In this document: positions 1-64,000 of the stretch, one piece after another
How the letters are laid out: every line of letters starts with the position of its first letter
How positions within the stretch are numbered: the stretch's first letter is position 1
NCBI RefSeq assembly: GCF_009791395.1
Contig: NZ_WSZK01000017.1
Span: 62,001-126,000, forward strand
Length of the DNA stretch: 64,000 nt
Direction: 5' to 3'
DNA from: Halomarina oriensis
GTDB taxonomy: Archaea > Halobacteriota > Halobacteria > Halobacteriales > Haloarculaceae
Made by a program: the position numbers and the translations under genes
The notes under the pieces: model-generated
What the model was told of the DNA's origin: nothing
The model's database searches: none
The model's input: the letters and a program-made list of their open reading frames with translations, nothing else

Positions 1-633
1 CACTACCTCCTCGTCCGCGTCGACGCCGGCGAGGGTGGTCCCGCTCCCGAGACGTTCACACTGGTGACCGAGTCCAGCGGCAACTACGACCCCTCGACGC
101 CGACGAACGGCAACCCGCTCGCCGAGCGCGGTGCCGCGTACGACCCCGAGAACGGCGTCTCGGGTGGCTGGCTCGCGTTCACCGTCCCCGGCGGTATCGA
201 CTACTCGTCGGCCGCCGTCGCCGTCGACGGTACCGAGACCGGGTGGGCGCTGGGCGAGGCGGTCGTCTCCTCGCTCTCCGAGGCCGTCCCGTCGTTCACC
301 CTGGAGAGCGTCGACGCCCCCGAATCCGTCTCGGCGGGCACGCAGTTCGACGTGACCGTGACGGTCGCAAACGGGTCGTCGACCGACGGTACGCTCCGCG
401 GACTGGTCGACATGTCCACACCGAACTCGACGGTCAAGCCGTTCAGCGTCGACGTCGCCGGCGGTGAGACCGCGACCTACACCGAGCAGTTCTTCGCGCC
501 GACGACGGCCGAAGAAGTCGCGTTCACGCTCCGAACCGACGGCGGGAACCAGTCCGTGAGCATCGCCATCGAGGGCGGTGGGGCGAACGGGACGAACGCG
601 TCCGGGAACGCGACGAACAGCACCGGTAACTGA
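1..633 (+). CDS. Surface/secreted-type protein, C-terminal part (5' end outside window)
   Basis: The frame is open from base 1, so this is the C-terminal 210 residues of a longer protein. Visible features are a Ser/Thr/Asn-rich acidic composition, a stretch of about 90 residues that reads like a beta-sandwich (alternating Val/Thr with Asp/Gly turns, ending in an Arg-Thr-Asp-Gly-Gly-Asn-Gln segment), and a tail with closely spaced N-glycosylation sequons (NGT, NAS, NAT, NST). Such composition is usual for exported haloarchaeal cell-surface or accessory proteins. No membrane anchor follows the last sequon. The function is unknown, and the N-terminus, which would show the signal peptide and main domain, is not here. 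Confidence 0.75.
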   Translation, partial: HYLLVRVDAGEGGPAPETFTLVTESSGNYDPSTPTNGNPLAERGAAYDPENGVSGGWLAFTVPGGIDYSSAAVAVDGTETGWALGEAVVSSLSEAVPSFTLESVDAPESVSAGTQFDVTVTVANGSSTDGTLRGLVDMSTPNSTVKPFSVDVAGGETATYTEQFFAPTTAEEVAFTLRTDGGNQSVSIAIEGGGANGTNASGNATNSTGN

Positions 634-655
634 AACCCGCGACGCTCGCGGCCGC

Positions 656-1600
656 TCACTGCCGGTCAGACCCCAACCGTCGTGCGGGCGGCGTGTCCTC
701 GGCGGTGATTCGCTCGCCGTCCTCTTCTTTCCACTCCCCGAGCTCTCGCGGGTCGAGGTGGACGAACACGTCGTCGACGGCGTCGACGGCGCGTATCTCC
801 CGGACGACCGCCGTCTCGATGTCGTGGGCCTCGCCGAGCGTCAGGTCGCCTTCGATTTCGAGGTGGAGGCTGACGTCGACCTCCGGGCCGACGTGGTGGG
901 CGACCACGTCGTGGACGCCGTGGACGTCCGGGTGGGTGAGTGCCCGCTCGATGATGTCCTCGTGGAGTTCCTCGTCGGGGGCCCGACCGACGAGGTAGCC
1001 GACGTTGTCCCGGCCGATCTCGTAGCCCGTGTAGAGGATGCCCAGCGCGACCACGCCGCCCGCGAGCGGGTCGAACACCGGGTAGCCGAGCGCCGCCCCG
1101 AGCACGCCGACCAGCGCAGCGCTCGCGGTGAGGATGTCCGCCCGGTTGTCGAGAGCGGTCGCCCGGAGCGCCGGCGAGCGATGGGTGTCGGCCATCCGAG
1201 CGCAGTACCGATAGAGGAGGTACTTCACGACCGCACTGGCCGCGAGGACGCCGGCGGCCAGCGGCCCGGCGACGGCCGTCCCGCCCGCGAGAACCGACTG
1301 GACGGCCTGCCAGAGCACGCCGACGCCGGCGACGGCGATGCCGATGGCGACGACCAGCGAGACGAACGGTTCGATGCGCTCGTGCCCGTGTGGATGCCCG
1401 TCGTCGGCCGGTTGGGTCGTCAGGTAGAGGCCGGCGACGATGACGAGACTGTACGCGGTGTCGGCGAGGCTGTTGATGGCTTCCCCACCCACCGCGAGAC
1501 TGTCCGTCGAGAGGTAGACCGCGCCCTTCGCGAGCGCCAGCAGGAGGTTGACGCCGAGGACGAGCACTCCGACCCGTCTGAGCGCCGTGACGCGGTCCAT
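656..1600 (-). CDS. Cation diffusion facilitator (CDF) family metal transporter
   Basis: A 314-residue protein with about six hydrophobic segments in the first 200 residues and a soluble C-terminal domain of the CDF cytoplasmic-dimerisation type (about residues 205-290, with several His and Asp residues). The candidate metal site is NSLAD at residues 43-47 in the second membrane segment and DNRAD at 151-155 in the fifth. A His-rich loop (HPHGH, 69-73) lies between segments. These proteins export divalent metals by proton antiport. The N-x3-D / D-x3-D arrangement differs from the usual zinc-type H/D-x3-D pair, so zinc is not assured and manganese or iron is possible. It ends 22 bases from the preceding convergent gene. 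Confidence 0.88.
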   Translation of the reverse strand: MDRVTALRRVGVLVLGVNLLLALAKGAVYLSTDSLAVGGEAINSLADTAYSLVIVAGLYLTTQPADDGHPHGHERIEPFVSLVVAIGIAVAGVGVLWQAVQSVLAGGTAVAGPLAAGVLAASAVVKYLLYRYCARMADTHRSPALRATALDNRADILTASAALVGVLGAALGYPVFDPLAGGVVALGILYTGYEIGRDNVGYLVGRAPDEELHEDIIERALTHPDVHGVHDVVAHHVGPEVDVSLHLEIEGDLTLGEAHDIETAVVREIRAVDAVDDVFVHLDPRELGEWKEEDGERITAEDTPPARRLGSDRQ

Positions 1601-1698
1601 ATCGCCCCGTTAGACACTCCGAGGTAAAGGCGCTGTGGGCTGTGCCGGACGAATCCCGGAGTTAGACGGGTCGAAACTTCGACCCGGAGGCGGGGTGC

Positions 1699-2231
1699 TC
1701 ACCGGAGTCTGACCGCGCCCGAGTCACCGACCGTCGCCCCCTCCTGGGCGGCGAACGCCTCGTGGAGACGGTCGTAGGTGTCCTCGACGGCCTCGACGAT
1801 GACCTTCGTCCCGCCGACGACGGGCATGAAGTTGGTGTCGCCGTCCCAGCGCGGGACGACGTGGGTGTGGAGGTGGTCTTCGATGGACCCGCCGGCGGCC
1901 CGCCGAGGTTCAACCCCGCGTTGAACGCCTGTGGCGAGAGCGCCGTCTCCAGTGCGTCGAACGTCCGCTGTTTGAGGCGGGCGTGGTCGAGCAGTTGCTC
2001 GTCGGAGAGGCCCCGGTAGTCCCCGCCGTGGTCGTAGGGGATGACCATCGCGTGGCCGGGGTTGTACGGGTAGTTGTTGAGCAGGACGAAGCTGTGGTCG
2101 CTGCGGGCGACGATGCGGTGTTCCCGGTCGGTCCCGTCTCCGGGTAACGAACAGAACACACAGCCGTCGTCCTCGCCCGCCTCGTCGCGTTCGACCCACT
2201 CGATGCGCCACGGCGCGAACAACTGGTCCAT
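1699..2231 (-). pseudogene. HIT family nucleotide-binding protein, interrupted by a -1 frameshift
   Basis: Start is the ATG at 2231 giving [13 protein letters not shown], the usual beginning of haloarchaeal HIT proteins. A CxxC pair (CVFC) follows at about residue 28. The frame reads normally to NAGLNLG and then goes out of frame. The neighbouring frame carries [18 protein letters not shown], which holds the HIT histidine triad (H-L-H-T-H), and runs to a TGA at 1699. Restoring one G between 1902 and 1903 gives [15 protein letters not shown] and a single frame of 177 codons. HIT proteins hydrolyse AMP conjugates or dinucleoside polyphosphates. As written, the catalytic triad is lost. Sequence error or a recent mutation are both possible. 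Confidence 0.88.
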
Positions 2232-2445
2232 ACCACACACCCTCTTTGGGGTATCCTAAGCGTGTCCCTCGGCGGTGAATCGGGGGTCTGGGCTCCGTTT
2301 AGCTCTTGTGGCTGTACTCGCCGAAACGACCGTAGAACGGTGGAAAAACAGTTGTGAACGGTTCCACCTCGACCGTGGCGAACCGAGTGAAAACCGCACG
2401 ACTGCGGACGGTTTCGTCGATGAACGGCCTCCAACGGTTTGCTCC

Positions 2446-2452
2446 CTTTATA
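2446..2452 (+). promoter_or_regulatory. TATA-like element for the small zinc-ribbon gene
   Basis: TTTATAC lies 26-32 bases before the ATG at 2478, the spacing expected when transcription begins at or next to the start codon. It supports the start at 2478 rather than the upstream in-frame TTG/CTG region. Confidence 0.5.
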
Positions 2453-2477
2453 CCACCCCAGTCAGTACGCCAGAGCG

Positions 2478-2678
2478 ATGGCAGCGACACAGAACAGTCG
2501 GAACGACATGACCGAAGAGTGCGCCGAGTGCGAGTCGGAGACGGCTCACTCCGTCTCGCTCCAGATTCGCACCGAGAGCACGAAGGCAGAGAACGCCCAG
2601 TTCTCCCGCGAACCCTACCGCGTCAGCACCTGTCTCGTCTGCGGTCACGAGGCGGCCCTGCGTATGAACAACGCGTAA
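2478..2678 (+). CDS. Small zinc beta-ribbon protein, haloarchaeal conserved type
   Basis: A 66-residue protein starting MAATQNSRNDMTEECAECE. It has two CxxC pairs, CAEC near residue 14 and CLVCGH near residue 52, that can form one zinc ribbon, and ends in AALRMNNA. The protein is very similar in layout to a short family widespread in haloarchaea with no assigned role, probably nucleic-acid or protein binding. The ATG at 2478 is chosen because a TATA-like element sits at the leaderless distance. An in-frame upstream extension would begin before the promoter. It is divergent from the HIT gene. Confidence 0.8.
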   Translation: MAATQNSRNDMTEECAECESETAHSVSLQIRTESTKAENAQFSREPYRVSTCLVCGHEAALRMNNA

Positions 2679-2845
2679 GCGCCGTCCGTTCCGTCCGCCG
2701 CCCACACCGCTCGGTGGTCCACACCGTGAGGACTCCGTTGGCGACCCACTCCTCCCGACCCGTCCCCGTTCTCGCGTCGGCCCGTCACCTCGACGTGCGC
2801 GACCCTACGGAGCGAACGCTTCGGAGGACGTGCGTTCGAGGGCGA

Positions 2846-3739
2846 CTACCGCGAGCGAGTCGTCACCTCACAGCCGTCCTCGGTGACGATGACGGTGTGT
2901 TCTTTCTGACTGACGAGACGGCCCTCGGCCTCCTGGAGGACGGGGTAGCCGTGGACGATGCCCTGCTGTTTCAGCCGTCGGAGCGCCATCTCCGCACGGT
3001 CGGTGTCCAGCCACCGCGTCGCAAACGGGAGCGTCCGGAACTCCTCGGTCACCTGCTCGACGACCTGCCGTGCCTGCCGGTTGCGGACGCTGCGCTCGTG
3101 TTCGAGCGCGAAGATCTCCTCGGTGGAGCCTTCGCCGACCTTCCCGGACCCGTCGGTGGCGAACGGTTCGACGGCGACGACGTCGCCCGCCTCCAGTTCG
3201 ACGCCCGTGTCGACGGCCCGGTTGGGGATGTTCGGCGGGATGTGCTGTTGCCAGTGGCCCAGTCCGTGCCCGGTGAGGTTGACGACCGGGTTGAACCCGT
3301 AGCCGTCGATGGTCTCTTCGATGGCCGCCCCGAGTTCGCCGGTGTGGACGCCCGGTTCGACGAGGTCGAGCGCCGCGTCGAGCGCCTCCTCGCTCGCCGT
3401 CGCCAGGTCGTCGTTGCCCGAGAGGTCGACGGTGATGGCGGTGTCGGCCAGCCAGCCGTCGACGTGGACGCCGATGTCGAGGTTCACCATCTCCTCGCCG
3501 AACGTCGTCTCGTCGTCGACACCGGGCGTCGCGTGCGCGGCCTCGTGGTCGATGCTGATGTTGACCGGGAACGCCGGCTTCCCGCCGAGTTCTCGAATCC
3601 GGTCTTCGGCCCACTCCGCGACGTCGAGGTGCCTCGTACCGACATCGACGCGCTCTGCGGCCTCGTCGCGTACCTCCGCGAGAATCTCGCCCGCCTCGCG
3701 GTGTTTCTCGTACTGCTCCGTCGAAAGATCGACGCTCAT
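2846..3739 (-). CDS. map: Methionine aminopeptidase, type II
   Basis: 297 residues, the usual length of archaeal type II enzymes. It removes the initiator methionine from new proteins using two divalent metals. Seen in order: the metal ligands of the pita-bread fold in MVNLDIGVHVDG and WLADTAITVD (two Asp), GHGLGHWQQH with the ligand and substrate His, AVEPFATDGSG with a ligand Glu, a helical insertion (about residues 215-265) that marks type II, and the last Glu in HTVIVTEDG. The start ATG at 3739 gives MSVDLSTEQYEKHREAG, the normal N-terminus. It is transcribed alone. Confidence 0.97.
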   Translation of the reverse strand: MSVDLSTEQYEKHREAGEILAEVRDEAAERVDVGTRHLDVAEWAEDRIRELGGKPAFPVNISIDHEAAHATPGVDDETTFGEEMVNLDIGVHVDGWLADTAITVDLSGNDDLATASEEALDAALDLVEPGVHTGELGAAIEETIDGYGFNPVVNLTGHGLGHWQQHIPPNIPNRAVDTGVELEAGDVVAVEPFATDGSGKVGEGSTEEIFALEHERSVRNRQARQVVEQVTEEFRTLPFATRWLDTDRAEMALRRLKQQGIVHGYPVLQEAEGRLVSQKEHTVIVTEDGCEVTTRSR

Positions 3740-4083
3740 ACTCGGCGTTCCTCGCTCCGAGCAAAAGAGGTTGTGCTGTCCACCCGTTCCGGGTCGCTAC
3801 GCGGCGGTGTGCGAGTCGCTCGCCGACGAAGGTCTATATAGTCCACTTGGGGAGGACGTACTCCGGCGACGCCGTACAGCGACCCGGACGGTCGACGCTA
3901 CCGGAACGACGGTCGGACGCGACGGTCGGGGCGTTCTCGTTCGCCCTCCCTCGAACGCGCAACCGACGTCCGTGTACGGCTTCGGTCCGGGGGTCGCCCC
4001 GTACCACCACGTCGAGCGTGTCCACGGCGTCGAGTGCATCGAGCACTCGGGACTGGACGGTCTTGCTGGTCCTCGGCCGGTTA
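3740..4083. other. Gene-free stretch between map and the isoaspartyl peptidase gene; weak open frame
   Basis: 344 bases with no recognisable gene. On the minus strand a frame open from a GTG at 4046 to a TAG at 3834 (70 codons) begins with a plausible haloarchaeal pattern (LDALDAVDTLDVVVRGDP) but becomes Arg-rich and low in information after about 30 codons, and its stop sits inside CTATATAG at 3833-3840. I do not recognise it and do not call it a gene. The CTATATAG palindrome could be a TATA element for map, which would give a leader of roughly 70 bases. Confidence 0.3.
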
Positions 4084-5007
4084 CTACTCCTCGTTCGCGT
4101 GGCGACCCGTCTGCATCGCGTCGGAGTTGAACGCGCTCCCCGCTCGTCCCTCGGCGTCCATCACGACGACGCCCGCGCTGCTCTCGGTGATGTCCTCGAA
4201 CTCCTCGATAGCGAGTTCCGCCGCCTGCTGTGGGTTCCGTCCCAGTTCGAGGTGGTCGACCGCACGGCGCGCGAGCGTGACACGGACGATGTCCTCGCCC
4301 GCGCCCGTCGAACTCGCGCCGCCGGCGTGGGTGCAGAAGAACCCCGACCCGACCTGCGGGACGTCGCCGACGCGACCCGCCAGCGCCCGCCAACGTCCGC
4401 CCGTCGAGGTGAGCGCGGCCACCGTCTCGCCGTCCGACGCGACGGCACCGACCGTATCCGACTCGTGGTGGGCGTCGCTCCCGGCGCTCGCACCGTCGCC
4501 CGGCGAGTCGTCGCCCTCGGGTGCGCCCCCGAAGTCGTCACGGAGCCATCGCAACTGCGCGAGGACGTCGTCGTTCGCCGGCGGTTCCTCGTCGGCCCAC
4601 TGCTCGCGGGTCCGGTCGCTCCAGAGGTCGGTCTCCACTTCGATGTCCGAAGCGGCCGCGAGGTCGACGGCGTGGACGCCCGAGACGCAGACGTGTGGCG
4701 TCTCCTCCATGACGAGGCGAGCGACCTCTGAGGCGTGTTCGACGCCGGGCATCGAGGCCGCCGCGCCGACCTCCCGGTCGCTGGTCATCACGCCCGCGTC
4801 GGTGCGGACGACGCCGTCGGACTGGACCGACCCGCCGACGCCCGCGTTGAATCGCGGCGACGACTCCAGCACTCGGACCGTCTCGACGACGGCGTCGAGC
4901 GGCGTCTCGGCGTCGCGGCCGGCGGCGACGGCCTCGTCGAGCACCGCCTGTCGTGGCCCCGGTTCCTCGATGGCGCTCCCCGCTCCGCCGTGTGCGATGA
5001 CGTACAT
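4084..5007 (-). CDS. Isoaspartyl peptidase / L-asparaginase, Ntn-hydrolase family
   Basis: 307 residues. This family is made as a precursor that cleaves itself before a threonine, which becomes the N-terminal nucleophile of the beta subunit, and then hydrolyses isoaspartyl dipeptides or asparagine. Seen: the N-terminal HGGAGS motif, FNAGVGGSVQSDG with the family oxyanion/autocleavage region, a Gly/Asp/Ser-rich linker (about 165-185), then the cleavage site ESD|TVGAVA with the nucleophile Thr, and further on STGG, GSGFF and a C-terminal AFNSDAMQTG strand. The enlarged acidic linker before the cleavage site is typical of halophile versions. It is divergent from the next gene across 186 bases. 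Confidence 0.93.
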   Translation of the reverse strand: MYVIAHGGAGSAIEEPGPRQAVLDEAVAAGRDAETPLDAVVETVRVLESSPRFNAGVGGSVQSDGVVRTDAGVMTSDREVGAAASMPGVEHASEVARLVMEETPHVCVSGVHAVDLAAASDIEVETDLWSDRTREQWADEEPPANDDVLAQLRWLRDDFGGAPEGDDSPGDGASAGSDAHHESDTVGAVASDGETVAALTSTGGRWRALAGRVGDVPQVGSGFFCTHAGGASSTGAGEDIVRVTLARRAVDHLELGRNPQQAAELAIEEFEDITESSAGVVVMDAEGRAGSAFNSDAMQTGRHANEE

Positions 5008-5193
5008 GCCCCCGCTGGCGGTGGGAGCGGCTTAACTCCCGGCGACTCGCCGCCGGTCGGTCGCGCGACGACGACCGGTTCCGGGCCGACGACGGTGAGC
5101 CGACGGAGAGAACGTCACAACGGGCAGAGAGTGGCCGCGCTCGGACACGGTCGGACGCGAACCCTTTTTCGACGCGCCGCGAGTGCGGCCTGC

Positions 5194-5895
5194 ATGGCGT
5201 TCGACCGCAGTCCCCCGAGCGACGTCACCGTCGTCGACCGCTTCGACGGCGGCGTCGGCTGGCGGGTCCACCCCGAGGAACGCGCCGCCCGCACGAGTCA
5301 CGCGTTCGTCGCGGACGAGGAGGTGTGGGTCGTCGACCCGCTCGACGCACCGGGCGTCGACGACCTACTGACCGAGTACGGCGAGGTGGCCGGCGTCGCG
5401 GTCCTCTCGACCCTCCACACGCGCGACGCGGCGGCGTTCGCCCGCCGTCACGACGTTCCCGTCTCGCTCCCGCCGAACAGTGAGCGAGTCGCCGAGCGAC
5501 TCGACGCGCCCACCCGACGACTCCGGAACGGCGACGGCGGGTTCACCTACCGACAGACGACGCCGCTCCCGTCGTGGCGCGAGACGGTGGCGTATCGGGC
5601 GTCCGACGGGACGCTGTACGCCGCCGACAGCCTCGGGACCGTCGCCGGGTGGGTCACGGGGGAGGAACGACTCGGCGTCTACCTGTTCTGCCGGCCGGTT
5701 CCGCCTCGTCGGCTGTTCGCGGGCTACGCCCCCGACCGGGTGCTGGTCGGGCACGGCGACGGGGTGTTCGACGAGGCGAGCGTGGCGCTCGACGACGCGC
5801 TGGCCGGCGCACGACGACGGTTCCCGCGGGCGCTGGCCGAGGACGGCGGGGCACAGCTTCGAGCGCTCGCGGACGCGCTCTCCGCGTCGGCGTGA
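5194..5895 (+). CDS. Conserved haloarchaeal protein resembling a metallo-beta-lactamase fold without its metal motif
   Basis: 233 residues starting MAFDRSPPSDVTVVD. The plan WVVDPLDAPGVDDLL, then AVLSTLHTRDAAAFARRHDVPV, then LYAADSLGT and VLVGHGDGVFD follows the strand order of metallo-beta-lactamase-like hydrolases, but the HxHxDH metal motif is not present: the position has STLHTRDA. A hydrolase-derived protein that has lost or changed its metal site is a fair inference, and no function can be stated. The ATG at 5194 is chosen because a T-rich TATA-like element (5165-5170) lies 24-29 bases upstream. The same frame stays open upstream but without a promoter. Confidence 0.75.
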   Translation: MAFDRSPPSDVTVVDRFDGGVGWRVHPEERAARTSHAFVADEEVWVVDPLDAPGVDDLLTEYGEVAGVAVLSTLHTRDAAAFARRHDVPVSLPPNSERVAERLDAPTRRLRNGDGGFTYRQTTPLPSWRETVAYRASDGTLYAADSLGTVAGWVTGEERLGVYLFCRPVPPRRLFAGYAPDRVLVGHGDGVFDEASVALDDALAGARRRFPRALAEDGGAQLRALADALSASA

Positions 5896-5971
5896 GGGCG
5901 GTGTCGGGCGACACGAGCGGACTCCAACGAGACGCGACACCACGCCCGTTCTCGTCTGATAACGGCAGACC

Positions 5972-5978
5972 TTTTACC
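5972..5978 (+). promoter_or_regulatory. TATA element for icd
   Basis: TTTTACC lies 23-29 bases before the ATG at 6001. The spacing points to a leaderless mRNA and decides the start at 6001 over an in-frame ATG at 5986, which would lie too close to the promoter. Confidence 0.6.
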
Positions 5979-6000
5979 GCGACGTGTGGAGTTGCCGCCA

Positions 6001-7260
6001 ATGTCTTACGAGAAGGTCGACGTGCCCGAGGAGGGCGAGCCGATTACGGTAGCGGACGACGGCGACGAACTCGACGTGCCCGAGAACCCCATCATCCCCA
6101 TCATCTACGGGGACGGTATCGGACAGGACGTCGGTCCCGCCGCACAGACCGTGCTCGACGCCGCCGCGGAGGCGACCGGCCGGGACATCAGCTGGATGCG
6201 ACTCTACGCCGGCGAGTCCGCCCGCGAGAAGTACGACGAGAACCTCCCGGACGACACCGTCGACGCCATCCGCGAGTTCCGCGTCGCCATCAAGGGCCCG
6301 CTGACGACACCCGTCGGTGCCGGCTTCCGTTCGCTGAACGTCGCGCTCCGGAAGAAACTCGACCTCTATGCGAACATGCGCCCGACGTTCCACCTCGACG
6401 GCGTCCCCTCGCCGATGAAGAACCCCGAGGCCATGGACATGGTCAACTTCCGTGAGAACACGGAGGACGTCTACGCCGGCATCGAGTGGGAGGCCGGCAG
6501 CGACGAGGTCCAGGAGGTCAAGGAGTTCGTCGAGGAGCAGATGGGCTTCGACTCGACCATCCACGACGGTCCGGTCGGCATCGGTGTCAAACCCATCACC
6601 GAGTTCGGGACGAAGCGACTGGTTCGCAAGGCCATCGACTACGCACTGGAGAACGACCGCGACTCGGTCACGCTCGTCCACAAGGGGAACATCATGAAGT
6701 TCACCGAGGGCGCGTTCCGTGACTGGGGCTACGAGGTCGCAGAGGAGGAGTACGGCGACGAAGTCATCACCGAGGACACGCTCTGGGAGGAGAACGACGG
6801 TGACGCCCCCGAGGACGTCGTCGTCGTCAACGACCGCATCGCCGACAACATGCTCCAGCAGATCATGACGCGCACCGAGCAGTACGACGTGCTCGCCATG
6901 CCGAACCTCAACGGCGACTACCTCTCGGACGCCGCCGGCGCACAGATCGGCGGTCTCGGCATCGCGCCCGGCGCGAACATCGGCGACGGCCGCATGCTCG
7001 CCGAACCCGTCCACGGCTCGGCACCCAAGTACGCCGGTCAGGACAAGGTCAACCCCTCGGCGCTCATCCTCTCGGGCCGCATCATGCTCGAGTACCTCGG
7101 CTGGACCGACGCCGCGGACCTGCTCCGCGACGCCATCGAGGAGACCATCTCCGCCGGCGAGGTCACCTACGACATCGAGCGTCAGATCGACGGCGGCGAG
7201 AAACTCGCCACCAGCGAGTTCGCAGAGCGCGTCGCAGAGCGCATCCGCGACAAGGCGTAA
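6001..7260 (+). CDS. icd: Isocitrate dehydrogenase (NADP-type)
   Basis: 419 residues, matching haloarchaeal enzymes of the citric acid cycle that oxidise isocitrate to 2-oxoglutarate. Seen: YGDGIGQDVGP at the N-terminal nucleotide-binding side, KGPLTTPVG and SLNVALRKKLDLYANMRP with the substrate arginines, FRENTEDVYAGIEWE, VHKGNIMKFTEG with the catalytic Lys, NDRIADNMLQQ, NLNGDYLSDAAGAQIGGLG, and AEPVHGSAPKYAGQ near the coenzyme site. The acidic surface is strong. The start at 6001 gives MSYEKVDVPEEGEPI. It stands alone, with its stop close to the convergent lipoprotein gene. Confidence 0.97.
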   Translation: MSYEKVDVPEEGEPITVADDGDELDVPENPIIPIIYGDGIGQDVGPAAQTVLDAAAEATGRDISWMRLYAGESAREKYDENLPDDTVDAIREFRVAIKGPLTTPVGAGFRSLNVALRKKLDLYANMRPTFHLDGVPSPMKNPEAMDMVNFRENTEDVYAGIEWEAGSDEVQEVKEFVEEQMGFDSTIHDGPVGIGVKPITEFGTKRLVRKAIDYALENDRDSVTLVHKGNIMKFTEGAFRDWGYEVAEEEYGDEVITEDTLWEENDGDAPEDVVVVNDRIADNMLQQIMTRTEQYDVLAMPNLNGDYLSDAAGAQIGGLGIAPGANIGDGRMLAEPVHGSAPKYAGQDKVNPSALILSGRIMLEYLGWTDAADLLRDAIEETISAGEVTYDIERQIDGGEKLATSEFAERVAERIRDKA

Positions 7261-7317
7261 GCGACCGACACCGCTCTCGTTTCTCTCGATACTCTCGCTC
7301 CGAGCGCCGCCACCGGG

Positions 7318-8197
7318 TCAGAGTCGTCTGTTCGGCTCCGGGGCGTCCACGCCGCCGCTGCCGTTCTCGACGGCCAGTCGATACCACGGGGGGGCGCTCG
7401 ATGCGCGTCCGGCCGATGTCCGAGAGCTGCATCGTCTCGACGACGGTGAGGGTACGGTCGTCGAGCGTCACGTCGTAGACCAGTCGGTACGACCGGACCA
7501 GTCCCGACTCGGTGAGCAGCATCGTCAGCGTCGCGTTCCGGACGCCGCTCGTGAGCGTCGGCGGGTCGAGCGCACTCGGTCGCTTCAGCGTCTCGCCGAC
7601 GAGCAGGACGGTTCCCGGGGCCGGCCCGTCCCTGACCTCGAAGTCGAACGCGCTCGTGAGTGCACTCACCCGTTCGTTCCCGGTGATGCCGACGATGATG
7701 GGCGAGAACTGCTCGGTCGGAGCGAGTCGATAGCTGACCGCGCCGTCGTCTTCGAACCGTGCGACGGTGGTCGAGCCGTTGCTGTAGAGGTCGATACGAG
7801 TGGCGAACGACCGAACCGGATACTCCCGCGAGACGTTCTGGACCTGCGAGTAACGGAACTCGACGCGGTAGGGTGCGGCCTCGTAGGTCCGGTCGGTTCG
7901 GCTGAGGGTCGTCTCGTCCCCTTCGATGAGCCGGGTCGTCTCCCGGGTGAACGACGCCCCGAGCAGTGCCTCGCGGTGGGCTTCGGCGAGCGCGACCGGG
8001 TCGACGGCCCCGGAGAGTGCGACTCCCGGTGCGATGCCGTCGGCGGCGTCGGGCGTCGATGTCGGGGCGTCGGTCGGGACCGCCGCTGGCGTGACGGTCA
8101 CCTGCCCGTCGGGGGCGGCAGGGCTACTCTGCTGGAAGCCACACCCCGCGAGCGGAACGACGAGGAGTACCGCGACGACCACCGCCACCCGACGCAT
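7318..8197 (-). pseudogene. Haloarchaeal lipoprotein, frame broken in a 7-base homopolymer near its 3' end
   Basis: The N-terminus has a hydrophobic signal and a lipobox (VPLAGC), then a Thr/Pro/Ala-rich spacer and a domain of about 230 residues rich in Arg, Thr and Val, as in a large haloarchaeal group of secreted lipoproteins without known role. After IERPP the reading frame turns into Arg-rich nonsense and would run 98 bases into icd. If the run at 7388-7394 (seven G on the plus strand) had six, the protein would read IERPPWYRLAVENGSGG and stop at 7318 after 292 residues, clear of icd. The PPWY segment is the kind of ending seen in this group. This restored end is used here. Confidence 0.8.
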
Positions 8198-8280
8198 ACC
8201 TCTCGTTCGACCGCCCGAGACCTAAGCGTTCGCCACCGGACGGGGATGTCCCCGTGTCACGGGCGGTCGGCCCGTTCGCC

Positions 8281-8619
8281 TCACTTCGCCCACGGGACGT
8301 CGCGGCGTGGCGGCGCGAACACCTCGACGCCGGTCACCGTCTCGTCGCCGTCGTTGCGGGCGGCGTGGGGTTCGTCGCTCGGGATGTCGTAGCCGTCGCC
8401 CGGTTCGACGGTCAGTTCCTCGCCATCGACGACGAACGTGAGCGTCCCCTCGACGACGTAGCCCGTCTGCTCGTGCGGGTGGCTGTGCTCGGGGACGGTC
8501 GCGCCCGGTTCGATGTGGAAGTACTGCAGGCTCACCGCCTCGCCGCCGACGACCTGTCCCAACTCGACACCCTCGACGGCCTCGACCAGGTCCCAGTCGT
8601 CCGGAGTCGCTATCTCCAT
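8281..8619 (-). CDS. Small cupin domain protein
   Basis: 112 residues forming one cupin barrel. The metal-binding histidines are in EHSHPHEQTGYVVEG (motif 1, with the Glu of the second turn) and in IPSDEPHAARN (motif 2). GDGYDI sits before the second motif. Cupins of this size bind a metal and serve as small enzymes or sensors, and the substrate cannot be told. The ATG at 8619 (MEIATPDDWDLV) is preferred to a GTG eight codons upstream because the extra residues are not cupin-like. It is divergent from the next gene, with only 70 bases between. Confidence 0.88.
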   Translation of the reverse strand: MEIATPDDWDLVEAVEGVELGQVVGGEAVSLQYFHIEPGATVPEHSHPHEQTGYVVEGTLTFVVDGEELTVEPGDGYDIPSDEPHAARNDGDETVTGVEVFAPPRRDVPWAK

Positions 8620-8689
8620 GCACACCACTCGTCGCCCACCCAACTAACCCTTCGGAGGGTTTTCGACGGTTCGGGCGATACGTCGGTGT

Positions 8690-9217
8690 ATGTACTCGGT
8701 CGTGGGATGCCCGGACTGTCGCGCCCTGAAGATCGTCGACGGCCGCCCCGAGACGACGAAGTGCCAGCGGTGTGGCCGCACCTCCCAGTTCTCGAAACTC
8801 CGGACGTTCTACCAGAACGAGGACGTCGACGCCGCCCGCGAGATTCGCGCCCGGTTGCTCGCCGAGCGCTCTGGCCACGGCGACGCCTACGACGACCTCG
8901 GGACGTTCGCCGACCTCGAAGAGGACGCCGACAGCGCGGGGATGAGCGCCGAGGAGTTCCTCGAACGGTCGGGCCTCGACACGGCGGCCGTCGCCGCCGC
9001 CGGCGAACGGGCCGACGGTGGGAGCGGCGGGTCGTCGCCGAGTCGCAAGGAGACGGTCGAGACGGCGCTGGCCGACCTCGACCGCCCCACCGAGGACGAG
9101 GTGGTCGCGTACGCCGCCGACCACGGCGTCCCCGCCGACTACGTCCGGTCCGCACTCGACCGTCTCACCCGCCGTGGGGACGTGACCGAAACGAACGGCA
9201 GGTACCGCCTGCTCTGA
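8690..9217 (+). CDS. DUF5817-type protein: zinc ribbon plus C-terminal winged helix
   Basis: 175 residues. The N-terminus MYSVVGCPDCRALKIVD and CQRCGRTSQF give two CxxC pairs for a zinc ribbon. The middle is acidic and helical (about 45-115). The last 60 residues, from KETVETALADL to NGRYRLL, have the pattern of a small winged helix of the type that recognises nucleic acid. The architecture matches a conserved haloarchaeal family of unknown function, and a role as a DNA- or RNA-binding regulator is an inference. It is likely co-transcribed with the next gene, whose GTG start is one base past this stop. Confidence 0.82.
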   Translation: MYSVVGCPDCRALKIVDGRPETTKCQRCGRTSQFSKLRTFYQNEDVDAAREIRARLLAERSGHGDAYDDLGTFADLEEDADSAGMSAEEFLERSGLDTAAVAAAGERADGGSGGSSPSRKETVETALADLDRPTEDEVVAYAADHGVPADYVRSALDRLTRRGDVTETNGRYRLL

Positions 9218-9218
9218 C

Positions 9219-9677
9219 GTGCGGAGCGACACACCGGAGACGGACACCGACCACACCGACGACTCCGTGGACTGGCGCGACGACGAGTTCGCGGACCCGG
9301 ACGGCCTGTTCGAGGCCGGCGACACCGGCCGCGACGGTCTCGACCCGATGCCGCTGGTCGTCGGCGTGTTCGTCGCCGTCGCGGGCGTCCTGCTGTTGAT
9401 TCAGCCGGCCGTCCGCTCCGTGACCGTCTTCGGCGTCGAAGCGCCGCCGTTCGTCCTCGCGCCGGCCCCGCTCTCGCTCGGTCTCGCTATCGGGACGGTC
9501 GGGTTCTTCCGGCGCGGCGAGCGAACGGTGGCGCTCGCTCACGGTATCGGTGCGGTCGGGTTCGGCGCGATGTTCCTGGCGACGGGTATCGGTGGTCCCA
9601 CCGTCCTCTGGTTCGGCATCGCCGTCGTCCTCGGCGGCGCCGTCTTCCTCGTCGTCGACGTGCTCCGGCCGGACTGA
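9219..9677 (+). CDS. Haloarchaeal membrane protein with soluble acidic N-terminus
   Basis: 152 residues. The first 45 are acidic and unstructured (MRSDTPETDTDHTDD...). The rest forms four closely packed hydrophobic segments (about 46-66, 75-95, 102-122, 127-147) with short loops. GTG start at 9219 begins one base after the stop of the DUF5817 gene, so the two are almost certainly one transcript. I do not recognise a family with known function. Confidence 0.75.
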   Translation: MRSDTPETDTDHTDDSVDWRDDEFADPDGLFEAGDTGRDGLDPMPLVVGVFVAVAGVLLLIQPAVRSVTVFGVEAPPFVLAPAPLSLGLAIGTVGFFRRGERTVALAHGIGAVGFGAMFLATGIGGPTVLWFGIAVVLGGAVFLVVDVLRPD

Positions 9678-9715
9678 CCCCTCGGTTGATGTGTCCGGCA
9701 CCCGAACGGTCGACG

Positions 9716-10123
9716 ATGCCCTCCATCGGCGGCCGACCCAGTCCCGGTGACTTCGAGGAGCGCCGCCCCGACCAATCAGGAGACGGTCCGCCGGTCGGGT
9801 TCGGAACCGACCGGCTCTCGAAACTCGCACTGGTGGCGACGTTTCCCCTCTTCTGGCTGGTCCGGAGTGGCGACCTCTCGGTCTGACTCGCCGCCGCGTT
9901 CGGCGGCCTCTACCTCTTGGTCACGGCGAGCGCGCTGTCCCACGGCCGCCCGCTTGCCGCGTTCGGCTGGGCGCTCTCCCTCCCGGCACTCGTGTTCGCG
10001 ACGGCGCTCGTCCCCCCGTCGGCCGGGGTCCTCGTCGCCGGCCCGCTCGTGGTCCTCGGACTCGTCACGGTGGCGTACGCGGACCACCGATACCGTCGCC
10101 GGCGCGACGAAGCGACACGCTGA
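9716..10123 (+). pseudogene. Small membrane protein interrupted by an in-frame TGA
   Basis: From the ATG at 9716 the frame gives a polar N-terminus and a first membrane segment (LALVATFPLFWLV), then meets TGA at 9884-9886. The very same frame continues without a shift as LAAAFGGLYLLVTASAL and two more membrane segments, ending at 10123 in a basic tail (YADHRYRRRRDE). Read through, it would be a 135-residue protein with four helices, a normal small haloarchaeal membrane protein. TGA is one change from TGG (Trp), which would fit the start of the second segment. A nonsense mutation or base error is the simplest reading. Confidence 0.65.
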
Positions 10124-10150
10124 AGCGCCGGGTGGGAGAACCTCGGGACG

Positions 10151-10522
10151 ATGGACGTCGAGCGGACGACGACGATGGCACAGGCTGTGGGACTACTGGT
10201 CGGTGGCGGCCTCGCGCTCGCCGGGACGTTCGTCGACGCCGCTGTCGGCGACCTGACGCTGACCGCGCTGGGCGTGGGCATCGTCGCCGCCGGGTTCGTC
10301 GTCGCCGCTATCGGGTCGTTCGTCGTCTCCTCGCGGGTCTCGGACCCCGACGTCGCCGGGGACATGCGCGTCCAGGCCGGCCTCCAGGGACTCGCAGCGG
10401 TCGGGTTCGCCGTGGTGTTCGTCGCGTCGGCCGCGAACCTCGGTCTCGCCGTGTTGCTCGTCGGTGCGGTGTTCGTCCTCGCCGCCGTCGCCTCGCGTTC
10501 GCTCCTCGAACGTCGGCGCTGA
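10151..10522 (+). CDS. Small four-helix membrane protein
   Basis: 123 residues with four hydrophobic segments (about 10-30, 35-57, 76-96, 98-115) and a basic end (SLLERRR). Its start is 27 bases beyond the end of the interrupted gene upstream, so the two probably formed one transcript. A possible alternative ATG nine codons downstream would shorten it slightly. No family with a known function recognised. Confidence 0.7.
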   Translation: MDVERTTTMAQAVGLLVGGGLALAGTFVDAAVGDLTLTALGVGIVAAGFVVAAIGSFVVSSRVSDPDVAGDMRVQAGLQGLAAVGFAVVFVASAANLGLAVLLVGAVFVLAAVASRSLLERRR

Positions 10523-10545
10523 CGCCGCGTCGCACGTGACCCTCG

Positions 10546-10715
10546 TCAGTTCTCGTCCACGGCCACGAGCGTCCCCGTGCCGTAAGCGACGCCGACGACC
10601 ACCGGGAGCGCGAACGCCGCGCCGCCACGGAGTCCGAGTTCGTGAACCCGCGACTCCGACGACGACGAGCGGGACCGACGAGTGCCAGCACACCGATACG
10701 TCGCGTCTCGTTCAC
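10546..10715 (-). pseudogene. Possible small membrane ORF with one or two frameshifts
   Basis: A GTG at 10715 opens VNETRRIGVLALVGP and then runs into Arg-rich nonsense. Another frame of the same strand carries the clear end of a small membrane protein, VHELGLRGGAAFALPVVVG and GTGTLVAVDEN, stopping at 10546, but has no start of its own. Joining them needs at least one indel in the GTC-rich stretch around 10650-10670, and a middle segment LVVVGVA in the third frame suggests two. This could be a broken 57-residue membrane protein or chance. Confidence 0.35.
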
Positions 10716-10768
10716 GTGTCGTGGTCGTCCCCTCCTCGTTCAAAACCTCCGCCCGCGGACTCTCCCGG

Positions 10769-12019
10769 TCAGCGGCCCAGTTGCTCGTGTGCGCTGGCGA
10801 GGTGGGAGGCCGCGAGCGCGCCGAGCAGGGAGAGTTCGCCGGCGAGCGTCGCCACCGCGACGACCTCCGCGAGCGCGTCCGCGTTCGTCCCCGCCGGGTC
10901 GCCCCCACCGCGGACGCCGACCACGTCCAGCCCTTCGGCCTGTGTCGGGAGTTTCGTCCCACCGCCGACCGTCCCCAACTCCAGTGAGGCGAGCGTGACG
11001 CTGGCGTACAGCGACCGGTTGCCCGCCTCGTCGACGCGCACGTCGGCGGTGGTGATGACGTTCGACCCCTCGACGACCTGCGCGGGGTCCTGCCCGGTGG
11101 CGAGGAACGCCGCGGCGACGACGTTCGCGGCCTGTGCGTTGAACCCGAGCGACCCCGCCTTCGCCGACCCGACGTGGTTCTTCCGGGTGTTGACCTCCGC
11201 GATGGCCGCCGGCGTGGTCTTGAGCACCGACTCGACCGTCTCGGCGGATATCTCGACGTCCGCGGAGACGGTGCGCCCTCGGCCCTCGACGGCGTTGATG
11301 GCGGCTGGTTTCTTGTCCGTACAGAGGTTGCCCGACAGCGCCACGAGCGAGGCGGGCGTCTCCGCGTCGACCAACTCACAGGCCTCCTGTGTGGCGATGG
11401 TGGCCATGTTCATCCCCATCGCGTCCTTCGAGTCGTAGCCGAAGCGCAGGAAGACGTTGTCGCCCACGACGTACGGCGTCAACTCGACGAGTTCGCCGTG
11501 ACTCGTCGTCGACTCCGCGGCCTCCCGAATCCGGTCCTCGTTCGCTCGAACCCACGAGACCACCTCGCTGGCCGCCGCGACGTCCTCGACACGGAAGACG
11601 GGCGCGCGGGTCATCTTCGACTTCAGCACGCGAGCGGTCGCCCCGCCGCTCTCCCGAATCGTCGCACAGCCACGGTTGACCGAGGCGAGCAGTGCGCCCT
11701 CCGTGGTCGCCAGCGGGAGGTAGTGTTCGTCGGCCGCGGCCTCACCGTCGAGGCGGACGGGGCCGACCACGCCGACGGGCACCTGCACCGCACCGGTCAT
11801 GTTCTCGATGTTCGTCCCGCTGGCCTCGCTCGCGTCGAACGAGTAGTCCCCGACCGTCGAGAGGTCGGCGTCCGTCTCGCGTTCGAGGAGGAGTCGCCGG
11901 GCCATCGCGGCGGTGTCGGCGTCCGTGTGGTCTTCGAGTTCGTACAGTCGCAACTCCCCGTCTCGAACTCGCTCTGCGAGGTCGGCGGCGACCTCTTCGT
12001 CGGCGTCAGCAGCGGTCAT
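10769..12019 (-). CDS. hmgA: Hydroxymethylglutaryl-CoA reductase (class I)
   Basis: 416 residues. Reduces HMG-CoA to mevalonate with NADPH, the committed step toward isoprenoid ether lipids, quinones and carotenoids. Seen: ENMTGAVQVPVGVVGP at the substrate side, TTEGALLASVNRG with the catalytic Glu, DAMGMNMATIATQEA with the NADPH-binding signature, GNLCTDKKPAAIN with the catalytic Lys, GTVGGGTKLPTQ and the C-terminal ASHLASAHEQLGR with the catalytic His. It is the target of statins and is the gene behind mevinolin resistance markers in haloarchaea. It is transcribed alone, away from the interrupted small genes. Confidence 0.97.
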   Translation of the reverse strand: MTAADADEEVAADLAERVRDGELRLYELEDHTDADTAAMARRLLLERETDADLSTVGDYSFDASEASGTNIENMTGAVQVPVGVVGPVRLDGEAAADEHYLPLATTEGALLASVNRGCATIRESGGATARVLKSKMTRAPVFRVEDVAAASEVVSWVRANEDRIREAAESTTSHGELVELTPYVVGDNVFLRFGYDSKDAMGMNMATIATQEACELVDAETPASLVALSGNLCTDKKPAAINAVEGRGRTVSADVEISAETVESVLKTTPAAIAEVNTRKNHVGSAKAGSLGFNAQAANVVAAAFLATGQDPAQVVEGSNVITTADVRVDEAGNRSLYASVTLASLELGTVGGGTKLPTQAEGLDVVGVRGGGDPAGTNADALAEVVAVATLAGELSLLGALAASHLASAHEQLGR

Positions 12020-12163
12020 ACGGGGCTCTCGTACGGGGGGAGGCTAAGGATTCGGATTCTGGGCTACGGTTTCACGATAGCGTCTTCGACGAGTACGGAA
12101 CTGTGACCGCCTCTTTCGATGCGTTCACGACTCCGTCACTGGCTCATCGAATACCCCACCCAC

Positions 12164-12691
12164 CTAGCGCCACTCGCGGGCCAGTAGTCCGTAGCGATGC
12201 ACGTCGACGAACTCCCCGTCGGCGAACCGTTCCTCGCGGTGGACGCCCTCCTCGGTGAAGCCGAGCGACTCCATCAGCGCCATCGACGCCTCGTTGAACG
12301 CGAAGACGTTCGCGGCGACCTTGTGGTAGCCGTGCTGGTCGAACGCCCACTCGAAGGCGAGTTCGCTGGCGGCGGTGGCGTAGCCACGCCCCTGTGCGTC
12401 GGGTGTGATCCACACGCCGTAGGTGGCGACGCGACCCTGAAACCCGTCCTCGCGGAGCGTGACGAGGCCGACGTACCCACCCTCCGCACAGACGACGAAC
12501 CCGGTGTTGTCGTCGTTGCGAAGCCACTCGACGAACTCCGCGACGGCGTCGGCGTCGGTGGGGCCGGTCGGGCCACCGCCGGGGACGCGCAGGTCCGGGT
12601 GGTTCATGTCGCGGGCGATAGCGTCGTGGTCCTCCTCGGCGACGGGCCGGAGGTCGACGCGGCCGTCGGAGGCGAACAGCGGGCCGGGCAT
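12164..12691 (-). CDS. GNAT family N-acetyltransferase
   Basis: 175 residues of the RimJ/RimL-like kind. Seen: the N-terminal strand DGRVDLRPVAEEDHD, the acetyl-CoA pyrophosphate-binding loop in WITPDAQGRGYATAASEL (Q-x-x-G-x-G/A), the helix-strand HKVAANVFAFNEASMALMESLGF with the family Asn-x-x-Ser, and EEGVHREERFADGEFVDVHRYGLL at the end. This arrangement acetylates a protein N-terminus or small amine, and the substrate is unknown. The ATG at 12691 gives MPGPLFASDGRVDLRP. A longer upstream frame exists but is unlike the family. It is divergent from the FNT gene. Confidence 0.9.
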   Translation of the reverse strand: MPGPLFASDGRVDLRPVAEEDHDAIARDMNHPDLRVPGGGPTGPTDADAVAEFVEWLRNDDNTGFVVCAEGGYVGLVTLREDGFQGRVATYGVWITPDAQGRGYATAASELAFEWAFDQHGYHKVAANVFAFNEASMALMESLGFTEEGVHREERFADGEFVDVHRYGLLAREWR

Positions 12692-12838
12692 CACCTGCAG
12701 TTCGGGGGAGACGACAATGAACGGTTCGACCCGGTCGTCGCTGGGGCGTCCCAATGCCCCCGGTCCTGGCAGACACAGGTGGTTTACGTCCCCCTTTCGT
12801 GGAGTGGCCACGATGAACACCGAGAGGAGAGTCCGGCG

Positions 12839-13684
12839 ATGAGCCCCGACGAGGACGACGGGCCGACGGGAGCGACGCTCGACTACCGCAACATCCTCGA
12901 ACGGGAGATGGAGAGCGCGCTCAAGGAGATACACCGCCCGCCGAAGGGGGTGTTTCTCTCGGGGCTGGCGGCGGGTCTCAACCTCAGTTTCGGCGCGCTG
13001 TTCATGGCGATGGTGCTGACGTTCTCCGGCGGGTTCGAGTCGACGCTCACCCAACAGACCGCACTCGCCGGCGTCTCAGCCATCGCGTTCCTGTTCGTCG
13101 TCATCGGGCAGACCGAACTGTTCACCGCCCACACGACGATGGCTATCCTCCCGCTGGTCGACGGCCGGGCGACCCTCCGGGAGGTCGGTCGCCTCTGGGG
13201 TATCGTCTACGTCGCCAACCTGCTGGGGTGCGTGCTGTTCGTCGGACTGATCGCCGTCGTCGGCCAGCCCATGGGCATCGCCGAGCCGTCGGCGTTTCGC
13301 TCGCTCGCCGACTCGCTGCTCGGTCTCCCGCCGCTGGTCGTCGTCATGTCGGGCGTCGTCGCCGGCTGGCTGATGGGGCTCGCGACGTGGCTGTCGGCTG
13401 CCAGCCGCGACACCATCGGTCGGCTCGTGTTCGTGTTGCTCATCACGGCGTCGATCGGGTTCGGGCCGTTCCACCACGCCATCCTCGGGACGACCGAGGT
13501 CGTCGCGGCGATGGTGCTGACCGAGAGCGTCACCCTGGGACAGTTCGGCGGCTTCTTGCTGTTCACGACGCTGGGCAACGTCGTCGGTGGCGGCGTCTTC
13601 GTCGGGCTGCTCAACTACGGGCACGTCGCGCTGGCGGGCGAACAGCAGGACGTCGAGTTCGAGACCCGCGACGTCGAGCGCTGA
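12839..13684 (+). CDS. Formate/nitrite transporter (FNT) family channel
   Basis: 281 residues. The first 35 are charged and cytoplasmic (DYRNILEREMESALKEIHRPP), followed by six membrane segments in the FNT order. The pore region shows FVVIGQTELFTAHTTMA after segment two and FGPFHHAILGTTEVVAAM before segment five, with the conserved His that protonates the anion. FNT proteins are pentameric channels for formate, nitrite, hydrosulphide or lactate, and the substrate cannot be fixed from sequence. The start ATG is at 12839. Confidence 0.87.
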   Translation: MSPDEDDGPTGATLDYRNILEREMESALKEIHRPPKGVFLSGLAAGLNLSFGALFMAMVLTFSGGFESTLTQQTALAGVSAIAFLFVVIGQTELFTAHTTMAILPLVDGRATLREVGRLWGIVYVANLLGCVLFVGLIAVVGQPMGIAEPSAFRSLADSLLGLPPLVVVMSGVVAGWLMGLATWLSAASRDTIGRLVFVLLITASIGFGPFHHAILGTTEVVAAMVLTESVTLGQFGGFLLFTTLGNVVGGGVFVGLLNYGHVALAGEQQDVEFETRDVER

Positions 13685-13833
13685 GCCGGCCGCTCGGACG
13701 GATCGCGTCTCTATCGAGACGGTGAGTCGCTACTCCCGCCGAGCACGCCGCGACATCCTGTGACGGCCCCGGTACGACGGCATCGGCGGCCCGCGTCGGT
13801 CATCCTTATGTCCCGTCGCCGCGCGGACGGCGT

Positions 13834-15450
13834 ATGACCGGTCCAGCGGACCTGGTGCTCACGAACGCCGAGGTCCACACGCTCGACTCGCCCGCCGAGA
13901 CCCACGAGGCGCTGGCCGTCCGCGACGGCGAGATCGTCCGTCTCGGCGACGCCTACGAGGTCGACTTCCTCGTCGGCGCGGCCACCGACGTGCTCGACTG
14001 CGAGGGTCGCGTCGTCCTGCCGGGGTTCGTCGACGCCCACACCCACCTCCCGATGGTCGGGCGACGACTCGTCCACGCCGACCTCTCGGCGGCCGACTCG
14101 CCCGCCGACGCGACCGACCTGCTCCGCGAGCGAGCGGCCGAGACCGAAGACGACGCGGCCGTCGACGGGACGGCCGAGTGGGTCCAGGGGTTCGGCTACG
14201 ACGAGAGCACGTGGACCGATTCGCGGTATCTGACCCGCGTGGACCTCGACGCGGTGAGCGAGACCCGACCCGTCGTCGCGTTCCGCGAGGACATGCACAC
14301 CGCGGGGCTGAACAGCGTCGCGCTGGACCGCCTCGCCGCCGACATGCCCACGGGAGACGTCCGGCACGAGGGTGGCGACCCGACCGGTGTCGTCGTCGAG
14401 GAGGCCGTCGACGCCGTCTGGGAGGCCGTCGACCCCGGCGTCGAGGAGACACGCGAGTTGGTCCGGGCGGCCCGTGACTTCGCGCACGCTCACGGCGTCA
14501 CCGGCGTCCACGACATGGTCCGGAACAGCGAGGCCCCGCGAGTGTACCGCGAACTCGACGCTGCCGACGAACTCGACCTGCGAGTGCGTATCAACTACTG
14601 GACCGACCACCTCGACTCGCTCGTGGACCTCGGTGCGCGGACGAACCACGGGAGCGAGTTCGTCCGGGTCGGCGGGGTCAAGAGCTTCACCGACGGGAGT
14701 TTCGGCGGTCGGACGGCGAAGCTCTCCGAACCGTACGCCGACGCGCCGGCCGGTGGCGGGGCAGGAGACGGCGACTCCGACCGGACCGACGCCGACGCCA
14801 CCGGTCAGTGGGTCGTCACGCCCGAAGCCCTGACCGAGTACGTCGAACGCGCCGACGCCGCCGGCCTCCAGTTCACCGCCCACGCCATCGGCGACGAGGC
14901 CATCGAGGCCGTCCTCGACGCCTACGCCGGCGTCTCGGCCCCCGCCGAGTTACGTCACCGGGTCGAACACGCCGAACTGCTGACGGACGAACTCGTCTCC
15001 CGGTTCGCCGAACTGGGTGTCGTCGCGTCGGTCCAGCCGAACTTCCTCAAGTGGGCGCGGCCGGGCGGTCTCTACGACACCCGCCTCGGCGAGGACCGGG
15101 CACGCTCGACGAACCGCTACCGTGACCTGCTCGACGCCGGCGTCCGACTGGCGTTCGGGAGCGACTGCATGCCACTCGGCCCGCTGTTCGGCGTCCAGCA
15201 GGCCGTCACCGCGCCTGCCGACGGCCAGCGGCTCACCGTCACCGAGGCGCTCCGGGCGTACACCAGCGGCGCGGCCTACGCCGGGTTCGACGAGGACCGT
15301 CTGGGGACCGTGAGAGTCGGGAAACGGGCGGACCTCGTCGTCCTTGAGGAGTCACCGTGGACGGTGGCTCCCGACAGTATCGGTGACGTCGAGGTGACCC
15401 ACACCGTCGTCGATGGCGACGTCGTCTTCCGACGAACGGACGACGCGTAG
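13834..15450 (+). CDS. Amidohydrolase of the YtcJ-like group
   Basis: 538 residues with the layout of metal-dependent exo-enzymes in the amidohydrolase superfamily. An N-terminal beta-sandwich part (DLVLTNAEVHTLD) is followed by PGFVDAHTHLPM with the HxH metal ligands, a long middle domain, GGVKSFTDGSFGGRTA with the lysine at the position that bridges or supports the metals, HAIGDEAIEAVLDAY with a ligand His, HRVEHAELL with another His, and FGSDCMPLGP with the catalytic Asp. An acidic Gly/Asp insertion (about residues 305-325) is likely a halophilic loop. Substrate unknown. It stands alone. Confidence 0.88.
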   Translation: MTGPADLVLTNAEVHTLDSPAETHEALAVRDGEIVRLGDAYEVDFLVGAATDVLDCEGRVVLPGFVDAHTHLPMVGRRLVHADLSAADSPADATDLLRERAAETEDDAAVDGTAEWVQGFGYDESTWTDSRYLTRVDLDAVSETRPVVAFREDMHTAGLNSVALDRLAADMPTGDVRHEGGDPTGVVVEEAVDAVWEAVDPGVEETRELVRAARDFAHAHGVTGVHDMVRNSEAPRVYRELDAADELDLRVRINYWTDHLDSLVDLGARTNHGSEFVRVGGVKSFTDGSFGGRTAKLSEPYADAPAGGGAGDGDSDRTDADATGQWVVTPEALTEYVERADAAGLQFTAHAIGDEAIEAVLDAYAGVSAPAELRHRVEHAELLTDELVSRFAELGVVASVQPNFLKWARPGGLYDTRLGEDRARSTNRYRDLLDAGVRLAFGSDCMPLGPLFGVQQAVTAPADGQRLTVTEALRAYTSGAAYAGFDEDRLGTVRVGKRADLVVLEESPWTVAPDSIGDVEVTHTVVDGDVVFRRTDDA

Positions 15451-15627
15451 TCGGTCGTTTCGGCCTTCGACGACTCCTCTCGACCGGAACCGTGGGGTAT
15501 CGGTTTCGCTCGGTCCGTCCGTCCGCCCCGTCGCTGTCTTCCGCGGACACGGACCTGCCGTGGGACGGACCCGCTCGGTTCCCCGACTGACTCGGGAAAT
15601 AGACCGTTATCCAGTACTATCGCTGAC

Positions 15628-15640
15628 ATAACTATCCCGG
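15628..15640 (+). promoter_or_regulatory. TATA-like element for the Tat-exported cupredoxin/CHRD gene
   Basis: The AT-rich stretch CATAACTATCCCG lies 24-36 bases upstream of the ATG at 15664, matching a leaderless start. A second AT-rich stretch further up (TAGACCGTTATCC, near 15600) may be part of the promoter. Confidence 0.4.
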
Positions 15641-15663
15641 ACGGGTCGTCACCTGCTCCTGCA

Positions 15664-17250
15664 ATGTCATCTCACGACGACTCGGATATCGTCTCGCAGC
15701 GACGGCGGCGAGTGTTGCAGGCCATCGGCGCGGGGGCGCTCGTCACCGCGGTAGGGGCGAGCGGGACGGTCGGTGCGCAGTCCAGCGAGGGCGACCCCAT
15801 CGACCCGAACCTCGGCTACACCGTGCTGTCGCCCGAGGAGGACCTGCCGGTCGAACCGGACCACGAGGTCCAGTTGCTCATCAACCCGCCGAGCGACCCC
15901 TCGAACCCGATTCCGCAGTTCTACTACCAGCCGACTGGTCTCGCCGTCGAGACGGGCGACGTCGTCGCGTTCCGGTTCACGACGCCGGGCCACACCGTCT
16001 CGTCGTACCACTCGTACGCCGGCCGCCAACAGCGCGTTCCCGACCCGGAGAGCGGTGGTCTCGGGTTCTTCTCGTCGCCGTATCTCGGCGCGGGTGCGAC
16101 CTGGCTCTACCGCTTCGACACGCCCGGCGTCTACGACTACTACTGTGCACCCCACGAGATATTCGGCCACGTCGGGCGCATCGTCGTCGGTGGTGTCACC
16201 GAGACGCCGTCCGTCCCCGACCCGTGTGCACCGCCGGCGGAAGGTGCCGAGAGCGAGCAGAGCGAGGGACCGGAACTCCGCCCGCCGGGGTTCACCGCCG
16301 GACTCGTCCTGCGCGACCCCGCGCTCGCCCCCGAGAACATCCTGGCGTCGGGTGCGGTCCCGTGGGAGGCCGTCGCCGACGAGCACAAACAGCTGTTCTT
16401 CCAGCTCAGACCCCCCGAGGTCTGTGGCCTCCCCACCGACGGCGAGGAGCCGACGCCCGAGGCGACGGCCTACCAGGTCGACCTCGTCGTCGGCGACCCC
16501 GAGGCGGTCCTCGGCGAGGACCCGGAGGACTTCTACGGCCGTCAGGGCCGACTGCTCCGATACCTCCACGGATCGACCGACGAGCCGACCATCCGCCGGG
16601 GTACCGGGAGCGTGCTGAGCGAGAACGCACGCTGTCTCCAGACTCGACCTGTCACCGTCGAGGACGGCGTCGCAACCGTCTCGTTCCGGGTCAAGCAGGG
16701 CTGTACCGAGCGCGTGAGCCTCGTGAGCTACGTCAACGGGGCCGGACCGGGCGTCTTCGACCGGAGCGTCGAGCAGGTGCGCTACGACGCTGCCACCGCG
16801 GAGTACGGTCCCGGCCGGCACACGCTGACGGTCGCGCTCCCCGTCGCTCCCGTCGTCGCGGACCTGGCCGGCGAGAACGAGGTGCCGCCGGTCGACTCGG
16901 CCGGGTCGGGTGTCGCGCAGTTCACGCCCACCGACGAGGGAACCTGGGAGTACGACCTGCTCGTCCGTGACGTCGACGGTGTCACGCAGGCGCACATCCA
17001 CGAGGGCGGTCCCGACGAGAACGGTCCCGTCGTCGCCCTCCTGGCGACGTTCACCGAGAGCGTCGACGGCACCGGCGGCGGGTCGCCGGTGGACGCGACG
17101 GCCGGCGACCCGGTGCTCGAATCGGGCGTCGTCGAGGACACCGCGCTCGTCGAGGAGATGACCGCCAACCCCGAGAACTACTACGTCAACGTCCACAGCA
17201 CGGGCAACCCCGCCGGCGAGATTCGCGGCCAACTCTCGTTCCGTTCCTGA
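15664..17250 (+). CDS. Tat-exported protein with cupredoxin-like and CHRD domains
   Basis: 528 residues. The N-terminus QRRRRVLQAIGAGALVTAVG is a twin-arginine export signal. Residues about 40-180 form a cupredoxin: TTPGHTVSSYHSYAG with an early His ligand and YDYYCAPHEIFGHVGRIVVG with Cys, His and His at the usual end. A middle domain (about 215-395) is unfamiliar and carries NARCLQTRPVTVEDG and EYGPGRHTLTV. The C-terminal 125 residues, LAGENEVPPVDSAGSG to GEIRGQLSFRS, are a CHRD domain. The protein should be extracellular and copper-binding, as an electron carrier or metal store, and the CHRD part is of unknown role. The gene is isolated. Confidence 0.85.
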   Translation: MSSHDDSDIVSQRRRRVLQAIGAGALVTAVGASGTVGAQSSEGDPIDPNLGYTVLSPEEDLPVEPDHEVQLLINPPSDPSNPIPQFYYQPTGLAVETGDVVAFRFTTPGHTVSSYHSYAGRQQRVPDPESGGLGFFSSPYLGAGATWLYRFDTPGVYDYYCAPHEIFGHVGRIVVGGVTETPSVPDPCAPPAEGAESEQSEGPELRPPGFTAGLVLRDPALAPENILASGAVPWEAVADEHKQLFFQLRPPEVCGLPTDGEEPTPEATAYQVDLVVGDPEAVLGEDPEDFYGRQGRLLRYLHGSTDEPTIRRGTGSVLSENARCLQTRPVTVEDGVATVSFRVKQGCTERVSLVSYVNGAGPGVFDRSVEQVRYDAATAEYGPGRHTLTVALPVAPVVADLAGENEVPPVDSAGSGVAQFTPTDEGTWEYDLLVRDVDGVTQAHIHEGGPDENGPVVALLATFTESVDGTGGGSPVDATAGDPVLESGVVEDTALVEEMTANPENYYVNVHSTGNPAGEIRGQLSFRS

Positions 17251-17259
17251 CGTCGGTCG

Positions 17260-17459
17260 GTCGTCGAAGCGGCTAACACGTCGCGGCGACGACACGTCGT
17301 CAGGTCCCTCTCCAGGCGGCCTTCGGCGTCGTCTTCGTCCTCTCTCTCGCGCTCGCGCTGTACGCCCTCGTCCGGTCGGAACACGACCGGCGAACCGAGA
17401 TGACACGGTCGGAGGGCGAACGTGTCGAACACCGTGACTCTCGTGACGAACGTCGCTGA
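17260..17459 (+). pseudogene. Startless one-helix membrane ORF
   Basis: After an in-frame TAA near 17272 the frame reads VPLQAAFGVVFVLSLALALY, a clean membrane helix, then an acidic/basic tail (RSEHDRRTEMTRSEGE) to TGA at 17457. There is no ATG, GTG or TTG before the helix, so it cannot start as written. An indel or base change close to 17280 could restore a short protein. It may equally be a decayed remnant. It lies in the 366-base gap before nadA. Confidence 0.3.
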
Positions 17460-17563
17460 ACGGCGGCTCTCTCGGCCTCCGAGTTTCGATACTCGACATA
17501 CTCGGTCACTACTGTACTCGATAACCAGTCCGGTGCCTACCAGACGACGATATGCAGGACCGA

Positions 17564-17580
17564 AGAAAAAATTTATTCGA
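17564..17580 (+). promoter_or_regulatory. AT-rich promoter region of the nad operon
   Basis: A run of A and T (AAAAAATTTATTCG) about 37-53 bases before the nadA start at 17617 is strongly AT-rich for this sequence. It probably contains the TATA element, giving a short leader of about 10-20 bases. I see no clear operator. Confidence 0.5.
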
Positions 17581-17616
17581 TAGCCCGTATTGGTGTCTTT
17601 CGAACGAGGATTACCG

Positions 17617-18747
17617 ATGCCGGAGATGGAAACTGCCGAGTTCGAGACGGACCTGAGCCTGTTCAAGTACGACAACCTCGAACGGTTGCCCGAGCGGTAC
17701 CGGGGGCTGGACGAGGCCGAACGGACCGCGCGCATCGCCGCCGCGCGCGAGACACTGGGCGACGACGTGGTGGTGCTCGGTCACAACTACCAGCGCCGCG
17801 AGATCGTGGAGGCCGCCGACTTCGTGGGCGACTCCTACCAGTTGAGCGTCGAGGCGGCGAACGCCGACGCGAAGTACGTCGTGTTCTGCGGGGTGACGTT
17901 CATGGCCGAGTCCGCGGACATCATCACCGACGACGACCAGACCGTCGTCCTGCCGTCGATGGAGGCCTCCTGCCCGATGGCTGGGATGGCCGAAGCGTTG
18001 CAGGTCGACTCGGCGTGGGCCGAGATCGACGCCGCGACGGGCGACCGGACGGTGATTCCCATCACCTACATGAACAGCTACGCCGACCTGAAGGCGTTCT
18101 GTGCCGAACAGGGTGGACTGGTCTGTACCTCCTCGAACGCCGCCGACGCGTTCGAGTGGGCGTTCGAGCGCGGGGACGTCGTCCTCTTTCTCCCCGACAA
18201 ACACCTCGGGGAGAACACGGCCCACGACATGGGTATCGACGACCGGGCGGTCGAGTGGGACCCGTGGGACCCGAACCGTGACACCGAGGCCGCGGCCGAC
18301 GCCGACGTGGTGCTCTGGGACGGCTACTGCCAGGTCCACGAGCGGTTCCGCGTCGACCACGTCGAGGGGGTCCGAGCGGAGCATCCCGACGCGAACGTCG
18401 TCGTCCACCCCGAGTGTCGCCGCGAGGTCTGTGCGGCGGCGGACGTCGTCGGCAGCACGGCGACCATCTGCGAGACCGTCGCCGACGCCGACCCCGGCGA
18501 GACGTGGGCCATCGGGACCGAGATTCACCTCGCCCGGCACCTCGCACGGTGGCACCCCGAGGTGAACGTCGTCCCGCTCTGTGGCGACGCCTGTATGGAC
18601 TGCAACGCGATGCGCCAGGTCGACCCGAACTACCTGACGTGGGTGCTCGAAGCACTGGCCGACGGGAACGAACGCAACGTCGTCGAGGTCGCACCCGACG
18701 AGAAACGACTGGCGAAGGTCGCGCTCGACCGCATGCTGGAGGTCTGA
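17617..18747 (+). CDS. nadA: Quinolinate synthase
   Basis: 376 residues. Condenses iminoaspartate with dihydroxyacetone phosphate to quinolinate, using a [4Fe-4S] cluster. Seen: LGHNYQRREIVEAADFVGDS, VVFCGVTFMAESADII with the first cluster Cys, PSMEASCPMAGMAEAL, VHPECRREVCAAADVVGSTA with the second, and CGDACMDCNAMRQV with the third cluster Cys. The length and N-terminus (MPEMETAEFETDLSLFKYD) match the archaeal type. The ATG at 17617 is chosen. An in-frame GTG nine codons upstream precedes the typical N-terminus. It leads the operon: the nadB start follows one base after this stop. Confidence 0.97.
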   Translation: MPEMETAEFETDLSLFKYDNLERLPERYRGLDEAERTARIAAARETLGDDVVVLGHNYQRREIVEAADFVGDSYQLSVEAANADAKYVVFCGVTFMAESADIITDDDQTVVLPSMEASCPMAGMAEALQVDSAWAEIDAATGDRTVIPITYMNSYADLKAFCAEQGGLVCTSSNAADAFEWAFERGDVVLFLPDKHLGENTAHDMGIDDRAVEWDPWDPNRDTEAAADADVVLWDGYCQVHERFRVDHVEGVRAEHPDANVVVHPECRREVCAAADVVGSTATICETVADADPGETWAIGTEIHLARHLARWHPEVNVVPLCGDACMDCNAMRQVDPNYLTWVLEALADGNERNVVEVAPDEKRLAKVALDRMLEV

Positions 18748-18748
18748 G

Positions 18749-20257
18749 ATGCGCGAGAGAGAGACCGACGTGCTCGTCGTGGGGAGCGGCGTGGCTGGCT
18801 GTTCGACGGCGCTCGCGGCCGCCCGCACGGGAGCCTCGGTGACCGTCGTGACGAAAGCCACCGCCCCCGAGGACTCGTCGACGTGGTGGGCCCAAGGCGG
18901 CATCGCCGTCACCGGCGACGACCCCGAGACGTTCGTCGCGGACATCGTGGCCGCGAGCGACGGCACCGCCGACGAGGCTGCCGTCGAGTCGCTCGTCACC
19001 GACGCCCGCGACGCCGTCGAGGACGTCCTGGTCGAGACGCTCGACGTGCCGTTCGACACCGAGGGGGGCGACGCATCCGACGACTACGACCTCGCGCGCG
19101 AGGCGGCCCACTCCGAACGGCGCATCCTGCACGTCGACGCCTCGACCGGCCGACACCTGCTCGGGCCGTTCCTCGCACACCTCGCCGGCCACGAGTCGGT
19201 GACGGTGCTGGAGGACACGATGGCGCTCGACCTGCTGACGGCGGAGGGCCGAGTCCACGGTGCGTTGCTCGAACGCGACGACGAGGTCGCACCCTGTTTC
19301 GCCGGGGCGACCGTCCTCGCCACCGGCGGTGTCGGCGCGTGCTACGAGCGCTCGACGAACCCCGAGGCGGCGACGGGCGACGGTGTCGCCATGGCCGCCC
19401 TCGCCGGAGCGGAGACGCGGGACCTGGAGTACGTCCAGTTCCACCCGACCGCCTACGCCGGCGAGGAGCGCGAGGATACCTTCCTCCTCAGCGAGGCGCT
19501 CCGCGGTGAAGGGGCGGTGCTCCGGAACGCCGAGGGAGAGCGGTTCATGCCCGACTACCACGCGGACGCCGACCTCGCCCCGCGTGACGTGGTCGCGCGT
19601 GCGGTGGCGACCGAAGCCGAGCGGACCGGGACGGTGACCCTCGACGTGAGCGAACTCGGCTTCGCCGAGGAGTTCCCGGACCTCGCGGCACTGTGCGAGG
19701 AGCGAGGGGTCGAGTGGGCCGACGGCATCCCCATCGCGCCCGCCGAGCACTTCCTCTGTGGCGGCGTCGACGTGGACCTGCACGGACGGACGAGCCTCGA
19801 CCGCCTGTTCGCGGTCGGCGAGTGCGCCCGGACGGGCGTCCACGGCGCGAACCGCCTCGCCTCGACGAGCCTCCTCGAAGGGCTGGTATGGGGAGTTCGC
19901 GCCGGCGAGGCCGCGGCGGGACACGACACCGAACGCGTCGACGCGCCCCTCCCGGACGACTCGGACCCCGCGCTCCCGCCGGGGTTCTGTGTCGACAAAC
20001 GTCGTCGCCTCCAGCGCGTGATGGACGAACACGTCGGCCTCGAACGCGACGCGGCGGGGCTTCGACGGGCACGCGCCGGCCTCCGCCGCCTGAAGGGTGA
20101 GGTCGACGCCTACACCCGGACCCGGACCGCCCGTGACCTCTACGAACTCCGGAACGCGACGGTGACGGCGCTGCTCGTCGCCCGTGCCGCCGCCGAGAAC
20201 ACCGAGTCGCGGGGCTGTCACTTCCTGACGCCCGCCCCCGAGGTCGATGCTGACTGA
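18749..20257 (+). CDS. nadB: L-aspartate oxidase
   Basis: 502 residues. Oxidises L-aspartate to iminoaspartate with FAD. The N-terminal FAD-binding site is VLVVGSGVAGCSTALAAA. Other family segments are WWAQGGIAVTG near the active site, AAHSERRILHVDASTGRHL, ATGGVGACYERSTNPEAATGD, VQFHPTAY, and GANRLASTSLLEGLVWG at the C-terminal flavin side. The helical end (RRLKGEVDAYTRTRTARDL) is the capping domain. It begins one base after nadA and its last 11 bases overlap nadC, so the three are one translation unit. Confidence 0.97.
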   Translation: MRERETDVLVVGSGVAGCSTALAAARTGASVTVVTKATAPEDSSTWWAQGGIAVTGDDPETFVADIVAASDGTADEAAVESLVTDARDAVEDVLVETLDVPFDTEGGDASDDYDLAREAAHSERRILHVDASTGRHLLGPFLAHLAGHESVTVLEDTMALDLLTAEGRVHGALLERDDEVAPCFAGATVLATGGVGACYERSTNPEAATGDGVAMAALAGAETRDLEYVQFHPTAYAGEEREDTFLLSEALRGEGAVLRNAEGERFMPDYHADADLAPRDVVARAVATEAERTGTVTLDVSELGFAEEFPDLAALCEERGVEWADGIPIAPAEHFLCGGVDVDLHGRTSLDRLFAVGECARTGVHGANRLASTSLLEGLVWGVRAGEAAAGHDTERVDAPLPDDSDPALPPGFCVDKRRRLQRVMDEHVGLERDAAGLRRARAGLRRLKGEVDAYTRTRTARDLYELRNATVTALLVARAAAENTESRGCHFLTPAPEVDAD

Positions 20258-21059
20258 CGCGCAGGTCGAGTCGTGGCTGGTCGAGGACATCGGCCACCAC
20301 GACGTGACCAACCACGTTCCGGGGGAGACGTCGGGTCACCTCGTTGCGAAGGAGGCCGGCGTCGTCGCCGGACTCGACGCTGCCCGAGCGGTGTTCGACT
20401 ACCTCGGCGTCGAGTTCGAGGCGCTCGTTCCCGACGGCACGCGCGTCGAGGTCGGTGACACCGTGTTCCGCGTCGAGGGGGCCGCACGCGACGTCCTCCG
20501 CGGTGAGCGCGTCGCAGTCAACGTCGTCGGCCACGCCTCCGGCGTCGCCACCCGAACCCGGCAGGCGGTGGACGCCGCCCGCGAGGTGGACGACACCGTC
20601 CGGGTCGCCTGCACGCGGAAGACGACGCCCGGCCTGCGCGGCATCGAGAAACGCGCCGTCGTCGCCGGCGGCGGCGACACCCACCGTCTGGACCTCTCAC
20701 ACATGGTGATGGTGAAGGACAACCACGTCGCGGAGATGGGTCTCGCGGCGGCCGTCGCCCACTTCCGCGAACGCGTCTCGTTCACGACGAAGGTCGAGGT
20801 CGAGGTCGAGTCGCCCGACGACGCGCCGAAGGCGGCCGCTGCGGGCGCGGACGTCGTCCTGCTCGACAACATGCCTCCGAAGAACGTCGAGCAGGGCGTG
20901 CTGGCGCTCCCCGAGGACGTCCTCGCCGAGGCGTCGGGGGGCATCACGCTCGACACCGTCCCCGACTACGCGGCGACGGGCGTCGACGTCGTCTCGATGG
21001 GGTCACTGACCCACAGCGCACCCGCACTGGACTGCTCGTTCCGGACCGGCGGCGACTGA
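20247..21059 (+). CDS. nadC: Quinolinate phosphoribosyltransferase (decarboxylating)
   Basis: 270 residues. Joins quinolinate and PRPP to nicotinate mononucleotide, completing the pathway of nadA and nadB. Seen: the N-terminal alpha/beta part with VVAGLDAARAVFDYLG, RGERVAVNVVGHASGVATRT, the active-site signature CTRKTTPGLRGIEKRAV, GGGDTHRLDLSHMVMVKDNH with the Lys-Asp-Asn-His, EVEVESPDDAPKAAAAGADV, LLDNMPP, EASGGITLDTVPDYAATG and VDVVSMGSLTHSAPALDCSF. It overlaps nadB by 11 bases. The typical length and full set of motifs make it a working enzyme. Confidence 0.97.
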   Translation: MLTDAQVESWLVEDIGHHDVTNHVPGETSGHLVAKEAGVVAGLDAARAVFDYLGVEFEALVPDGTRVEVGDTVFRVEGAARDVLRGERVAVNVVGHASGVATRTRQAVDAAREVDDTVRVACTRKTTPGLRGIEKRAVVAGGGDTHRLDLSHMVMVKDNHVAEMGLAAAVAHFRERVSFTTKVEVEVESPDDAPKAAAAGADVVLLDNMPPKNVEQGVLALPEDVLAEASGGITLDTVPDYAATGVDVVSMGSLTHSAPALDCSFRTGGD

Positions 21060-21089
21060 CTCGGCGGCCGCCGTCTCGACTCCACGGGG

Positions 21090-22640
21090 TTACTCCAGCA
21101 GCGACTCGCCGGTCATCTCGTCGGGTTGGTCCAGTCCTACCAGTTCCAGCAGCGTCGGCGAGAGCGCGGCCAGTCCGGCGTCCTCTCGAATCGAGTAGCC
21201 GCCGTCACCCGGTACCCCACTGCCGTCGCCGGGCGTCAACAGGACGACGGGGACCGGGTTGAGCGTGTGGGCGGTGTGGGGATTCTCGGCGGTGCCCATG
21301 TCGTCGGCGTTGCCGTGGTCGGCGGTGAGGAGTACGCTCGCGCCGGCGTCGAGGAGCGCGGGGACGAGACGGCCGACCTGCTCGTCGACGGCCTCGCAAG
21401 CGGTCGTCGCGGCGTCGAAGTCGCCGGTGTGGCCGACCATGTCCGGGTTCGCGTAGTTGAGGACGAGCAGGTCCGGGTCCGACGCCTCGACCATCGCCAG
21501 CGCCGCGTCGGTCACCTCGGGAGCGCTCATCGCCGGTGTCTCGTCGTACGTCGGCACGTCGGGACTGGGGACGATGTCCCGCATCTCGCCGTCGAACTCG
21601 ACCTCCCGGCCGCCGTTGAGGAAGTAGGTGACGTGGGCGTACTTCTCCGTCTCCGCGAGGCGGCCCTGTGTCCACCCCTCGTCCGCGACGATTTCGCCGA
21701 GCGTGTGTTTCGGCCGACGTGGCGGGAAGGCGACGGGCAGGTCGAACGTCTCGTCGTACTCGGTCATCGTCACCAGTCGCGTCTCCGGGGGAGTGGTCTC
21801 CCCGTCCCAGTCGGGACGGATGTCCGCGAGCATGCGGACGAGCTGTCGGGCGCGGTCGGCCCGGAAGTTGACGAACAGTACCGAATCGCGGTCTTCGAGT
21901 GCCGACCCGCCGTCGACCAGCGTCGGTTCGACGAACTCGTCGGTCTCGCCCCGTTCGTAGGCGGCTTCGGCCGCCTCGACGGCGCTGTCGGCCTCGTGGG
22001 GGGCTTCCCGGTCGACGATGGCGTCGTAGGCCCGCCTCGTCCGCTCCCAGTTCTCGTCGCGGTCCATCGCGTAGTACCGCCCGGTGACGGTGGCGACGTG
22101 GCCCGTCCCCGCGTCCTCGGCGACGGTTTCGAGTTCGCGGAGGTAGCCCGTGCCGCCCGTCGGCGGGGTGTCCCGGCCGTCCGTGAACGCGTGGGTGACC
22201 GCCTCGACGTCGGCGTCGGCCGCGGCCCGGACGAGCGCGTGGAGGTGGGTCTGCATCGAGTGGACCCCGCCGTCGCTGACGAGACCCACCACGTGGACGC
22301 GACCACCGTTCTCGCGGGCGTGCTCGAACGCCCCTGCGATGGTCTCGTTCGCGCCGAGGCCGTCGCCCGCGACGGCGGCGTCGATTCTGGTGGCGTCCTG
22401 CTCGACGGTTCGGCCCGCGCCGATGGTGAGGTGGCCGACCTCGCTGTTGCCCATCTGTCCGTCGGGCAGACCGACCCACTCGCCGTGCGTGCCGAGCGTG
22501 CCGAACGCGCCACGCTCACGGTAGCCGTCGACGACGGGCGTGTCGGCCGCCGCGACGGCGTCCCGGCCGCCCTCGTCCGGTCCGTGTTCGTCTCCCACGC
22601 CGAGGCCCCAGCCGTCGAGAATCACGAGCGCCGCTCTCAT
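21090..22640 (-). CDS. gpmI: Phosphoglycerate mutase, cofactor-independent
   Basis: 516 residues. Interconverts 3- and 2-phosphoglycerate with two metals and a phospho-serine. Seen: AALVILDGWGLG with the first metal Asp, QMGNSEVGHLTIGAG with the catalytic Ser, HVVGLVSDGGVHS, DGRDTPP, RYYAMDRDENWERTRRAYD, NFRADRARQLVRM, NGGREVEFDGEMRDIVPSP, NYANPDMVGHTGDFDA and TADHGNADDMG. The ATG at 22640 gives MRAALVILDGWG. A start six codons earlier is possible but the extra residues are unlike the family. It is convergent with nadC. Confidence 0.97.
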   Translation of the reverse strand: MRAALVILDGWGLGVGDEHGPDEGGRDAVAAADTPVVDGYRERGAFGTLGTHGEWVGLPDGQMGNSEVGHLTIGAGRTVEQDATRIDAAVAGDGLGANETIAGAFEHARENGGRVHVVGLVSDGGVHSMQTHLHALVRAAADADVEAVTHAFTDGRDTPPTGGTGYLRELETVAEDAGTGHVATVTGRYYAMDRDENWERTRRAYDAIVDREAPHEADSAVEAAEAAYERGETDEFVEPTLVDGGSALEDRDSVLFVNFRADRARQLVRMLADIRPDWDGETTPPETRLVTMTEYDETFDLPVAFPPRRPKHTLGEIVADEGWTQGRLAETEKYAHVTYFLNGGREVEFDGEMRDIVPSPDVPTYDETPAMSAPEVTDAALAMVEASDPDLLVLNYANPDMVGHTGDFDAATTACEAVDEQVGRLVPALLDAGASVLLTADHGNADDMGTAENPHTAHTLNPVPVVLLTPGDGSGVPGDGGYSIREDAGLAALSPTLLELVGLDQPDEMTGESLLE

Positions 22641-22734
22641 TGGCCGAGTGCACTCCACGGCGGGTAAAGAGCGTTCGGAGGTCGGTGTCGACGAGAGCGC
22701 TCCCGGCCGGTCGTCACCCCCGGCCGCCTCCGAC

Positions 22735-23046
22735 TCAGCGCTCCTTGCGGGCCTCGTGGCCGAGGTGCTCCTCGACGGCGTCGACCTTCTCGCTGGCGTG
22801 CCCGTCGCTGGCCCGCTTGTCGTCTATCTTCAGGAACGTGCTCACCCGGTCGCCGTCGACGGCGGTGTGAGCCGCCTCGACGGCGTCGAGTAGCACGTCG
22901 ATGCTGTCGGCCTCGATGGTCGTCCCCATCGGGGTGGTCTCGTAGGCCACGTCGAAGTCGTCGAGCGCGGCGACGGCGTTCGCCACCTCCTCTCCCATCG
23001 AGCCCTCCTTGACGGGGGCGACACTCAGGAATCCGATGACGGTCAT
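22735..23046 (-). CDS. MTH1187/YqgV-type thiamine-binding protein
   Basis: 103 residues of the small DUF77 family. It begins MTVIGFLSVAPVKEG with the first strand, then EEVANAVAALDDFDVAYETTPMGTTIEADSIDVLLDAVEAAH and VSTFLKIDDKRASDGHAS, forming the two ferredoxin-like repeats that make a tetramer binding thiamine or its pyrimidine part. Its role is likely in thiamine salvage or delivery. The ATG at 23046 is preferred over the in-frame GTG two codons upstream. The next gene starts 95 bases from its stop and is probably separate. Confidence 0.9.
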   Translation of the reverse strand: MTVIGFLSVAPVKEGSMGEEVANAVAALDDFDVAYETTPMGTTIEADSIDVLLDAVEAAHTAVDGDRVSTFLKIDDKRASDGHASEKVDAVEEHLGHEARKER

Positions 23047-23172
23047 GGTCACCCCATCGACGACCGGTACCCTCGAAAGTCTGGCGACGGGACGGTCGGC
23101 GCGTCCACGACCGGACGTGGTTCGTGTGACCGGGTCGGATGGCTCAAACGGTCGTTTTCGCCTCCGGACCGG

Positions 23173-23180
23173 TTAGGTAT
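23173..23180 (+). promoter_or_regulatory. TATA-like element for the DUF4349 lipoprotein gene
   Basis: TTAGGTAT lies 21-28 bases upstream of the ATG at 23201, the distance of a leaderless or near-leaderless start. Confidence 0.4.
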
Positions 23181-23200
23181 CATCCAGACAGACAGTCAGT

Positions 23201-24124
23201 ATGGGTTCCAGACGACGGTCGCTCGCGGTCTGTTGTGTGCTCGTGCTCGTCGTGCTCGCCGGCTGTGGTGCGGGTGGCGACGGTGCCGAGGGCGGCGGGG
23301 CCGGCGACGTGAACTACCAGGACGCGGGGACGGCCGCCGACGGTGGCGGGGGCGGCGAGAGCGGGAGTGCGAGCGGGGGTGGTGACTCGGCGGCACAGCG
23401 CGAGTCGAGCGACGACGGTTCGGCCACGGGGAGCCAGTCTGCTGCCCGCGCGCTGGTCAGGACCGGTCAACTGCGCCTCGAAGTCGACGACTACGACGCC
23501 ACCCAGGCGACCCTCACCGCGGCCGTCGAGGCACGTGGTGGCTACGTCGCCGACTCCGCCGAGGAGGTCCGGGAGGTCGGTAACGAGACGTTCACGACCG
23601 GTCGCGTCGTCTTCCGCGTCCCCTCGGAGAACTTCTCGGGGTTCGTCGACAGCGTCGAGGCCGAGGGCGAGACGCTCTCCTCGGAGACGAACACACGGGA
23701 CGTCACCGACCAACTCGTCGACCTCCGGGCGCGACTCGACAACGCGAGAGCCGAGCGGGACCGTCTCCGGACGCTCTACGAGTCGGCCAACGAGACCGAG
23801 GACGTGCTGGCCGTGAGCGAGGAGTTGAGCGCCGCCCAGGAGCGTGTCGAGCGACTCGAAGCCCAACTCGCGTCGCTGGAGGGTCGAGTCGCCATGTCGA
23901 CGGTGACCGTCGAACTACGGGAACCACGACCGGAGTCGACGACCACCGAGACGGAGACACCGTTCGCCGACCGTGACCCCGTCGGAGCGTTCCTCGGGTC
24001 GGTCGACGGCGTCGTCGTTCTCGGACGCTCGCTCGTCGTCGGCGGCGCGTACGCGCTCCCGTACCTGCTCGTGGTGGGAGTGCCGGTGGGAGTCGCCGCG
24101 GTGGTGTACCGGCGCGTCGGCTGA
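23201..24124 (+). CDS. DUF4349 domain lipoprotein
   Basis: 307 residues. The N-terminal hydrophobic signal ends in the lipobox LAGC. A Gly/Ser/Asp-rich linker (residues 25-85) follows, then the DUF4349 domain (RTGQLRLEVDDYDATQ, VADSAEEVREVGNETFTTGR, SENFSGFVDSVEAEGE), a coiled-coil of about 60 residues (QLVDLRARLDNARAERDRLR, SAAQERVERLEAQLASLEGR) and two C-terminal membrane segments (YALPYLLVVGVPVGVAAVVY). It should sit outside the cell anchored at both ends. The function of DUF4349 is unknown, and the architecture suggests a membrane-tethered scaffold or sensor. Confidence 0.88.
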   Translation: MGSRRRSLAVCCVLVLVVLAGCGAGGDGAEGGGAGDVNYQDAGTAADGGGGGESGSASGGGDSAAQRESSDDGSATGSQSAARALVRTGQLRLEVDDYDATQATLTAAVEARGGYVADSAEEVREVGNETFTTGRVVFRVPSENFSGFVDSVEAEGETLSSETNTRDVTDQLVDLRARLDNARAERDRLRTLYESANETEDVLAVSEELSAAQERVERLEAQLASLEGRVAMSTVTVELREPRPESTTTETETPFADRDPVGAFLGSVDGVVVLGRSLVVGGAYALPYLLVVGVPVGVAAVVYRRVG

Positions 24125-24152
24125 AGGGCTCGAACCGGGGAGTCAGCCCAGC

Positions 24153-24162
24153 GGTTATTTGC
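24153..24162 (+). promoter_or_regulatory. TATA element for the BrkB-type gene
   Basis: GGTTATTTGC lies 23-32 bases before the ATG at 24185, within the expected range for a leaderless transcript. Confidence 0.5.
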
Positions 24163-24184
24163 TCCCCGGTCGCGTCCGGCGAGT

Positions 24185-25258
24185 ATGGGTGGCGTCTCCG
24201 AGACAATCGAGCGACACGAGGGGCGACTGGCCCGAACCGAGGAGGTCCTCAGGGCCATCGTCCGTGAAGCACGCGTGGAGAAACTCACGTTCATGGCCGG
24301 GTCCATCGCGTACCACGCGTTCGTCTCGCTACTCCCGGCGCTGGTGTTGCTGTACGCCGTCGCCTCGCCGCTCGGAATCGACCCCGAGAGCGGTATCAGG
24401 GGAATCGCCTCGGCACTTCTCTCACAGAACGTCTCGGACCAGATCGTCACCGAGATCACCGACTCCGAGCGGTCGACCGGCCTCTCCATCGTCGGACTCG
24501 CCGTGTTGATATGGGGGAGTCTCCGTATCTTTCGGGGACTCGACACCGCCTTCTCGGACATCTACGAGTCCGAGGCGGCGAACACGTTCGCCGACCAGTT
24601 GACCGACGGCGTCATCGTCCTCGTGACGTTCGCCGCCGCCGTCTTCGCGGCCATCTACGTCGGCGGACGGTTCCCCATCACGGGCGGTGGTCCCGTCGTC
24701 GCGGTGGTCGGTGCGCTCGCTACGGTCGTCGGTCTCACCGTCGCCTTCCTCCCGATGTACTACGTCTTCCCCGACGCGGACGTGAGCGTGGTCGAGGTGC
24801 TCCCCGGCGTCGTCGTCGCCTCGGTGGGTCTGGCGCTGTTCGCCTCGCTGTTCAGACTCTACGTCATGGAGACCGGAAAGGCGGACTCGGGGAGCTTCGT
24901 CGCCGCCGTCATCCTCCTGTTGACGTGGCTCTACTTCAGTAGCCTCGTCATCCTGCTCGGCGTCGCGGTCAACGCCGTGCTCTCGAACCGCTCGCGTGAC
25001 GTGAGCATCGACCCCGTCGTCGGCGGCGTCGAGCGTGGCGAGCGGCGCTCGCTCGCCGAACGCGAGGAACTCGTCGCGGAGTTGGAGGAACTCGCGGACA
25101 GGCTCGACGCCGACCCCGAGACGTTCGTCGCCCGCATCGACGACGAGGAGGTGTCACTCCACCCACCACAGTCCATCACCCTCGACACCGACCCCGACTT
25201 CGGGTTCGGTGACGACTCCGTGGCACTGGAGTTGCGCTGGACGCCACGCGAGGAGTAG
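24185..25258 (+). CDS. YihY/BrkB-family membrane protein
   Basis: 357 residues. A helical cytoplasmic N-terminus (about 1-35, including TEEVLRAIVREARVEKLTFM) precedes SIAYHAFVSLLPALVLLYAV, the typical first membrane segment of the family. About six membrane segments follow with the conserved TVGLTVAFLPMYYVFPDADV in the middle, LFRLYVMETGKADSGSF and LLTWLYFSSLVILLGVAVNA. The last 90 residues are soluble and acidic. These proteins were once thought to be RNase BN but are inner-membrane proteins of uncertain role, possibly transporters. It stands convergent to the gene that follows. Confidence 0.88.
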   Translation: MGGVSETIERHEGRLARTEEVLRAIVREARVEKLTFMAGSIAYHAFVSLLPALVLLYAVASPLGIDPESGIRGIASALLSQNVSDQIVTEITDSERSTGLSIVGLAVLIWGSLRIFRGLDTAFSDIYESEAANTFADQLTDGVIVLVTFAAAVFAAIYVGGRFPITGGGPVVAVVGALATVVGLTVAFLPMYYVFPDADVSVVEVLPGVVVASVGLALFASLFRLYVMETGKADSGSFVAAVILLLTWLYFSSLVILLGVAVNAVLSNRSRDVSIDPVVGGVERGERRSLAEREELVAELEELADRLDADPETFVARIDDEEVSLHPPQSITLDTDPDFGFGDDSVALELRWTPREE

Positions 25259-25317
25259 GGAATCGGGTCGAAAAGTCGGGACCAGGCCGCGTGGGCGGGA
25301 CGCTCCGTGGCGTCGAC

Positions 25318-26269
25318 TCAGCGGAGGAGGCCGGCGGTCCGACTGACCGTCCGAACGCCCTTCGCCGCCGCGTACCGGCCCGCCGCCAGCAGGAACGACC
25401 GCGGGTCCTCGGCCAGTCGGACGAGATACGGGTCGTGGCCGTACTCGGCGGCGGCTTCGCCGGGGGGGAATCATCCGGTTGTCGTCGACGCAGTAGACCG
25501 GTCGCTCCGTCTCGCGGGCGATGACGACCGCCTGCTGCCGTGAGCTCTCGACGAACAGTTCCGCGTCGGTCCGCTCGTACACACGCGCTTTGTATCGGCC
25601 GTGACCACCTCGTTCGTCTCGTACCGCCTTGCTCGGCAGGTCCCACATCACGAGTTCGTCGTACTCCACGCCGTGGTCGGCCAGCCACTGCTCGGTCTCG
25701 GGCCGATACCGCTCCAGTCGGCAGGTGACGAGCCACCCGACACGCTCGTCGGGGAGGTACTTCGGCTCGACGGTCCGCAGGAACTCGCGGTAGCGCGGTC
25801 CGTCGTCGTTCTCTTCTGGTGTCGGGTCCCGACAGAGCACGCCGTCGATGTCCATACAGGTCGACCCGAAGCGGGCGGGGTGGAGTGCCCGCCACTCGAA
25901 CGAACAGGGCGGCTCGACGACGTCACACCAGTAGTCCAGCCCCTCGCACGCCCGCTCGGTGGCGTACACCGCACCGCAGTGGACCGTGAGATCACTTCGC
26001 GCCGCTAGCTCCCGCCGCTGGTCGTCGAGCGCGGTGTCGGTCTCCGCCCAGTCGGTCAGGAGCAACACCGTCTCGCCGTCGAACCGGTCGCTCTCGTCAC
26101 CGGTCAGGGCTGCGAAGTCCGCGACGGGGTGGCCCGTCGTCTGCTGGAGCAGGTCCACGGCCAGCACGGCACTCCGCGACACGCCCACCACGCGGTCGAC
26201 GTCGTGTGGCAGGTCCCACGCCAACCGCCGAACGTCCGCGTTCAGGTCGGCGACACTGCGGTAGTCCAT
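25318..26269 (-). pseudogene. Phosphoribosyltransferase-HAD fusion, frame broken in a 7-base homopolymer
   Basis: The N-terminal 105 residues look like a phosphoribosyltransferase: DVDRVVGVSRSAVLAVDLLQ and a PRPP-loop position reading VLLLTDWAETDTALDD, where the usual VDDxxxTG is degenerate. From residue 140 a HAD hydrolase follows, with DIDGVL (motif I), VTCRLERYRPETE (II), a Lys in HGRYKARV (III) and AELFVESS (IV). After VDDNRMIPP the frame becomes Arg-rich. If the seven-G run at 25462-25468 (plus strand) had six, the protein would read PPGEAAAEYGHDPYLVRLAE and stop at 25318 with 316 residues. The family role is unclear; it is often linked to surface polysaccharide genes. Confidence 0.78.
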
Positions 26270-26562
26270 CGTCTGTCGTCACAGTGGCTGGACGGATTAA
26301 TTCACCGAGGGGAGAACGATATAGTGTCATTCACCACATCATTGCTAAACAGTGTCATGCGGAGGCCGCCGGTGGCTCGTTCGAGTTCCGAACGCGCTGT
26401 AGACCGACGAACCGATCTCTTTCGTGGGACTCTCCGCTCGCCGGACACGTCTTCTTCACCGACGCCTGACATACTGGTCGACGGTCGGTTCCGTCGGCCG
26501 TGGACCACGGCGTCTCGGGTGTGGCGACGACCTGGACCCGTCGCTGTATCGTGTGGATTCGA
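26270..26562. other. Non-coding stretch before the tRNA fragments
   Basis: Part of a 440-base gene-free region between the phosphoribosyltransferase-HAD gene and tRNA-Gly. It contains ordinary AT-richer promoter-like sequence (GGATTAATTCACC near 26290, GATATAGTGTC near 26320) probably serving the leftward gene. I found no convincing coding pattern: the open frames here are short and repetitive. Confidence 0.4.
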
Positions 26563-26592
26563 GAGAACTGTACCGACCGGGATTCGAACCAC
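26563..26592 (-). other. tRNA 3'-end fragment
   Basis: On the minus strand the sequence GGTTCGAATCCCGGTCGGTACA reads as a T-loop, 3' T-stem and acceptor end, followed by the same GTTCTC that follows tRNA-Gly 120 bases upstream on that strand. The 5' half of a tRNA is missing and the T-stem pairs poorly. It looks like a decayed or partial copy of a tRNA 3' end plus flank, as left by integration events at tRNA genes. Confidence 0.55.
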
Positions 26593-26627
26593 GGTCGCTC
26601 CACTCGCTGACGCTCGTTTCGCTCCCT

Positions 26628-26643
26628 GCTTCAAATCCCAGTG
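26628..26643 (+). other. Second tRNA-like fragment, opposite orientation
   Basis: The plus-strand sequence GCTTCAAATCCCAGTG matches the T-loop and 3' T-stem of the adjacent tRNA-Gly (TTCAAATCCCAG), but runs in the opposite direction. It has no other tRNA features. It may be a small inverted copy of the tRNA end. Confidence 0.4.
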
Positions 26644-26654
26644 TTGTCCACACA

Positions 26655-26706
26655 CCGATTTCGCGAGTTCGCGCAGAGCCGAGCCTCTGCGCGGTATCGA
26701 AATCGG
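26655..26706 (-). other. Strong stem-loop directly downstream of tRNA-Gly
   Basis: Two nested perfect inverted repeats: outer CCGATTTCG (26655-26663) with CGAAATCGG (26698-26706), inner GCGCAGAG (26671-26678) with CTCTGCGC (26685-26692). It begins five bases past the tRNA 3' end on the minus strand. It could end transcription, guide 3' processing of the tRNA precursor, or belong to a mobile-element end. No U tract follows, so an intrinsic terminator of the usual kind is not shown. Confidence 0.6.
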
Positions 26707-26711
26707 AGAAC

Positions 26712-26782
26712 TGCACTGACTGGGATTTGAACCCAGGTTGTGACCATGGCAAGGTCACGTGATACCACTACACTATCAGTGC
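26712..26782 (-). tRNA. tRNA-Gly (anticodon GCC)
   Basis: 71 bases, no intron and no encoded CCA. All arms fold: acceptor GCACTGA/TCAGTGC (7 perfect pairs), D-stem GTG/CAC around a nine-base loop with GG, anticodon stem TGACC/GGTCA with loop TTGCCAT and anticodon GCC, four-base variable region, T-stem CTGGG/CCCAG with loop TTCAAAT, and discriminator A. The GCC anticodon reads GGC and GGU glycine codons, the former very common in this sequence. Confidence 0.97.
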
Positions 26783-26922
26783 TCGTCTGCACCCGAATCT
26801 GGGAGAGGGTAAGATAAAAACCCACCGAAGTACCCCGCCCAGTGACCGCCTCTGTCATGAGACTCTCTCCCACCGAAAACGGTCGTGTGGGAGCTTCACA
26901 GGGCCGTAGAGAAACGCTACCC

Positions 26923-26928
26923 TTTTAG
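26923..26928 (+). promoter_or_regulatory. TATA element of the ribosomal operon promoter
   Basis: TTTTAG lies 56-61 bases before the ATG at 26984, implying a 5' leader of roughly 30 bases. It is the only clear promoter before the SPOUT methyltransferase gene, which begins the ribosomal block. Confidence 0.5.
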
Positions 26929-26983
26929 GACCACACTGGGTACGACTGGAATAGTCTCGTGTACAGCGAGGAAGCGCATCGGC

Positions 26984-27880
26984 ATGACACGCACCGTACT
27001 CGTGCCGTCGTCGCTGGTTCGAGAGTCCCGTGACAAACGGGAGGCGACCCGAAAACTCGGGTACGTCGCCCGTGCGGCCACGGTCTTCCGAATCGACCGC
27101 CTGCTCGTCTTCCCGGACAGGGAAGGCGAGCGGCGTTGGGACGACGGGTTCGTTCGCACCGTGCTGGCCTACGCGGCCACACCTCCGTACCTCCGAAAGG
27201 AGGCGTGGGGACGGCGCGAGGAACTGGAGTGCGTCGGCGTGCTGCCGCCGCTCCGCGCTGTCGCGCAGACCGGCTCCGAATCTGACGGTTCGGGGTCGTT
27301 AAGACAAGGAATCGTGACCGAGGTCGGACCTGACGGGCGCGTTCGGGTCAATTGCGGACTGCAACACCCAGCCTCCCTCCTCGTGCCGCCGGGAATGGCG
27401 GTCGAAGAGGGGGAACGCGTGACCATCAGGGTCTCTTCGCGACGGCCGCTCCGGGCCCGCATCGTCGACGAGTCCCCGCCGGGACTCTCGGTGTGGGCCG
27501 AGGAGCTGGAGACGGCACTCTCCCGGGACGACGCCGGCGTTCGAATCGCCGCGTCGCGCCACGGGGAGGAACTCGACGCCACACGGCTGGGCGAACTCGC
27601 CCCGCGTGTGCGCGATGGGTTCACCGCCGTGTTCGGCTCGCCGGAACGCGGCCTCCCGGAGATTCTTGGTGTCCACCCGCCGCGGGTGGACCCACGCGAC
27701 GAGCAGTGGTCGCCCGAGAGCGACCACGAGTCCCCGGGGGACGCCCCCGACGGGACGCGGTCTCACGAACCGGCAGCCCGGTTCGACCTCTGGTTGAACA
27801 CGGTTCCGCACCAGGGCAGCGAGGTGGTCCGAACGGAGGAGGCTCTGTTCGCCACGCTCGCCTGCCTCAACCTGAGGTAA
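26984..27880 (+). CDS. Putative SPOUT RNA methyltransferase (DUF171 type)
   Basis: 298 residues. The order is an N-terminal SPOUT half (MTRTVLVPSSLVRESRDKRE, VARAATVFRIDRLLVFPD, AATPPYLRKEAWGRREELE), an inserted OB-like beta-barrel (about 100-170: GIVTEVGPDGRVRVNCGLQ) and a C-terminal SPOUT half (AVFGSPERGLPEILG, LNTVPHQGSEVVRTEEALF, ATLACLNLR) that ties the trefoil knot and binds S-adenosylmethionine. Related proteins modify ribosomal RNA. The same gene precedes rpl3 in many archaea, and rpl3 follows five bases after its stop. The start ATG is at 26984, since 33 upstream codons are unlike the family and begin before the TATA element. Confidence 0.9.
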   Translation: MTRTVLVPSSLVRESRDKREATRKLGYVARAATVFRIDRLLVFPDREGERRWDDGFVRTVLAYAATPPYLRKEAWGRREELECVGVLPPLRAVAQTGSESDGSGSLRQGIVTEVGPDGRVRVNCGLQHPASLLVPPGMAVEEGERVTIRVSSRRPLRARIVDESPPGLSVWAEELETALSRDDAGVRIAASRHGEELDATRLGELAPRVRDGFTAVFGSPERGLPEILGVHPPRVDPRDEQWSPESDHESPGDAPDGTRSHEPAARFDLWLNTVPHQGSEVVRTEEALFATLACLNLR

Positions 27881-27885
27881 CACCA

Positions 27886-28887
27886 ATGCCACAACCAAGC
27901 AGACCACGAAAAGGCTCGATGGGCTTCGGCCCGCGTGTCCGTGCGTCCAGCGAGGTGCCGCGTCTCAAGACGTGGCCCGAGGACGACGGGCAGCCGGGGC
28001 TTCAGGGCTTCGCTGGCTACAAGGCCGGCATGTCCCACGTCGTGATGGTCAACGACGAGCCCAACTCCCCCCGCGAGGGCCAGGAGGAGACCGTCCCCGT
28101 GACGGTCGTCGAGACGCCGCCCATGCGTGCGGTGGCGCTCCGAGCCTACGAAGACACGCCGTACGGCCTGCGACCGATGACGGAGGTCTGGACCGACGAG
28201 TTCCACGAGGACCTCGGTCGGGCACTCGACCTCCCCGAGTCGGCAGGTCAGGAACAGCTCGTTCGGGACGCGCTCGAAGCCGGCGAACTGGGCGACGTGC
28301 GGATGATCACGCACACCGTCCCCGGCGCGACGAGCGTCCCGAAGAAGAAACCCGACGTGATGGAGACGCGAGTCGGCGGTGGCTCGCTCGACGAGCGCGT
28401 GGAGTTCGCGCTTGACCTCATCGAGGACGGCGGCGAGCACTCGGTCTCGGACGTGTTCCGAGCCGGCGAGTTCGCCGACATCTCGGGCATCACGAAGGGG
28501 AAGGGCACCCAGGGCCCGGTCAAGCGCTGGGGCGTCCAGAAGCGCAAAGGGAAACACGCCCGCCAGGGGTGGCGCCGACGTATCGGCAACCTCGGCCCGT
28601 GGAACCCCTCGCGCGTGCGCTCGACGGTCCCCCAGCAGGGGCAGACCGGCTACCACCAGCGCACCGAACTGAACAAGCGCCTCATCGCCCTCGGCGACGA
28701 GGAGGTCACTCCGAACGGTGGCTTCGTCAACTACGGCGAGGTCGACGGCGAGTACGCACTCGTCAAGGGGTCGGTTCCGGGTCCGAACAAGCGCGTCGTG
28801 CGCTTCCGCCCGGCCGTCCGACCGTCCGAGCAACCGCGCCTCGACCCCGAGGTGCGCTACGTCTCTACGGAGAGTAACCAAGGATGA
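27886..28887 (+). CDS. rpl3: 50S ribosomal protein L3 (uL3)
   Basis: 333 residues, normal for archaea. The basic N-terminus MPQPSRPRKGSMGFGPR enters the ribosome core. FAGYKAGMSHVVM opens the beta-barrel and ITKGKGTQGPVKRWGVQKRKGKHARQ is the long loop close to the peptidyl transferase centre. LGPWNPSRVRSTVPQQGQTGYHQRTELNKRL is the family signature. The ATG at 27886 is the only start that gives this N-terminus. It overlaps rpl4 by four bases. Confidence 0.98.
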   Translation: MPQPSRPRKGSMGFGPRVRASSEVPRLKTWPEDDGQPGLQGFAGYKAGMSHVVMVNDEPNSPREGQEETVPVTVVETPPMRAVALRAYEDTPYGLRPMTEVWTDEFHEDLGRALDLPESAGQEQLVRDALEAGELGDVRMITHTVPGATSVPKKKPDVMETRVGGGSLDERVEFALDLIEDGGEHSVSDVFRAGEFADISGITKGKGTQGPVKRWGVQKRKGKHARQGWRRRIGNLGPWNPSRVRSTVPQQGQTGYHQRTELNKRLIALGDEEVTPNGGFVNYGEVDGEYALVKGSVPGPNKRVVRFRPAVRPSEQPRLDPEVRYVSTESNQG

Positions 28888-29639
28888 CTGTCGTATTCGA
28901 CCTGGAGGGCGAGGAAGCGGGGGAGGTCGACCTCCCCGAGGTCTTCGAGACGACGTACCGTCCGGACCTCATCCGCCGCTCCGTTCGCGCCGCCCAGGCC
29001 AACCGCAAGCAGGACTACGGTGCGGACCCCTTCGCGGGGATGCGCACCCCGGCCGAATCGTTCGGTAGCGGTCGCGGCATGGCTCACGTCCCCCGGCAGA
29101 ACGGACAGGGTCGCCGCGTCCCGCAGACGGTCGGTGGCCGCAAGGCCCACCCACCGAAAGCGGAGAAAGACCGCACCGAGAAGGTGAACAAGAAGGAGCG
29201 ACAGCTCGCCGTCCGCTCGGCGCTCGCCGCGACGACGGACCCCGAACTCGTGGCCGAACGCGGCCACCAGTTCGACGCGGACGCACTGGACGAGGACTCG
29301 CTCCCACTCGTCGTCTCCGACGAGTTCGAGGACCTCGTGAAGACGAAGGAGGTCGTCGCGCTGCTCGAAGCGCTCGGTGTCTACACCGACGTGCAGCGTG
29401 CGGACGAGGGCAAGAAGGTCAAAGGTGGCCGCGGGACGACCCGTGGCCGCAAGTACCGCCGCCCGAGTTCCATCCTCTTCGTCACGACCGACGAGCCATC
29501 GACGGCCGCCCGCAACCTCGCGGGCGTCACCGTCGCCACCGCCCGTGAGGTCAACGCGGAGGACCTCGCACCGGGTGGCCAGGCCGGTCGACTCACGGTC
29601 TTCACCGAGTCCGCACTGGAGGAGGTTGCCACACGATGA
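28884..29639 (+). CDS. rpl4: 50S ribosomal protein L4 (uL4)
   Basis: 251 residues. Globular domain plus the loop that lines the exit tunnel (about 50-110: GMRTPAESFGSGRGMAHVPR, NGQGRRVPQTVGGRKAHPPK). The second half has LAVRSALAATTDPELVAERGH and KGGRGTTRGRKYRRPSSIL. Overlaps rpl3 and rpl23 by four bases each, so translation is coupled. Confidence 0.98.
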   Translation: MTVVFDLEGEEAGEVDLPEVFETTYRPDLIRRSVRAAQANRKQDYGADPFAGMRTPAESFGSGRGMAHVPRQNGQGRRVPQTVGGRKAHPPKAEKDRTEKVNKKERQLAVRSALAATTDPELVAERGHQFDADALDEDSLPLVVSDEFEDLVKTKEVVALLEALGVYTDVQRADEGKKVKGGRGTTRGRKYRRPSSILFVTTDEPSTAARNLAGVTVATAREVNAEDLAPGGQAGRLTVFTESALEEVATR

Positions 29640-29887
29640 GCATCATCAAACACCCGAACGTCACAGAGAAGGCCATGAACGAGATGGACTTCCAGAACAA
29701 GCTCCAGTTCGTCGTCGACGCCGACGCGAGCAAGCCGGAGATCCGTGACGCACTGCAGGAACAGTTCGACATCTCCATCGACAGCGTGAACACGCAGATC
29801 ACGCCGGAGGGCACCAAGAAGGCGACCGTGCGTCTGTCCGACGACGACGACGCACAGGAAGTCGCCTCGCGGATCGGGGTGTTCTGA
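29636..29887 (+). CDS. rpl23: 50S ribosomal protein L23 (uL23)
   Basis: 83 residues, the short archaeal form. The family opening [20 protein letters not shown] is followed by [19 protein letters not shown], the helix that sits by the tunnel exit and the SRP/Sec docking site, and [20 protein letters not shown]. One base separates it from rpl2. Confidence 0.97.
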
Positions 29888-29888
29888 G

Positions 29889-30623
29889 ATGGGACGACGA
29901 ATCCAGGGCCAGCGCCGTGGCCGCGGGACGCCGACGTTCCGTGCACCGAGCCACCGCTACAAGGCCGACCTCGACCACCGGACCGTCGAGACGGACGTCG
30001 TCCGCGGCGAGGTCGTCGGCATCGAGCACGACCCCGCACGCAGCGCACCCGTCGCGGCCGTCGAGTTCGAGGACGGCGACCAGCGTCTCGTCCTCGCGCC
30101 CGAGGGCATCGCGGTCGGCGACGACGTCCAGGTGGGCGTCAGCGCCGAGATCGCGCCCGGGAACACGCTCCCGCTGCGCGAGATCCCCGAGGGGGTCCCC
30201 GTCTGCAACGTCGAGCGACAGGCCGGTGACGGCGGGAAGTTCGCCCGCTCGTCCGGTGTGAGCGCGACGCTGCTGACCCACGACCGCAAGGCTGCCATCG
30301 TGCAGCTCCCGAGCGGCGAGATTCGCCGTCTCAGCCCGGACTGCCGGGCGACCATCGGCGTCGTCGCCGGTGGCGGTCGAACCGAGAAACCGTTCGTGAA
30401 AGCTGGGAACAAACACCACAAGATGCGCGCCCGCGGGACGAAGTGGCCGCGCGTCCGTGGTGTGGCGATGAACGCCGTCGACCACCCGTTCGGTGGCGGC
30501 GGCCGCCAGCACCCCGGTCGACCGAAGAGCGTCTCCCGCGACGCGCCGCCGGGCCGGAAGGTCGGTGACATCGCGTCCCGCCGGACGGGCCGTGGCGGCA
30601 AAGGAGGGCGAGACAAGAAATGA
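29889..30623 (+). CDS. rpl2: 50S ribosomal protein L2 (uL2)
   Basis: 244 residues. The rRNA-binding protein of the peptidyl transferase region. Seen: [58 protein letters not shown] and the universally conserved [20 protein letters not shown] with the histidine close to the active centre. The basic end KGGRDKK is normal. It overlaps rps19 by four bases. Confidence 0.98.
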
Positions 30624-31048
30624 GTTCAGACTACCAGATCGGCCGCGACAAGGACGAGGAGTTCACGTACCGCGGTCACACGCTGGAGGAACTCCGCGAG
30701 ATGGACCTCGAGGAGTTCGCGGAACTGCTACCCGCACGGAAGCGGCGAACCATCGAGCGCGGCCTGACCGAGGAGCACCAGAAGCTGCTCGCGAAAGCCG
30801 ACAAGCGCGACGCCGAGACGTCCGCGAACAACCCGCTCCGAACCCACCTGCGCGACATGCCTATCGTGCCGGCGTTCGTCGGCAAGACGTTCGCGGTCTA
30901 CAGCGGCCAGGAGTTCGAGCGCGTCGAGATAGAACCCGAGATGCTCGGGCACTACCTCGGCGAGTTCGTCCTCACGCGCTCGTCGGTCACGCACGGTCAG
31001 GCGGGTATCGGGGCGACGCGCTCCTCGAAGTTCGTCCCCCTCAAGTGA
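30620..31048 (+). CDS. rps19: 30S ribosomal protein S19 (uS19)
   Basis: 142 residues, the archaeal/eukaryotic S15-like form with an acidic N-terminal extension ([20 protein letters not shown]). The core shows [40 protein letters not shown] and [17 protein letters not shown]. It binds near the head of the small subunit. Two bases separate it from rpl22. Confidence 0.97.
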
Positions 31049-31050
31049 CC

Positions 31051-31512
31051 ATGGGAATCAGCTACAGCGTCGACGCCGACCCGGAGACCACGGCGAAAGC
31101 CATGCTCCGAGAGCGTCACATGTCCCACAAGCACAGCAAAGAGATCGCGCGCGCCATCAAGGGCGAGACCGCCGGCGACGCCGTCGAGTACCTCGAACAG
31201 GTCCTCGCGGGCGAGCGCTCGGTCCCGTTCAAGTCCCACAACTCCGGCGTCGGACACCGCTCCGACATCGACGGCTGGGACGCCGGCCGGTACCCGGAGA
31301 AGGCGACCGAGGCGTTCCTCGACCTCTTGGAGAACGTCGTCGGCAACGCCGACCACCAGGGCTTCGACGGCGAGAGCATGCGCATCATGCACGTCGCCGC
31401 CCACAAGGTCGGCGAGTCCCCCGGCCGCAAGCCGCGGGCGTTCGGTCGTGCCACCTCGTGGAACACCCCGCAGGTGGACGTCGAACTCATCCTCGAAGAG
31501 GTGGATAACTGA
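31051..31512 (+). CDS. rpl22: 50S ribosomal protein L22 (uL22)
   Basis: 153 residues. [20 protein letters not shown] starts the archaeal protein and [20 protein letters not shown] follows. The loop that lines the tunnel is in the [20 protein letters not shown] region, and [20 protein letters not shown] is the C-terminal signature. It overlaps rps3 by one base (TGATG). Confidence 0.97.
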
Positions 31513-32591
31513 TGGCAGACGAACACGAATTCATCGAGAACGGGCTGCAGCGCACCCAGATCGACGAGTTCTTCGGTGAAGAGCTCGCTCGCGCCGGCTA
31601 CGGCGGCATGGAAGTCGCCAAGACGCCGATGGGCGTCCAGATCGTCCTTCGGGCCGAGAAGCCCGGGATGGTCATCGGCAAGGGCGGGAAGAACATCCGC
31701 AAGATCACGAGCGAACTAGAGACGCGCTTCGACCTCGACGACCCGCAGATCGACGTGCAGGAGGTCGACGAACCGGACCTCAACGCACAGATCGTCGCGG
31801 ACCGTCTCGCGAACGCGCTCGAACGTGGCTGGTACTTCCGCAAGGCGGGCCACACCACCATCGACCGCATCATGGACGCCGGCGCACTCGGTGCCGAGAT
31901 CGTCCTCAGCGGGAAGGTGACGGGCGCACGCTCGCGCGTCGAGAAGTTCAACCGCGGCTACATCAAGCACAACGGCGAACCGGCCGAGTCCATCGTCGAC
32001 GAGGGCCAGGGCGTCGCCGTGATGAAGCTCGGGACCATCGGTGTCACGGTCAAGATTATCCCGCCCGGCGCGCAGCTCCCCGACGACTTCCAGGTCGTCG
32101 AGGAGGCCGACGTCTCCGAGTGGGTCGTCGAACCCGAAGCGGACGAGGAGGGTGTCGAGGAACTGCTCGACCGCGACCCCGACGAGACCGCCGACGCGGG
32201 TACCGAACCCGTCACCGAGTCCGAGGCGGACGACGGCAGCGCGCCGACCGCCGACGAGGAGGTCGTCGAGGAGGAGGTCCTCGACGAGGAACAGGAGGTC
32301 GCCACGCCCGAGGAGGGTGACATCGAGGAGGAACTCGACGACCTCGAAGAGGCCGTCGAGGGCGAACTCTCCGAGGACAGCGAGGCCGAAGCGGAGGACC
32401 TGCTCGACGAGATGGAAGCACAGGACACCGCCGAGGCGGACGTCGAAGAGACCGTCGAGGGTGAGGACAGCGAGGCCGCTGCCTCGGAGGACGGCGAGAC
32501 CGCTGCCTCGGAAGACGAGGCCGGCGGTGCCGACGAGGCATCCGACGCGCCCGCGACGGACGACTCGGACGACGAGGAGGGCGAGAACTGA
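31512..32591 (+). CDS. rps3: 30S ribosomal protein S3 (uS3) with a very long acidic tail
   Basis: 359 residues. The KH domain is complete ([20 protein letters not shown]), followed by [11 protein letters not shown]-like segment ([20 protein letters not shown]), [20 protein letters not shown] and the C-domain [20 protein letters not shown]. About 140 residues after this are almost only Glu, Asp, Ala and Ser. S3 lines the mRNA entry. Halophile S3 proteins have acidic tails, and this one is long. It overlaps rpl29 by one base. Confidence 0.97.
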
Positions 32592-32811
32592 TGGCCATCC
32601 TCTACACCGAAGAGATCCGCGACATGACGCCTGCCGAACGGCAGTCGGAACTCGAGGAACTCGAGACGGAACTGCTCAACGCCAACGCCGTGCAGGCCGC
32701 TGGTGGCGCACCGGACAACCCCGGTCGCATCAGCGAGCTTCGCCGCACCATGCCCGGATCAAGACGATTCAGGGCGAGGAAGGCGACGGCGACGGCGAGG
32801 AGGCCGAATAG
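32591..32811 (+). pseudogene. rpl29: 50S ribosomal protein L29 (uL29), one-base deletion near the 3' end
   Basis: The first 53 codons give a normal archaeal L29 ([48 protein letters not shown]). The frame then slips and would end only at 32818 inside rnp1. The neighbouring frame continues correctly as [19 protein letters not shown] and stops with TAG at 32809, immediately before the rnp1 ATG. One missing base (expected C) after T at 32751 restores IARIKTIQ and a 73-residue protein. L29 sits at the tunnel exit. Because the rest of the operon is perfect, a sequence error is more likely than a dead gene. Confidence 0.92.
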
Positions 32812-33156
32812 ATGTTGACCGCCGAGACCCTGCCACGCCACGAACTCGTCGGCTTGCATGTGCGAGTCGCCGACTCGTCGGACCCGACGCTCGTCGGGTG
32901 TGAGGGGGAGGTCGTCAGCGAGACGACCAACACCCTGGTACTCGAGAGCGTTGCGCGCACCAGCGGGCAACGTCAGGGGTCTCGGTCCGTGCGGGTGCCG
33001 AAGGCGGTTGCGACGTTCGAGTTCCGCCTCGACGACGTGGAGCGACGTTCCACGACCGACGACTCCGACGCGGAGTACGTCGTCGTCGACGGCGAGCGAC
33101 TCGTCGCGCGGCCGGCCCGACGCACCGAACGCACAGGTGATTCACGATGGCAATAG
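32812..33156 (+). CDS. rnp1: Ribonuclease P protein component 1 (Rpp29/Pop4)
   Basis: 114 residues. A small Sm-like barrel protein of archaeal RNase P that helps bind the RNA and substrate for pre-tRNA 5' cleavage. Seen: [38 protein letters not shown], and [17 protein letters not shown]. Its position between rpl29 and rps17 is the usual archaeal place. The ATG directly follows the corrected rpl29 stop (TAGATG), and its last 10 bases overlap rps17. Confidence 0.93.
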
Positions 33157-33575
33157 GACTGAACGTACCAGAGCCAGAGGAGACCTGCTCCGACCCGAAC
33201 TGCCCGTTCCACGGCGAACTCGCCGTGCGCGGTCAGACGATCGAAGCAGCGGTCGCCTCCACGGCGATGGACAAGACCGTCGTCGTCGAGCGAGAGTACG
33301 ACGTGCGCGTGCCCAAGTACGACCGGTACATGAAGCGCCGGTCGCGCATCCCGGCACACCACCCCGCATGTCTCGACCTCTCGTCCGGCGACATCGTACG
33401 TATCGCAGAGACTCGACCGCTGTCGAAGACGAAATCCCACGTCGTAGTGGAGATCGTCGAGGCGGCCGAGGAGTCGGGCGGCATCACTGCCCCCGCGACC
33501 GAAAGCACCGAAGACACCGCCGGTGACGTCACCGAGGGTGCTTCGGCGGACCGCTCGCCCGAGGGTGAGGACTGA
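33147..33575 (+). CDS. rps17: 30S ribosomal protein S17 (uS17) with extended tail
   Basis: 142 residues, about 30 more than usual for haloarchaea. The core shows [20 protein letters not shown] with the archaeal CxxxxC zinc-like pair, [40 protein letters not shown], and [20 protein letters not shown]. The extra C-terminal stretch is Thr/Ser/Glu-rich and acidic and likely disordered. The start ATG is at 33147. It overlaps rpl14 by one base. Confidence 0.96.
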
Positions 33576-33973
33576 TGCAGGCACTCAACGCCGACGTGAC
33601 CCAGGGCCTCGAGAAAGGCTCGCTCGTCACGTGCGCGGACAACACCGGTGCCCGCGAACTGAAGGTCATCAGCGTCTCGGGCTACCACGGAACGAAGAAC
33701 CGCCACCCCAAGGCCGGCGTCGGTGACAAGGTCACCGTCTCGGTCACGAAGGGGACGCCGGAGATGCGACGACAGGTGCTCGAAGCCGTCGTCGTCCGCC
33801 AGCGCAAGTCCATCCGTCGACCCGACGGCGTCCGCGTCAAGTTCGAGGACAACGCGGCCGTCATCGTCGACGAGAACGAGGACCCCCGCGGCACGGAGAT
33901 CAAGGGGCCCATCGCGCAGGAGGTCGGCGAGCGGTTCGGCAGCATCGCCAGCACGGCGACCATGATGTACTAA
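33575..33973 (+). CDS. rpl14: 50S ribosomal protein L14 (uL14)
   Basis: 132 residues. [20 protein letters not shown] and [20 protein letters not shown] are the family segments. The body is a five-stranded barrel contacting the small subunit, and VRFEDN-like ([20 protein letters not shown]) and [19 protein letters not shown] finish it. Two bases before rpl24. Confidence 0.98.
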
Positions 33974-33975
33974 CG

Positions 33976-34332
33976 ATGACGAAACAACCACGCAAACAAC
34001 GCAACCGACGTGCCAACGCGCCGCTCCACGAGCGCCACAAGCAGGTCCGTGCGACGCTGACCGGTGACCTCCGCGAGGAGTACGGCCAGCGCTCGGTCCG
34101 CGTCAACGCCGGGGACACCGTCGAGGTGCTCCGCGGTGACGGTGCCGGCACCGAAGGCGAGGTCCAGACGGTGGACCTCAAGGACGCGACCATCCACGTC
34201 GAGGGCGTCACGATCAAGAAGGCCGACGGCGAGGACGTTCCGCGGGCGCTCGACGCCTCGAACGTTCGCGTCACGGACCTCGACCTCGAGGACGGCAACC
34301 GCGAGGCACGATTAGAGAGTGATGACGAATGA
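33976..34332 (+). CDS. rpl24: 50S ribosomal protein L24 (uL24)
   Basis: 118 residues. The basic N-terminus [20 protein letters not shown] and [20 protein letters not shown] with the KOW motif ([18 protein letters not shown]) identify it. It is an assembly-initiating protein near the tunnel exit. It overlaps rps4e by four bases. Confidence 0.97.
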
Positions 34333-35120
34333 GTGACCACCAGAAACGACTGTCGGCACCGACGTCGTGGCCGGTCGCACGCAAGACGAAGAAGTACACC
34401 GTCAAGGCGGGCGCAGGCCCCCACGGTCAGGAAGGGGTGCCGCTCCTCATCCTGCTTCGTGACGTGCTCGGCTACGTCGACTCGAAGAAGGAAGCGCGCT
34501 ACGCGCTCGACCAGGGCAGCATCGTCGTCAACGGTCAGGCGGCCCGCGACGAGCGCCGCCCCATCGGGATGTTCGACATCCTGGGCTTCGTCGAGCGCGG
34601 GGAGTTCTACCGCGTGTTCCCCGACGAGGGCGGTCGGCTGGCGCTGACCCCCATCGACGCCGACAGCGCCGACTCGAAACTCGGGAAGGTCGCCGGCAAG
34701 CAGACGGTCGCCGGCGGCCAGACCCAGTTGACGCTCCACGACGGTCAGACGCTCCTCGTCGAGGACGACTCCATCGGCGGCGGCGACTCCGTCGTCGTCG
34801 ACAACGAGGACAAGAGCGTCGTCGCACACTTCCCCTACGAGGAGGGTGCGCTCGTGACGGCCGTTCGCGGCCAGCACGCCGGTCAGATCGGTACGATCGG
34901 CGAAATCGCCATCACGGCCGGGTCCGGCCCGAACAACGTCACCGTCGAACAGGACGGGGACGCCGGCTTCGAGACCATCGCGGACTACGTCGTCGTCATC
35001 GACGAGAACTTCGTCGAGGGTGACGGTGAGAGCGCCGACGCTCCCGAGGACGTGACCGAGGAGGCCTCCTCGGAGGTCGAGGCCGACACGAGTGACGACG
35101 ACGAGGTGAGCGACGAATGA
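34329..35120 (+). CDS. rps4e: 30S ribosomal protein S4e with an acidic tail
   Basis: 263 residues, about 20-30 more than typical. The archaeal/eukaryotic protein shows [60 protein letters not shown] with the S4-like RNA-binding fold, and a KOW-type region [20 protein letters not shown]. The last 35 residues are Glu/Asp/Ser-rich. It overlaps both neighbours by four bases. Confidence 0.97.
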
Positions 35121-35635
35121 GTCAGAGTGAAGGGCTCCACGAGATGCGCTCGCCGGTCGTCGAGAAGGTCGTCGTCCACATGGGTATCGGTGAGGGTGGG
35201 CAGCCGCTCGCCAACGCCGAGGAGATCCTCGAGGAGATCACGGGCCAGGAGTCGGTCCGGACCGTCGCCAAGCGCACGGTCCCCGAGTTCAACATCCGCG
35301 AGGGCGACCCCATCGGCGCGAAGGTCACGCTCCGTGGCGACCTCGCCTACGAGTTCCTCGACACCGCGCTCCCACTGGTCGACATCAGCGGGAACCAGTT
35401 CGACCAGACCGGGAACTTCAGCTTCGGTGTCGACGAACACACCGAGTTCCCGAGTCAGGAGTACGACCCGAGCATCGGTATCTACGGGCTGGACGTGACG
35501 GTCAACCTCGTCCGCCCCGGCTACCGTGTGCGCAAGCGCGACGTCGCGACCCAGCAGATTCCGTCGCGCCACCGCCTGAACGTCGAGGACGCCGCGCGGT
35601 TCCTCGAATCGGAGTTCGACGTGGGGATCAACTGA
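35117..35635 (+). CDS. rpl5: 50S ribosomal protein L5 (uL5)
   Basis: 172 residues. [40 protein letters not shown]-like ([20 protein letters not shown]) and [20 protein letters not shown] are family segments. It binds 5S rRNA and contacts the P-site tRNA. One base before rps14. Confidence 0.98.
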
Positions 35636-35636
35636 A

Positions 35637-35807
35637 ATGAGCGAAAGCGAAACAGAAGAGTCGGGAGACTCTCACCGCACCGGCCAGCTCGAAGCGTGTC
35701 AACGCTGCGGCCGAAAACAGGGCCTCGTCGGCAAGTACGACGTCTGGCTCTGTCGCCAGTGCTTCCGAGAGATCGCCCGCAGCATGGGATTCAAGAAGTA
35801 CAGCTAA
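35637..35807 (+). CDS. rps14: 30S ribosomal protein S14, zinc form (uS14)
   Basis: 56 residues, so easily missed. [20 protein letters not shown] and [20 protein letters not shown] give two CxxC pairs for one zinc, the standard archaeal type. The start ATG at 35637 gives [12 protein letters not shown], an acidic lead. Its TAA overlaps the rps8 ATG by one base (TAATG). Confidence 0.97.
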
Positions 35808-36199
35808 TGACGGGGAATGATCCACTGGCGGCCGCGCTGTCGGAGCTCAACAACGCCGAGAGCGTCGGTCACCTCAACCAGACGGTCCAGCCCGCCTCGA
35901 ACATCATCGGCTCCATCCTCGAGGTCTTCTACGACCGAGGATACGTCGACGGCTTCCAGTTCGTCGACGACGGCAAAGCGGGTCGATTCGAGGTCGAACT
36001 GAAAGGTGCCATCAACGAGTGTGGCCCCGTGAAGCCGCGCTACTCCGCGAAGGCGGACGGCTACGAGAAGTGGGAGAAGCGGTTCCTCCCAGCGCGCGAC
36101 TACGGGACGCTCATCGTCTCCACTTCGGAGGGCATCATGAGCCACTACGAGGCCCGCGAGGCGGGCGTCGGTGGCCAAGTAATCGCCTACGTGTACTGA
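35807..36199 (+). CDS. rps8: 30S ribosomal protein S8 (uS8)
   Basis: 130 residues. NDPLAAALSELNNAESVGHL, PASNIIGSILEVFYDRGYVD and PARDYGTLIVSTSEGIMSHY are the family segments, with the conserved C-terminal GQVIAYVY. It binds helix 21 of 16S rRNA. One-base overlaps with rps14 and rpl6. Confidence 0.98.
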   Translation: MTGNDPLAAALSELNNAESVGHLNQTVQPASNIIGSILEVFYDRGYVDGFQFVDDGKAGRFEVELKGAINECGPVKPRYSAKADGYEKWEKRFLPARDYGTLIVSTSEGIMSHYEAREAGVGGQVIAYVY

Positions 36200-36774
36200 T
36201 GAGAACGCAAATCGAACTTCCGGACGACGTGGACGCGTCGCTCGACCACCTCGACCTGACCGTCGAGGGTCCCAACGGGTCGGTGACGCGCAAGCTGTGG
36301 TTCCCGGACGTGACGGTCTCCGCCGAGGAGATCACCGTCGAAGGCGGTGAGGACGAAGACGACCGACAGGTCGACGGCGTCGTCATCGAGAGCCCGGAGG
36401 AGGACCGCAAGACGGTCGCCACGATGGGCACCTTCGAGAGCCACGTGCGGAACATGGTGTACGGCGTGACCGACGGGTGGGAGTACCAGATGGAGGTCTT
36501 CTACTCGCACTTCCCGATGCAGGTCGAGGTTCAGGGTGGCGACGTCGTCATCTCGAACTTCCTCGGGGAGAAGTCGCCCCGCCGGACCACCATCCACGGT
36601 GACACAGAGGTACAGGTCGACGGCGAGGAACTGACCCTCTCGGGTCCCGACATCGAGGCCGTCGGGCAGACCGCCGCCGACATCGAACAGCTCACGCGCG
36701 TGAACGACAAGGACACCCGCGTGTTCCAGGACGGCGTGTACATCACGCAGAAACCCAGCCGAGGTGAGGCCTGA
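36199..36774 (+). CDS. rpl6: 50S ribosomal protein L6 (uL6)
   Basis: 191 residues. The two L6 repeats are complete: [40 protein letters not shown] and [40 protein letters not shown], with [20 protein letters not shown] near the end. An acidic insertion ([12 protein letters not shown]) in the first repeat makes it about 13 residues longer than other halophile L6 proteins. It sits by the factor-binding site. It overlaps rpl32e by one base. Confidence 0.97.
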
Positions 36775-37733
36775 TGGCGACTCCCGAAACCCTCGAAGAC
36801 ATCGACGGCGTCGGTGACGCCAAAGCAGAGTCGCTCCGCGAGGCCGGCTTCGAGTCCGTCGAGGACGTGCAGGCCGCGACTGCGGAGGAACTGACTTCGG
36901 TCGACGGCATCAGCGAGTCGCTCGCAGAGCGCATCCTCGCCGACGTCTCCGAAATCGACGAGGACAGCGAGGTCGCTGCCTCGAAGGACGAGGAGGAGAC
37001 CGTCGAAGTCGACGACGACGAATCGGAGGGGCCCGCGGACATCGAGGACATCTCCGGTGTCGGCCCGTCGAAGGCCGACGCGCTCCGTGACGCCGGCTAC
37101 GATGCGGTCGACGACATCCGCGCCGCCAGCCAGTCCGACCTCGCGGAGGTCGAGGGCATCGGCAACGCGCTCGCCGCGCGTATCAAGGCCGACGTCGGCG
37201 GCCTCGAAATCCGCGAGGAAGACGAGACCGAGGCGGAGGTCGAAGACGAGGGCGAACCCGAGGACGAGCCCGCCGAGGACGTGGAGACGGAGCTCCAGGC
37301 TCGCGGCCTCGCCGAGAAGACGCCCGAACTCTCCGACGAAGAAGAGCGACTCCTGACCCAGCGCAAACGCGAGGGCAAACCCGCGTTCCGCCGGCAGGAC
37401 TACCACAAGAAGAAGCGCACGCCCGAGTCGTGGCGACGCCCCCGGGGCCAGCTTTCGAAACAGCGCCGCGGTCAGAAGGGCAAGGGGCCGAAGGTCGCCT
37501 CCGGCTTCCGAACGCCGAAGGAGGTCCGCGGTCTGCACCCGAGTGGTTTCGAGGAGGTCCACGTCGAGAACGTGACCGACCTCGAGGGTGTCGACGGCGA
37601 CAGCCAGGCCGTGCGCATCGCCTCCACCGTCGGCGCTCGCAAGCGCGAGCGTATCGAGGAGGAGGCCGAGGAGAGCGAGATTCGCGTCCTCAACCCGACG
37701 TACGTCGAAGTCGAGGTGAACGGAAATGAGTGA
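36774..37733 (+). CDS. rpl32e: 50S ribosomal protein L32e with two helix-hairpin-helix domains
   Basis: 319 residues against about 240 in well-known haloarchaea. The ribosomal core (about 180-319: [80 protein letters not shown]) is normal. The N-terminal part holds two helix-hairpin-helix modules, [20 protein letters not shown] (residues 8-50) and [20 protein letters not shown] (about 88-135), divided and followed by acidic linkers. Other haloarchaea have one. The first copy looks like a duplication. It overlaps rpl19e by eight bases. Confidence 0.96.
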
Positions 37734-38172
37734 TCTGAGCACCCAGAAACGGCTGGCAGCAGACGAACTCGACGTCGGGAAGAACCGTGTCTGGTTCGAC
37801 CCCGACGCCGGCAGCGACATCGCCGACGCCATCACGCGCGAGGACATCCGCGAACTCATCGCGGACGGCTCCATCGACACGAAGCGTGAGGCGCGTGGCA
37901 ACTCCCGCGGCCGTGCCCGTGAGCGCAACGAGAAACGCGCCTACGGCCACCGCAAGGGCCCCGGCTCCCGCAAGGGACGCAAGGGCGCACGCGACGGGAA
38001 GAAAGACCAGTGGATGCGACGCATCCGCGCACAGCGTCGTCGCCTGCGCGAACTCCGCGACGAGGAAGAGCGACTCGACCGCTCGGAGTACCGTGAAGTG
38101 TACGGTATGGCCTCGGGTGGGGAGTTCGACAGCGTGAACGACCTGGAACGATACGTGGAGAACAACTACTGA
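37726..38172 (+). CDS. rpl19e: 50S ribosomal protein L19e
   Basis: 148 residues. [40 protein letters not shown] and a long basic helix ([40 protein letters not shown]) identify it. The protein stretches along 23S rRNA. The ATG at 37726 overlaps the end of rpl32e, and rpl18 starts after one base. Confidence 0.97.
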
Positions 38173-38173
38173 C

Positions 38174-38728
38174 ATGGCAACCGGACCACGCTACAAAGTG
38201 CCGATGCGGCGACGCCGCGAGGCACGTACGGACTACCATCAGCGGTTGCGCCTGTTGAAATCCGGTCGGGCACGTCTCGTTGCTCGCTCGAGCAACAAGC
38301 ACATCAGGGCGCAGCTGGTGACTACAGGAGACCAGGGAGACAGAACGCTCGCGGCCGCACACTCCGCGGACCTCGCCGAGTTCGGCTGGGAGGCACCGAC
38401 GGGCAACCTGCCCGCCGCGTACCTCACCGGCTTCCTCGCGGGCAAGCGCGCGCTCGCCGAGGGTATCGAGGACGCCGTCCTCGACATCGGGCTGAACACC
38501 GCGACGCCCGGCAGCAAGGTGTTCGCCGTGCAGGAGGGGGCCATCGACGCCGGCCTCCAGGTCCCGCACAACGACGACGTGTTCGCCGACTGGGAACGGA
38601 CCCGTGGCGACCACATCGCCGAGTACGCGGAGCAGTTGGACGACCCGCTCTACAGCGGCGACTTCGACGCGACCGACCTACCGGACCACTTCGATGAAGT
38701 ACGAGAACGCATGGAGGACGAACTATGA
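38174..38728 (+). CDS. rpl18: 50S ribosomal protein L18 (uL18)
   Basis: 184 residues. [60 protein letters not shown], and the archaeal C-terminal extension [20 protein letters not shown]. It binds 5S rRNA with L5. It overlaps rps5 by four bases. Confidence 0.98.
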
Positions 38729-39357
38729 GTAACGGCTGGGAACCGAAGACACGACTCGGACGCCAGGTGCTCGACGGCGACATCACGACGATGCGCGAGG
38801 CCCTCGACTCGGGCCTCCCGCTCCGTGAGGCCGAAGTCGTCGACCGCCTGCTGCCGGACCTCGAGGACAACGTCCTCGACATCAACATGGTCCAGCGCAT
38901 GACCGACTCCGGCCGCCGGGTGAAGTTCCGGTGTTCGGTCGTCGTGGGCAACCGCGACGGCTTCGTCGGCTACGCCGAGGGTCGTGACGACCAGGTCGGT
39001 GGCGCCATCCAGAAGGCCATCGGCATCGCGAAGCTCAACATCATCGACGTCTCCCGTGGCTGTGGCTCGTGGGAGTGTGGCTGTGGGCGACCCCACACCG
39101 TCGCACTGCGCACGACCGGCAAGGCCGGGAGCGTCGAGGTCGAACTCCAGCCCGCACCACGTGGGCTGGGGCTGGCGGGCGGGGAGACCGTCCGCTCGGT
39201 GCTCGAACTCGCCGGTATCGAGGACATCTGGACCCGCTCGTCGGGGCAGACCCGGACGACGGTCAACTTCGCCAAGGCGACGTTCAACGCGCTCCGGAAC
39301 ACGGCCGAAGCCCGTGTCCCCCAGCGCGCCGCCGAGAAGCGTGAGGTGATCGAATGA
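38725..39357 (+). CDS. rps5: 30S ribosomal protein S5 (uS5)
   Basis: 210 residues. The double-stranded-RNA-binding-like N-domain is [40 protein letters not shown], and the C-domain holds [49 protein letters not shown] carries cysteines that may bind zinc, as in other archaeal S5. It is important for decoding accuracy. It overlaps rpl30 by four bases. Confidence 0.98.
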
Positions 39358-39818
39358 GGGCGCTCGTGCAGGTTCGCGGCGAGGTCGACATGAGCTACGA
39401 GGTGCAAGACACCATCGACATGCTCAACCTCGGTCGCGTCAACCACTGCGTCCTCGTCCCGGACACCGACACGTACCGCGGCATGGTCACGAAGGTCAAC
39501 GACTGGGTCGCTCACGGCGAGCCCAGCGAGGACGTCGTGGCGACGCTCATCGAGACGCGCGCCGAACCCGCCAAGGGTGACGGCGACATCACCGACGAGT
39601 GGGTCGCGGAGAACACCGACTACGACAGCATCGACGCGCTGGCAGCGGCGCTCGTGAGCGAGGAGACGACCCTGCGAGAGCAGGGCCTCTCGCCCACGCT
39701 CCGTCTGCACCCGCCTCGTGGCGGTCACGACGGCATCAAACACCCCACGAAGGAGGGTGGCCAGCTCGGCAAACACAGCACCGAGGAGATAGACAGCCTC
39801 CTCACCCAGATGCGATGA
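39354..39818 (+). CDS. rpl30: 50S ribosomal protein L30 (uL30)
   Basis: 154 residues, the long archaeal/eukaryotic L7-like form. [60 protein letters not shown] and the C-terminal [20 protein letters not shown] identify it. It overlaps rpl15 by four bases. Confidence 0.97.
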
Positions 39819-40306
39819 CGAGCAAGAAACGACGACAGCGTGGCTCGCGCACGCACGGCGGCGGCACCCACAAGAACCGGCGCGGAGCCGGGAACCGCGG
39901 TGGCCGTGGTCGCGCCGGTCGCGCCAAACACGAGTTCCACAACTACGAACCGCTCGGCAAACACGGGTTCGACCGCCCGGAGAAGGCCAAGGAGTCGGTC
40001 GCGACCATCTCCCTGCAGAAACTCGACGAGGACATCGCCCTATTCGCCGCCGAGGGCCTCGCCGAGGAGACCGACGACGGCTACACGCTCGACGCACGTG
40101 ACGTCGTCGACCCGGCCGCGGAGGTCGACTACGTGAAGGTGCTGGGCGCGAACCAGCTCCACAGCACGCTCGACGTGACGGCCGACGCGTTCTCCGAGAG
40201 CGCCGTCGACCTCATCGAGTCCGAGGGTGGCGAAGCGGTCCTCACCGAGCGTGGCGAGGAGCGACTCGCCGAGATGGAAGACGACGACGACGAAGACGAC
40301 GACTGA
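39815..40306 (+). CDS. rpl15: 50S ribosomal protein L15 (uL15)
   Basis: 163 residues. The Gly/Arg-rich N-terminus that enters rRNA (SRTHGGGTHKNRRGAGNRGG, RGRAGRAKHEFHNYEPLGKH) and HSTLDVTADAFSESAVDLIE in the globular half are the signature. The end is poly-acidic (EDDDDEDDD). It is the last ribosomal gene; a 215-base gap then precedes secY. Confidence 0.97.
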   Translation: MTSKKRRQRGSRTHGGGTHKNRRGAGNRGGRGRAGRAKHEFHNYEPLGKHGFDRPEKAKESVATISLQKLDEDIALFAAEGLAEETDDGYTLDARDVVDPAAEVDYVKVLGANQLHSTLDVTADAFSESAVDLIESEGGEAVLTERGEERLAEMEDDDDEDDD

Positions 40307-40521
40307 GTCGTCCGCTCGACCCGATTCGCTTTCTTCGGCCATCGACCGGGGAGCGACGGCGCTGGACCGTCGTTCACCGCCGGGCCGTCCGTCCACACTG
40401 AGTGATACGTCCTCGCACACCCGCCGGTCCAGAACTGCACGACGGCGGGGCGACGAGGCGTGACATGGCTACGAAGTGAGTCGAAGGACATACATGGGCC
40501 CAAAGGTTAGCCTGCGTCAGA
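40307..40521. other. Gap between rpl15 and secY
   Basis: 215 bases with no gene. It likely holds the end of the ribosomal transcript and a secY promoter. I see no poly-T terminator and no strong TATA element, so read-through from the operon into secY is equally likely. Confidence 0.35.
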
Positions 40522-42000
40522 ATGAGTTGGAAGGAGACCGCCGCACCCGTACTCACGCGGATGCCCACCGTGTCCCGCCCGGAGGGTCACGTCCCGTTCA
40601 GGCGCAAACTGACCTGGACGGGGGGCGTCCTCGTGCTGTACTTTTTCCTGACGAACGTCGTCGTCTTCGGGTTACAGGGTGTCGGTACCGACGCTTTCGG
40701 GCAGTTCAGAACTATCCTCGCCGGCGGGCAGGGGAGCATCCTCCAGTTGGGTATCGGTCCCATCGTCACCGCGAGCATCGTCCTCCAGTTGCTCGGCGGG
40801 GCGGACCTCCTCGGTCTCGACACGAACGACCCGCGTGACCAGGCGCTGTATCAGGGCCTCCAGAAGCTCCTGGTCGTCGTGATGATCTTCCTGACGGGGA
40901 TCCCGCTGGTGTTCTTCGGGAACTTCCTACCCGCGAGCCCGCAGCTCGCCCAGCAGCTCGGCGTCCCGCTCGTCGGCGTCAGCTGGCTCATCTTCGCGCA
41001 GATCGCTATCGGCGGTATCCTCATCCTCTTCATGGACGAGGTCATCTCGAAGTGGGGGGTCGGCTCCGGTGTCGGCCTGTTCATCGTCGCGGGCGTGAGC
41101 CAGCGACTCATCGGCGGGTTCTTCGGCTGGTCGGGTCTCACGAACCGCACCGGCTTCTTCGAGGCGTGGGCCAACATCCTCATGGGGAACACCGAGACGC
41201 CGGCGCTGTTCAGCTTCGAGGGACTGCAGTTCATCTTCGGCTCCGGCGGTGGCCAGCTGCTCGCGCTCATCACGACGCTGCTCATCTTCGGTATCGTCGT
41301 CTACGCCGAGTCCGTCCGCGTCGAGATTCCGCTCAGCCACGCGAAGGTCCGTGGCGCACGCGGACGCTTCCCCGTGAAGCTCATCTACGCGAGCGTCCTG
41401 CCGATGATTCTCGTCCGCGCGCTGCAGGCGAACATCCAGTTCCTCGGACGCATCCTCCGGTCGCAACTCGGGTCGGGGATGCCCAACTGGCTCGGTGAGT
41501 ACCAGCAGACCCAGCAAGGGTTCGTCCCGACGGATGGACTGTTCTACTACTTCGCACCCATCTACACGCCACAGGACTGGGTCGGGGCCATCGGGACGGA
41601 CACCCTCGACATCCTGCTCCGTATCGGCGTCGACCTGACGTTCATGGTCATCGGCGGGGCCATCTTCGCGGTGTTCTGGGTCGAGACCTCCGGCATGGGA
41701 CCGGACGCCACCGCCCAGCAGATACAGAACTCCGGGATGCAGATCCCCGGCTTCCGGAAGAACCCGCAGGTCATGGAGAAGGTGCTCGCCCGATACATCC
41801 CGCAGGTGACGGTCATCGGCGGTGCGCTCGTCGGTCTGCTCGCCGTCGCGGCGAACATGCTCGGCACCATCGGCACCGTCTCCGGGACGGGCCTGCTGCT
41901 GACGGTCTCCATCACGTACAAACTGTACGAGGAGATCGCCGAGGAGCAGTTGATGGAGATGCACCCGATGATGCGACAGGTGTTCGGCAGCGCCGACTGA
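40522..42000 (+). CDS. secY: Preprotein translocase subunit SecY
   Basis: 492 residues with ten membrane segments, the channel of the Sec translocon. Seen: GHVPFRRKLTWTGGVLVLYF at the N-terminus, GILQLGIGPIVTASIVLQLL-like (QGSILQLGIGPIVTASIVLQ), NDPRDQALYQGLQKLLVVVM, EVISKWGVGSGVGLFIVAGV, YAESVRVEIPLSHAKVRGAR (cytosolic loop that contacts the ribosome), FPVKLIYASVLPMILVRALQ and VIGGALVGLLAVAANMLGTI. It is placed directly after the ribosomal block as in other archaea. Confidence 0.98.
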   Translation: MSWKETAAPVLTRMPTVSRPEGHVPFRRKLTWTGGVLVLYFFLTNVVVFGLQGVGTDAFGQFRTILAGGQGSILQLGIGPIVTASIVLQLLGGADLLGLDTNDPRDQALYQGLQKLLVVVMIFLTGIPLVFFGNFLPASPQLAQQLGVPLVGVSWLIFAQIAIGGILILFMDEVISKWGVGSGVGLFIVAGVSQRLIGGFFGWSGLTNRTGFFEAWANILMGNTETPALFSFEGLQFIFGSGGGQLLALITTLLIFGIVVYAESVRVEIPLSHAKVRGARGRFPVKLIYASVLPMILVRALQANIQFLGRILRSQLGSGMPNWLGEYQQTQQGFVPTDGLFYYFAPIYTPQDWVGAIGTDTLDILLRIGVDLTFMVIGGAIFAVFWVETSGMGPDATAQQIQNSGMQIPGFRKNPQVMEKVLARYIPQVTVIGGALVGLLAVAANMLGTIGTVSGTGLLLTVSITYKLYEEIAEEQLMEMHPMMRQVFGSAD

Positions 42001-42151
42001 CGTCCCGTCGGCACTCGTCTCGCATCGACTCGTCGACCGACCGTTCTCGGTCGGCCGGTCGCGCGGTGAGTTCCGTCCGTGCGAACGGGTTCTCGAAAGA
42101 GTATAGCCGGGGCGGGGGAAAGCAGGTGCAACGACCCACGACAGTCACGAT

Positions 42152-44389
42152 ATGAACGAACACGTATCCGTCTTCGACAGGTGGGGGAGAGAGAGTCACC
42201 ACTACGAGCGGTACACGTCGAACGCGGTCGACCGGCTAGCGGACGACGACGACGTCCAGGCGGCGAAAGCGGAGTGGGAAGCTTTCTTCGTCGGGAGTCA
42301 CGGTGACGTCTTCGACGGACTCGCGGTCGAGGACCCGCGCACTCGCCTGTTCGTCGACGCGCTCTACTACGACTTCGTCGTCGACGGTATCGTCGAGTTC
42401 GCCGAACGCGAGTTCGACTTCGAACTCGTCAATCGGGAGGCGAACTACAACACGGACGCCCTCTCCGTCGACTTCCAGCAGCTTCACCGGGCGGTCGTCG
42501 ACGTCGACGCCACCGAGTGGGACGTCGGTGCGTCTCTCACGCGTGCGGACCTGCTGACCGGGGACGTCGAGTTCCTCCGGCGACTCTACGAACGCATCGT
42601 CCCCCGCGACCTGCGCCTGCAACTCGGCGAGTACTACACGCCACGGGGGGTGGCCGAACTGTCCGTGGCCGAACTCGACGTCGCCGACTACCGGTCGGAG
42701 ACGTTCTTCGACCCCGGATGCGGTTCGGGCGTCTTCCTCGCCACGTGTATCGACGCGAAACGCGACGCGCTCGGCGGAACGCTCGGTCCGGAGGCGCTCG
42801 TGGACGTCGTCACGAACACGGTGTTCGGTGTCGACCTGAACCCCGTCGCCGTCAAGAGCGCCAAACTCGGCTACCTCCTCTCGTTGCTGCCGGTGCTCGA
42901 CGAGGCGGACGTCGACCGACTGGAGCTCCCGGTGTTCCTCACCGACTCGCTCGGACTGATGAGAGACGACGAGATTCGGTTCGGCGGCGAGACGCTCGAC
43001 CTGCGCGTCGACCACCTGGTCGGGAACCCGCCGTGGCTCACGTGGGGGAACCTCTCCGAATCGGTTCGAGACGCCTGGCGCGAGCGGTACGTCGACCGGT
43101 TGAACCTGCTCCCACACGACGGGGCCGAAGCCAGACTGGGATACGCCAACGACGACGTCTCCGTCCCGTTCGTCTGGGTCTGCATCCACCGCTATCTCGC
43201 CGAGGACGGCGACGCGAGTTTCGTCCTGAAACGCGACATCGTGAAGGGGCCAGCCGGGCGACTGCTCAGGAGCCAGCGAGTGAACTCGCGTCCGGTCGCG
43301 GTGACGCACATCCACGACTTCACCGACCTGCGCCCCTTCGGCGACGAAGTGGGTGCGCACGCGTCGGTCTACACTCTGCGTGCCGACACCGCCCCCACGT
43401 TCCCCATCGACGCCGACACGTGGCGACGAGCGGACGGCGACCCGGAGTTCTCCTCGGCCGCCGCGATGCGAGAGACGCTGCCCCACGAGGAGACGCCGAT
43501 GGTCCCGGTCGAGGCCGACGACCCGTCGTCCCCGTGGCTCAGGGCGGACGCCGAACGACGGGCGCTCGGGGAGTGTGCTCACGACATTCGACACGGGCTG
43601 AAAGACGACGCGAAGGACGTCTACAGCCTCGACCGGAGCCGCCTCGACGAACTGGAACACGACCACGTCTACCCGTATCTACGGTCGAAACACGTCGTGA
43701 AGTACGGGCTGTTCGGCCACGACCTCCACCTCGTCCCGATGGCGAAGGCCAACGAGGACAACGAGGCCGAACTCCGAAACGGCTGCCCGAAGACCTACGA
43801 GTATCTCGACTCGCGTCGGGAGGCCCTCGAAGACCGGGCGTCGACGTGGCTACAGAGCGGGACGTTCTACAACGTGTTCGGACTGGGCGAGTACACCTGG
43901 TCGGACTACAAGGTGGTCTGGTGTCGGCTCGGGTTCAAGCCGCACTTCGCCGTCGTCGGCACCGTCGACGACGAGACGCTCGGGGAGAAACCGGTCGTCC
44001 CCGGCGACCACTTCATGTTCATCTCGACGGACGACGAGTACGAGGCACACTTCCTCTGTGGCCTGCTCAACTCGGCCGTCTACCAGCGGTCGCTTCGCGG
44101 TATCGCCTCCCGAGGAAAGGCTAGCCTCTCGAAGACCGTCGTCTCCAGGCTCGAACTCCCGGCCTACGAGGAGACCGAGGAGAGTCGACGACTCGCCGAA
44201 CTCTCGATGGCGGCTCACGACATCGTCCCGCGATACATCGACGTCAGCAAACGGGCGTACAACGAGCGGACTGTCGAGGAGTTAGCGACGGTTCAGGCCG
44301 ACATCGACGAACTGGTCGAGTCGATGCTGTCGGAGGGGTCGTCGGGTCCCGCGACCGGACGCCGTCCCCTCGCCTCCATCGACCCGTAA
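42152..44389 (+). CDS. Solitary N6-adenine-type DNA methyltransferase (Eco57I-like domain)
   Basis: 745 residues. The catalytic part starts near residue 165 with LRLQLGEYYTPRGVAELSVA, then FFDPGCGSGVFLATCIDAKR (SAM-binding motif I), VFGVDLNPVAVKSAKLGYLL and NPPWLTW (motif IV). KRDIVKGPAGRLLRSQRV and HIHDFTDLRPFGDEVGAHAS follow. The last third, with GDHFMFISTDDEYEAHFLCG, LLNSAVYQRSLRGIASRGKA and SLSKTVVSRLELPAYEETEE, looks like a target-recognition domain of the type IIG/type I family. The N-terminal 150 residues show no clear nuclease motif. No restriction or specificity gene lies nearby, so it is an orphan methyltransferase, probably epigenetic or an incomplete RM remnant. Confidence 0.85.
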   Translation: MNEHVSVFDRWGRESHHYERYTSNAVDRLADDDDVQAAKAEWEAFFVGSHGDVFDGLAVEDPRTRLFVDALYYDFVVDGIVEFAEREFDFELVNREANYNTDALSVDFQQLHRAVVDVDATEWDVGASLTRADLLTGDVEFLRRLYERIVPRDLRLQLGEYYTPRGVAELSVAELDVADYRSETFFDPGCGSGVFLATCIDAKRDALGGTLGPEALVDVVTNTVFGVDLNPVAVKSAKLGYLLSLLPVLDEADVDRLELPVFLTDSLGLMRDDEIRFGGETLDLRVDHLVGNPPWLTWGNLSESVRDAWRERYVDRLNLLPHDGAEARLGYANDDVSVPFVWVCIHRYLAEDGDASFVLKRDIVKGPAGRLLRSQRVNSRPVAVTHIHDFTDLRPFGDEVGAHASVYTLRADTAPTFPIDADTWRRADGDPEFSSAAAMRETLPHEETPMVPVEADDPSSPWLRADAERRALGECAHDIRHGLKDDAKDVYSLDRSRLDELEHDHVYPYLRSKHVVKYGLFGHDLHLVPMAKANEDNEAELRNGCPKTYEYLDSRREALEDRASTWLQSGTFYNVFGLGEYTWSDYKVVWCRLGFKPHFAVVGTVDDETLGEKPVVPGDHFMFISTDDEYEAHFLCGLLNSAVYQRSLRGIASRGKASLSKTVVSRLELPAYEETEESRRLAELSMAAHDIVPRYIDVSKRAYNERTVEELATVQADIDELVESMLSEGSSGPATGRRPLASIDP

Positions 44390-44513
44390 CCGGGCCACGT
44401 CCGGGTCCGGCGGCGGCACGAACCGGCGGCGTGTCCGACCGGACGAACACGACCTTGCTGGTGGCGGCAGGTCACGGGGGGTGACACTCCCGAGACCGGA
44501 CGGCAGCGCGACA

Positions 44514-44521
44514 GGATTATC
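44514..44521 (+). promoter_or_regulatory. TATA element for the AI-2E-type gene
   Basis: GGATTATC lies 24-31 bases upstream of the ATG at 44545, fitting a leaderless start. Confidence 0.45.
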
Positions 44522-44544
44522 GTTCGGGAACGGCCAGTAGAGAC

Positions 44545-45789
44545 ATGAGTGGGCGAATACGAACTATCGACGGCGTCTCCGGCCGTATCGACCGCGAGCG
44601 ACTGACCCTCTGGGTCGTCGCCGTGGTGCTCGCCGTCTCGCTCGCGTTCGTCGCCTGGCGCTACGTCGGGACATTCGTCTTCGGACTGTTCGTCTACTAC
44701 GCGACACGACCGGTGATGGAGCGGGTGTGTGAGTACGTCGCCTCGCGGACCGTCGCCGCTGCCGTCGCCCTGCTTGTGTTCGTCGTCCCGTCGCTGCTGC
44801 TGTTCGCGTACACGCTCGCCGTCGCGTTGATGGAGCTATCGACGTTCCTGACCTCCGACCGGACCAGCGCTGCCCTCTCGTTTCTCGAACCGTACCTCCC
44901 CGTCTCGCTGGTCGCCGGCGGCGTCGAGGCGTTCGTGACCGTCGTCGTCGCCGACCCCAGCAGACTGGAGGAGTTGACGACCAACGGGACGCTCGGCGGT
45001 GTCGTCGACGCCACGCTCGGGTCGCTCGGTCTGCTGGGGAACGCCGGCCTCCACGCGTTCGTCGTCGTCGTGCTCTCTTTCTACCTGCTGCGTGATGACT
45101 ACCGCATCGTGGCGTGGGCACGGGGGACGTTCGTCCGCGAGGACAGCGTCGTCGAGCGGTACGTCGCCGTCGTCGACGAGGACCTGCGGAGCATCTACTT
45201 CGGGAACATCGTCAACGCGGCGTTCACGGGCCTGCTCGCGGCGGTCGTGTTCAACCTGCTCAACCTCGTCGCGCCGGCGGGCGTGACGATTCCACAGCCG
45301 ACGCTGTTCGGCCTGCTCGCGGGCGTCGCCAGCCTCATCCCCGTCGTCGGTATCAAACTCGTCTGGGTGCCCCTCGCACTCGTACTGGCGGTCGTCTCCG
45401 TGACGACGGCTCCGACGACGCTCTGGTTCGTCGCGGTGTTCTCGCTGGTCTCAGTCGTCGTCGTCGACTGGATTCCCGACCAGTTGCTCCGGCCGTTCGT
45501 CAGCGGGCGGAACGTCCACATCGGGGCCATCATGCTCGCGTACATCTTCGGTCCGCTGCTGTTCGGCTGGTACGGCATCTTCCTCGGCCCGCTCGTCCTC
45601 GTCCTCGGCTTCGAGTTCGCCCGCGTCGTCGCGCCGTGGCTGGCCGACCCGACGTGGACCGGCCCCGGACGCGTCGACCGCTCGTCTTCGCCGCCTCCCG
45701 ACGAGCCGACGGTCCACGTCGACCCCGAGGCGACCGGGCCGAGGACCGCTCCCGACGACCCGGTCGGTCCCGACACCTCCGAGTCCTGA
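44545..45789 (+). CDS. AI-2E family transporter
   Basis: 414 residues with about eight membrane segments and the family layout: an N-terminal pair (LWVVAVVLAVSLAFVAWRYV, FVFGLFVYYATRPVMERVCE), TVAAAVALLVFVVPSLLLFA, a soluble middle, YFGNIVNAAFTGLLAAVVFN, LFGLLAGVASLIPVVGIKLV (the conserved P-x-x-G loop), and FLGPLVLVLGFEFARVVAPW. Members export or exchange quorum-signal or sodium/proton substrates, and the natural substrate here is unknown. The tail (45 residues) is Pro/Asp-rich. Confidence 0.85.
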   Translation: MSGRIRTIDGVSGRIDRERLTLWVVAVVLAVSLAFVAWRYVGTFVFGLFVYYATRPVMERVCEYVASRTVAAAVALLVFVVPSLLLFAYTLAVALMELSTFLTSDRTSAALSFLEPYLPVSLVAGGVEAFVTVVVADPSRLEELTTNGTLGGVVDATLGSLGLLGNAGLHAFVVVVLSFYLLRDDYRIVAWARGTFVREDSVVERYVAVVDEDLRSIYFGNIVNAAFTGLLAAVVFNLLNLVAPAGVTIPQPTLFGLLAGVASLIPVVGIKLVWVPLALVLAVVSVTTAPTTLWFVAVFSLVSVVVVDWIPDQLLRPFVSGRNVHIGAIMLAYIFGPLLFGWYGIFLGPLVLVLGFEFARVVAPWLADPTWTGPGRVDRSSSPPPDEPTVHVDPEATGPRTAPDDPVGPDTSES

Positions 45790-45924
45790 GTGGAATCCCG
45801 CCGACCGGTCGTGACGTACCGGGCCGTCGTCGCAGGATAGATGTCGCCGACAGCCGCTACCGAGGGGGACGCTCGTCGCACTCGTGTGGACGCTCGGCAA
45901 GCGCGTCGACGTCCGGAGTCCCGT

Positions 45925-47247
45925 TCAGACCGTCCGTGCGGCCAGTTCCGTCGGGGTGAGCACCTCCAGTGCCCCCTCGGATTCGAGGCGCTGCACGCGG
46001 CCGACGAGGTCGGCGAACGCCTCTCGGCTCTCGATGTGCCGGGCGTGGAAGAACAGCACCGCGGTCTGGCGGTGGGTCGCGGCCGCCTCGACGGCCGTCC
46101 GTGCTTTCTCCAAGTCGTCGGCGTCGAGCGAGAGGACCGTCCGCGGGTCGCTGATGGCCGAGTTCGTGCCTGCCGACCGCCCGACGCCGGTGAACGTCAT
46201 GTCGAACAGGTCGGGAGCGTAGCCCAGCGTCGCGGCCGTGTAGTCGCCGTGTGGCGCTCTGAAGACGTTGAGCGCACCGTCGAACCCCTTCGACTGGAGT
46301 CGCGCGATAGCCTCCTCGACGGCGGCCCGTTCGTCGCTCCCGTACGACGAGAGGCTGTTGTGACCCAGCGTGTTGACGCCGATGTCCCAGCCGGCGTCGC
46401 TGAGCGTGCGGTAGTCCTCGACCGAGGACTCACCGGAACTCCCGAGTCGGTCCGGCGAGGCGAAGACGCCGCCGGCGTAGCCGGCCTCGCGCAACACCGG
46501 GGCGGCGAGCGTGACGTTCGTCTCGTGGTCGTCCTCCAGCGCGAACACCACCGCGCCCTTCTCGCGGGCCGGGTGGGTGCGGACGTCGCTGACGAGCAGC
46601 GTCGTCTCGCCGCTGTCGCGGGCGAAGTGCTCGATGCGGACGTGGGTCAACTGCGACAGGTCGAAGCGGTCGGCGTCGGTCGTTCCGGCGTCGATTCGGA
46701 CCCACTCGCCGGTCGCGGCACTGGGTATCTCGTCGGTGTGGTTCATCTCCCGCCCCTCGATGTCCTGGAGCTGGAGGGTCACCGTCGCGGCGGATTCGGT
46801 CGTCTCCTCGATCTTCACCGCGAAGGAGAACTCGGTGTTCGAGAAGTCCTGTGGCTGCCAGTACTTGCGCTCGATGCGAGCGAGGCCACGGTCGCTCGTC
46901 TCCATGCGGACGCCGGGGTGGCCACCGAACCCCTCGCCTTCGACGAGCGACGCCGCCCCCGAGTCCACACGCCAGTTCTGGTCGAACAGCGCGAAGTCGT
47001 CGTAGAGTTCGCCGGCGGCGGCGACCCACTCCGGGGGTCCCCGTTGGGCGGGCGTCTCCGTCGGTGGCTCTGTCGTGTTCGTCGTGGTCGGTCGGGGGGT
47101 CGTCGTCTCGGGGGCCGGTGTGGGAGTACCGGTCTCCGTCTCGGTCTGGGAGGAGTCGGGGCTGCCGGAGCAGCCAGCGAGGCCCACGAACGCGGCGCCG
47201 ACGGTGCCGAGGAACGCACGACGACGCACGTGGTTGTTTGGTGCCAT
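45925..47247 (-). CDS. Tat-exported lipoprotein with polysaccharide deacetylase (NodB-like) domain
   Basis: 440 residues. The N-terminus VRRRAFLGTVGAAFVGLAGC carries a twin-arginine signal and a lipobox. A Thr/Pro/Glu-rich linker (residues 25-75) follows, then a beta-sandwich of about 150 residues (WQPQDFSNTEFSFAVKIEET), and a deacetylase-type barrel with GAVVFALEDDHETNVTLAAP (the usual TFDDG is ALEDDHE), GWDIGVNTLGHNSLSSYGSD (H-x3-H region) and FRAPHGDYTAATLGYAPDLF. It probably acts on extracellular glycans. The start ATG is at 47247. An upstream extension would add residues before the signal. Confidence 0.85.
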   Translation of the reverse strand: MAPNNHVRRRAFLGTVGAAFVGLAGCSGSPDSSQTETETGTPTPAPETTTPRPTTTNTTEPPTETPAQRGPPEWVAAAGELYDDFALFDQNWRVDSGAASLVEGEGFGGHPGVRMETSDRGLARIERKYWQPQDFSNTEFSFAVKIEETTESAATVTLQLQDIEGREMNHTDEIPSAATGEWVRIDAGTTDADRFDLSQLTHVRIEHFARDSGETTLLVSDVRTHPAREKGAVVFALEDDHETNVTLAAPVLREAGYAGGVFASPDRLGSSGESSVEDYRTLSDAGWDIGVNTLGHNSLSSYGSDERAAVEEAIARLQSKGFDGALNVFRAPHGDYTAATLGYAPDLFDMTFTGVGRSAGTNSAISDPRTVLSLDADDLEKARTAVEAAATHRQTAVLFFHARHIESREAFADLVGRVQRLESEGALEVLTPTELAARTV

Positions 47248-47483
47248 CTCTGTCACTACGGAGACACCGAACGGTCTTGGTAAGAACCTCACTAAGCCAC
47301 CCGTTTCGTCCACCGCTCGTCGCGCCGACGAGAATAGGGGGCGACATAGACATCCGAGTGACAGAGAGTCGTGTAACGCGATGGATTTCCGTCAGTCGCC
47401 CGTGAGCACACCGTTCGAGCGTCGAACCGTTCGACCGGGCGACGAAACTGACGTGTCACCGGGCGTAAGTGGGTGACTACCAG

Positions 47484-47828
47484 TCACTGTGCGTTCTCGT
47501 CGGCGGGCGTGGCGGGTGTGGGTGCGGCCGCATCGATGCGCCGCTGTCGTTTCGCGTAGGCGTGGCCCAGTGCGAGGCCGGTGAGACAGTAGGTCACGAG
47601 GAGGCACGCGACGAGACCGGTGGCCCCGACGGTGGCGTCGACGACGCCGGGGACGCCGAGGACGAGCGCCAGACCGACCGAGCAGAACACGACGGGGAGG
47701 GCGACGGCCACGTAGGTGATAGCCGTCGTTCGGGTCAACTGTCGCTGCCCGCAGTGCGGACAGTTCGACGCCTCGGCGGGGATGTCGGTGTCGCACGAGA
47801 CGCAGGGCAGTTCGCTCACACGAGTCAC
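47484..47828 (-). CDS. Zinc-ribbon membrane protein
   Basis: 114 residues. LPCVSCDTDIPAEASNCPHC gives two CxxC pairs, one zinc ribbon near the N-terminus, followed by two long hydrophobic regions (about 34-62 and 66-92) and a basic, then Ala/Pro-rich tail. The GTG at 47828 is used as start. A second GTG three codons later (VSELPC) is also possible. Families of this kind in haloarchaea have no known function. Confidence 0.72.
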   Translation of the reverse strand: MTRVSELPCVSCDTDIPAEASNCPHCGQRQLTRTTAITYVAVALPVVFCSVGLALVLGVPGVVDATVGATGLVACLLVTYCLTGLALGHAYAKRQRRIDAAAPTPATPADENAQ

Positions 47829-47925
47829 ACTGTTGTCTACTGTAATGAGTGTTCGGGAACTCGATGTGTGTCTGACGGGTGGCTTGCCGTCCAGCCCACC
47901 CGTGAGAACGACGGGGGACTCCCGT

Positions 47926-50193
47926 TCAGCCGAACAGTCGTTCGCGGAGCGTCCGGTCGCGGCGCTGTTCGGCGAGCAACACCGAACAGTCCACGTCTTC
48001 GACGACGTCCATCACCAGCGACCCGGTGACGAGTCGGCGGAGCAGGCCGCGTTCGGTCGCTCCCACGACGAGCATCGTCGCGTCGTCGGCCGCTCGCTCG
48101 ATGGCCCGTTCGACGTCACCGGTCTCGACCTGGAGTCTCGCGTTCGAGAGGCCGCGTTCGTCGGCCCACGATTCGAGGAACTCCCGACCGGTCGCCGCGT
48201 CGTCGGCGACGTTGAGCAGCGTCACCTCGCTGCCGTACTGTTCGCGCAACAGGACGGCGATGCGCGCCGAGAGGTCCGAGTCCGGTCCCCCCGCAGTGGG
48301 AACGAGGATGCGGTCCGGGTCGAAGCCGCGGTCCTTGAGGACGAGGAAGTCACACGGGACGTCCTGTGTGAGGTCGTCGAACGCCCCCTCCGCGCGGCCG
48401 GGCGAGCCGTGGTCCGGCCCCCAGCCCATCACGACGAGGTCGGCGGTGTACATGTTCGCGGCGTCGAACACCTCCTCGAACCCGCGGTGGGAGATGACGG
48501 TGTGGGTCTCGACGGGGACGCCGAACGTCTCGGCGTCCTCGCGGGCGCGTTCGAGCAGTTCGGCGGAGTCCGCGTCGAGTTCGTCGACGTGGTCCGCGCC
48601 GTACTGGAGGGCGGTCTGGTCGGGGACGGTGACGATGTGGGTGGCGACGACGGTCCCGCCACGCTGCTTGGCGATGGCGCTGGCGAGCGTCACGAGGTCC
48701 GTCTCGCTGGACGGGTTCGACAGCGGGACCATCACGCGGAACTCCCCACCGTCGGGCTGGACCGCGCCCGCGGCGTCGACGGCGGCGTCGGGCATCCGTT
48801 CGGGCTGTGAGAGGACGTACTGCGCGAGGATGCCGCGCTTGTCGGTCTTCGAGCGGGCGTAGGCGAAGTACCAGACGATACCGAACGCGACGAACCCGAC
48901 CGCGAGCGTGATTTCGATGGGTTCCATGAACGCGATGAGACCGAACGAGGTGACCGCACCGAGGATGGGAATCAGCGGGTAGAGCGGCACGGTGTACTCC
49001 GGTCGGTACTCGGGGCTGTCGGACTGGCGCATCACGATGAGCGCGAGGTTGAGCAGGCCGTAGACGATGAGGTGGAGGACGCTCCCGGCCTTGGCGAGCG
49101 TCTTCACGTCGCCGTAGAGGATGAACGCGACGATGATGACGCCCGTGACCGCGATGGAGCGATACGGCGTGGCGAACCGCGGGTGGACGTCGCTGAGTTT
49201 CGGCGTGACGAGTCGGTCACGGCCCATGGCGAAGTTGATACGCGAGGAGGCGAGGATGCTCGCGTTGGCGCTCGACGCCGTGGCGAGCAGGCCCGCGAAC
49301 GTCAGCAAGCCGATGCCGACGGCGGCGAAACCCACCGCACCGAACGCGACGTCGGCCACGTCGAGGACGGGCGTCGTCGTGAACTCCGGTGCGAGCTGTT
49401 TCCAGTTGATGACCCCCATCAGGACGACCATGATGAGTGCGTACATCGTCGTCACGATGACGACGCTCCCGATGACCGCCAGCGGGAGGTTCCGACCGGG
49501 GTTCTTCAGTTCCTCGGCGACGGTCGTGATCTTCGCGAAGCCGAGAAAGGAGACGAACACCAGCGCCGTGCCGGGAAGGATGGCGCTCGCACCGCCCGTC
49601 TCCTCGGGGAAGAACGGCCGGAGCGTCGTGAGGTCGGCCTGGAGCAAGCCCAGCACCGAGAACAGCGTCAGGATGGCCACCAGGATGACGACGATTATCG
49701 TCTGGAGTCGCCCGGTCTCCTTCGCGCCGACGTAGTTGACGCCGATGAAGACGAGGCCGGCGGCCAGTGCTCCGACCTGAAACGACGTCAGGCCGACCGT
49801 CCCCAGTCCGCCGACCGTCGTCGTGACGTCGGGAATCGGGAGGAACGTGGCGAGATACTCGCCGAACCCGAGCGTGTAGAACGCGCTGGCGAACGCCAGG
49901 CCCATCCAGTTGCCCCACCCCGCGATAGAGCCGAACAGCGGGCCGAGCGCGTGGTTGACGTAGTAGTAGCTCCCGCCGGCTTTCGGCATCGCCGTCCCGA
50001 GTTCGCTCGCGGACATCGCCGTGAACAGCGAGATGACCCCGCCGGCGACGAACGAGAGCGCGACTGCCGGTCCGGCCGCGGCGGCGGCCTGCCCCGGTAA
50101 CACGAAGATGCCCGCACCGATCATCGTCCCGACACCGATGGTCAGAGCCGCCAGCGGACCGAGGTCCTTGGCGAGTTCCTGGTCGTCGGTCAT
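47926..50193 (-). CDS. APC-type amino acid permease fused to two UspA domains
   Basis: 755 residues. The first about 455 form an APC-superfamily transporter with twelve segments (IGVGTMIGAGIFVLPGQAAA at segment 1, GAGGSYYY-like (MPKAGGSYYYVNHALGPLFG), SFLGFAKITTVAEELKNPGR, FAGLLATASSANASILASSR). Two UspA-like modules follow (about 485-605 with MVPLSNPSSETDLVTLASAI, and 615-745 with ILVPTAGGPDSDLSARIAVL). The substrate is probably an amino acid or similar, with the stress modules binding nucleotide and perhaps gating transport. The next gene upstream on the same strand is a single UspA. Confidence 0.92.
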   Translation of the reverse strand: MTDDQELAKDLGPLAALTIGVGTMIGAGIFVLPGQAAAAAGPAVALSFVAGGVISLFTAMSASELGTAMPKAGGSYYYVNHALGPLFGSIAGWGNWMGLAFASAFYTLGFGEYLATFLPIPDVTTTVGGLGTVGLTSFQVGALAAGLVFIGVNYVGAKETGRLQTIIVVILVAILTLFSVLGLLQADLTTLRPFFPEETGGASAILPGTALVFVSFLGFAKITTVAEELKNPGRNLPLAVIGSVVIVTTMYALIMVVLMGVINWKQLAPEFTTTPVLDVADVAFGAVGFAAVGIGLLTFAGLLATASSANASILASSRINFAMGRDRLVTPKLSDVHPRFATPYRSIAVTGVIIVAFILYGDVKTLAKAGSVLHLIVYGLLNLALIVMRQSDSPEYRPEYTVPLYPLIPILGAVTSFGLIAFMEPIEITLAVGFVAFGIVWYFAYARSKTDKRGILAQYVLSQPERMPDAAVDAAGAVQPDGGEFRVMVPLSNPSSETDLVTLASAIAKQRGGTVVATHIVTVPDQTALQYGADHVDELDADSAELLERAREDAETFGVPVETHTVISHRGFEEVFDAANMYTADLVVMGWGPDHGSPGRAEGAFDDLTQDVPCDFLVLKDRGFDPDRILVPTAGGPDSDLSARIAVLLREQYGSEVTLLNVADDAATGREFLESWADERGLSNARLQVETGDVERAIERAADDATMLVVGATERGLLRRLVTGSLVMDVVEDVDCSVLLAEQRRDRTLRERLFG

Positions 50194-50235
50194 TCCACTC
50201 CTCCCCGGCCGTCGTGCGCCCTCTCCCGTCTCCGG

Positions 50236-50646
50236 TCACTCATCCGAACCACCGGGAAGCGCGAGGACGGGCAGGTCGCTCTCGGTGACGAACGTGAGCG
50301 TCCGGTCGCCGCTGAGCAGTTGGACGAACCGCGACCCGCCACGCGGGCGGAAGGCGACGGCCGTCGCGTCGAGGTCACGACCGGCGTCGAGCACCGTCGC
50401 CACGACGTCCCTGCCGTAGCGGACCTCGGCCGTCGCGTCGGGGAACGTCTCGTGGAACGCGTCGAACGCGTCGGCGGCGATGGACTCGCTCTGTTCGACG
50501 GGTGTCTTATCGGGAACGCCCTCGCCCTTCTCGACGACGTGGAGGACCGTCACCGCGTCGGGCGTGTAGGGAGCGAGTGCACGGGCGGTCGCCCGTGCGT
50601 CGTCCGCGTCCGCGACGGGGACGACGACGTGACCGAGGAGACTCAT
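50236..50646 (-). CDS. Universal stress protein (UspA family)
   Basis: 136 residues. [20 protein letters not shown] starts the Rossmann-like fold, and [20 protein letters not shown] with [20 protein letters not shown] ends it. The ATP-binding G-x2-G-x9-G(S/T) motif is not clear ([20 protein letters not shown]), so nucleotide binding is uncertain. It lies 42 bases upstream of the permease-UspA fusion on the same strand, and likely shares its transcript. Confidence 0.87.
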
Positions 50647-50791
50647 GGCTCTCCGGGGCCGTTCTCGAACGTGTTCATGCTCTCAACGTCTCTGTCGAGT
50701 GGCAAAACGGTTGGTGGTTCTACGCCCCGGTGATGAAAACGGATTTAGACCGGAAGGCTCTGGTCTGTGGTATGACCGAGGAGGGTGTGGT

Positions 50792-52123
50792 GTGCGGATA
50801 ATCGTCGTCGGTGCAGGAGAGGTCGGGTCGAGTATCGCCGCGAGTCTCTGCGGGACCCACGAGGTGGTCGTCGTCGACATCGACCCCGACCGTGTCAGCG
50901 ACCTCACGTACGAACTGGACGTGCTGGCTATCGAGGGCGACGGGGGCGACCGGACGACGCTCCAGGAGGCCGGCATCGGGGACGCGGACCTCGTCATCGC
51001 CAGCACGGACGACGACGAGACGAACATCGTCACCTGCGGGACCGCCGACACGCTCGGCGACGCGTTCACCATCTGCCGGGTGAAAGGTACCCAGTACCTC
51101 GACACGTGGCGTAACGCCGACGGGGCGTTCGGCATCGACTTCATGGTCTGTACGGTGTTGTTGACCGCCGAGAGCGTCGTCCGCCTCATCGGCCTCCCCG
51201 CGGCACAGGACGTCGACACGTTCTCCGGCGGGGCCGTCCGGATGGCACAGTTCGAGGTGCCCGTCGACAGCCCCGTCGCCGACCAGACCGTTGCGGAGGC
51301 CGACCGCTGGGACTCGCTGACGTTCGCCGCCATCGTCCGCGACGAGGAGTTCGTCATCCCGTCGGGTGACACCTACATCCGGGCCGACGACGAGGTCATC
51401 GTCATCGGCTCTCCGGAGTGCGTCCGCGAGTTCGCGGCCGACCTCTCGCCGCGCTCTGCCGGCCCGGACGACATCGTCATCGTCGGCGGGAGCGAGGTCG
51501 GGTTCCAGACCGCCCGACTGCTCGAAGAGCGCGGCTTCCGACCGCGGCTCATCGAGCGGGAGGGCGAGCGAGCGCGACAGCTCGCGGAGGACCTGCCGAA
51601 GACGACGGTGATGGAGTCCGACGCGACCGATCGGGACTTCCTCGAACGCGAACACGTCGGCGACGCCGACGTCGTGGTCACGGCGCTCGACAACGACGAG
51701 AAGAACCTGCTGGCCGCACTCCTCGCCAAGCGACTGGGTGCCCAGCGAACCGTCTCGCTGACCGAGACCGGTGCGTACGTCCAACTGTTCGAGGCGGTGG
51801 GGGTCGACGTGGCCGTCAACCCCCGCGAGACCGTCGCCGAGGAGATCACCCGGTTCACCCGCGAACAGCGCGCCGAGAACGTCGCCATCATCGAGGACGA
51901 CCGGGCGGAGGTGCTCGAACTGACCGTCGACGAGGGCAGTTCGCTCGCCGACCGTGCCATCCGCGAGAGCGTCCCGGACCTCCCCGCCGGGACGGTCATC
52001 GGCGCTATCACTCGAGACGGCAGTCTCGTCACCCCGCGCGGTGAGACGGTCATCCGACCGGGCGACCACGTCGTCCTGTTCGTCAACACCGAAGACATCG
52101 ACGCCGTCGCCGCACAGGTGTGA
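50792..52123 (+). CDS. trkA: Trk potassium uptake regulatory subunit TrkA
   Basis: 443 residues with the double RCK layout: VRIIVVGAGEVGSSIAASLC (first NAD-binding loop), SGGAVRMAQFEVPVDSPVAD (first TrkA-C), DIVIVGGSEVGFQTARLLEE (second NAD loop) and VLELTVDEGSSLADRAIRES (second TrkA-C). TrkA binds the TrkH channel and couples potassium uptake to nucleotide levels. The GTG at 50792 is chosen because the NAD-binding strand begins right there. Earlier in-frame codons belong to no known domain. trkH follows after 58 bases. Confidence 0.95.
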   Translation: MRIIVVGAGEVGSSIAASLCGTHEVVVVDIDPDRVSDLTYELDVLAIEGDGGDRTTLQEAGIGDADLVIASTDDDETNIVTCGTADTLGDAFTICRVKGTQYLDTWRNADGAFGIDFMVCTVLLTAESVVRLIGLPAAQDVDTFSGGAVRMAQFEVPVDSPVADQTVAEADRWDSLTFAAIVRDEEFVIPSGDTYIRADDEVIVIGSPECVREFAADLSPRSAGPDDIVIVGGSEVGFQTARLLEERGFRPRLIEREGERARQLAEDLPKTTVMESDATDRDFLEREHVGDADVVVTALDNDEKNLLAALLAKRLGAQRTVSLTETGAYVQLFEAVGVDVAVNPRETVAEEITRFTREQRAENVAIIEDDRAEVLELTVDEGSSLADRAIRESVPDLPAGTVIGAITRDGSLVTPRGETVIRPGDHVVLFVNTEDIDAVAAQV

Positions 52124-52181
52124 GTCCCCCCGACCCGCCCGTCGACGAGTCGCCCCGCCCCGACTCGGGAGGCGACCGCTG

Positions 52182-53693
52182 ATGCGCATCCGCGTCGACT
52201 GGCGAACCAGTGTGAGCGTCCTCGGCACGATTCTGAAGATTCTCGCACTCCCGCTCGCGTCGATGGCGGCACTCGCCCTGTTCTACAGCGAACCGCTCGT
52301 CCCGTTTCTCGTCCCGTTCGCCGGCTCCCTGCTCGCGGGTGTCGGCCTCGAACGAATCGAGCGCGACGAACCGGGCCCCCGTGAAGCGTTCTTGCTGGTG
52401 GCGAGCGCGTGGCTGGCCGTCGCGCTCGTCGGTGCGATTCCGTTCGTCCTCGCCGGGCAGGGGACGCTCGCGGACCCGGTGAACGCGCTGTTCGAGTCGA
52501 TGAGCGGCATCACCACCACGGGCGCGACGGTCGTCGGCCGGTTCGAGATCCACGGCCGAGCCATCCTGATGTGGCGACAGGTGCTCCAGTGGCTCGGCGG
52601 CCTCGGAATCCTCGTGCTGGCGGTCGGTCTCCTCTCGGAACTCTCCGTGAGCGGCGCACAACTGATGGAGACGGAGACCCGGACCCAGGACGTCACCAAA
52701 CTCACGCCACGGATGGCGGGGACCGCACGTCTGCTCGGTGGTCTGTACCTCGGGTTGACGGCGCTGCTCGCGGCACTGCTGTACGGACTCCACCTGCTCG
52801 GCCCTCGCATCGGCGTGCCCGACCTCGCTCCCGAGATGACGCTCTACGACGCCGTCGCCCACGCGCTGACCACCATCGCCACCGCGGGGTTCTCGCCACA
52901 CGCCAAGAGCGTCGGCGCGTTCTCGCCGGCCGTCCAGTGGGTCGTCGTCGTCGGGATGTTCGTCGGCGCGACGAACTTCGTCCTGCTCTATCACCTCTCG
53001 CGGGGTGACACCACCCGCATCCGGGACAGCGAGGAGTTCCGCGTCTACCTCGGCGTCGTCGTCGGTGGGGCACTCGTCGTCGGCGCGATGCTCGTCCTCG
53101 ACGGGGAGTACCCGCTGGGCGAGGAACTCGTCCGGGCGACGCTGTTCCAGGTCACCTCCATCGTGACGACGACGGGCTACGCCACGGTGGACTTCGACCT
53201 CTGGTCGGCCGGCCCCCGTCACGTCCTCTTTCTGGGGATGTTCGTCGGCGGGATGGCCGGGTCGACGACCTGTTCCATCAAGACGCTGCGCTGGCTGGTC
53301 GTCGGCAAGACGTTCCGCCGCGACCTGTTCACGGCCGTCCACCCCCGCGCCATCAAACCCGTCCGGCTCTCGGGGGCGGCCATCGACGAGGACACCATCC
53401 GCGACATCTACGCCTACACCCTCGTCAGCGTCGTCATCTTCGGCCTGCTGACGGTGTTCGTCGTCGTCGACGCCTCGCGTGCCGGCGTCGAGGTGACGGA
53501 GTTCGGCGCGATGGGCGCGGCCGCCTCGACGTTCCTCAACATCGGTCCCGCGTTCGGCTTCGCCGGCCCCTACGGGAGCTACGAACCGTTCCCCGACTCG
53601 ACGAAACTCGTCATGGTCGTGATGATGTGGGTGGGACGCATCGAAATCTTCCCGGTGTTGGCACTGCTCACGCGGTCGTTCTGGGAGTCGTGA
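52182..53693 (+). CDS. trkH: TrkH family potassium uptake protein, copy 1
   Basis: 503 residues, the potassium-conducting subunit, in the trkA transcript unit (58-base gap). Four pore loops are seen: ESMSGITTTGATVVGRF, ALTTIATAGFSPHAKSV, SIVTTTGYATVDFDLWS and STFLNIGPAFGFAGPYG. The second loop has ATAGF instead of the PTGGF of the other two copies in this window. The Arg/Lys segment RWLVVGKTFRRDLFTAVHPR is the cytoplasmic link. The start ATG is at 52182. Confidence 0.96.
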   Translation: MRIRVDWRTSVSVLGTILKILALPLASMAALALFYSEPLVPFLVPFAGSLLAGVGLERIERDEPGPREAFLLVASAWLAVALVGAIPFVLAGQGTLADPVNALFESMSGITTTGATVVGRFEIHGRAILMWRQVLQWLGGLGILVLAVGLLSELSVSGAQLMETETRTQDVTKLTPRMAGTARLLGGLYLGLTALLAALLYGLHLLGPRIGVPDLAPEMTLYDAVAHALTTIATAGFSPHAKSVGAFSPAVQWVVVVGMFVGATNFVLLYHLSRGDTTRIRDSEEFRVYLGVVVGGALVVGAMLVLDGEYPLGEELVRATLFQVTSIVTTTGYATVDFDLWSAGPRHVLFLGMFVGGMAGSTTCSIKTLRWLVVGKTFRRDLFTAVHPRAIKPVRLSGAAIDEDTIRDIYAYTLVSVVIFGLLTVFVVVDASRAGVEVTEFGAMGAAASTFLNIGPAFGFAGPYGSYEPFPDSTKLVMVVMMWVGRIEIFPVLALLTRSFWES

Positions 53694-53724
53694 GTCGACA
53701 GGTCGTCGGTGCTGGTGTGGTTCG

Positions 53725-54183
53725 GTGTGGTGTCGTGCCGCAGGACTCGGATTCGCGTCCATCGAGAACATGATCTACATCTCCGAAGGCGCGGAGGCGG
53801 CGATTCAGTCCGGAGACGGCGTTCTCGGCGCAGTGGTCCTGTCGACCTTCGCTCGGTCGATGGCGGGGCCGGGCCACGTCATCTGGTCGGCCATCGCTGG
53901 CTTCTATCTCGGGATGGCGAAGTTCAACCCCGACAACTACGGCCCGCTCGTAGTCAAGGGCCTCCTCATCGCTGCACTCCTGCACGGCTCGTACGACTTC
54001 GTGGCGATAGCCATCGTCCCGATTCTCGCCTCGGTCTTCGGACCGGTCGTCAACCTCCTGACCTACCTCTCGATTCTGGTCTTCCACCTCGTGGTCCTCG
54101 TCTACCTCGTTCGGCTGATTCGCTCTCACCGCCCATCGGTCGTGACCGAGACTCCCGAACGAGAGGTCGGCCAGTCGCTGTAG
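53725..54183 (+). pseudogene. PrsW-type intramembrane protease, C-terminal fragment
   Basis: 152 codons. GLGFASIENMIYISEGAEAA, TFARSMAGPGHVIWSAIAGF with a conserved His, and LLHGSYDFVAIAIVPILASV with the C-terminal His/Asp are the later motifs of PrsW-type proteases. The N-terminal part with the glutamate pair of the catalytic metal site (EExxK region) is missing and there is no room for it after trkH. The start shown (GTG at 53725) is only the first in the frame. It is probably a truncated remnant. It lies between two trkH genes. Confidence 0.6.
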
Positions 54184-54295
54184 CACCTCCCCTCTGAGAG
54201 GTGGTCGACGACGCGTCCCCGACCTACCGACCGCCAAGACGGTGGATTCATGTCTCGTCCGTTGCACGCTCGGGTGTGCTATCGGAGGCTCGTCG

Positions 54296-55846
54296 ATGAG
54301 CAGGAGTCGGCTCCGTGTCGAGTGGCGAGCGAGCCTCAGTCTCGTCGGGACGGTCCTGCGATACCTCTCGGTGCCGCTGGCGTTCCCGCTCGTGGTGGCG
54401 CTCTACTACGCTAACGACGTGCTCGTCTTCGCGGCGACCATCGTCGCCGTCGTCGGTGTCGGCTACGGCCTGGAGCGCCTGGACCCGGACCCGGACCTCG
54501 GTCCGCGCGAGGGCTTCCTCATGGTCGGGCTGACGTGGCTGGCCGTCGCCGTCGTCGGGACGATGCCGTACCTGCTGGCGGGCACCGGGACGCTCGCCGA
54601 GCCGGTGAACGCGCTGTTCGAGTCGATGAGCGGTTTCACGACGACGGGCGCGACGGTGATGGGGAGCTTCGACGACCACTCCAAGGCTATCCTGATGTGG
54701 CGACAGCTCACCCAGTGGCTCGGCGGGATGGGTATCGTCGTCCTCGCCGTCGCCATCCTCCCCGAACTGTCGGTCGGTGGCGCACAGTTGATGGACGCCG
54801 AAGCGCCGGGGCCGGGTATCGAGAAGCTCACGCCGCGCATCGCGGAGACGGCGCGCGTGCTGTGGCTGGCGTACGTCGGCATCACCGCGCTCGAAGTCGT
54901 CCTGCTCTACGGCCTGCACGCAGCCCCCCCGCTCGTCGGGGTCGAGAGCCTCGCGCCGAACATGACGTTCTACAACGCCGTCGCGCACGGTCTGACGACG
55001 ATGCCGACCGGCGGGTTCTCGCCGGAGGCCGACAGCATCGCGGCGTTCTCCGCAGCGGTGCAGTGGCTGGTCATCCCGTTCATGGTCGTCGCCGGGACCA
55101 ACTTCGCGCTCGTCTGGCGAGCGGTCAACGGGTCGCCGGGCCGTGTCGTCCGGGACACGGAGTTCCGAGCGTACCTCGGCCTCCTCGGCGTGGTCACGGC
55201 TCTCCTCGCGGGGTTGCTGTTCACCGGCGGCGCGACCGGTCTCGAACTCGGGAGCGTCGTGCCGGGAGACGCCGAGAACTCGCTCCGGCAGGCGGCGTTC
55301 CAGGTCGTCTCGCTCGTGACGACGACGGGCTACGCCACGAGCGACTTCGCCGGGTGGAGCGAGGCGTCGAAGTACCTCCTCCTGTTCACGATGTTCGTCG
55401 GCGGGTCGGGGGGGTCGACCGGCGGTGCGGTCAAGATCATCCGGTGGGTCGTCGTCGTCAAGGCCATCCGCCGGGAACTGTTCACGACGGTCCACCCCGA
55501 GGCGGTGTCGCCGGTTCGACTCGCCGGGTCGGTCGTCGACGAACGCGCCATCCGCGGCATCTTCGCGTTCACGCTCCTCTACTTCGTCCTCTTCTTCGTC
55601 GGGACGGTGTTCGTCGTCGTCGACGCGAGCCGTGTCGACTACAGCATCAACGTGCTGGAGGCGATGAGCGCGACGGCCTCGACCCTCGGGAACGTCGGGC
55701 CGGGGTTCGGGTCGCTCGGCCCGTTCGGGAGCTACGAGCAGTTCTCCGACGCCTCGAAGCTGTTCATGGTGTTCCTGATGTGGGTCGGTCGCCTCGAAAT
55801 CCTCCCGGTGCTCGTGCTGTTCACGCCGGGCTACTGGCGGTCCTGA
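54296..55846 (+). CDS. trkH: TrkH family potassium uptake protein, copy 2
   Basis: 516 residues. Pore loops: ESMSGFTTTGATVMGSF, GLTTMPTGGFSPEADSI, SLVTTTGYATSDFAGWS and ASTLGNVGPGFGSLGPFG. Ends like copy 3 (VGRLEILPVLVLFTPGYWRS), with which it shares more than with copy 1. The start ATG at 54296 gives MSRSRLRVEWRASLSLVGTV. A longer frame from a GTG at 54242 adds residues unlike the family. Convergent with the channel gene. Confidence 0.95.
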   Translation: MSRSRLRVEWRASLSLVGTVLRYLSVPLAFPLVVALYYANDVLVFAATIVAVVGVGYGLERLDPDPDLGPREGFLMVGLTWLAVAVVGTMPYLLAGTGTLAEPVNALFESMSGFTTTGATVMGSFDDHSKAILMWRQLTQWLGGMGIVVLAVAILPELSVGGAQLMDAEAPGPGIEKLTPRIAETARVLWLAYVGITALEVVLLYGLHAAPPLVGVESLAPNMTFYNAVAHGLTTMPTGGFSPEADSIAAFSAAVQWLVIPFMVVAGTNFALVWRAVNGSPGRVVRDTEFRAYLGLLGVVTALLAGLLFTGGATGLELGSVVPGDAENSLRQAAFQVVSLVTTTGYATSDFAGWSEASKYLLLFTMFVGGSGGSTGGAVKIIRWVVVVKAIRRELFTTVHPEAVSPVRLAGSVVDERAIRGIFAFTLLYFVLFFVGTVFVVVDASRVDYSINVLEAMSATASTLGNVGPGFGSLGPFGSYEQFSDASKLFMVFLMWVGRLEILPVLVLFTPGYWRS

Positions 55847-55861
55847 CGCCACCGGAACGCG

Positions 55862-57529
55862 TCACTCGTAGGCCCGAAGCTCCTCGTCGACGCCGGCGAC
55901 GACCACCGCGTCCCCCGGTGAGATGTGGGTTCCGGGGTCGGTGTGGAGTCGCCCGTCGCGCTGGACGCCGACGAGTACCGACCCCGGTTCCGAGCGCTCG
56001 CCGGCCTCGCCGAGCGTCCGTCCGTCGAAGCGCTCCCCGTCGACCCGGAGGAACCGAACCTGCCCGACCGGGTGGAGGACGGCGTCGTCGTGGACGGCCG
56101 TCGCCAGTGCCCGAGCGGTCGTGCGCTGCTCGGAGAGCGCGTAGTCCGCACCCGCGTCGAACGCCTTCGGCACGCTCTCGGCGTCGGTGACGCGGACGAG
56201 CAGTTCCAGTTCCTCCGTCATCGACCGGGCGAGCGCCGTCGCCAGCAACGCGGTGTCGTCGTCGTCCACGGCGACGAGCAGCGTGCTCGCGTCCTCGATA
56301 CCCGCCTCCGCGAGCGTCTCTCGGTCGGCCACGTCGCCCGTCACGTCCGGGTCCGTCCCGTCGTCGACGTCTACGGTCGTCCTCGACACGTCGTCGGGGA
56401 TGCTGTCGAGGGCGGTTCGACCGGCCTCCCCGAGGCCGGCGACGACGACGTCCGTGTGGCGTCGTGGCGACCGGACGCCCGACACCGTCGCCGGCATCCC
56501 GTCGAACCCGTCGCGCGGACCGACGACGACGAGCACGGTGTCGGGCGTCAGACGGGTGTCGGGGGCCGGAGGGAGTCGGAGTTCGCCGTCGACCCAGGCG
56601 GCGACGACGGTGAGTCGCTCGGCCGCAGCGGCGACCGTCTCGCCGACCGTCGCTCCGTCGAGCGACCGGCCTCGGCGGACGACGAGTTCGCGCACCACCG
56701 CCTCCTCGCCGAGGGCGTCGCCGGCCCCGGGGTCGACCGCCGTCGCCTTCTCGGCCAGCCGACGGCCGATGAGCGCGGACGGACAGACCACGCGGTCGAC
56801 GCCGAGTCGTTCGAGGGCGTCGCCACGGTCCGGTGTCTCCGTGAGACAGAGCAGCGGGACGTCCTCGTTGCGCTGGCGGACGGTCAGCGCGACGCTCGCG
56901 TTGCGGTCCCGAGCGTCGGTGACGACCAGCGCGGCGTCGGCGACGGAGGCTCGTTCGAGGGTCTCGGTGTCCGTCGGGTCGCCGTCGATGACCTGGTAGT
57001 CCCGGTTCGACAGCGCGACGGCCTCCTCCTTGTCCGAGTCGACGAGGACGTACGGTATCTCGGTCGCTTCGAGTTCGTCGAGCAGCACGTCTTTCCCCCG
57101 GCCGTACTCACAGACCACGACGTGGTCGTCCTTGCTCGTCAGTCGCTCGTCGAGGACGACCGGCGCACGCTCGAACAGCGGGATGATGAGGATACGAAGG
57201 GTGATCAGGCCGATGACGACGCCCGATATCTGGAACCAGATGACCAGCAGGTTCATCCACGGGGTACTCCACGGCGCGTCCGCGCCGAACCCCGTCGTCG
57301 TCATCGTCTCGACGACGGTCTGGAGCGACCGGAAGAACGAGTGATCGTCGCCCTCCAGCGTGCGCATCCCGACGTTGTAGACGGCGGCGTACAGCAGGAG
57401 GACGGCGACGAGGCCGAGACCGAACTTCACCACCTTCCGTTGTCGCCCCGTGAGGTCGGCGAGGGACTCTATCGACCGGAGCTGTCGGAGCTGCTGTTCA
57501 AGAGGCCCCTTCGGACGCCCCGAACTCAT
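55862..57529 (-). CDS. Two-helix potassium channel with tandem RCK modules
   Basis: 555 residues. An N-terminal helix (GLGLVAVLLLYAAVYNVGMR), a pore loop VVETMTTTGFGADAPWSTPW and a second helix (LLVIWFQISGVVIGLITLRI) form an ion channel like MthK. The filter reads TTTGFGAD rather than TVGYGD. Two RCK modules follow: VVVCEYGRGKDVLLDELEAT with a C-terminal TrkA-C part (about 265-330), and VVVAGLGEAGRTALDSIPDD with a second TrkA-C (VRFLRVDGERFDGRTLGEAG). It is regulated by ligand or nucleotide, and should carry potassium, perhaps with relaxed selectivity. Convergent with trkH copy 2. Confidence 0.9.
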   Translation of the reverse strand: MSSGRPKGPLEQQLRQLRSIESLADLTGRQRKVVKFGLGLVAVLLLYAAVYNVGMRTLEGDDHSFFRSLQTVVETMTTTGFGADAPWSTPWMNLLVIWFQISGVVIGLITLRILIIPLFERAPVVLDERLTSKDDHVVVCEYGRGKDVLLDELEATEIPYVLVDSDKEEAVALSNRDYQVIDGDPTDTETLERASVADAALVVTDARDRNASVALTVRQRNEDVPLLCLTETPDRGDALERLGVDRVVCPSALIGRRLAEKATAVDPGAGDALGEEAVVRELVVRRGRSLDGATVGETVAAAAERLTVVAAWVDGELRLPPAPDTRLTPDTVLVVVGPRDGFDGMPATVSGVRSPRRHTDVVVAGLGEAGRTALDSIPDDVSRTTVDVDDGTDPDVTGDVADRETLAEAGIEDASTLLVAVDDDDTALLATALARSMTEELELLVRVTDAESVPKAFDAGADYALSEQRTTARALATAVHDDAVLHPVGQVRFLRVDGERFDGRTLGEAGERSEPGSVLVGVQRDGRLHTDPGTHISPGDAVVVAGVDEELRAYE

Positions 57530-57747
57530 CGCCCGGTCGGGGCGCTACGGCGGCCGGTTCGACCGTCTCTCCGCGAGCGACCGTTGGGGGCGAGTGGCGA
57601 CACTGACGACCATCGAGTCGGAGCGTTCATCGCTTGTGTGTCGAACCCGGAGGAGCGACGTAGTTCTGTCGCCGGCACACCGGTCGTCCGGTCCCGGTCG
57701 TCCAGACAGGCACCAGCCATAACCGGGAGGCTATCGACCGGGGGTGT
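57530..57747. other. Non-coding gap before a 43-codon membrane gene
   Basis: 218 bases. It holds the promoter of the leftward channel gene and of the small rightward gene. I saw no repeated elements or open frames with coding character. Confidence 0.35.
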
Positions 57748-57879
57748 ATGGTCAAGACCTCGACCGGTATCATCCTCGCGGGTGTCGTCTTCCTGTTCAT
57801 CCCGATTCCGCCCATCGCCACCATCATCGGCATCGTCCTCATCCTCGCCGGTGTCGGCTATCGGAGCTTCGTCGAGTAG
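57748..57879 (+). CDS. 43-residue hydrophobic membrane peptide
   Basis: VKTSTGIILAGVVFLFIPIP and IATIIGIVLILAGVGYRSF, two short hydrophobic stretches divided by a Pro-rich turn. Codons use G/C at the third position as in the neighbours, which supports a real small protein. Many haloarchaea have such small two-helix peptides; no role is known. Confidence 0.7.
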   Translation: MVKTSTGIILAGVVFLFIPIPPIATIIGIVLILAGVGYRSFVE

Positions 57880-57941
57880 CGGGACGGAGGCACTCTCCAC
57901 CCCCCGGCAGGCGTTTTTCTCGCCGGGCGAACGCATCACAC

Positions 57942-58316
57942 GTGCTCCCGCTCGCCGAACGCTCACAGCGTGACGAAGCGTTCTGGGTCGGTCTCGCCCT
58001 CTTCCTCGCGGGGTCGGAACTCGCTTCTGGAGCGCCACTCGACACGGTGCCGCCGACGAACCAGTTCGGTCTCGCACTCCTCACGCTCGGTGGTCTCTTC
58101 CTCGTGGTTCGAACCGCCGTCGCGGTGGGCCGAATCCTGCGCACGACGGTCGTAGCGGGTCGCTTCGGCTACACGGAGACTGTCGAAGGGGCCGCAGACT
58201 CGGCTGCCCCGGACCCCCCCGACGACGAGCACTCGACGCTCACCGAGTCGCTCCTCACTCGGCGTCGAGCGTCGCCCACCCGAAGGGCACGCCGAAGTCG
58301 TCACACCAGATGCTGA
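57942..58316 (+). CDS. Small two-helix membrane protein
   Basis: 124 residues. VLPLAERSQRDEAFWVGLAL, then helix one, a polar loop (LASGAPLDTVPPTNQF), a second helix (GLALLTLGGLFLVVRTAVAV) and a soluble tail. The GTG start is supported by a T-rich promoter element (57914-57919) 23-28 bases upstream, at leaderless spacing. The last 20 codons turn basic (RRRASPTRRARRSRH) and run 62 bases into the convergent DM13 gene, so the real end may lie earlier. Confidence 0.6.
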   Translation: MLPLAERSQRDEAFWVGLALFLAGSELASGAPLDTVPPTNQFGLALLTLGGLFLVVRTAVAVGRILRTTVVAGRFGYTETVEGAADSAAPDPPDDEHSTLTESLLTRRRASPTRRARRSRHTRC

Positions 58317-58752
58317 CGCCCCGATACTGCGTCGGGTCGACGCCGGCGGGGAGTTCCTGACGGAACGTCCCCTCCTTCGTCGACTCGCCACCGTCCGCAC
58401 CACCGTCGACGAGTACCTTCACCCCCGCAGCCACCTGCTCACGCGTCGATGGGTCTCCTTGGGGTGTCAGGTAGAGGAACACGTCCGGTCCCTGCGTCTG
58501 GGTGTAGTTCTCGAAGTAGAGGTAGTGGGTGTCACCCTCTCGAACGAGCGAGACGGTTCCGGATACCTCGTGGGCGGCGTCGGCCCCCTCGAACGTCCCG
58601 GTCGCCAGCGTCACCGCACCGGGACCGGGACCTGCTTCCGCGACGGTCGTGGACCGCTCGGGGGCGAACATCTCGACGAGCGTCGGACCGACGGCGAGCG
58701 CGAGGACGGCCGCTCCCACGACGACGAGCACTACGAACGAACGACGATTCAT
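58255..58752 (-). CDS. DM13 domain protein, membrane-anchored
   Basis: 165 residues. The N-terminal segment (RRSFVVLVVVGAAVLALAVG) is a signal anchor. The DM13 domain (about 50-165) shows ATGTFEGADAAHEVSGTVSL, THYLYFENYTQTQGPDVFLY with the conserved acidic pattern, and GVSIWCDDFGVPFGWATLDA with the single conserved Cys. DM13 is thought to be a redox or electron-transfer related extracellular module. In the cell it should face outward. It precedes trkH copy 3 on the same strand, divided by 87 bases downstream. Confidence 0.87.
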   Translation of the reverse strand: MNRRSFVVLVVVGAAVLALAVGPTLVEMFAPERSTTVAEAGPGPGAVTLATGTFEGADAAHEVSGTVSLVREGDTHYLYFENYTQTQGPDVFLYLTPQGDPSTREQVAAGVKVLVDGGADGGESTKEGTFRQELPAGVDPTQYRGVSIWCDDFGVPFGWATLDAE

Positions 58753-58839
58753 ACCAGTGGAGAGGCGACACTGGGGGATGACCGTTTTCTAGAATCGAAC
58801 AGAAGTCCGACGAAGCTGGGACCGAACTGCCACGGCGTC

Positions 58840-60399
58840 CTATCGTCGCCAGTACGACGGCGTCAGGATGACGAGCACGGAGAGGATTTCGAGGCGGCCG
58901 ATCCACATCAGGAACACCATGTAGAGTTTCGAGGCGTCCGAGAACGGGAGGAAACTGTTCATCGGGCCGACGACACCGACACCGGGACCGACGTTGCCGA
59001 GCGTGGCGATGGCCGCGCTGATGGCCTCCAGTGCCGTCAGGTCGAGGCCCGGCGTCCGGAAGCTATCGAGGTAGAGCAGGACGGTCGAGGCCGCGAACAG
59101 CGTCACGAAGACGAGGACGAACACGAAGATGCTCCGGATGGTGTCGTCCTCTGCGACCCGCCCGCCGTACCGGACGGGCTTGACCGCCTCGGGGTGGACC
59201 GTCGTGAACAGTTCGTGGGTCATCGCCCGCCGGACGACCGCCCAGCGGACGATCTTGATGGACCCGGCGGCCGACCCCGCGGACCCGCCGAGGAACATGG
59301 CTATCAGGAGCACGACCTGTGTGGACTCTCCCCAGGTGTTGAAGTCCATGCTCGCGTAGCCCGTCGTCGTCACCACGGCGGCGGTCTGGAAGGCCGCCTG
59401 CCGGAGTGCGGGTTCGAGGTTCCCCGGAATCGTCGCCACGTTCTCGGGGACGCCCGCGAGGCCGAGGCCGCTGAACAGCAACCCCGCCAGCAGTGTCCCG
59501 ACCGCGGTCATGGCGAACAGGTACGACCGGAACTCGACGTTCTCGACGAGTCGGTTCGGCTGGCCGCGGAGGACGTACCAGAACAGCGCGAAGTTGGTCC
59601 CGGCGACGACCATGAACACGACGATGGCCCACTGGATGGCCGGTGAGAACGCCTCGACGCTCCTGGCTTCCGGCGAGAACCCGCCGGTCGGCATCGTCGT
59701 GAGTGCGTGCGCGACGGCGTTGTAGAACGTCATCTCGTCGGCGAGACCGACCACCTGGAGCGTGTAGAAGACGAGCGCCGCGAGCACCGTGAAGCCGATG
59801 TAGATGCCCCACAGCGCACGGGCGGTGTCCTGAATCCGTGGCGTGAGCTTCTCGATGGACAGCCCCGGCGACTCTTCGCTGATGACCTGTGCGCCCCCCA
59901 CCGAGAGTTCGGGGAGGATGGCGACCATCAGGACGAGGATACCCATCCCGCCGAGCCACTGGGTGAGCTGTCGCCACATCAGGATGGCTCTGGAGTGGGT
60001 GTCGAACGAGATGTCGCCGAGGACGGTCGACCCCGTCGTCGTGAAACCGCTCATCGACTCGAACAGCGCGTTCACCGGGTCCGCGACGGTGCCCTGTCCG
60101 GCGACGAGGTACGGGATGGTCCCGACGAGGGGGACGACCAGCCAGGTGAGGCTGACCAGCAGGAACGCCTCGCGGTGGCCCAGGTCCGGGTCCGGGTCCA
60201 GCCGTTCGAGTCCGAACCCCAGACCGAGCATCACGGCGATGGCCACGAGGAACGGGACCGGGTCCTCGTCGTAGTAGGCCGCGACCACCAGCGGCAACAG
60301 CGGCGTCACCGAGAGATACTTCAGGATACGACCGAGGAAACCCAGACTCGTCCGGTAGTCGACGACGGTCCGGAACCTGGACACACCGTTACGCCCCAT
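58840..60399 (-). CDS. trkH: TrkH family potassium uptake protein, copy 3
   Basis: 519 residues. Four pore loops: ESMSGFTTTGSTVLGDI, ALTTMPTGGFSPEARSV, AVVTTTGYASMDFNTWG and AIATLGNVGPGVGVVGP. The Gly-Ser segment FLGGSAGSAAGSIKIVRWAV and the C-terminal IGRLEILSVLVILTPSYWRR are conserved. It lies on the minus strand without a trkA gene beside it, so it must share the single trkA seen here or a subunit elsewhere. Confidence 0.95.
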   Translation of the reverse strand: MGRNGVSRFRTVVDYRTSLGFLGRILKYLSVTPLLPLVVAAYYDEDPVPFLVAIAVMLGLGFGLERLDPDPDLGHREAFLLVSLTWLVVPLVGTIPYLVAGQGTVADPVNALFESMSGFTTTGSTVLGDISFDTHSRAILMWRQLTQWLGGMGILVLMVAILPELSVGGAQVISEESPGLSIEKLTPRIQDTARALWGIYIGFTVLAALVFYTLQVVGLADEMTFYNAVAHALTTMPTGGFSPEARSVEAFSPAIQWAIVVFMVVAGTNFALFWYVLRGQPNRLVENVEFRSYLFAMTAVGTLLAGLLFSGLGLAGVPENVATIPGNLEPALRQAAFQTAAVVTTTGYASMDFNTWGESTQVVLLIAMFLGGSAGSAAGSIKIVRWAVVRRAMTHELFTTVHPEAVKPVRYGGRVAEDDTIRSIFVFVLVFVTLFAASTVLLYLDSFRTPGLDLTALEAISAAIATLGNVGPGVGVVGPMNSFLPFSDASKLYMVFLMWIGRLEILSVLVILTPSYWRR

Positions 60400-60531
60400 C
60401 GAGGGCCTCCCCGACCGGCCGGTGTGTTCTGTCGGGTCGCAGTCCGCCCGACGAGTCGCGTCTCATTGTCGAGACGGACGTGGAGTCCGCACAAAAGCAC
60501 GGGGATATCGGACGGTGACGGCGGAGTCCGG

Positions 60532-60897
60532 CTACTCGGTCACGCGCAACTCGTAGTCCTCGCTCGCGCCGAACACCTCGCGGAACACCGATTCGAGGAA
60601 GTCACCGAGGTGCTTCGCGTCGGCGATAGCCGAGAGGACGACGGTCCCCTCGGGGGCCTTCCGCGTCTCCGGCTGTTTCACCTTGAACACGGGATACTCG
60701 GCCAGTAGCGCGTCGAGTCGCTCGCGTTCGTCGGACGAACAGTCCAGCACCACCGTCCGGTCGTCGTAGCGCAGTCGGCCCGCGGAGGTGGCGAAGCCCA
60801 CGCCCTCGTCGCCGTCGCTCGTGCCGGTCCGTTGTGCCGTGACGGTCCGGACGAACAGGACGAGGCGGTCGTGGGGCGTCGTCGCGGTGTCGCTCAC
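60532..60897 (-). CDS. Conserved haloarchaeal protein of unknown function
   Basis: 121 residues, soluble. TPHDRLVLFVRTVTAQRTGT, FATSAGRLRYDDRTVVLDCS, LDALLAEYPVFKVKQPETRK and APEGTVVLSAIADAKHLGDF suggest one alpha/beta domain. The composition and a run of motifs suggest a widely kept haloarchaeal gene. I cannot name a function. Confidence 0.72.
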   Translation of the reverse strand: MSDTATTPHDRLVLFVRTVTAQRTGTSDGDEGVGFATSAGRLRYDDRTVVLDCSSDERERLDALLAEYPVFKVKQPETRKAPEGTVVLSAIADAKHLGDFLESVFREVFGASEDYELRVTE

Positions 60898-61048
60898 GTG
60901 TCCACCCGTTTCGCTCCCTGGGTGTTAAGCCGTTCGTGGCTCGACGCTCCCCCCGATGCCAGCCACACACGGTCGCCCGTCCCTACGCGAGGGCCGGGAG
61001 GCGGGGCACGCACGACACCGGACCCGAGTCGGGGAGCGGCCGTGGCGC

Positions 61049-61318
61049 TCACGCCAGTGCCGCCTCCAGTACGAGGACGAGTACCGCGACGCCCGCACAG
61101 ACCAGTAGCGCGACCGACCCGACCGTCGGTTCGGTGGGACCGCCGGGGTCCTCGGCGACGAACAGTTTGTAGGTCCCGGAGACCACCGTCGCGGCTCCCA
61201 TCGCCGTCAGCAGGACGCCGGTCGCCGTCGTGGGAAGCCCCGCCGAGGGGTTCCCGAGGAGACAGATGACGAACCCGACGACGGTGAAACCGAGCCAGTA
61301 GAGCCGCTGGAACTCCAT
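61049..61318 (-). CDS. Small three-helix membrane protein
   Basis: 89 residues: FQRLYWLGFTVVGFVICLLG, PTTATGVLLTAMGAATVVSG and VGSVALLVCAGVAVLVLVLE are the three helices, with the acidic loop AEDPGGPTEPT between the second and third. Function unknown. Confidence 0.68.
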   Translation of the reverse strand: MEFQRLYWLGFTVVGFVICLLGNPSAGLPTTATGVLLTAMGAATVVSGTYKLFVAEDPGGPTEPTVGSVALLVCAGVAVLVLVLEAALA

Positions 61319-61385
61319 ACGTCAGTTCGCCACTACACCGTGATAGTTCTTGACTCCGGGCGGGTCCGGTGCCGACTCGTGCCCG

Positions 61386-62033
61386 TCACTCGCGGCCGGG
61401 CACCCGTGCGAGCGACTGAATCCAGTGGTCGTCGTCGACGCTCGTCTCGACGCGCTCGAACCCGGCCGACGCCACGAGCGAGCGGAACTCGTCCTCGCCG
61501 TAGAGCGTGAACCGTCGCTCGTCGTCGGCCTCGTAGGGACTGGCCTCGGTGTCGCGCTCACCCTCGCCGCGCTGGACCGCACAGAACAGCACCCCACCGG
61601 GTCGGAGGACGCGCCGGAAGCCGGCCAGCGTCTCGGCGGCGTCCTCGCGGGGGACGTGCAGGAAGGAGGCACAGACCCAGAGCCCGTCGAAGACTCTCGA
61701 CGCGAAGCCCAGCGTCCGCATGTCCATCCGGACGCGGGCGGCGTTCGGGGCGACCTCGCCGGCCTGGTCGAGGAACGCCGGCGTGAGGTCGACGGCGGTC
61801 ACGTCGTGTCCGCGGTCGGCGAACGTCGCGGCCTCCCAGCCGGGGCCACAACCCACGTCCAGTACGCGAGCGGGCCGGTCGGTCGTGAGCGGCCCGGACT
61901 CGCGGGCGTCGGCCAGCGCCCGGTCGAACCGCTCGACCGACTCGGCGACGACGCTCCGGTCGTCGTGGCGCTCGCGGTACTCCGGGGCGAGACCCTCGTA
62001 GGCGGCGAGCGTGCGGGAGACGGGGTCGTCCAT
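61386..62033 (-). CDS. Class I SAM-dependent methyltransferase
   Basis: 215 residues. VLDVGCGPGWEAATFADRGH (motif I) and VTAVDLTPAFLD (acidic residue that binds the SAM ribose) define it, with MDMRTLGFASRVFDGLWVCA and LHVPREDAAETLAGFRRVLR, RPGGVLFCAVQRGEGERDTE in the order of small-molecule methyltransferases (UbiE/Tam-like). The substrate is not known. Divergent from adk across 58 bases. Confidence 0.9.
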   Translation of the reverse strand: MDDPVSRTLAAYEGLAPEYRERHDDRSVVAESVERFDRALADARESGPLTTDRPARVLDVGCGPGWEAATFADRGHDVTAVDLTPAFLDQAGEVAPNAARVRMDMRTLGFASRVFDGLWVCASFLHVPREDAAETLAGFRRVLRPGGVLFCAVQRGEGERDTEASPYEADDERRFTLYGEDEFRSLVASAGFERVETSVDDDHWIQSLARVPGRE

Positions 62034-62062
62034 GCTGGTGAGTCGTGACGGTTCCTACAAGC

Positions 62063-62070
62063 CTTTTAGG
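62063..62070 (+). promoter_or_regulatory. TATA element for adk
   Basis: CTTTTAGG lies 22-29 bases upstream of the ATG at 62092. The spacing indicates a leaderless message. Confidence 0.55.
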
Positions 62071-62091
62071 GAGGCCGATGTGGGACCGCGT

Positions 62092-62721
62092 ATGAGCAAC
62101 CCACGAATCCTGCTGATCGGGCCGCCCGGTGCGGGCAAGGGTACGCAGAGCAAGCGCATCGTCGAGACGTACGGCGTCGAACACATCACGACGGGCGACG
62201 CCCTGCGGGCGAACAAGGACATGGAGACCGACTACGGCAAGCCCCGCGAGTACATGGACAAGGGCGAACTCGTCCCGGACCCGGTGGTCAACGAGATCGT
62301 CGTCGCGGCGCTCGAAGACGCCGACGGGTTCGTCCTCGACGGCTACCCGCGCAACATGTCGCAGGCGGAGTACCTCGACGAGCAGACGGACCTCGACATC
62401 GTCGCGTTGCTGGACGTGGGTCGTGAGGAACTCGTGACGCGCCTGACCGGCCGGCGGGTCGACCCCGAGACGGGCGAGAACTACCACGTCGAGTACGACA
62501 TGCCCGCCGAAGAGGAGATTCGGGACCGTCTCGAACAGCGCGACGACGACACCGAGGAGGTCGTGAAAGACCGTCTCGACGTCTACGACGAGAACACGAA
62601 GCCGCTCATCGAGTTCTACGAGGACCGTGGCCTACTGGCCCGTCTCGACGGCGAACAGGCTCCCGACGACGTCTGGCACGACCTGCGCCTCGCCATCGAG
62701 GACGCACAGACCGACACCTGA
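62092..62721 (+). CDS. adk: Adenylate kinase
   Basis: 209 residues. Phosphate transfer between ATP, ADP and AMP. ILLIGPPGAGKGTQSKRIVE (P-loop), HITTGDALRANKDMETDYGK and MDKGELVPDPVVNEIV (AMP site), GFVLDGYPRNMSQAEYLDEQ, LTGRRVDPETGENYHVEYDM (LID) and RLEQRDDDTEEVVKDRLDVY are seen. The LID has no zinc cysteines. In many archaea adk follows secY directly; here it is 20 kb away. Confidence 0.97.
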   Translation: MSNPRILLIGPPGAGKGTQSKRIVETYGVEHITTGDALRANKDMETDYGKPREYMDKGELVPDPVVNEIVVAALEDADGFVLDGYPRNMSQAEYLDEQTDLDIVALLDVGREELVTRLTGRRVDPETGENYHVEYDMPAEEEIRDRLEQRDDDTEEVVKDRLDVYDENTKPLIEFYEDRGLLARLDGEQAPDDVWHDLRLAIEDAQTDT

Positions 62722-62818
62722 GTCGGTCGGTGACCCCGCCGAGGAGCGCTCTCGGCCGACCCCGTCCGACGCGGCCACGTCACAGGGTTGATAACGACGC
62801 TGTTCCTATCTCCGGCAA

Positions 62819-63727
62819 ATGGCACGTGTTGCGCAGAAGGTCAGGGACCTCACGAGCGAGGACCCCGGCATGCGTCACGCACTCGAAGTCGTCCTCGACC
62901 GGTCTCGGTCGAACGGCGGCAGCGTCGAGTGGGGCGACGTGGACGACGAACTGTCGAGCGGTCAGTGGGGCCGACTCATCGAGAAGGGCATCCTCAAGAG
63001 CGGCGACGGCGACGGGTTCCGGGTCCGTGACCCCGACGGCGTCGAGCAGGTGCTCGACGGCGACGACGGGTCGTCGACCGGTCCGAGCACGTCGGCGAGT
63101 ACCGACGACGACGAGGACACCGGCTGGACGACCTACGACAAACTCGCCGGTCTCGCCGCGCTCGGACTGTTCGCCGGCTATCAGGTCGGTCCGGTCCGTG
63201 ACCTCGTCGGCGGCACGCTCGACACCGTGTTGGGGCCGCTCCAGGAGATGCTCCCCTTCTACGCGGTCATCCTCCTGCTGGCGATGGTGACGGGCCTGTA
63301 CTCGACGCTCCTCCAGGCGAACCTGATGGACACCGACAAGATGGGCGAGTACCAGTCGCGCATGCAGGAGATTCAGGACCGGTACAAGGACGCCAAGGAA
63401 CGCGGCGACGACGACGCCGTCGACCGTATCAACGAGGAGCGCATGGAGGCGATGGGCGACCAGATGGGCATGATGAAGATGCAGTTCCGCCCGATGGTCT
63501 GGATCATGCTCATCACCATCCCCGTCTTCCTCTGGCTCTACTGGGAGGTGCTGACCCAGACCGCGGAACTGGGGAGCGTCACGATGCCGCTCATCGGCCA
63601 GACCGCGTGGCCGGACGGCGCGTTCGTCTTCCCGGCGTGGATCCTCTGGTACTTCGTCTGTTCGATGGGGTTCACCCAGATCCTCCGGAAAGCCCTCGAC
63701 ATCAACACGTCGCCGTCGCCGTCGTAG
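62819..63727 (+). CDS. DUF106 membrane protein (Oxa1/EMC3 superfamily)
   Basis: 302 residues. A soluble N-terminal winged-helix-like part (about 1-90: LTSEDPGMRHALEVVLDRSR, SGQWGRLIEKGILKSGDGDG), then three membrane segments (LPFYAVILLLAMVTGLYSTL, MVWIMLITIPVFLWLYWEVL, AFVFPAWILWYFVCSMGFTQ) with a coiled-coil arm between the first two (MGEYQSRMQEIQDRYKDAKE, RINEERMEAMGDQMGMMKMQ). Related proteins insert membrane proteins. It lies between adk and cmk as is usual. Confidence 0.93.
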   Translation: MARVAQKVRDLTSEDPGMRHALEVVLDRSRSNGGSVEWGDVDDELSSGQWGRLIEKGILKSGDGDGFRVRDPDGVEQVLDGDDGSSTGPSTSASTDDDEDTGWTTYDKLAGLAALGLFAGYQVGPVRDLVGGTLDTVLGPLQEMLPFYAVILLLAMVTGLYSTLLQANLMDTDKMGEYQSRMQEIQDRYKDAKERGDDDAVDRINEERMEAMGDQMGMMKMQFRPMVWIMLITIPVFLWLYWEVLTQTAELGSVTMPLIGQTAWPDGAFVFPAWILWYFVCSMGFTQILRKALDINTSPSPS

Positions 63728-63796
63728 GGCGTTCGGCCCTCGGCGACTCCCACCGTCCCGCGTCTCCCTCTCACACGGGTCGACGCGGAGGAGAAC

Positions 63797-63805
63797 CGTT
63801 TTATC
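63797..63805 (+). promoter_or_regulatory. TATA element for cmk
   Basis: CGTTTTATC lies 22-30 bases upstream of the ATG at 63827, giving a leaderless start. Confidence 0.5.
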
Positions 63806-63826
63806 ACGCTCGGACAGAGAGGGCAC

Positions 63827-64000
63827 ATGTTGATTACCATCTCCGGACCCGCCGGAGGCGGCAAGTCCACGGCGGCGGCCGCCCTCGCCGAGCACCTCTC
63901 GCACGAACACATCAGCGGTGGCGACATCTTCCGGTCACTGGCCGCCGACCGCGACATGTCCCCGCTGGCGTTCAACAAACTCGCCGAGGAGGACGACCAG
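63827..64000 (+). CDS. cmk: Cytidylate kinase, N-terminal part (3' end outside window)
   Basis: 58 codons are present: [20 protein letters not shown] is the P-loop and [20 protein letters not shown] with the Asp of the nucleoside site follows. The archaeal enzyme phosphorylates CMP and dCMP. The order adk, DUF106 gene, cmk is the usual archaeal one. The frame is open at the window end. Confidence 0.93.

Follow-up and report, generated by a model that had tools for sequence, protein, structure and literature searches.

A two-hairpin unit behind an archaeal tRNA-Gly gene and its haloarchaeal family of short non-coding cassettes at tRNA 3' ends

The DNA that follows the tRNA-Gly(GCC) gene in the window (the whole stretch of 64,000 nucleotides from Halomarina oriensis that was analysed) is one two-hairpin unit of about 140 bases, a member of a haloarchaea-wide family of cassettes. 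The units of this family have a common anatomy, position and exact borders; they are polarised behind the tRNA, present or absent as whole units, shuffled by module, locked to one strand and restricted to haloarchaea. The explanation that fits best, and to which we give about an even chance, is that short non-coding cassettes were inserted stepwise at tRNA 3' ends, newest first.

The features of the window locus are listed in Table 1; as the tRNA gene is on the minus strand, 'after the tRNA' means towards lower coordinates. The nested hairpin that a preliminary description of this DNA had placed five bases past the tRNA is present (H1). Its outer stem is a perfect 9 bp as described (CCGATTTCG/CGAAATCGG), the inner stem has 9 bp rather than the described 8 (CGCGCAGAG/CTCTGCGCG) with a loop of 6 nt, and the bases between the two stems (ATAC/AACTCG) are unpaired. 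A linker of 12 nt separates H1 from the inverted arm, which is, in agreement with the preliminary description, an exact reverse complement of 13 nt of the T-loop and the 3' half of the T-stem; arm, core and distal copy together make up the second hairpin (H2). The separate tRNA 3' end, followed by the same GTTCTC as the intact gene, was likewise found where it had been reported: it is identical to T54-N73 of the adjacent tRNA-Gly(GCC) at 16 of 20 positions and, with its flank, forms a direct repeat (D1) of 33 nt and 82% identity. The shared GTTCTC, put forward as evidence of an insertion, is weak evidence alone: haloarchaeal tRNAs are often followed by a pyrimidine-rich, CTTCT-like sequence, whether or not they have a copy.

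Table 1. Coordinates of the unit behind tRNA-Gly(GCC) in the window
Feature	Positions	Strand	Basis or remark
Intact tRNA-Gly(GCC)	26712-26782	minus	ARAGORN; Rfam RF00005, 66.2 bits
3' segment T54-N73 of tRNA-Gly(GCC)	26712-26731	minus	
Spacer from the tRNA-Gly(GCC) 3' end to H1	26711-26707	minus	5 bases, GTTCT
Hairpin H1 (outer stem, internal loop, inner stem, loop)	26655-26706	minus	folds
Inverted arm ACTGGGATTTGAA	26630-26642	minus	13/13 against 26719-26731
H2 core, type A (GCAGGGAGCGA...GAGCGACCGTGG), 41 nt	26589-26629	minus	predicted tandem G.A pairs on the tRNA-sense strand
Distal copy of the tRNA-Gly 3' end TTCGAATCCCGGTCGGTACA, direct repeat of T54-N73	26569-26588	minus	
GTTCTC flank beyond the distal copy	26563-26568	minus	same as 26706-26711 beside the intact tRNA

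The whole trailer stretch of the window folds with z = -3.4, and the paired palindromic pattern of T-halves has one match in the window and none in 100 shuffles. The core matches, at 93% identity, the core of another unit of this genome, which stands behind tRNA-Lys(CTT) (C4:127449-127504). The distal copy TTCGAATCCCGGTCGGTACA fits a different tRNA-Gly, one of a relative (genome G007, C15:693103), at 19 of 20 positions, better than the adjacent tRNA-Gly(GCC), which hints at an exchange between glycine tRNAs. Behind tRNA-Gly(GCC) of G007 itself H1 is kept, and a recognisable distal copy was not found.

Judged by the ORFs of the window, the locus lies upstream of a cluster of ribosomal-protein genes. 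At 27330-27429 on the plus strand, inside the ORF that precedes the L3/L4 ribosomal genes, there is an Rfam match to RF03135 (L4-Archaeoglobi ribosomal protein leader) with 66 bits at a cut-off of 34.5; this is odd for the leader of another archaeal class, the ORF being coding, and a congener has the match too (L071:5865-5964, 70 bits). An ARAGORN call of a tRNA with incomplete anticodon (27487-27560, plus strand) is probably false, as the position is coding and Rfam finds no tRNA there at gathering score.

Relatives of the unit were searched with the pattern GGRTTYGAA-N(20-50)-TTCRAAYCC, and the reversed pattern served as control. The pattern is found in 50 of 59 related genomes (0 to 16 per genome) and its reversed control in none; in a phylum-wide sample it is found in 22 of the 24 genomes of the same order (1 to 22 copies), and the 124 other genomes have none or one. 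A pattern specific for the core matched at least 120 places over 84,980 species, and the 80 matches listed are all haloarchaeal, except one labelled only 'Euryarchaeota archaeon'; by these pattern matches, the family appears confined to haloarchaea. Among 60 loci, nearly all chosen by pattern regardless of tRNAs and a few by BLAST to the window, there are 71 elements; 68 of them follow a tRNA 3' end at a distance of at most 300 nt, and not one is on the 5' side of a tRNA. The three others (L086:5001-5052, L105:5001-5057 and L107:5001-5057) have their nearest tRNA at 456 nt (L105) or 1335 nt (L107) or have none within 5 kb (L086); they may be set apart from their tRNA by a larger insert. Units are about 100-150 bp long, with a median of about 100 nt before the copy. 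At gathering score, Rfam identified only tRNA and the ribosomal-protein leader in the window and four other array loci.

The borders of the copied block were taken from an unselected survey of all tRNAs of genome G000 and most tRNAs of G007, 82 in all: for 38 of them the tRNA's own 3' end is copied at up to 700 nt downstream, and for none is it copied upstream. In these 38 units, identity between tRNA and copy ranges from 0.74 to 1.00 over T54-N73 (mostly above 0.87); outside the block it is 0.87 at G53, 0.66 at position 52 and about 0.5 over the first three bases past N73, followed by background. The copied block is T54-N73, with sharp borders. The inverted arm fits its own tRNA better than other tRNAs: mismatches in the 38 units sum to 96, with a minimum of 112 in 10,000 permutations (p<1e-4, orthologous pairs across the two genomes being not fully independent), and unusual T-arms are matched as well, among them those of tRNA-Tyr (TTCAAATCG / CGATTTGA) and tRNA-His. 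This test covers the unselected genomes only; arm agreement in loci selected by pattern was left aside and is not counted as evidence, because the pattern favours it.

Arrays appear to grow at the tRNA. Where at least two copies are present (n=63), the tRNA-proximal copy is the one closer to the tRNA in 32 arrays, the worse one in 6 and equal in 25 (p=2.4e-5). Orthologous loci of G000 and G007 differ by whole units: behind tRNA-Pro(TGG), G007 has an extra tRNA-proximal unit of 135 bp, followed by a unit with 88% identity to the first unit of G000, and behind tRNA-His(GTG), G000 has a unit of 108 bp, with sequence beyond it that resembles what directly follows the tRNA in G007. At these two loci the site is thus occupied in one genome and empty in the other; the proximal unit makes the difference at Leu(TAA), Ser(TGA) and Ser(GGA) as well, Tyr is ambiguous, and the polarised cases are few, about four. 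The preliminary description had named the same arrangement in all relatives, without any insertion, as the outcome that would speak against it; the arrangement differs between close relatives.

Modules are exchanged in Haloferax. The upstream flanks of tRNA-Val(TAC) are mostly 91-98% identical there and the arrays entirely different: H1 modules (a-e) and H2 cores (1-4) recur in new combinations, with the strings c-3,e-4; a-1; b-1,a-2; b-4; a-2; b-1; a-1,b-3; and d-1,b-3 (letters assigned by reading of the sequences). Two whole units searched in 12 Haloferax genomes had strong H1 matches at the tRNA-Val(TAC) locus only, and one of the two has an H2 core that turns up at many positions in these genomes. 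Among 653 pairs of units that stand at different tRNAs of one genome, the core is shared at 75% or more in 76 and H1 in 6; one identical core stands behind tRNA-Val(CAC) with the arm AGATTTGAA and behind tRNA-Arg(TCT) with the arm GGATTCGAA. H1 stays at its own tRNA, and H2 cores recur at other loci.

A cassette consists of H1, an inverted half of the T-arm, a short core locked to one strand and a T54-N73 copy of the host tRNA. In the mechanism that we propose, recombination specific for the site G53|T54, where the T-loop begins on its 5' side, would insert this cassette, presumably by means of a recombinase, restore the tRNA and move the older 3' end outwards, by analogy with integrases at tRNA attB sites and with integron arrays that grow from attI. 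A single cut at G53|T54 would account for both the T54-N73 repeat and the exchange of cores between unchanged local arms. Since it is the tRNA-sense strand that folds better, a folded single strand (a displaced DNA strand, or RNA) may be the substrate or the functional form, and template-switch correction between hairpin arms may have produced the first match of an arm to its tRNA. Several points count against insertion. At about 100 bp, a cassette would make a very small circle if the intermediate were double-stranded, and ordinary attP/attB integration leaves unexplained how an arm can match the local tRNA when the identical core is present elsewhere. Deletion between the 20-bp repeats would also result in clean presence or absence, and the gradient could stem in part from gene conversion, in which the tRNA gene corrects the copy closest to it. 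No recombinase gene was found linked to the units: the integrase search proposed in the preliminary description, done with the general Phage_integrase model (PF00589) that is not specific for intI, had 14 matches in the genome and none on the contig of the window or near its array. A Phage_integrase ORF about 740 bp downstream of a cassette-free tRNA-Leu (G000:C4:24084-25338) looks like part of an ordinary tRNA-integrated element. A more specific proposal, which we regard as doubtful, is a dedicated integron-like system of haloarchaea that uses the tRNA T-loop as primary site, acts on folded tRNA-sense single strands, carries nothing but structured non-coding hairpins and rewrites their arms for each host tRNA, by an undescribed recombinase or an RNA-templated process.

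The copied block, from the T-loop to the 3' end of the tRNA, has a form usual for attB sites, and the preliminary description had read the repeated 3' ends as what an integrated and lost element leaves behind. As a footprint of insertion this is borne out by the exact T54-N73 block, by the unit-sized presence or absence between species and by the arrays that grow at the tRNA, and the repeat is att-like. The 'lost element' is not supported: throughout the haloarchaea and behind many tRNA isotypes, a unit of 100-150 bp has a constant two-hairpin anatomy, such constancy would not result from proviruses deleted at random, and the unit itself appears to be the element. It is improbable that the source was a larger element, once integrated at tRNA-Gly and since deleted except for att-like repeats and an end piece, even though archaeal integrases prefer tRNA 3' ends (PMC8371274) and one contig in IMG/VR, the single one matched by the core-specific pattern, has a type-A unit beside a tRNA-Glu. 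Such an element would have to account for one two-hairpin unit, almost constant in length, that stands behind close to half of the tRNAs surveyed and is present in almost every haloarchaeon; moreover, BLAST with the window unit had no match in the phage collection (50,697 records) or the plasmid collection (72,556 records), the same ends were not found in any intact virus or plasmid of these records, and an unsystematic look met no large element with these ends. The IMG/VR contig (L182, IMGVR_UViG_3300000875_000004, 13744-13908) is classed as viral and has tRNA-Glu(TTC) followed by the cassette; it is either the host flank of a provirus or a virus that carries a cassette. A loose pattern in IMG/VR had suggested a viral attP, which proved to be an artefact: the matches are mostly bacterial-type tRNA-Ser genes (anticodon stem GGATTTCGAATCC, 47-49 bp), plus AT-rich chance matches. 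We consider it just as improbable that replication slippage or unequal crossing-over duplicated the tRNA 3' end and its trailer in tandem, followed by divergence. The 20-bp direct repeats would permit it, and a few arrays do have identical or nearly identical neighbours (tRNA-Val(TAC) of G003, 100%; L323, 100%; L354, 97%), but 54 of 65 neighbouring pairs are as different from each other as random units, and therefore tandem duplication is not the main source. Nor are the extra units of orthologous loci copies of their neighbour, and slippage would not yield inverted arms that match the tRNA.

The main rival to insertion, and a serious one although we think it on balance unlikely, is that the units are functional trailer RNA: co-transcribed hairpins that act in tRNA 3' maturation or termination or are released as small RNAs, with an inverted arm that sequesters the second tRNA 3' end and so prevents it from competing with the real one in folding. 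Strand-specific folding argues for this: in 31 of the 38 units the tRNA-sense strand is the better-folding one (mean z -2.4 versus -1.3 for the antisense strand), as opposed to 17 of 44 trailers without a copy (z -0.9). Of the type-A cores, 102 have the same orientation relative to the tRNA and one the opposite; the cores are predicted to pair via tandem G.A mismatches, which one strand only could form. The better fit of the inverted arm to its own tRNA points in the same direction, and so does H1 behind tRNA-Gly(GCC) of other species, where nearly all 14 examples have the fold despite completely different stems (judged on individual folds and without pair-count statistics, as the MAFFT alignment misplaced the outer stem). 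The hexaloop of long-type H1 is often close to TYTCRT (TTTCAT, TCTCGT) on a GC stem; it is common to trailers of tRNA-Gly(GCC), tRNA-Asp, tRNA-Ser and tRNA-Glu in several haloarchaea, and G007, which has lost the distal tRNA copy, retains it. Against a role as trailer RNA, a recognisable unit is absent behind over half of the tRNAs and differs between orthologs, so that the unit is dispensable; no Rfam family matches the units of the window or the four other array loci, and such a role alone leaves the exact T54-N73 copy, the age gradient and the module shuffling unexplained. Insertion and a function of the trailer RNA could both be true.

No description of the cassette family was found in the open-licence literature searched, the scope on which its novelty rests, and none of the known systems that we compared fits, as each fails at least one defining feature. 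The repeat units of rtT/tyrT each carry about 19 bp of the tRNA 3' end, and are not known to have an inverted arm. Like the cassettes, these E. coli repeats are units in a tRNA trailer, and their tRNA operons release rtT RNA (Bosl and Kersten 1991, cited in PMC4986893); they differ in being enterobacterial and in having similar tandem copies, whereas haloarchaeal neighbours are mostly unrelated, and the Rfam family of rtT had no match in the window or the four other array loci. The R box of attC sites has the consensus GTTRRRY; in the units shown here the border is, by inspection, GTTCRAA-like and departs from this consensus. Integrons, reported from nine archaeal phyla in a paper that does not mention Halobacteria (PMC9668308), resemble the cassettes in their polarised arrays, imperfect strand-locked hairpins (attC), module shuffling and G|TT border, but the cassette units of about 100-150 bp lack gene cassettes and have a tRNA as primary site.

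It is well established that att sites are repeated at tRNA 3' ends and that integration can occur in tandem (PMC8371274). Tyrosine-recombinase elements at tRNA attB sites share with the cassettes the targeting of tRNA 3' ends, the restored tRNA, tandem stacking and the direct repeat of the tRNA 3' part that bounds the insert (here T54-N73), but the cassettes, at about 100-150 bp, have no integrase or other genes, carry an inverted arm matched to the tRNA and occur at many isotypes per genome. The small mobile repeats (SMR-A) of Haloquadratum, about 110 bp long and aimed at IS605-type elements (PMC3119063), are likewise haloarchaeal and non-coding, with inverted repeats and enigmatic mobility; in contrast to the cassettes, they target IS605-type/PATE palindromes, keep their sequence (commonly >95%) and make no target duplication. 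Constant, target-independent terminal inverted repeats, typical for MITEs and SMRs, were not found in the cassettes, in which the arm follows the local tRNA and an identical core occurs with different arms. Haloferax 't-elements' for processing by tRNase Z and RNase P (PMC4946936) are also tRNA-like sequences in haloarchaeal transcripts, but cassettes hold T54-N73 only, without a 5' partner strand, and pair it with an inverted arm.

If stepwise insertion is true, past insertions are recorded in polarised form behind nearly half of the tRNA genes surveyed in the two genomes. The single-base-precise insertion of a non-coding piece of about 100 bp at a universal T-loop sequence becomes testable, and so does the origin of the match between the inverted arm and each local tRNA. 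The units would provide a fast-changing marker for strain typing and would account for tRNA 3'-end fragments of haloarchaea that resemble provirus scars. If the units act as RNA, there would be a large unstudied set of structured tRNA trailers in model species such as Haloferax.
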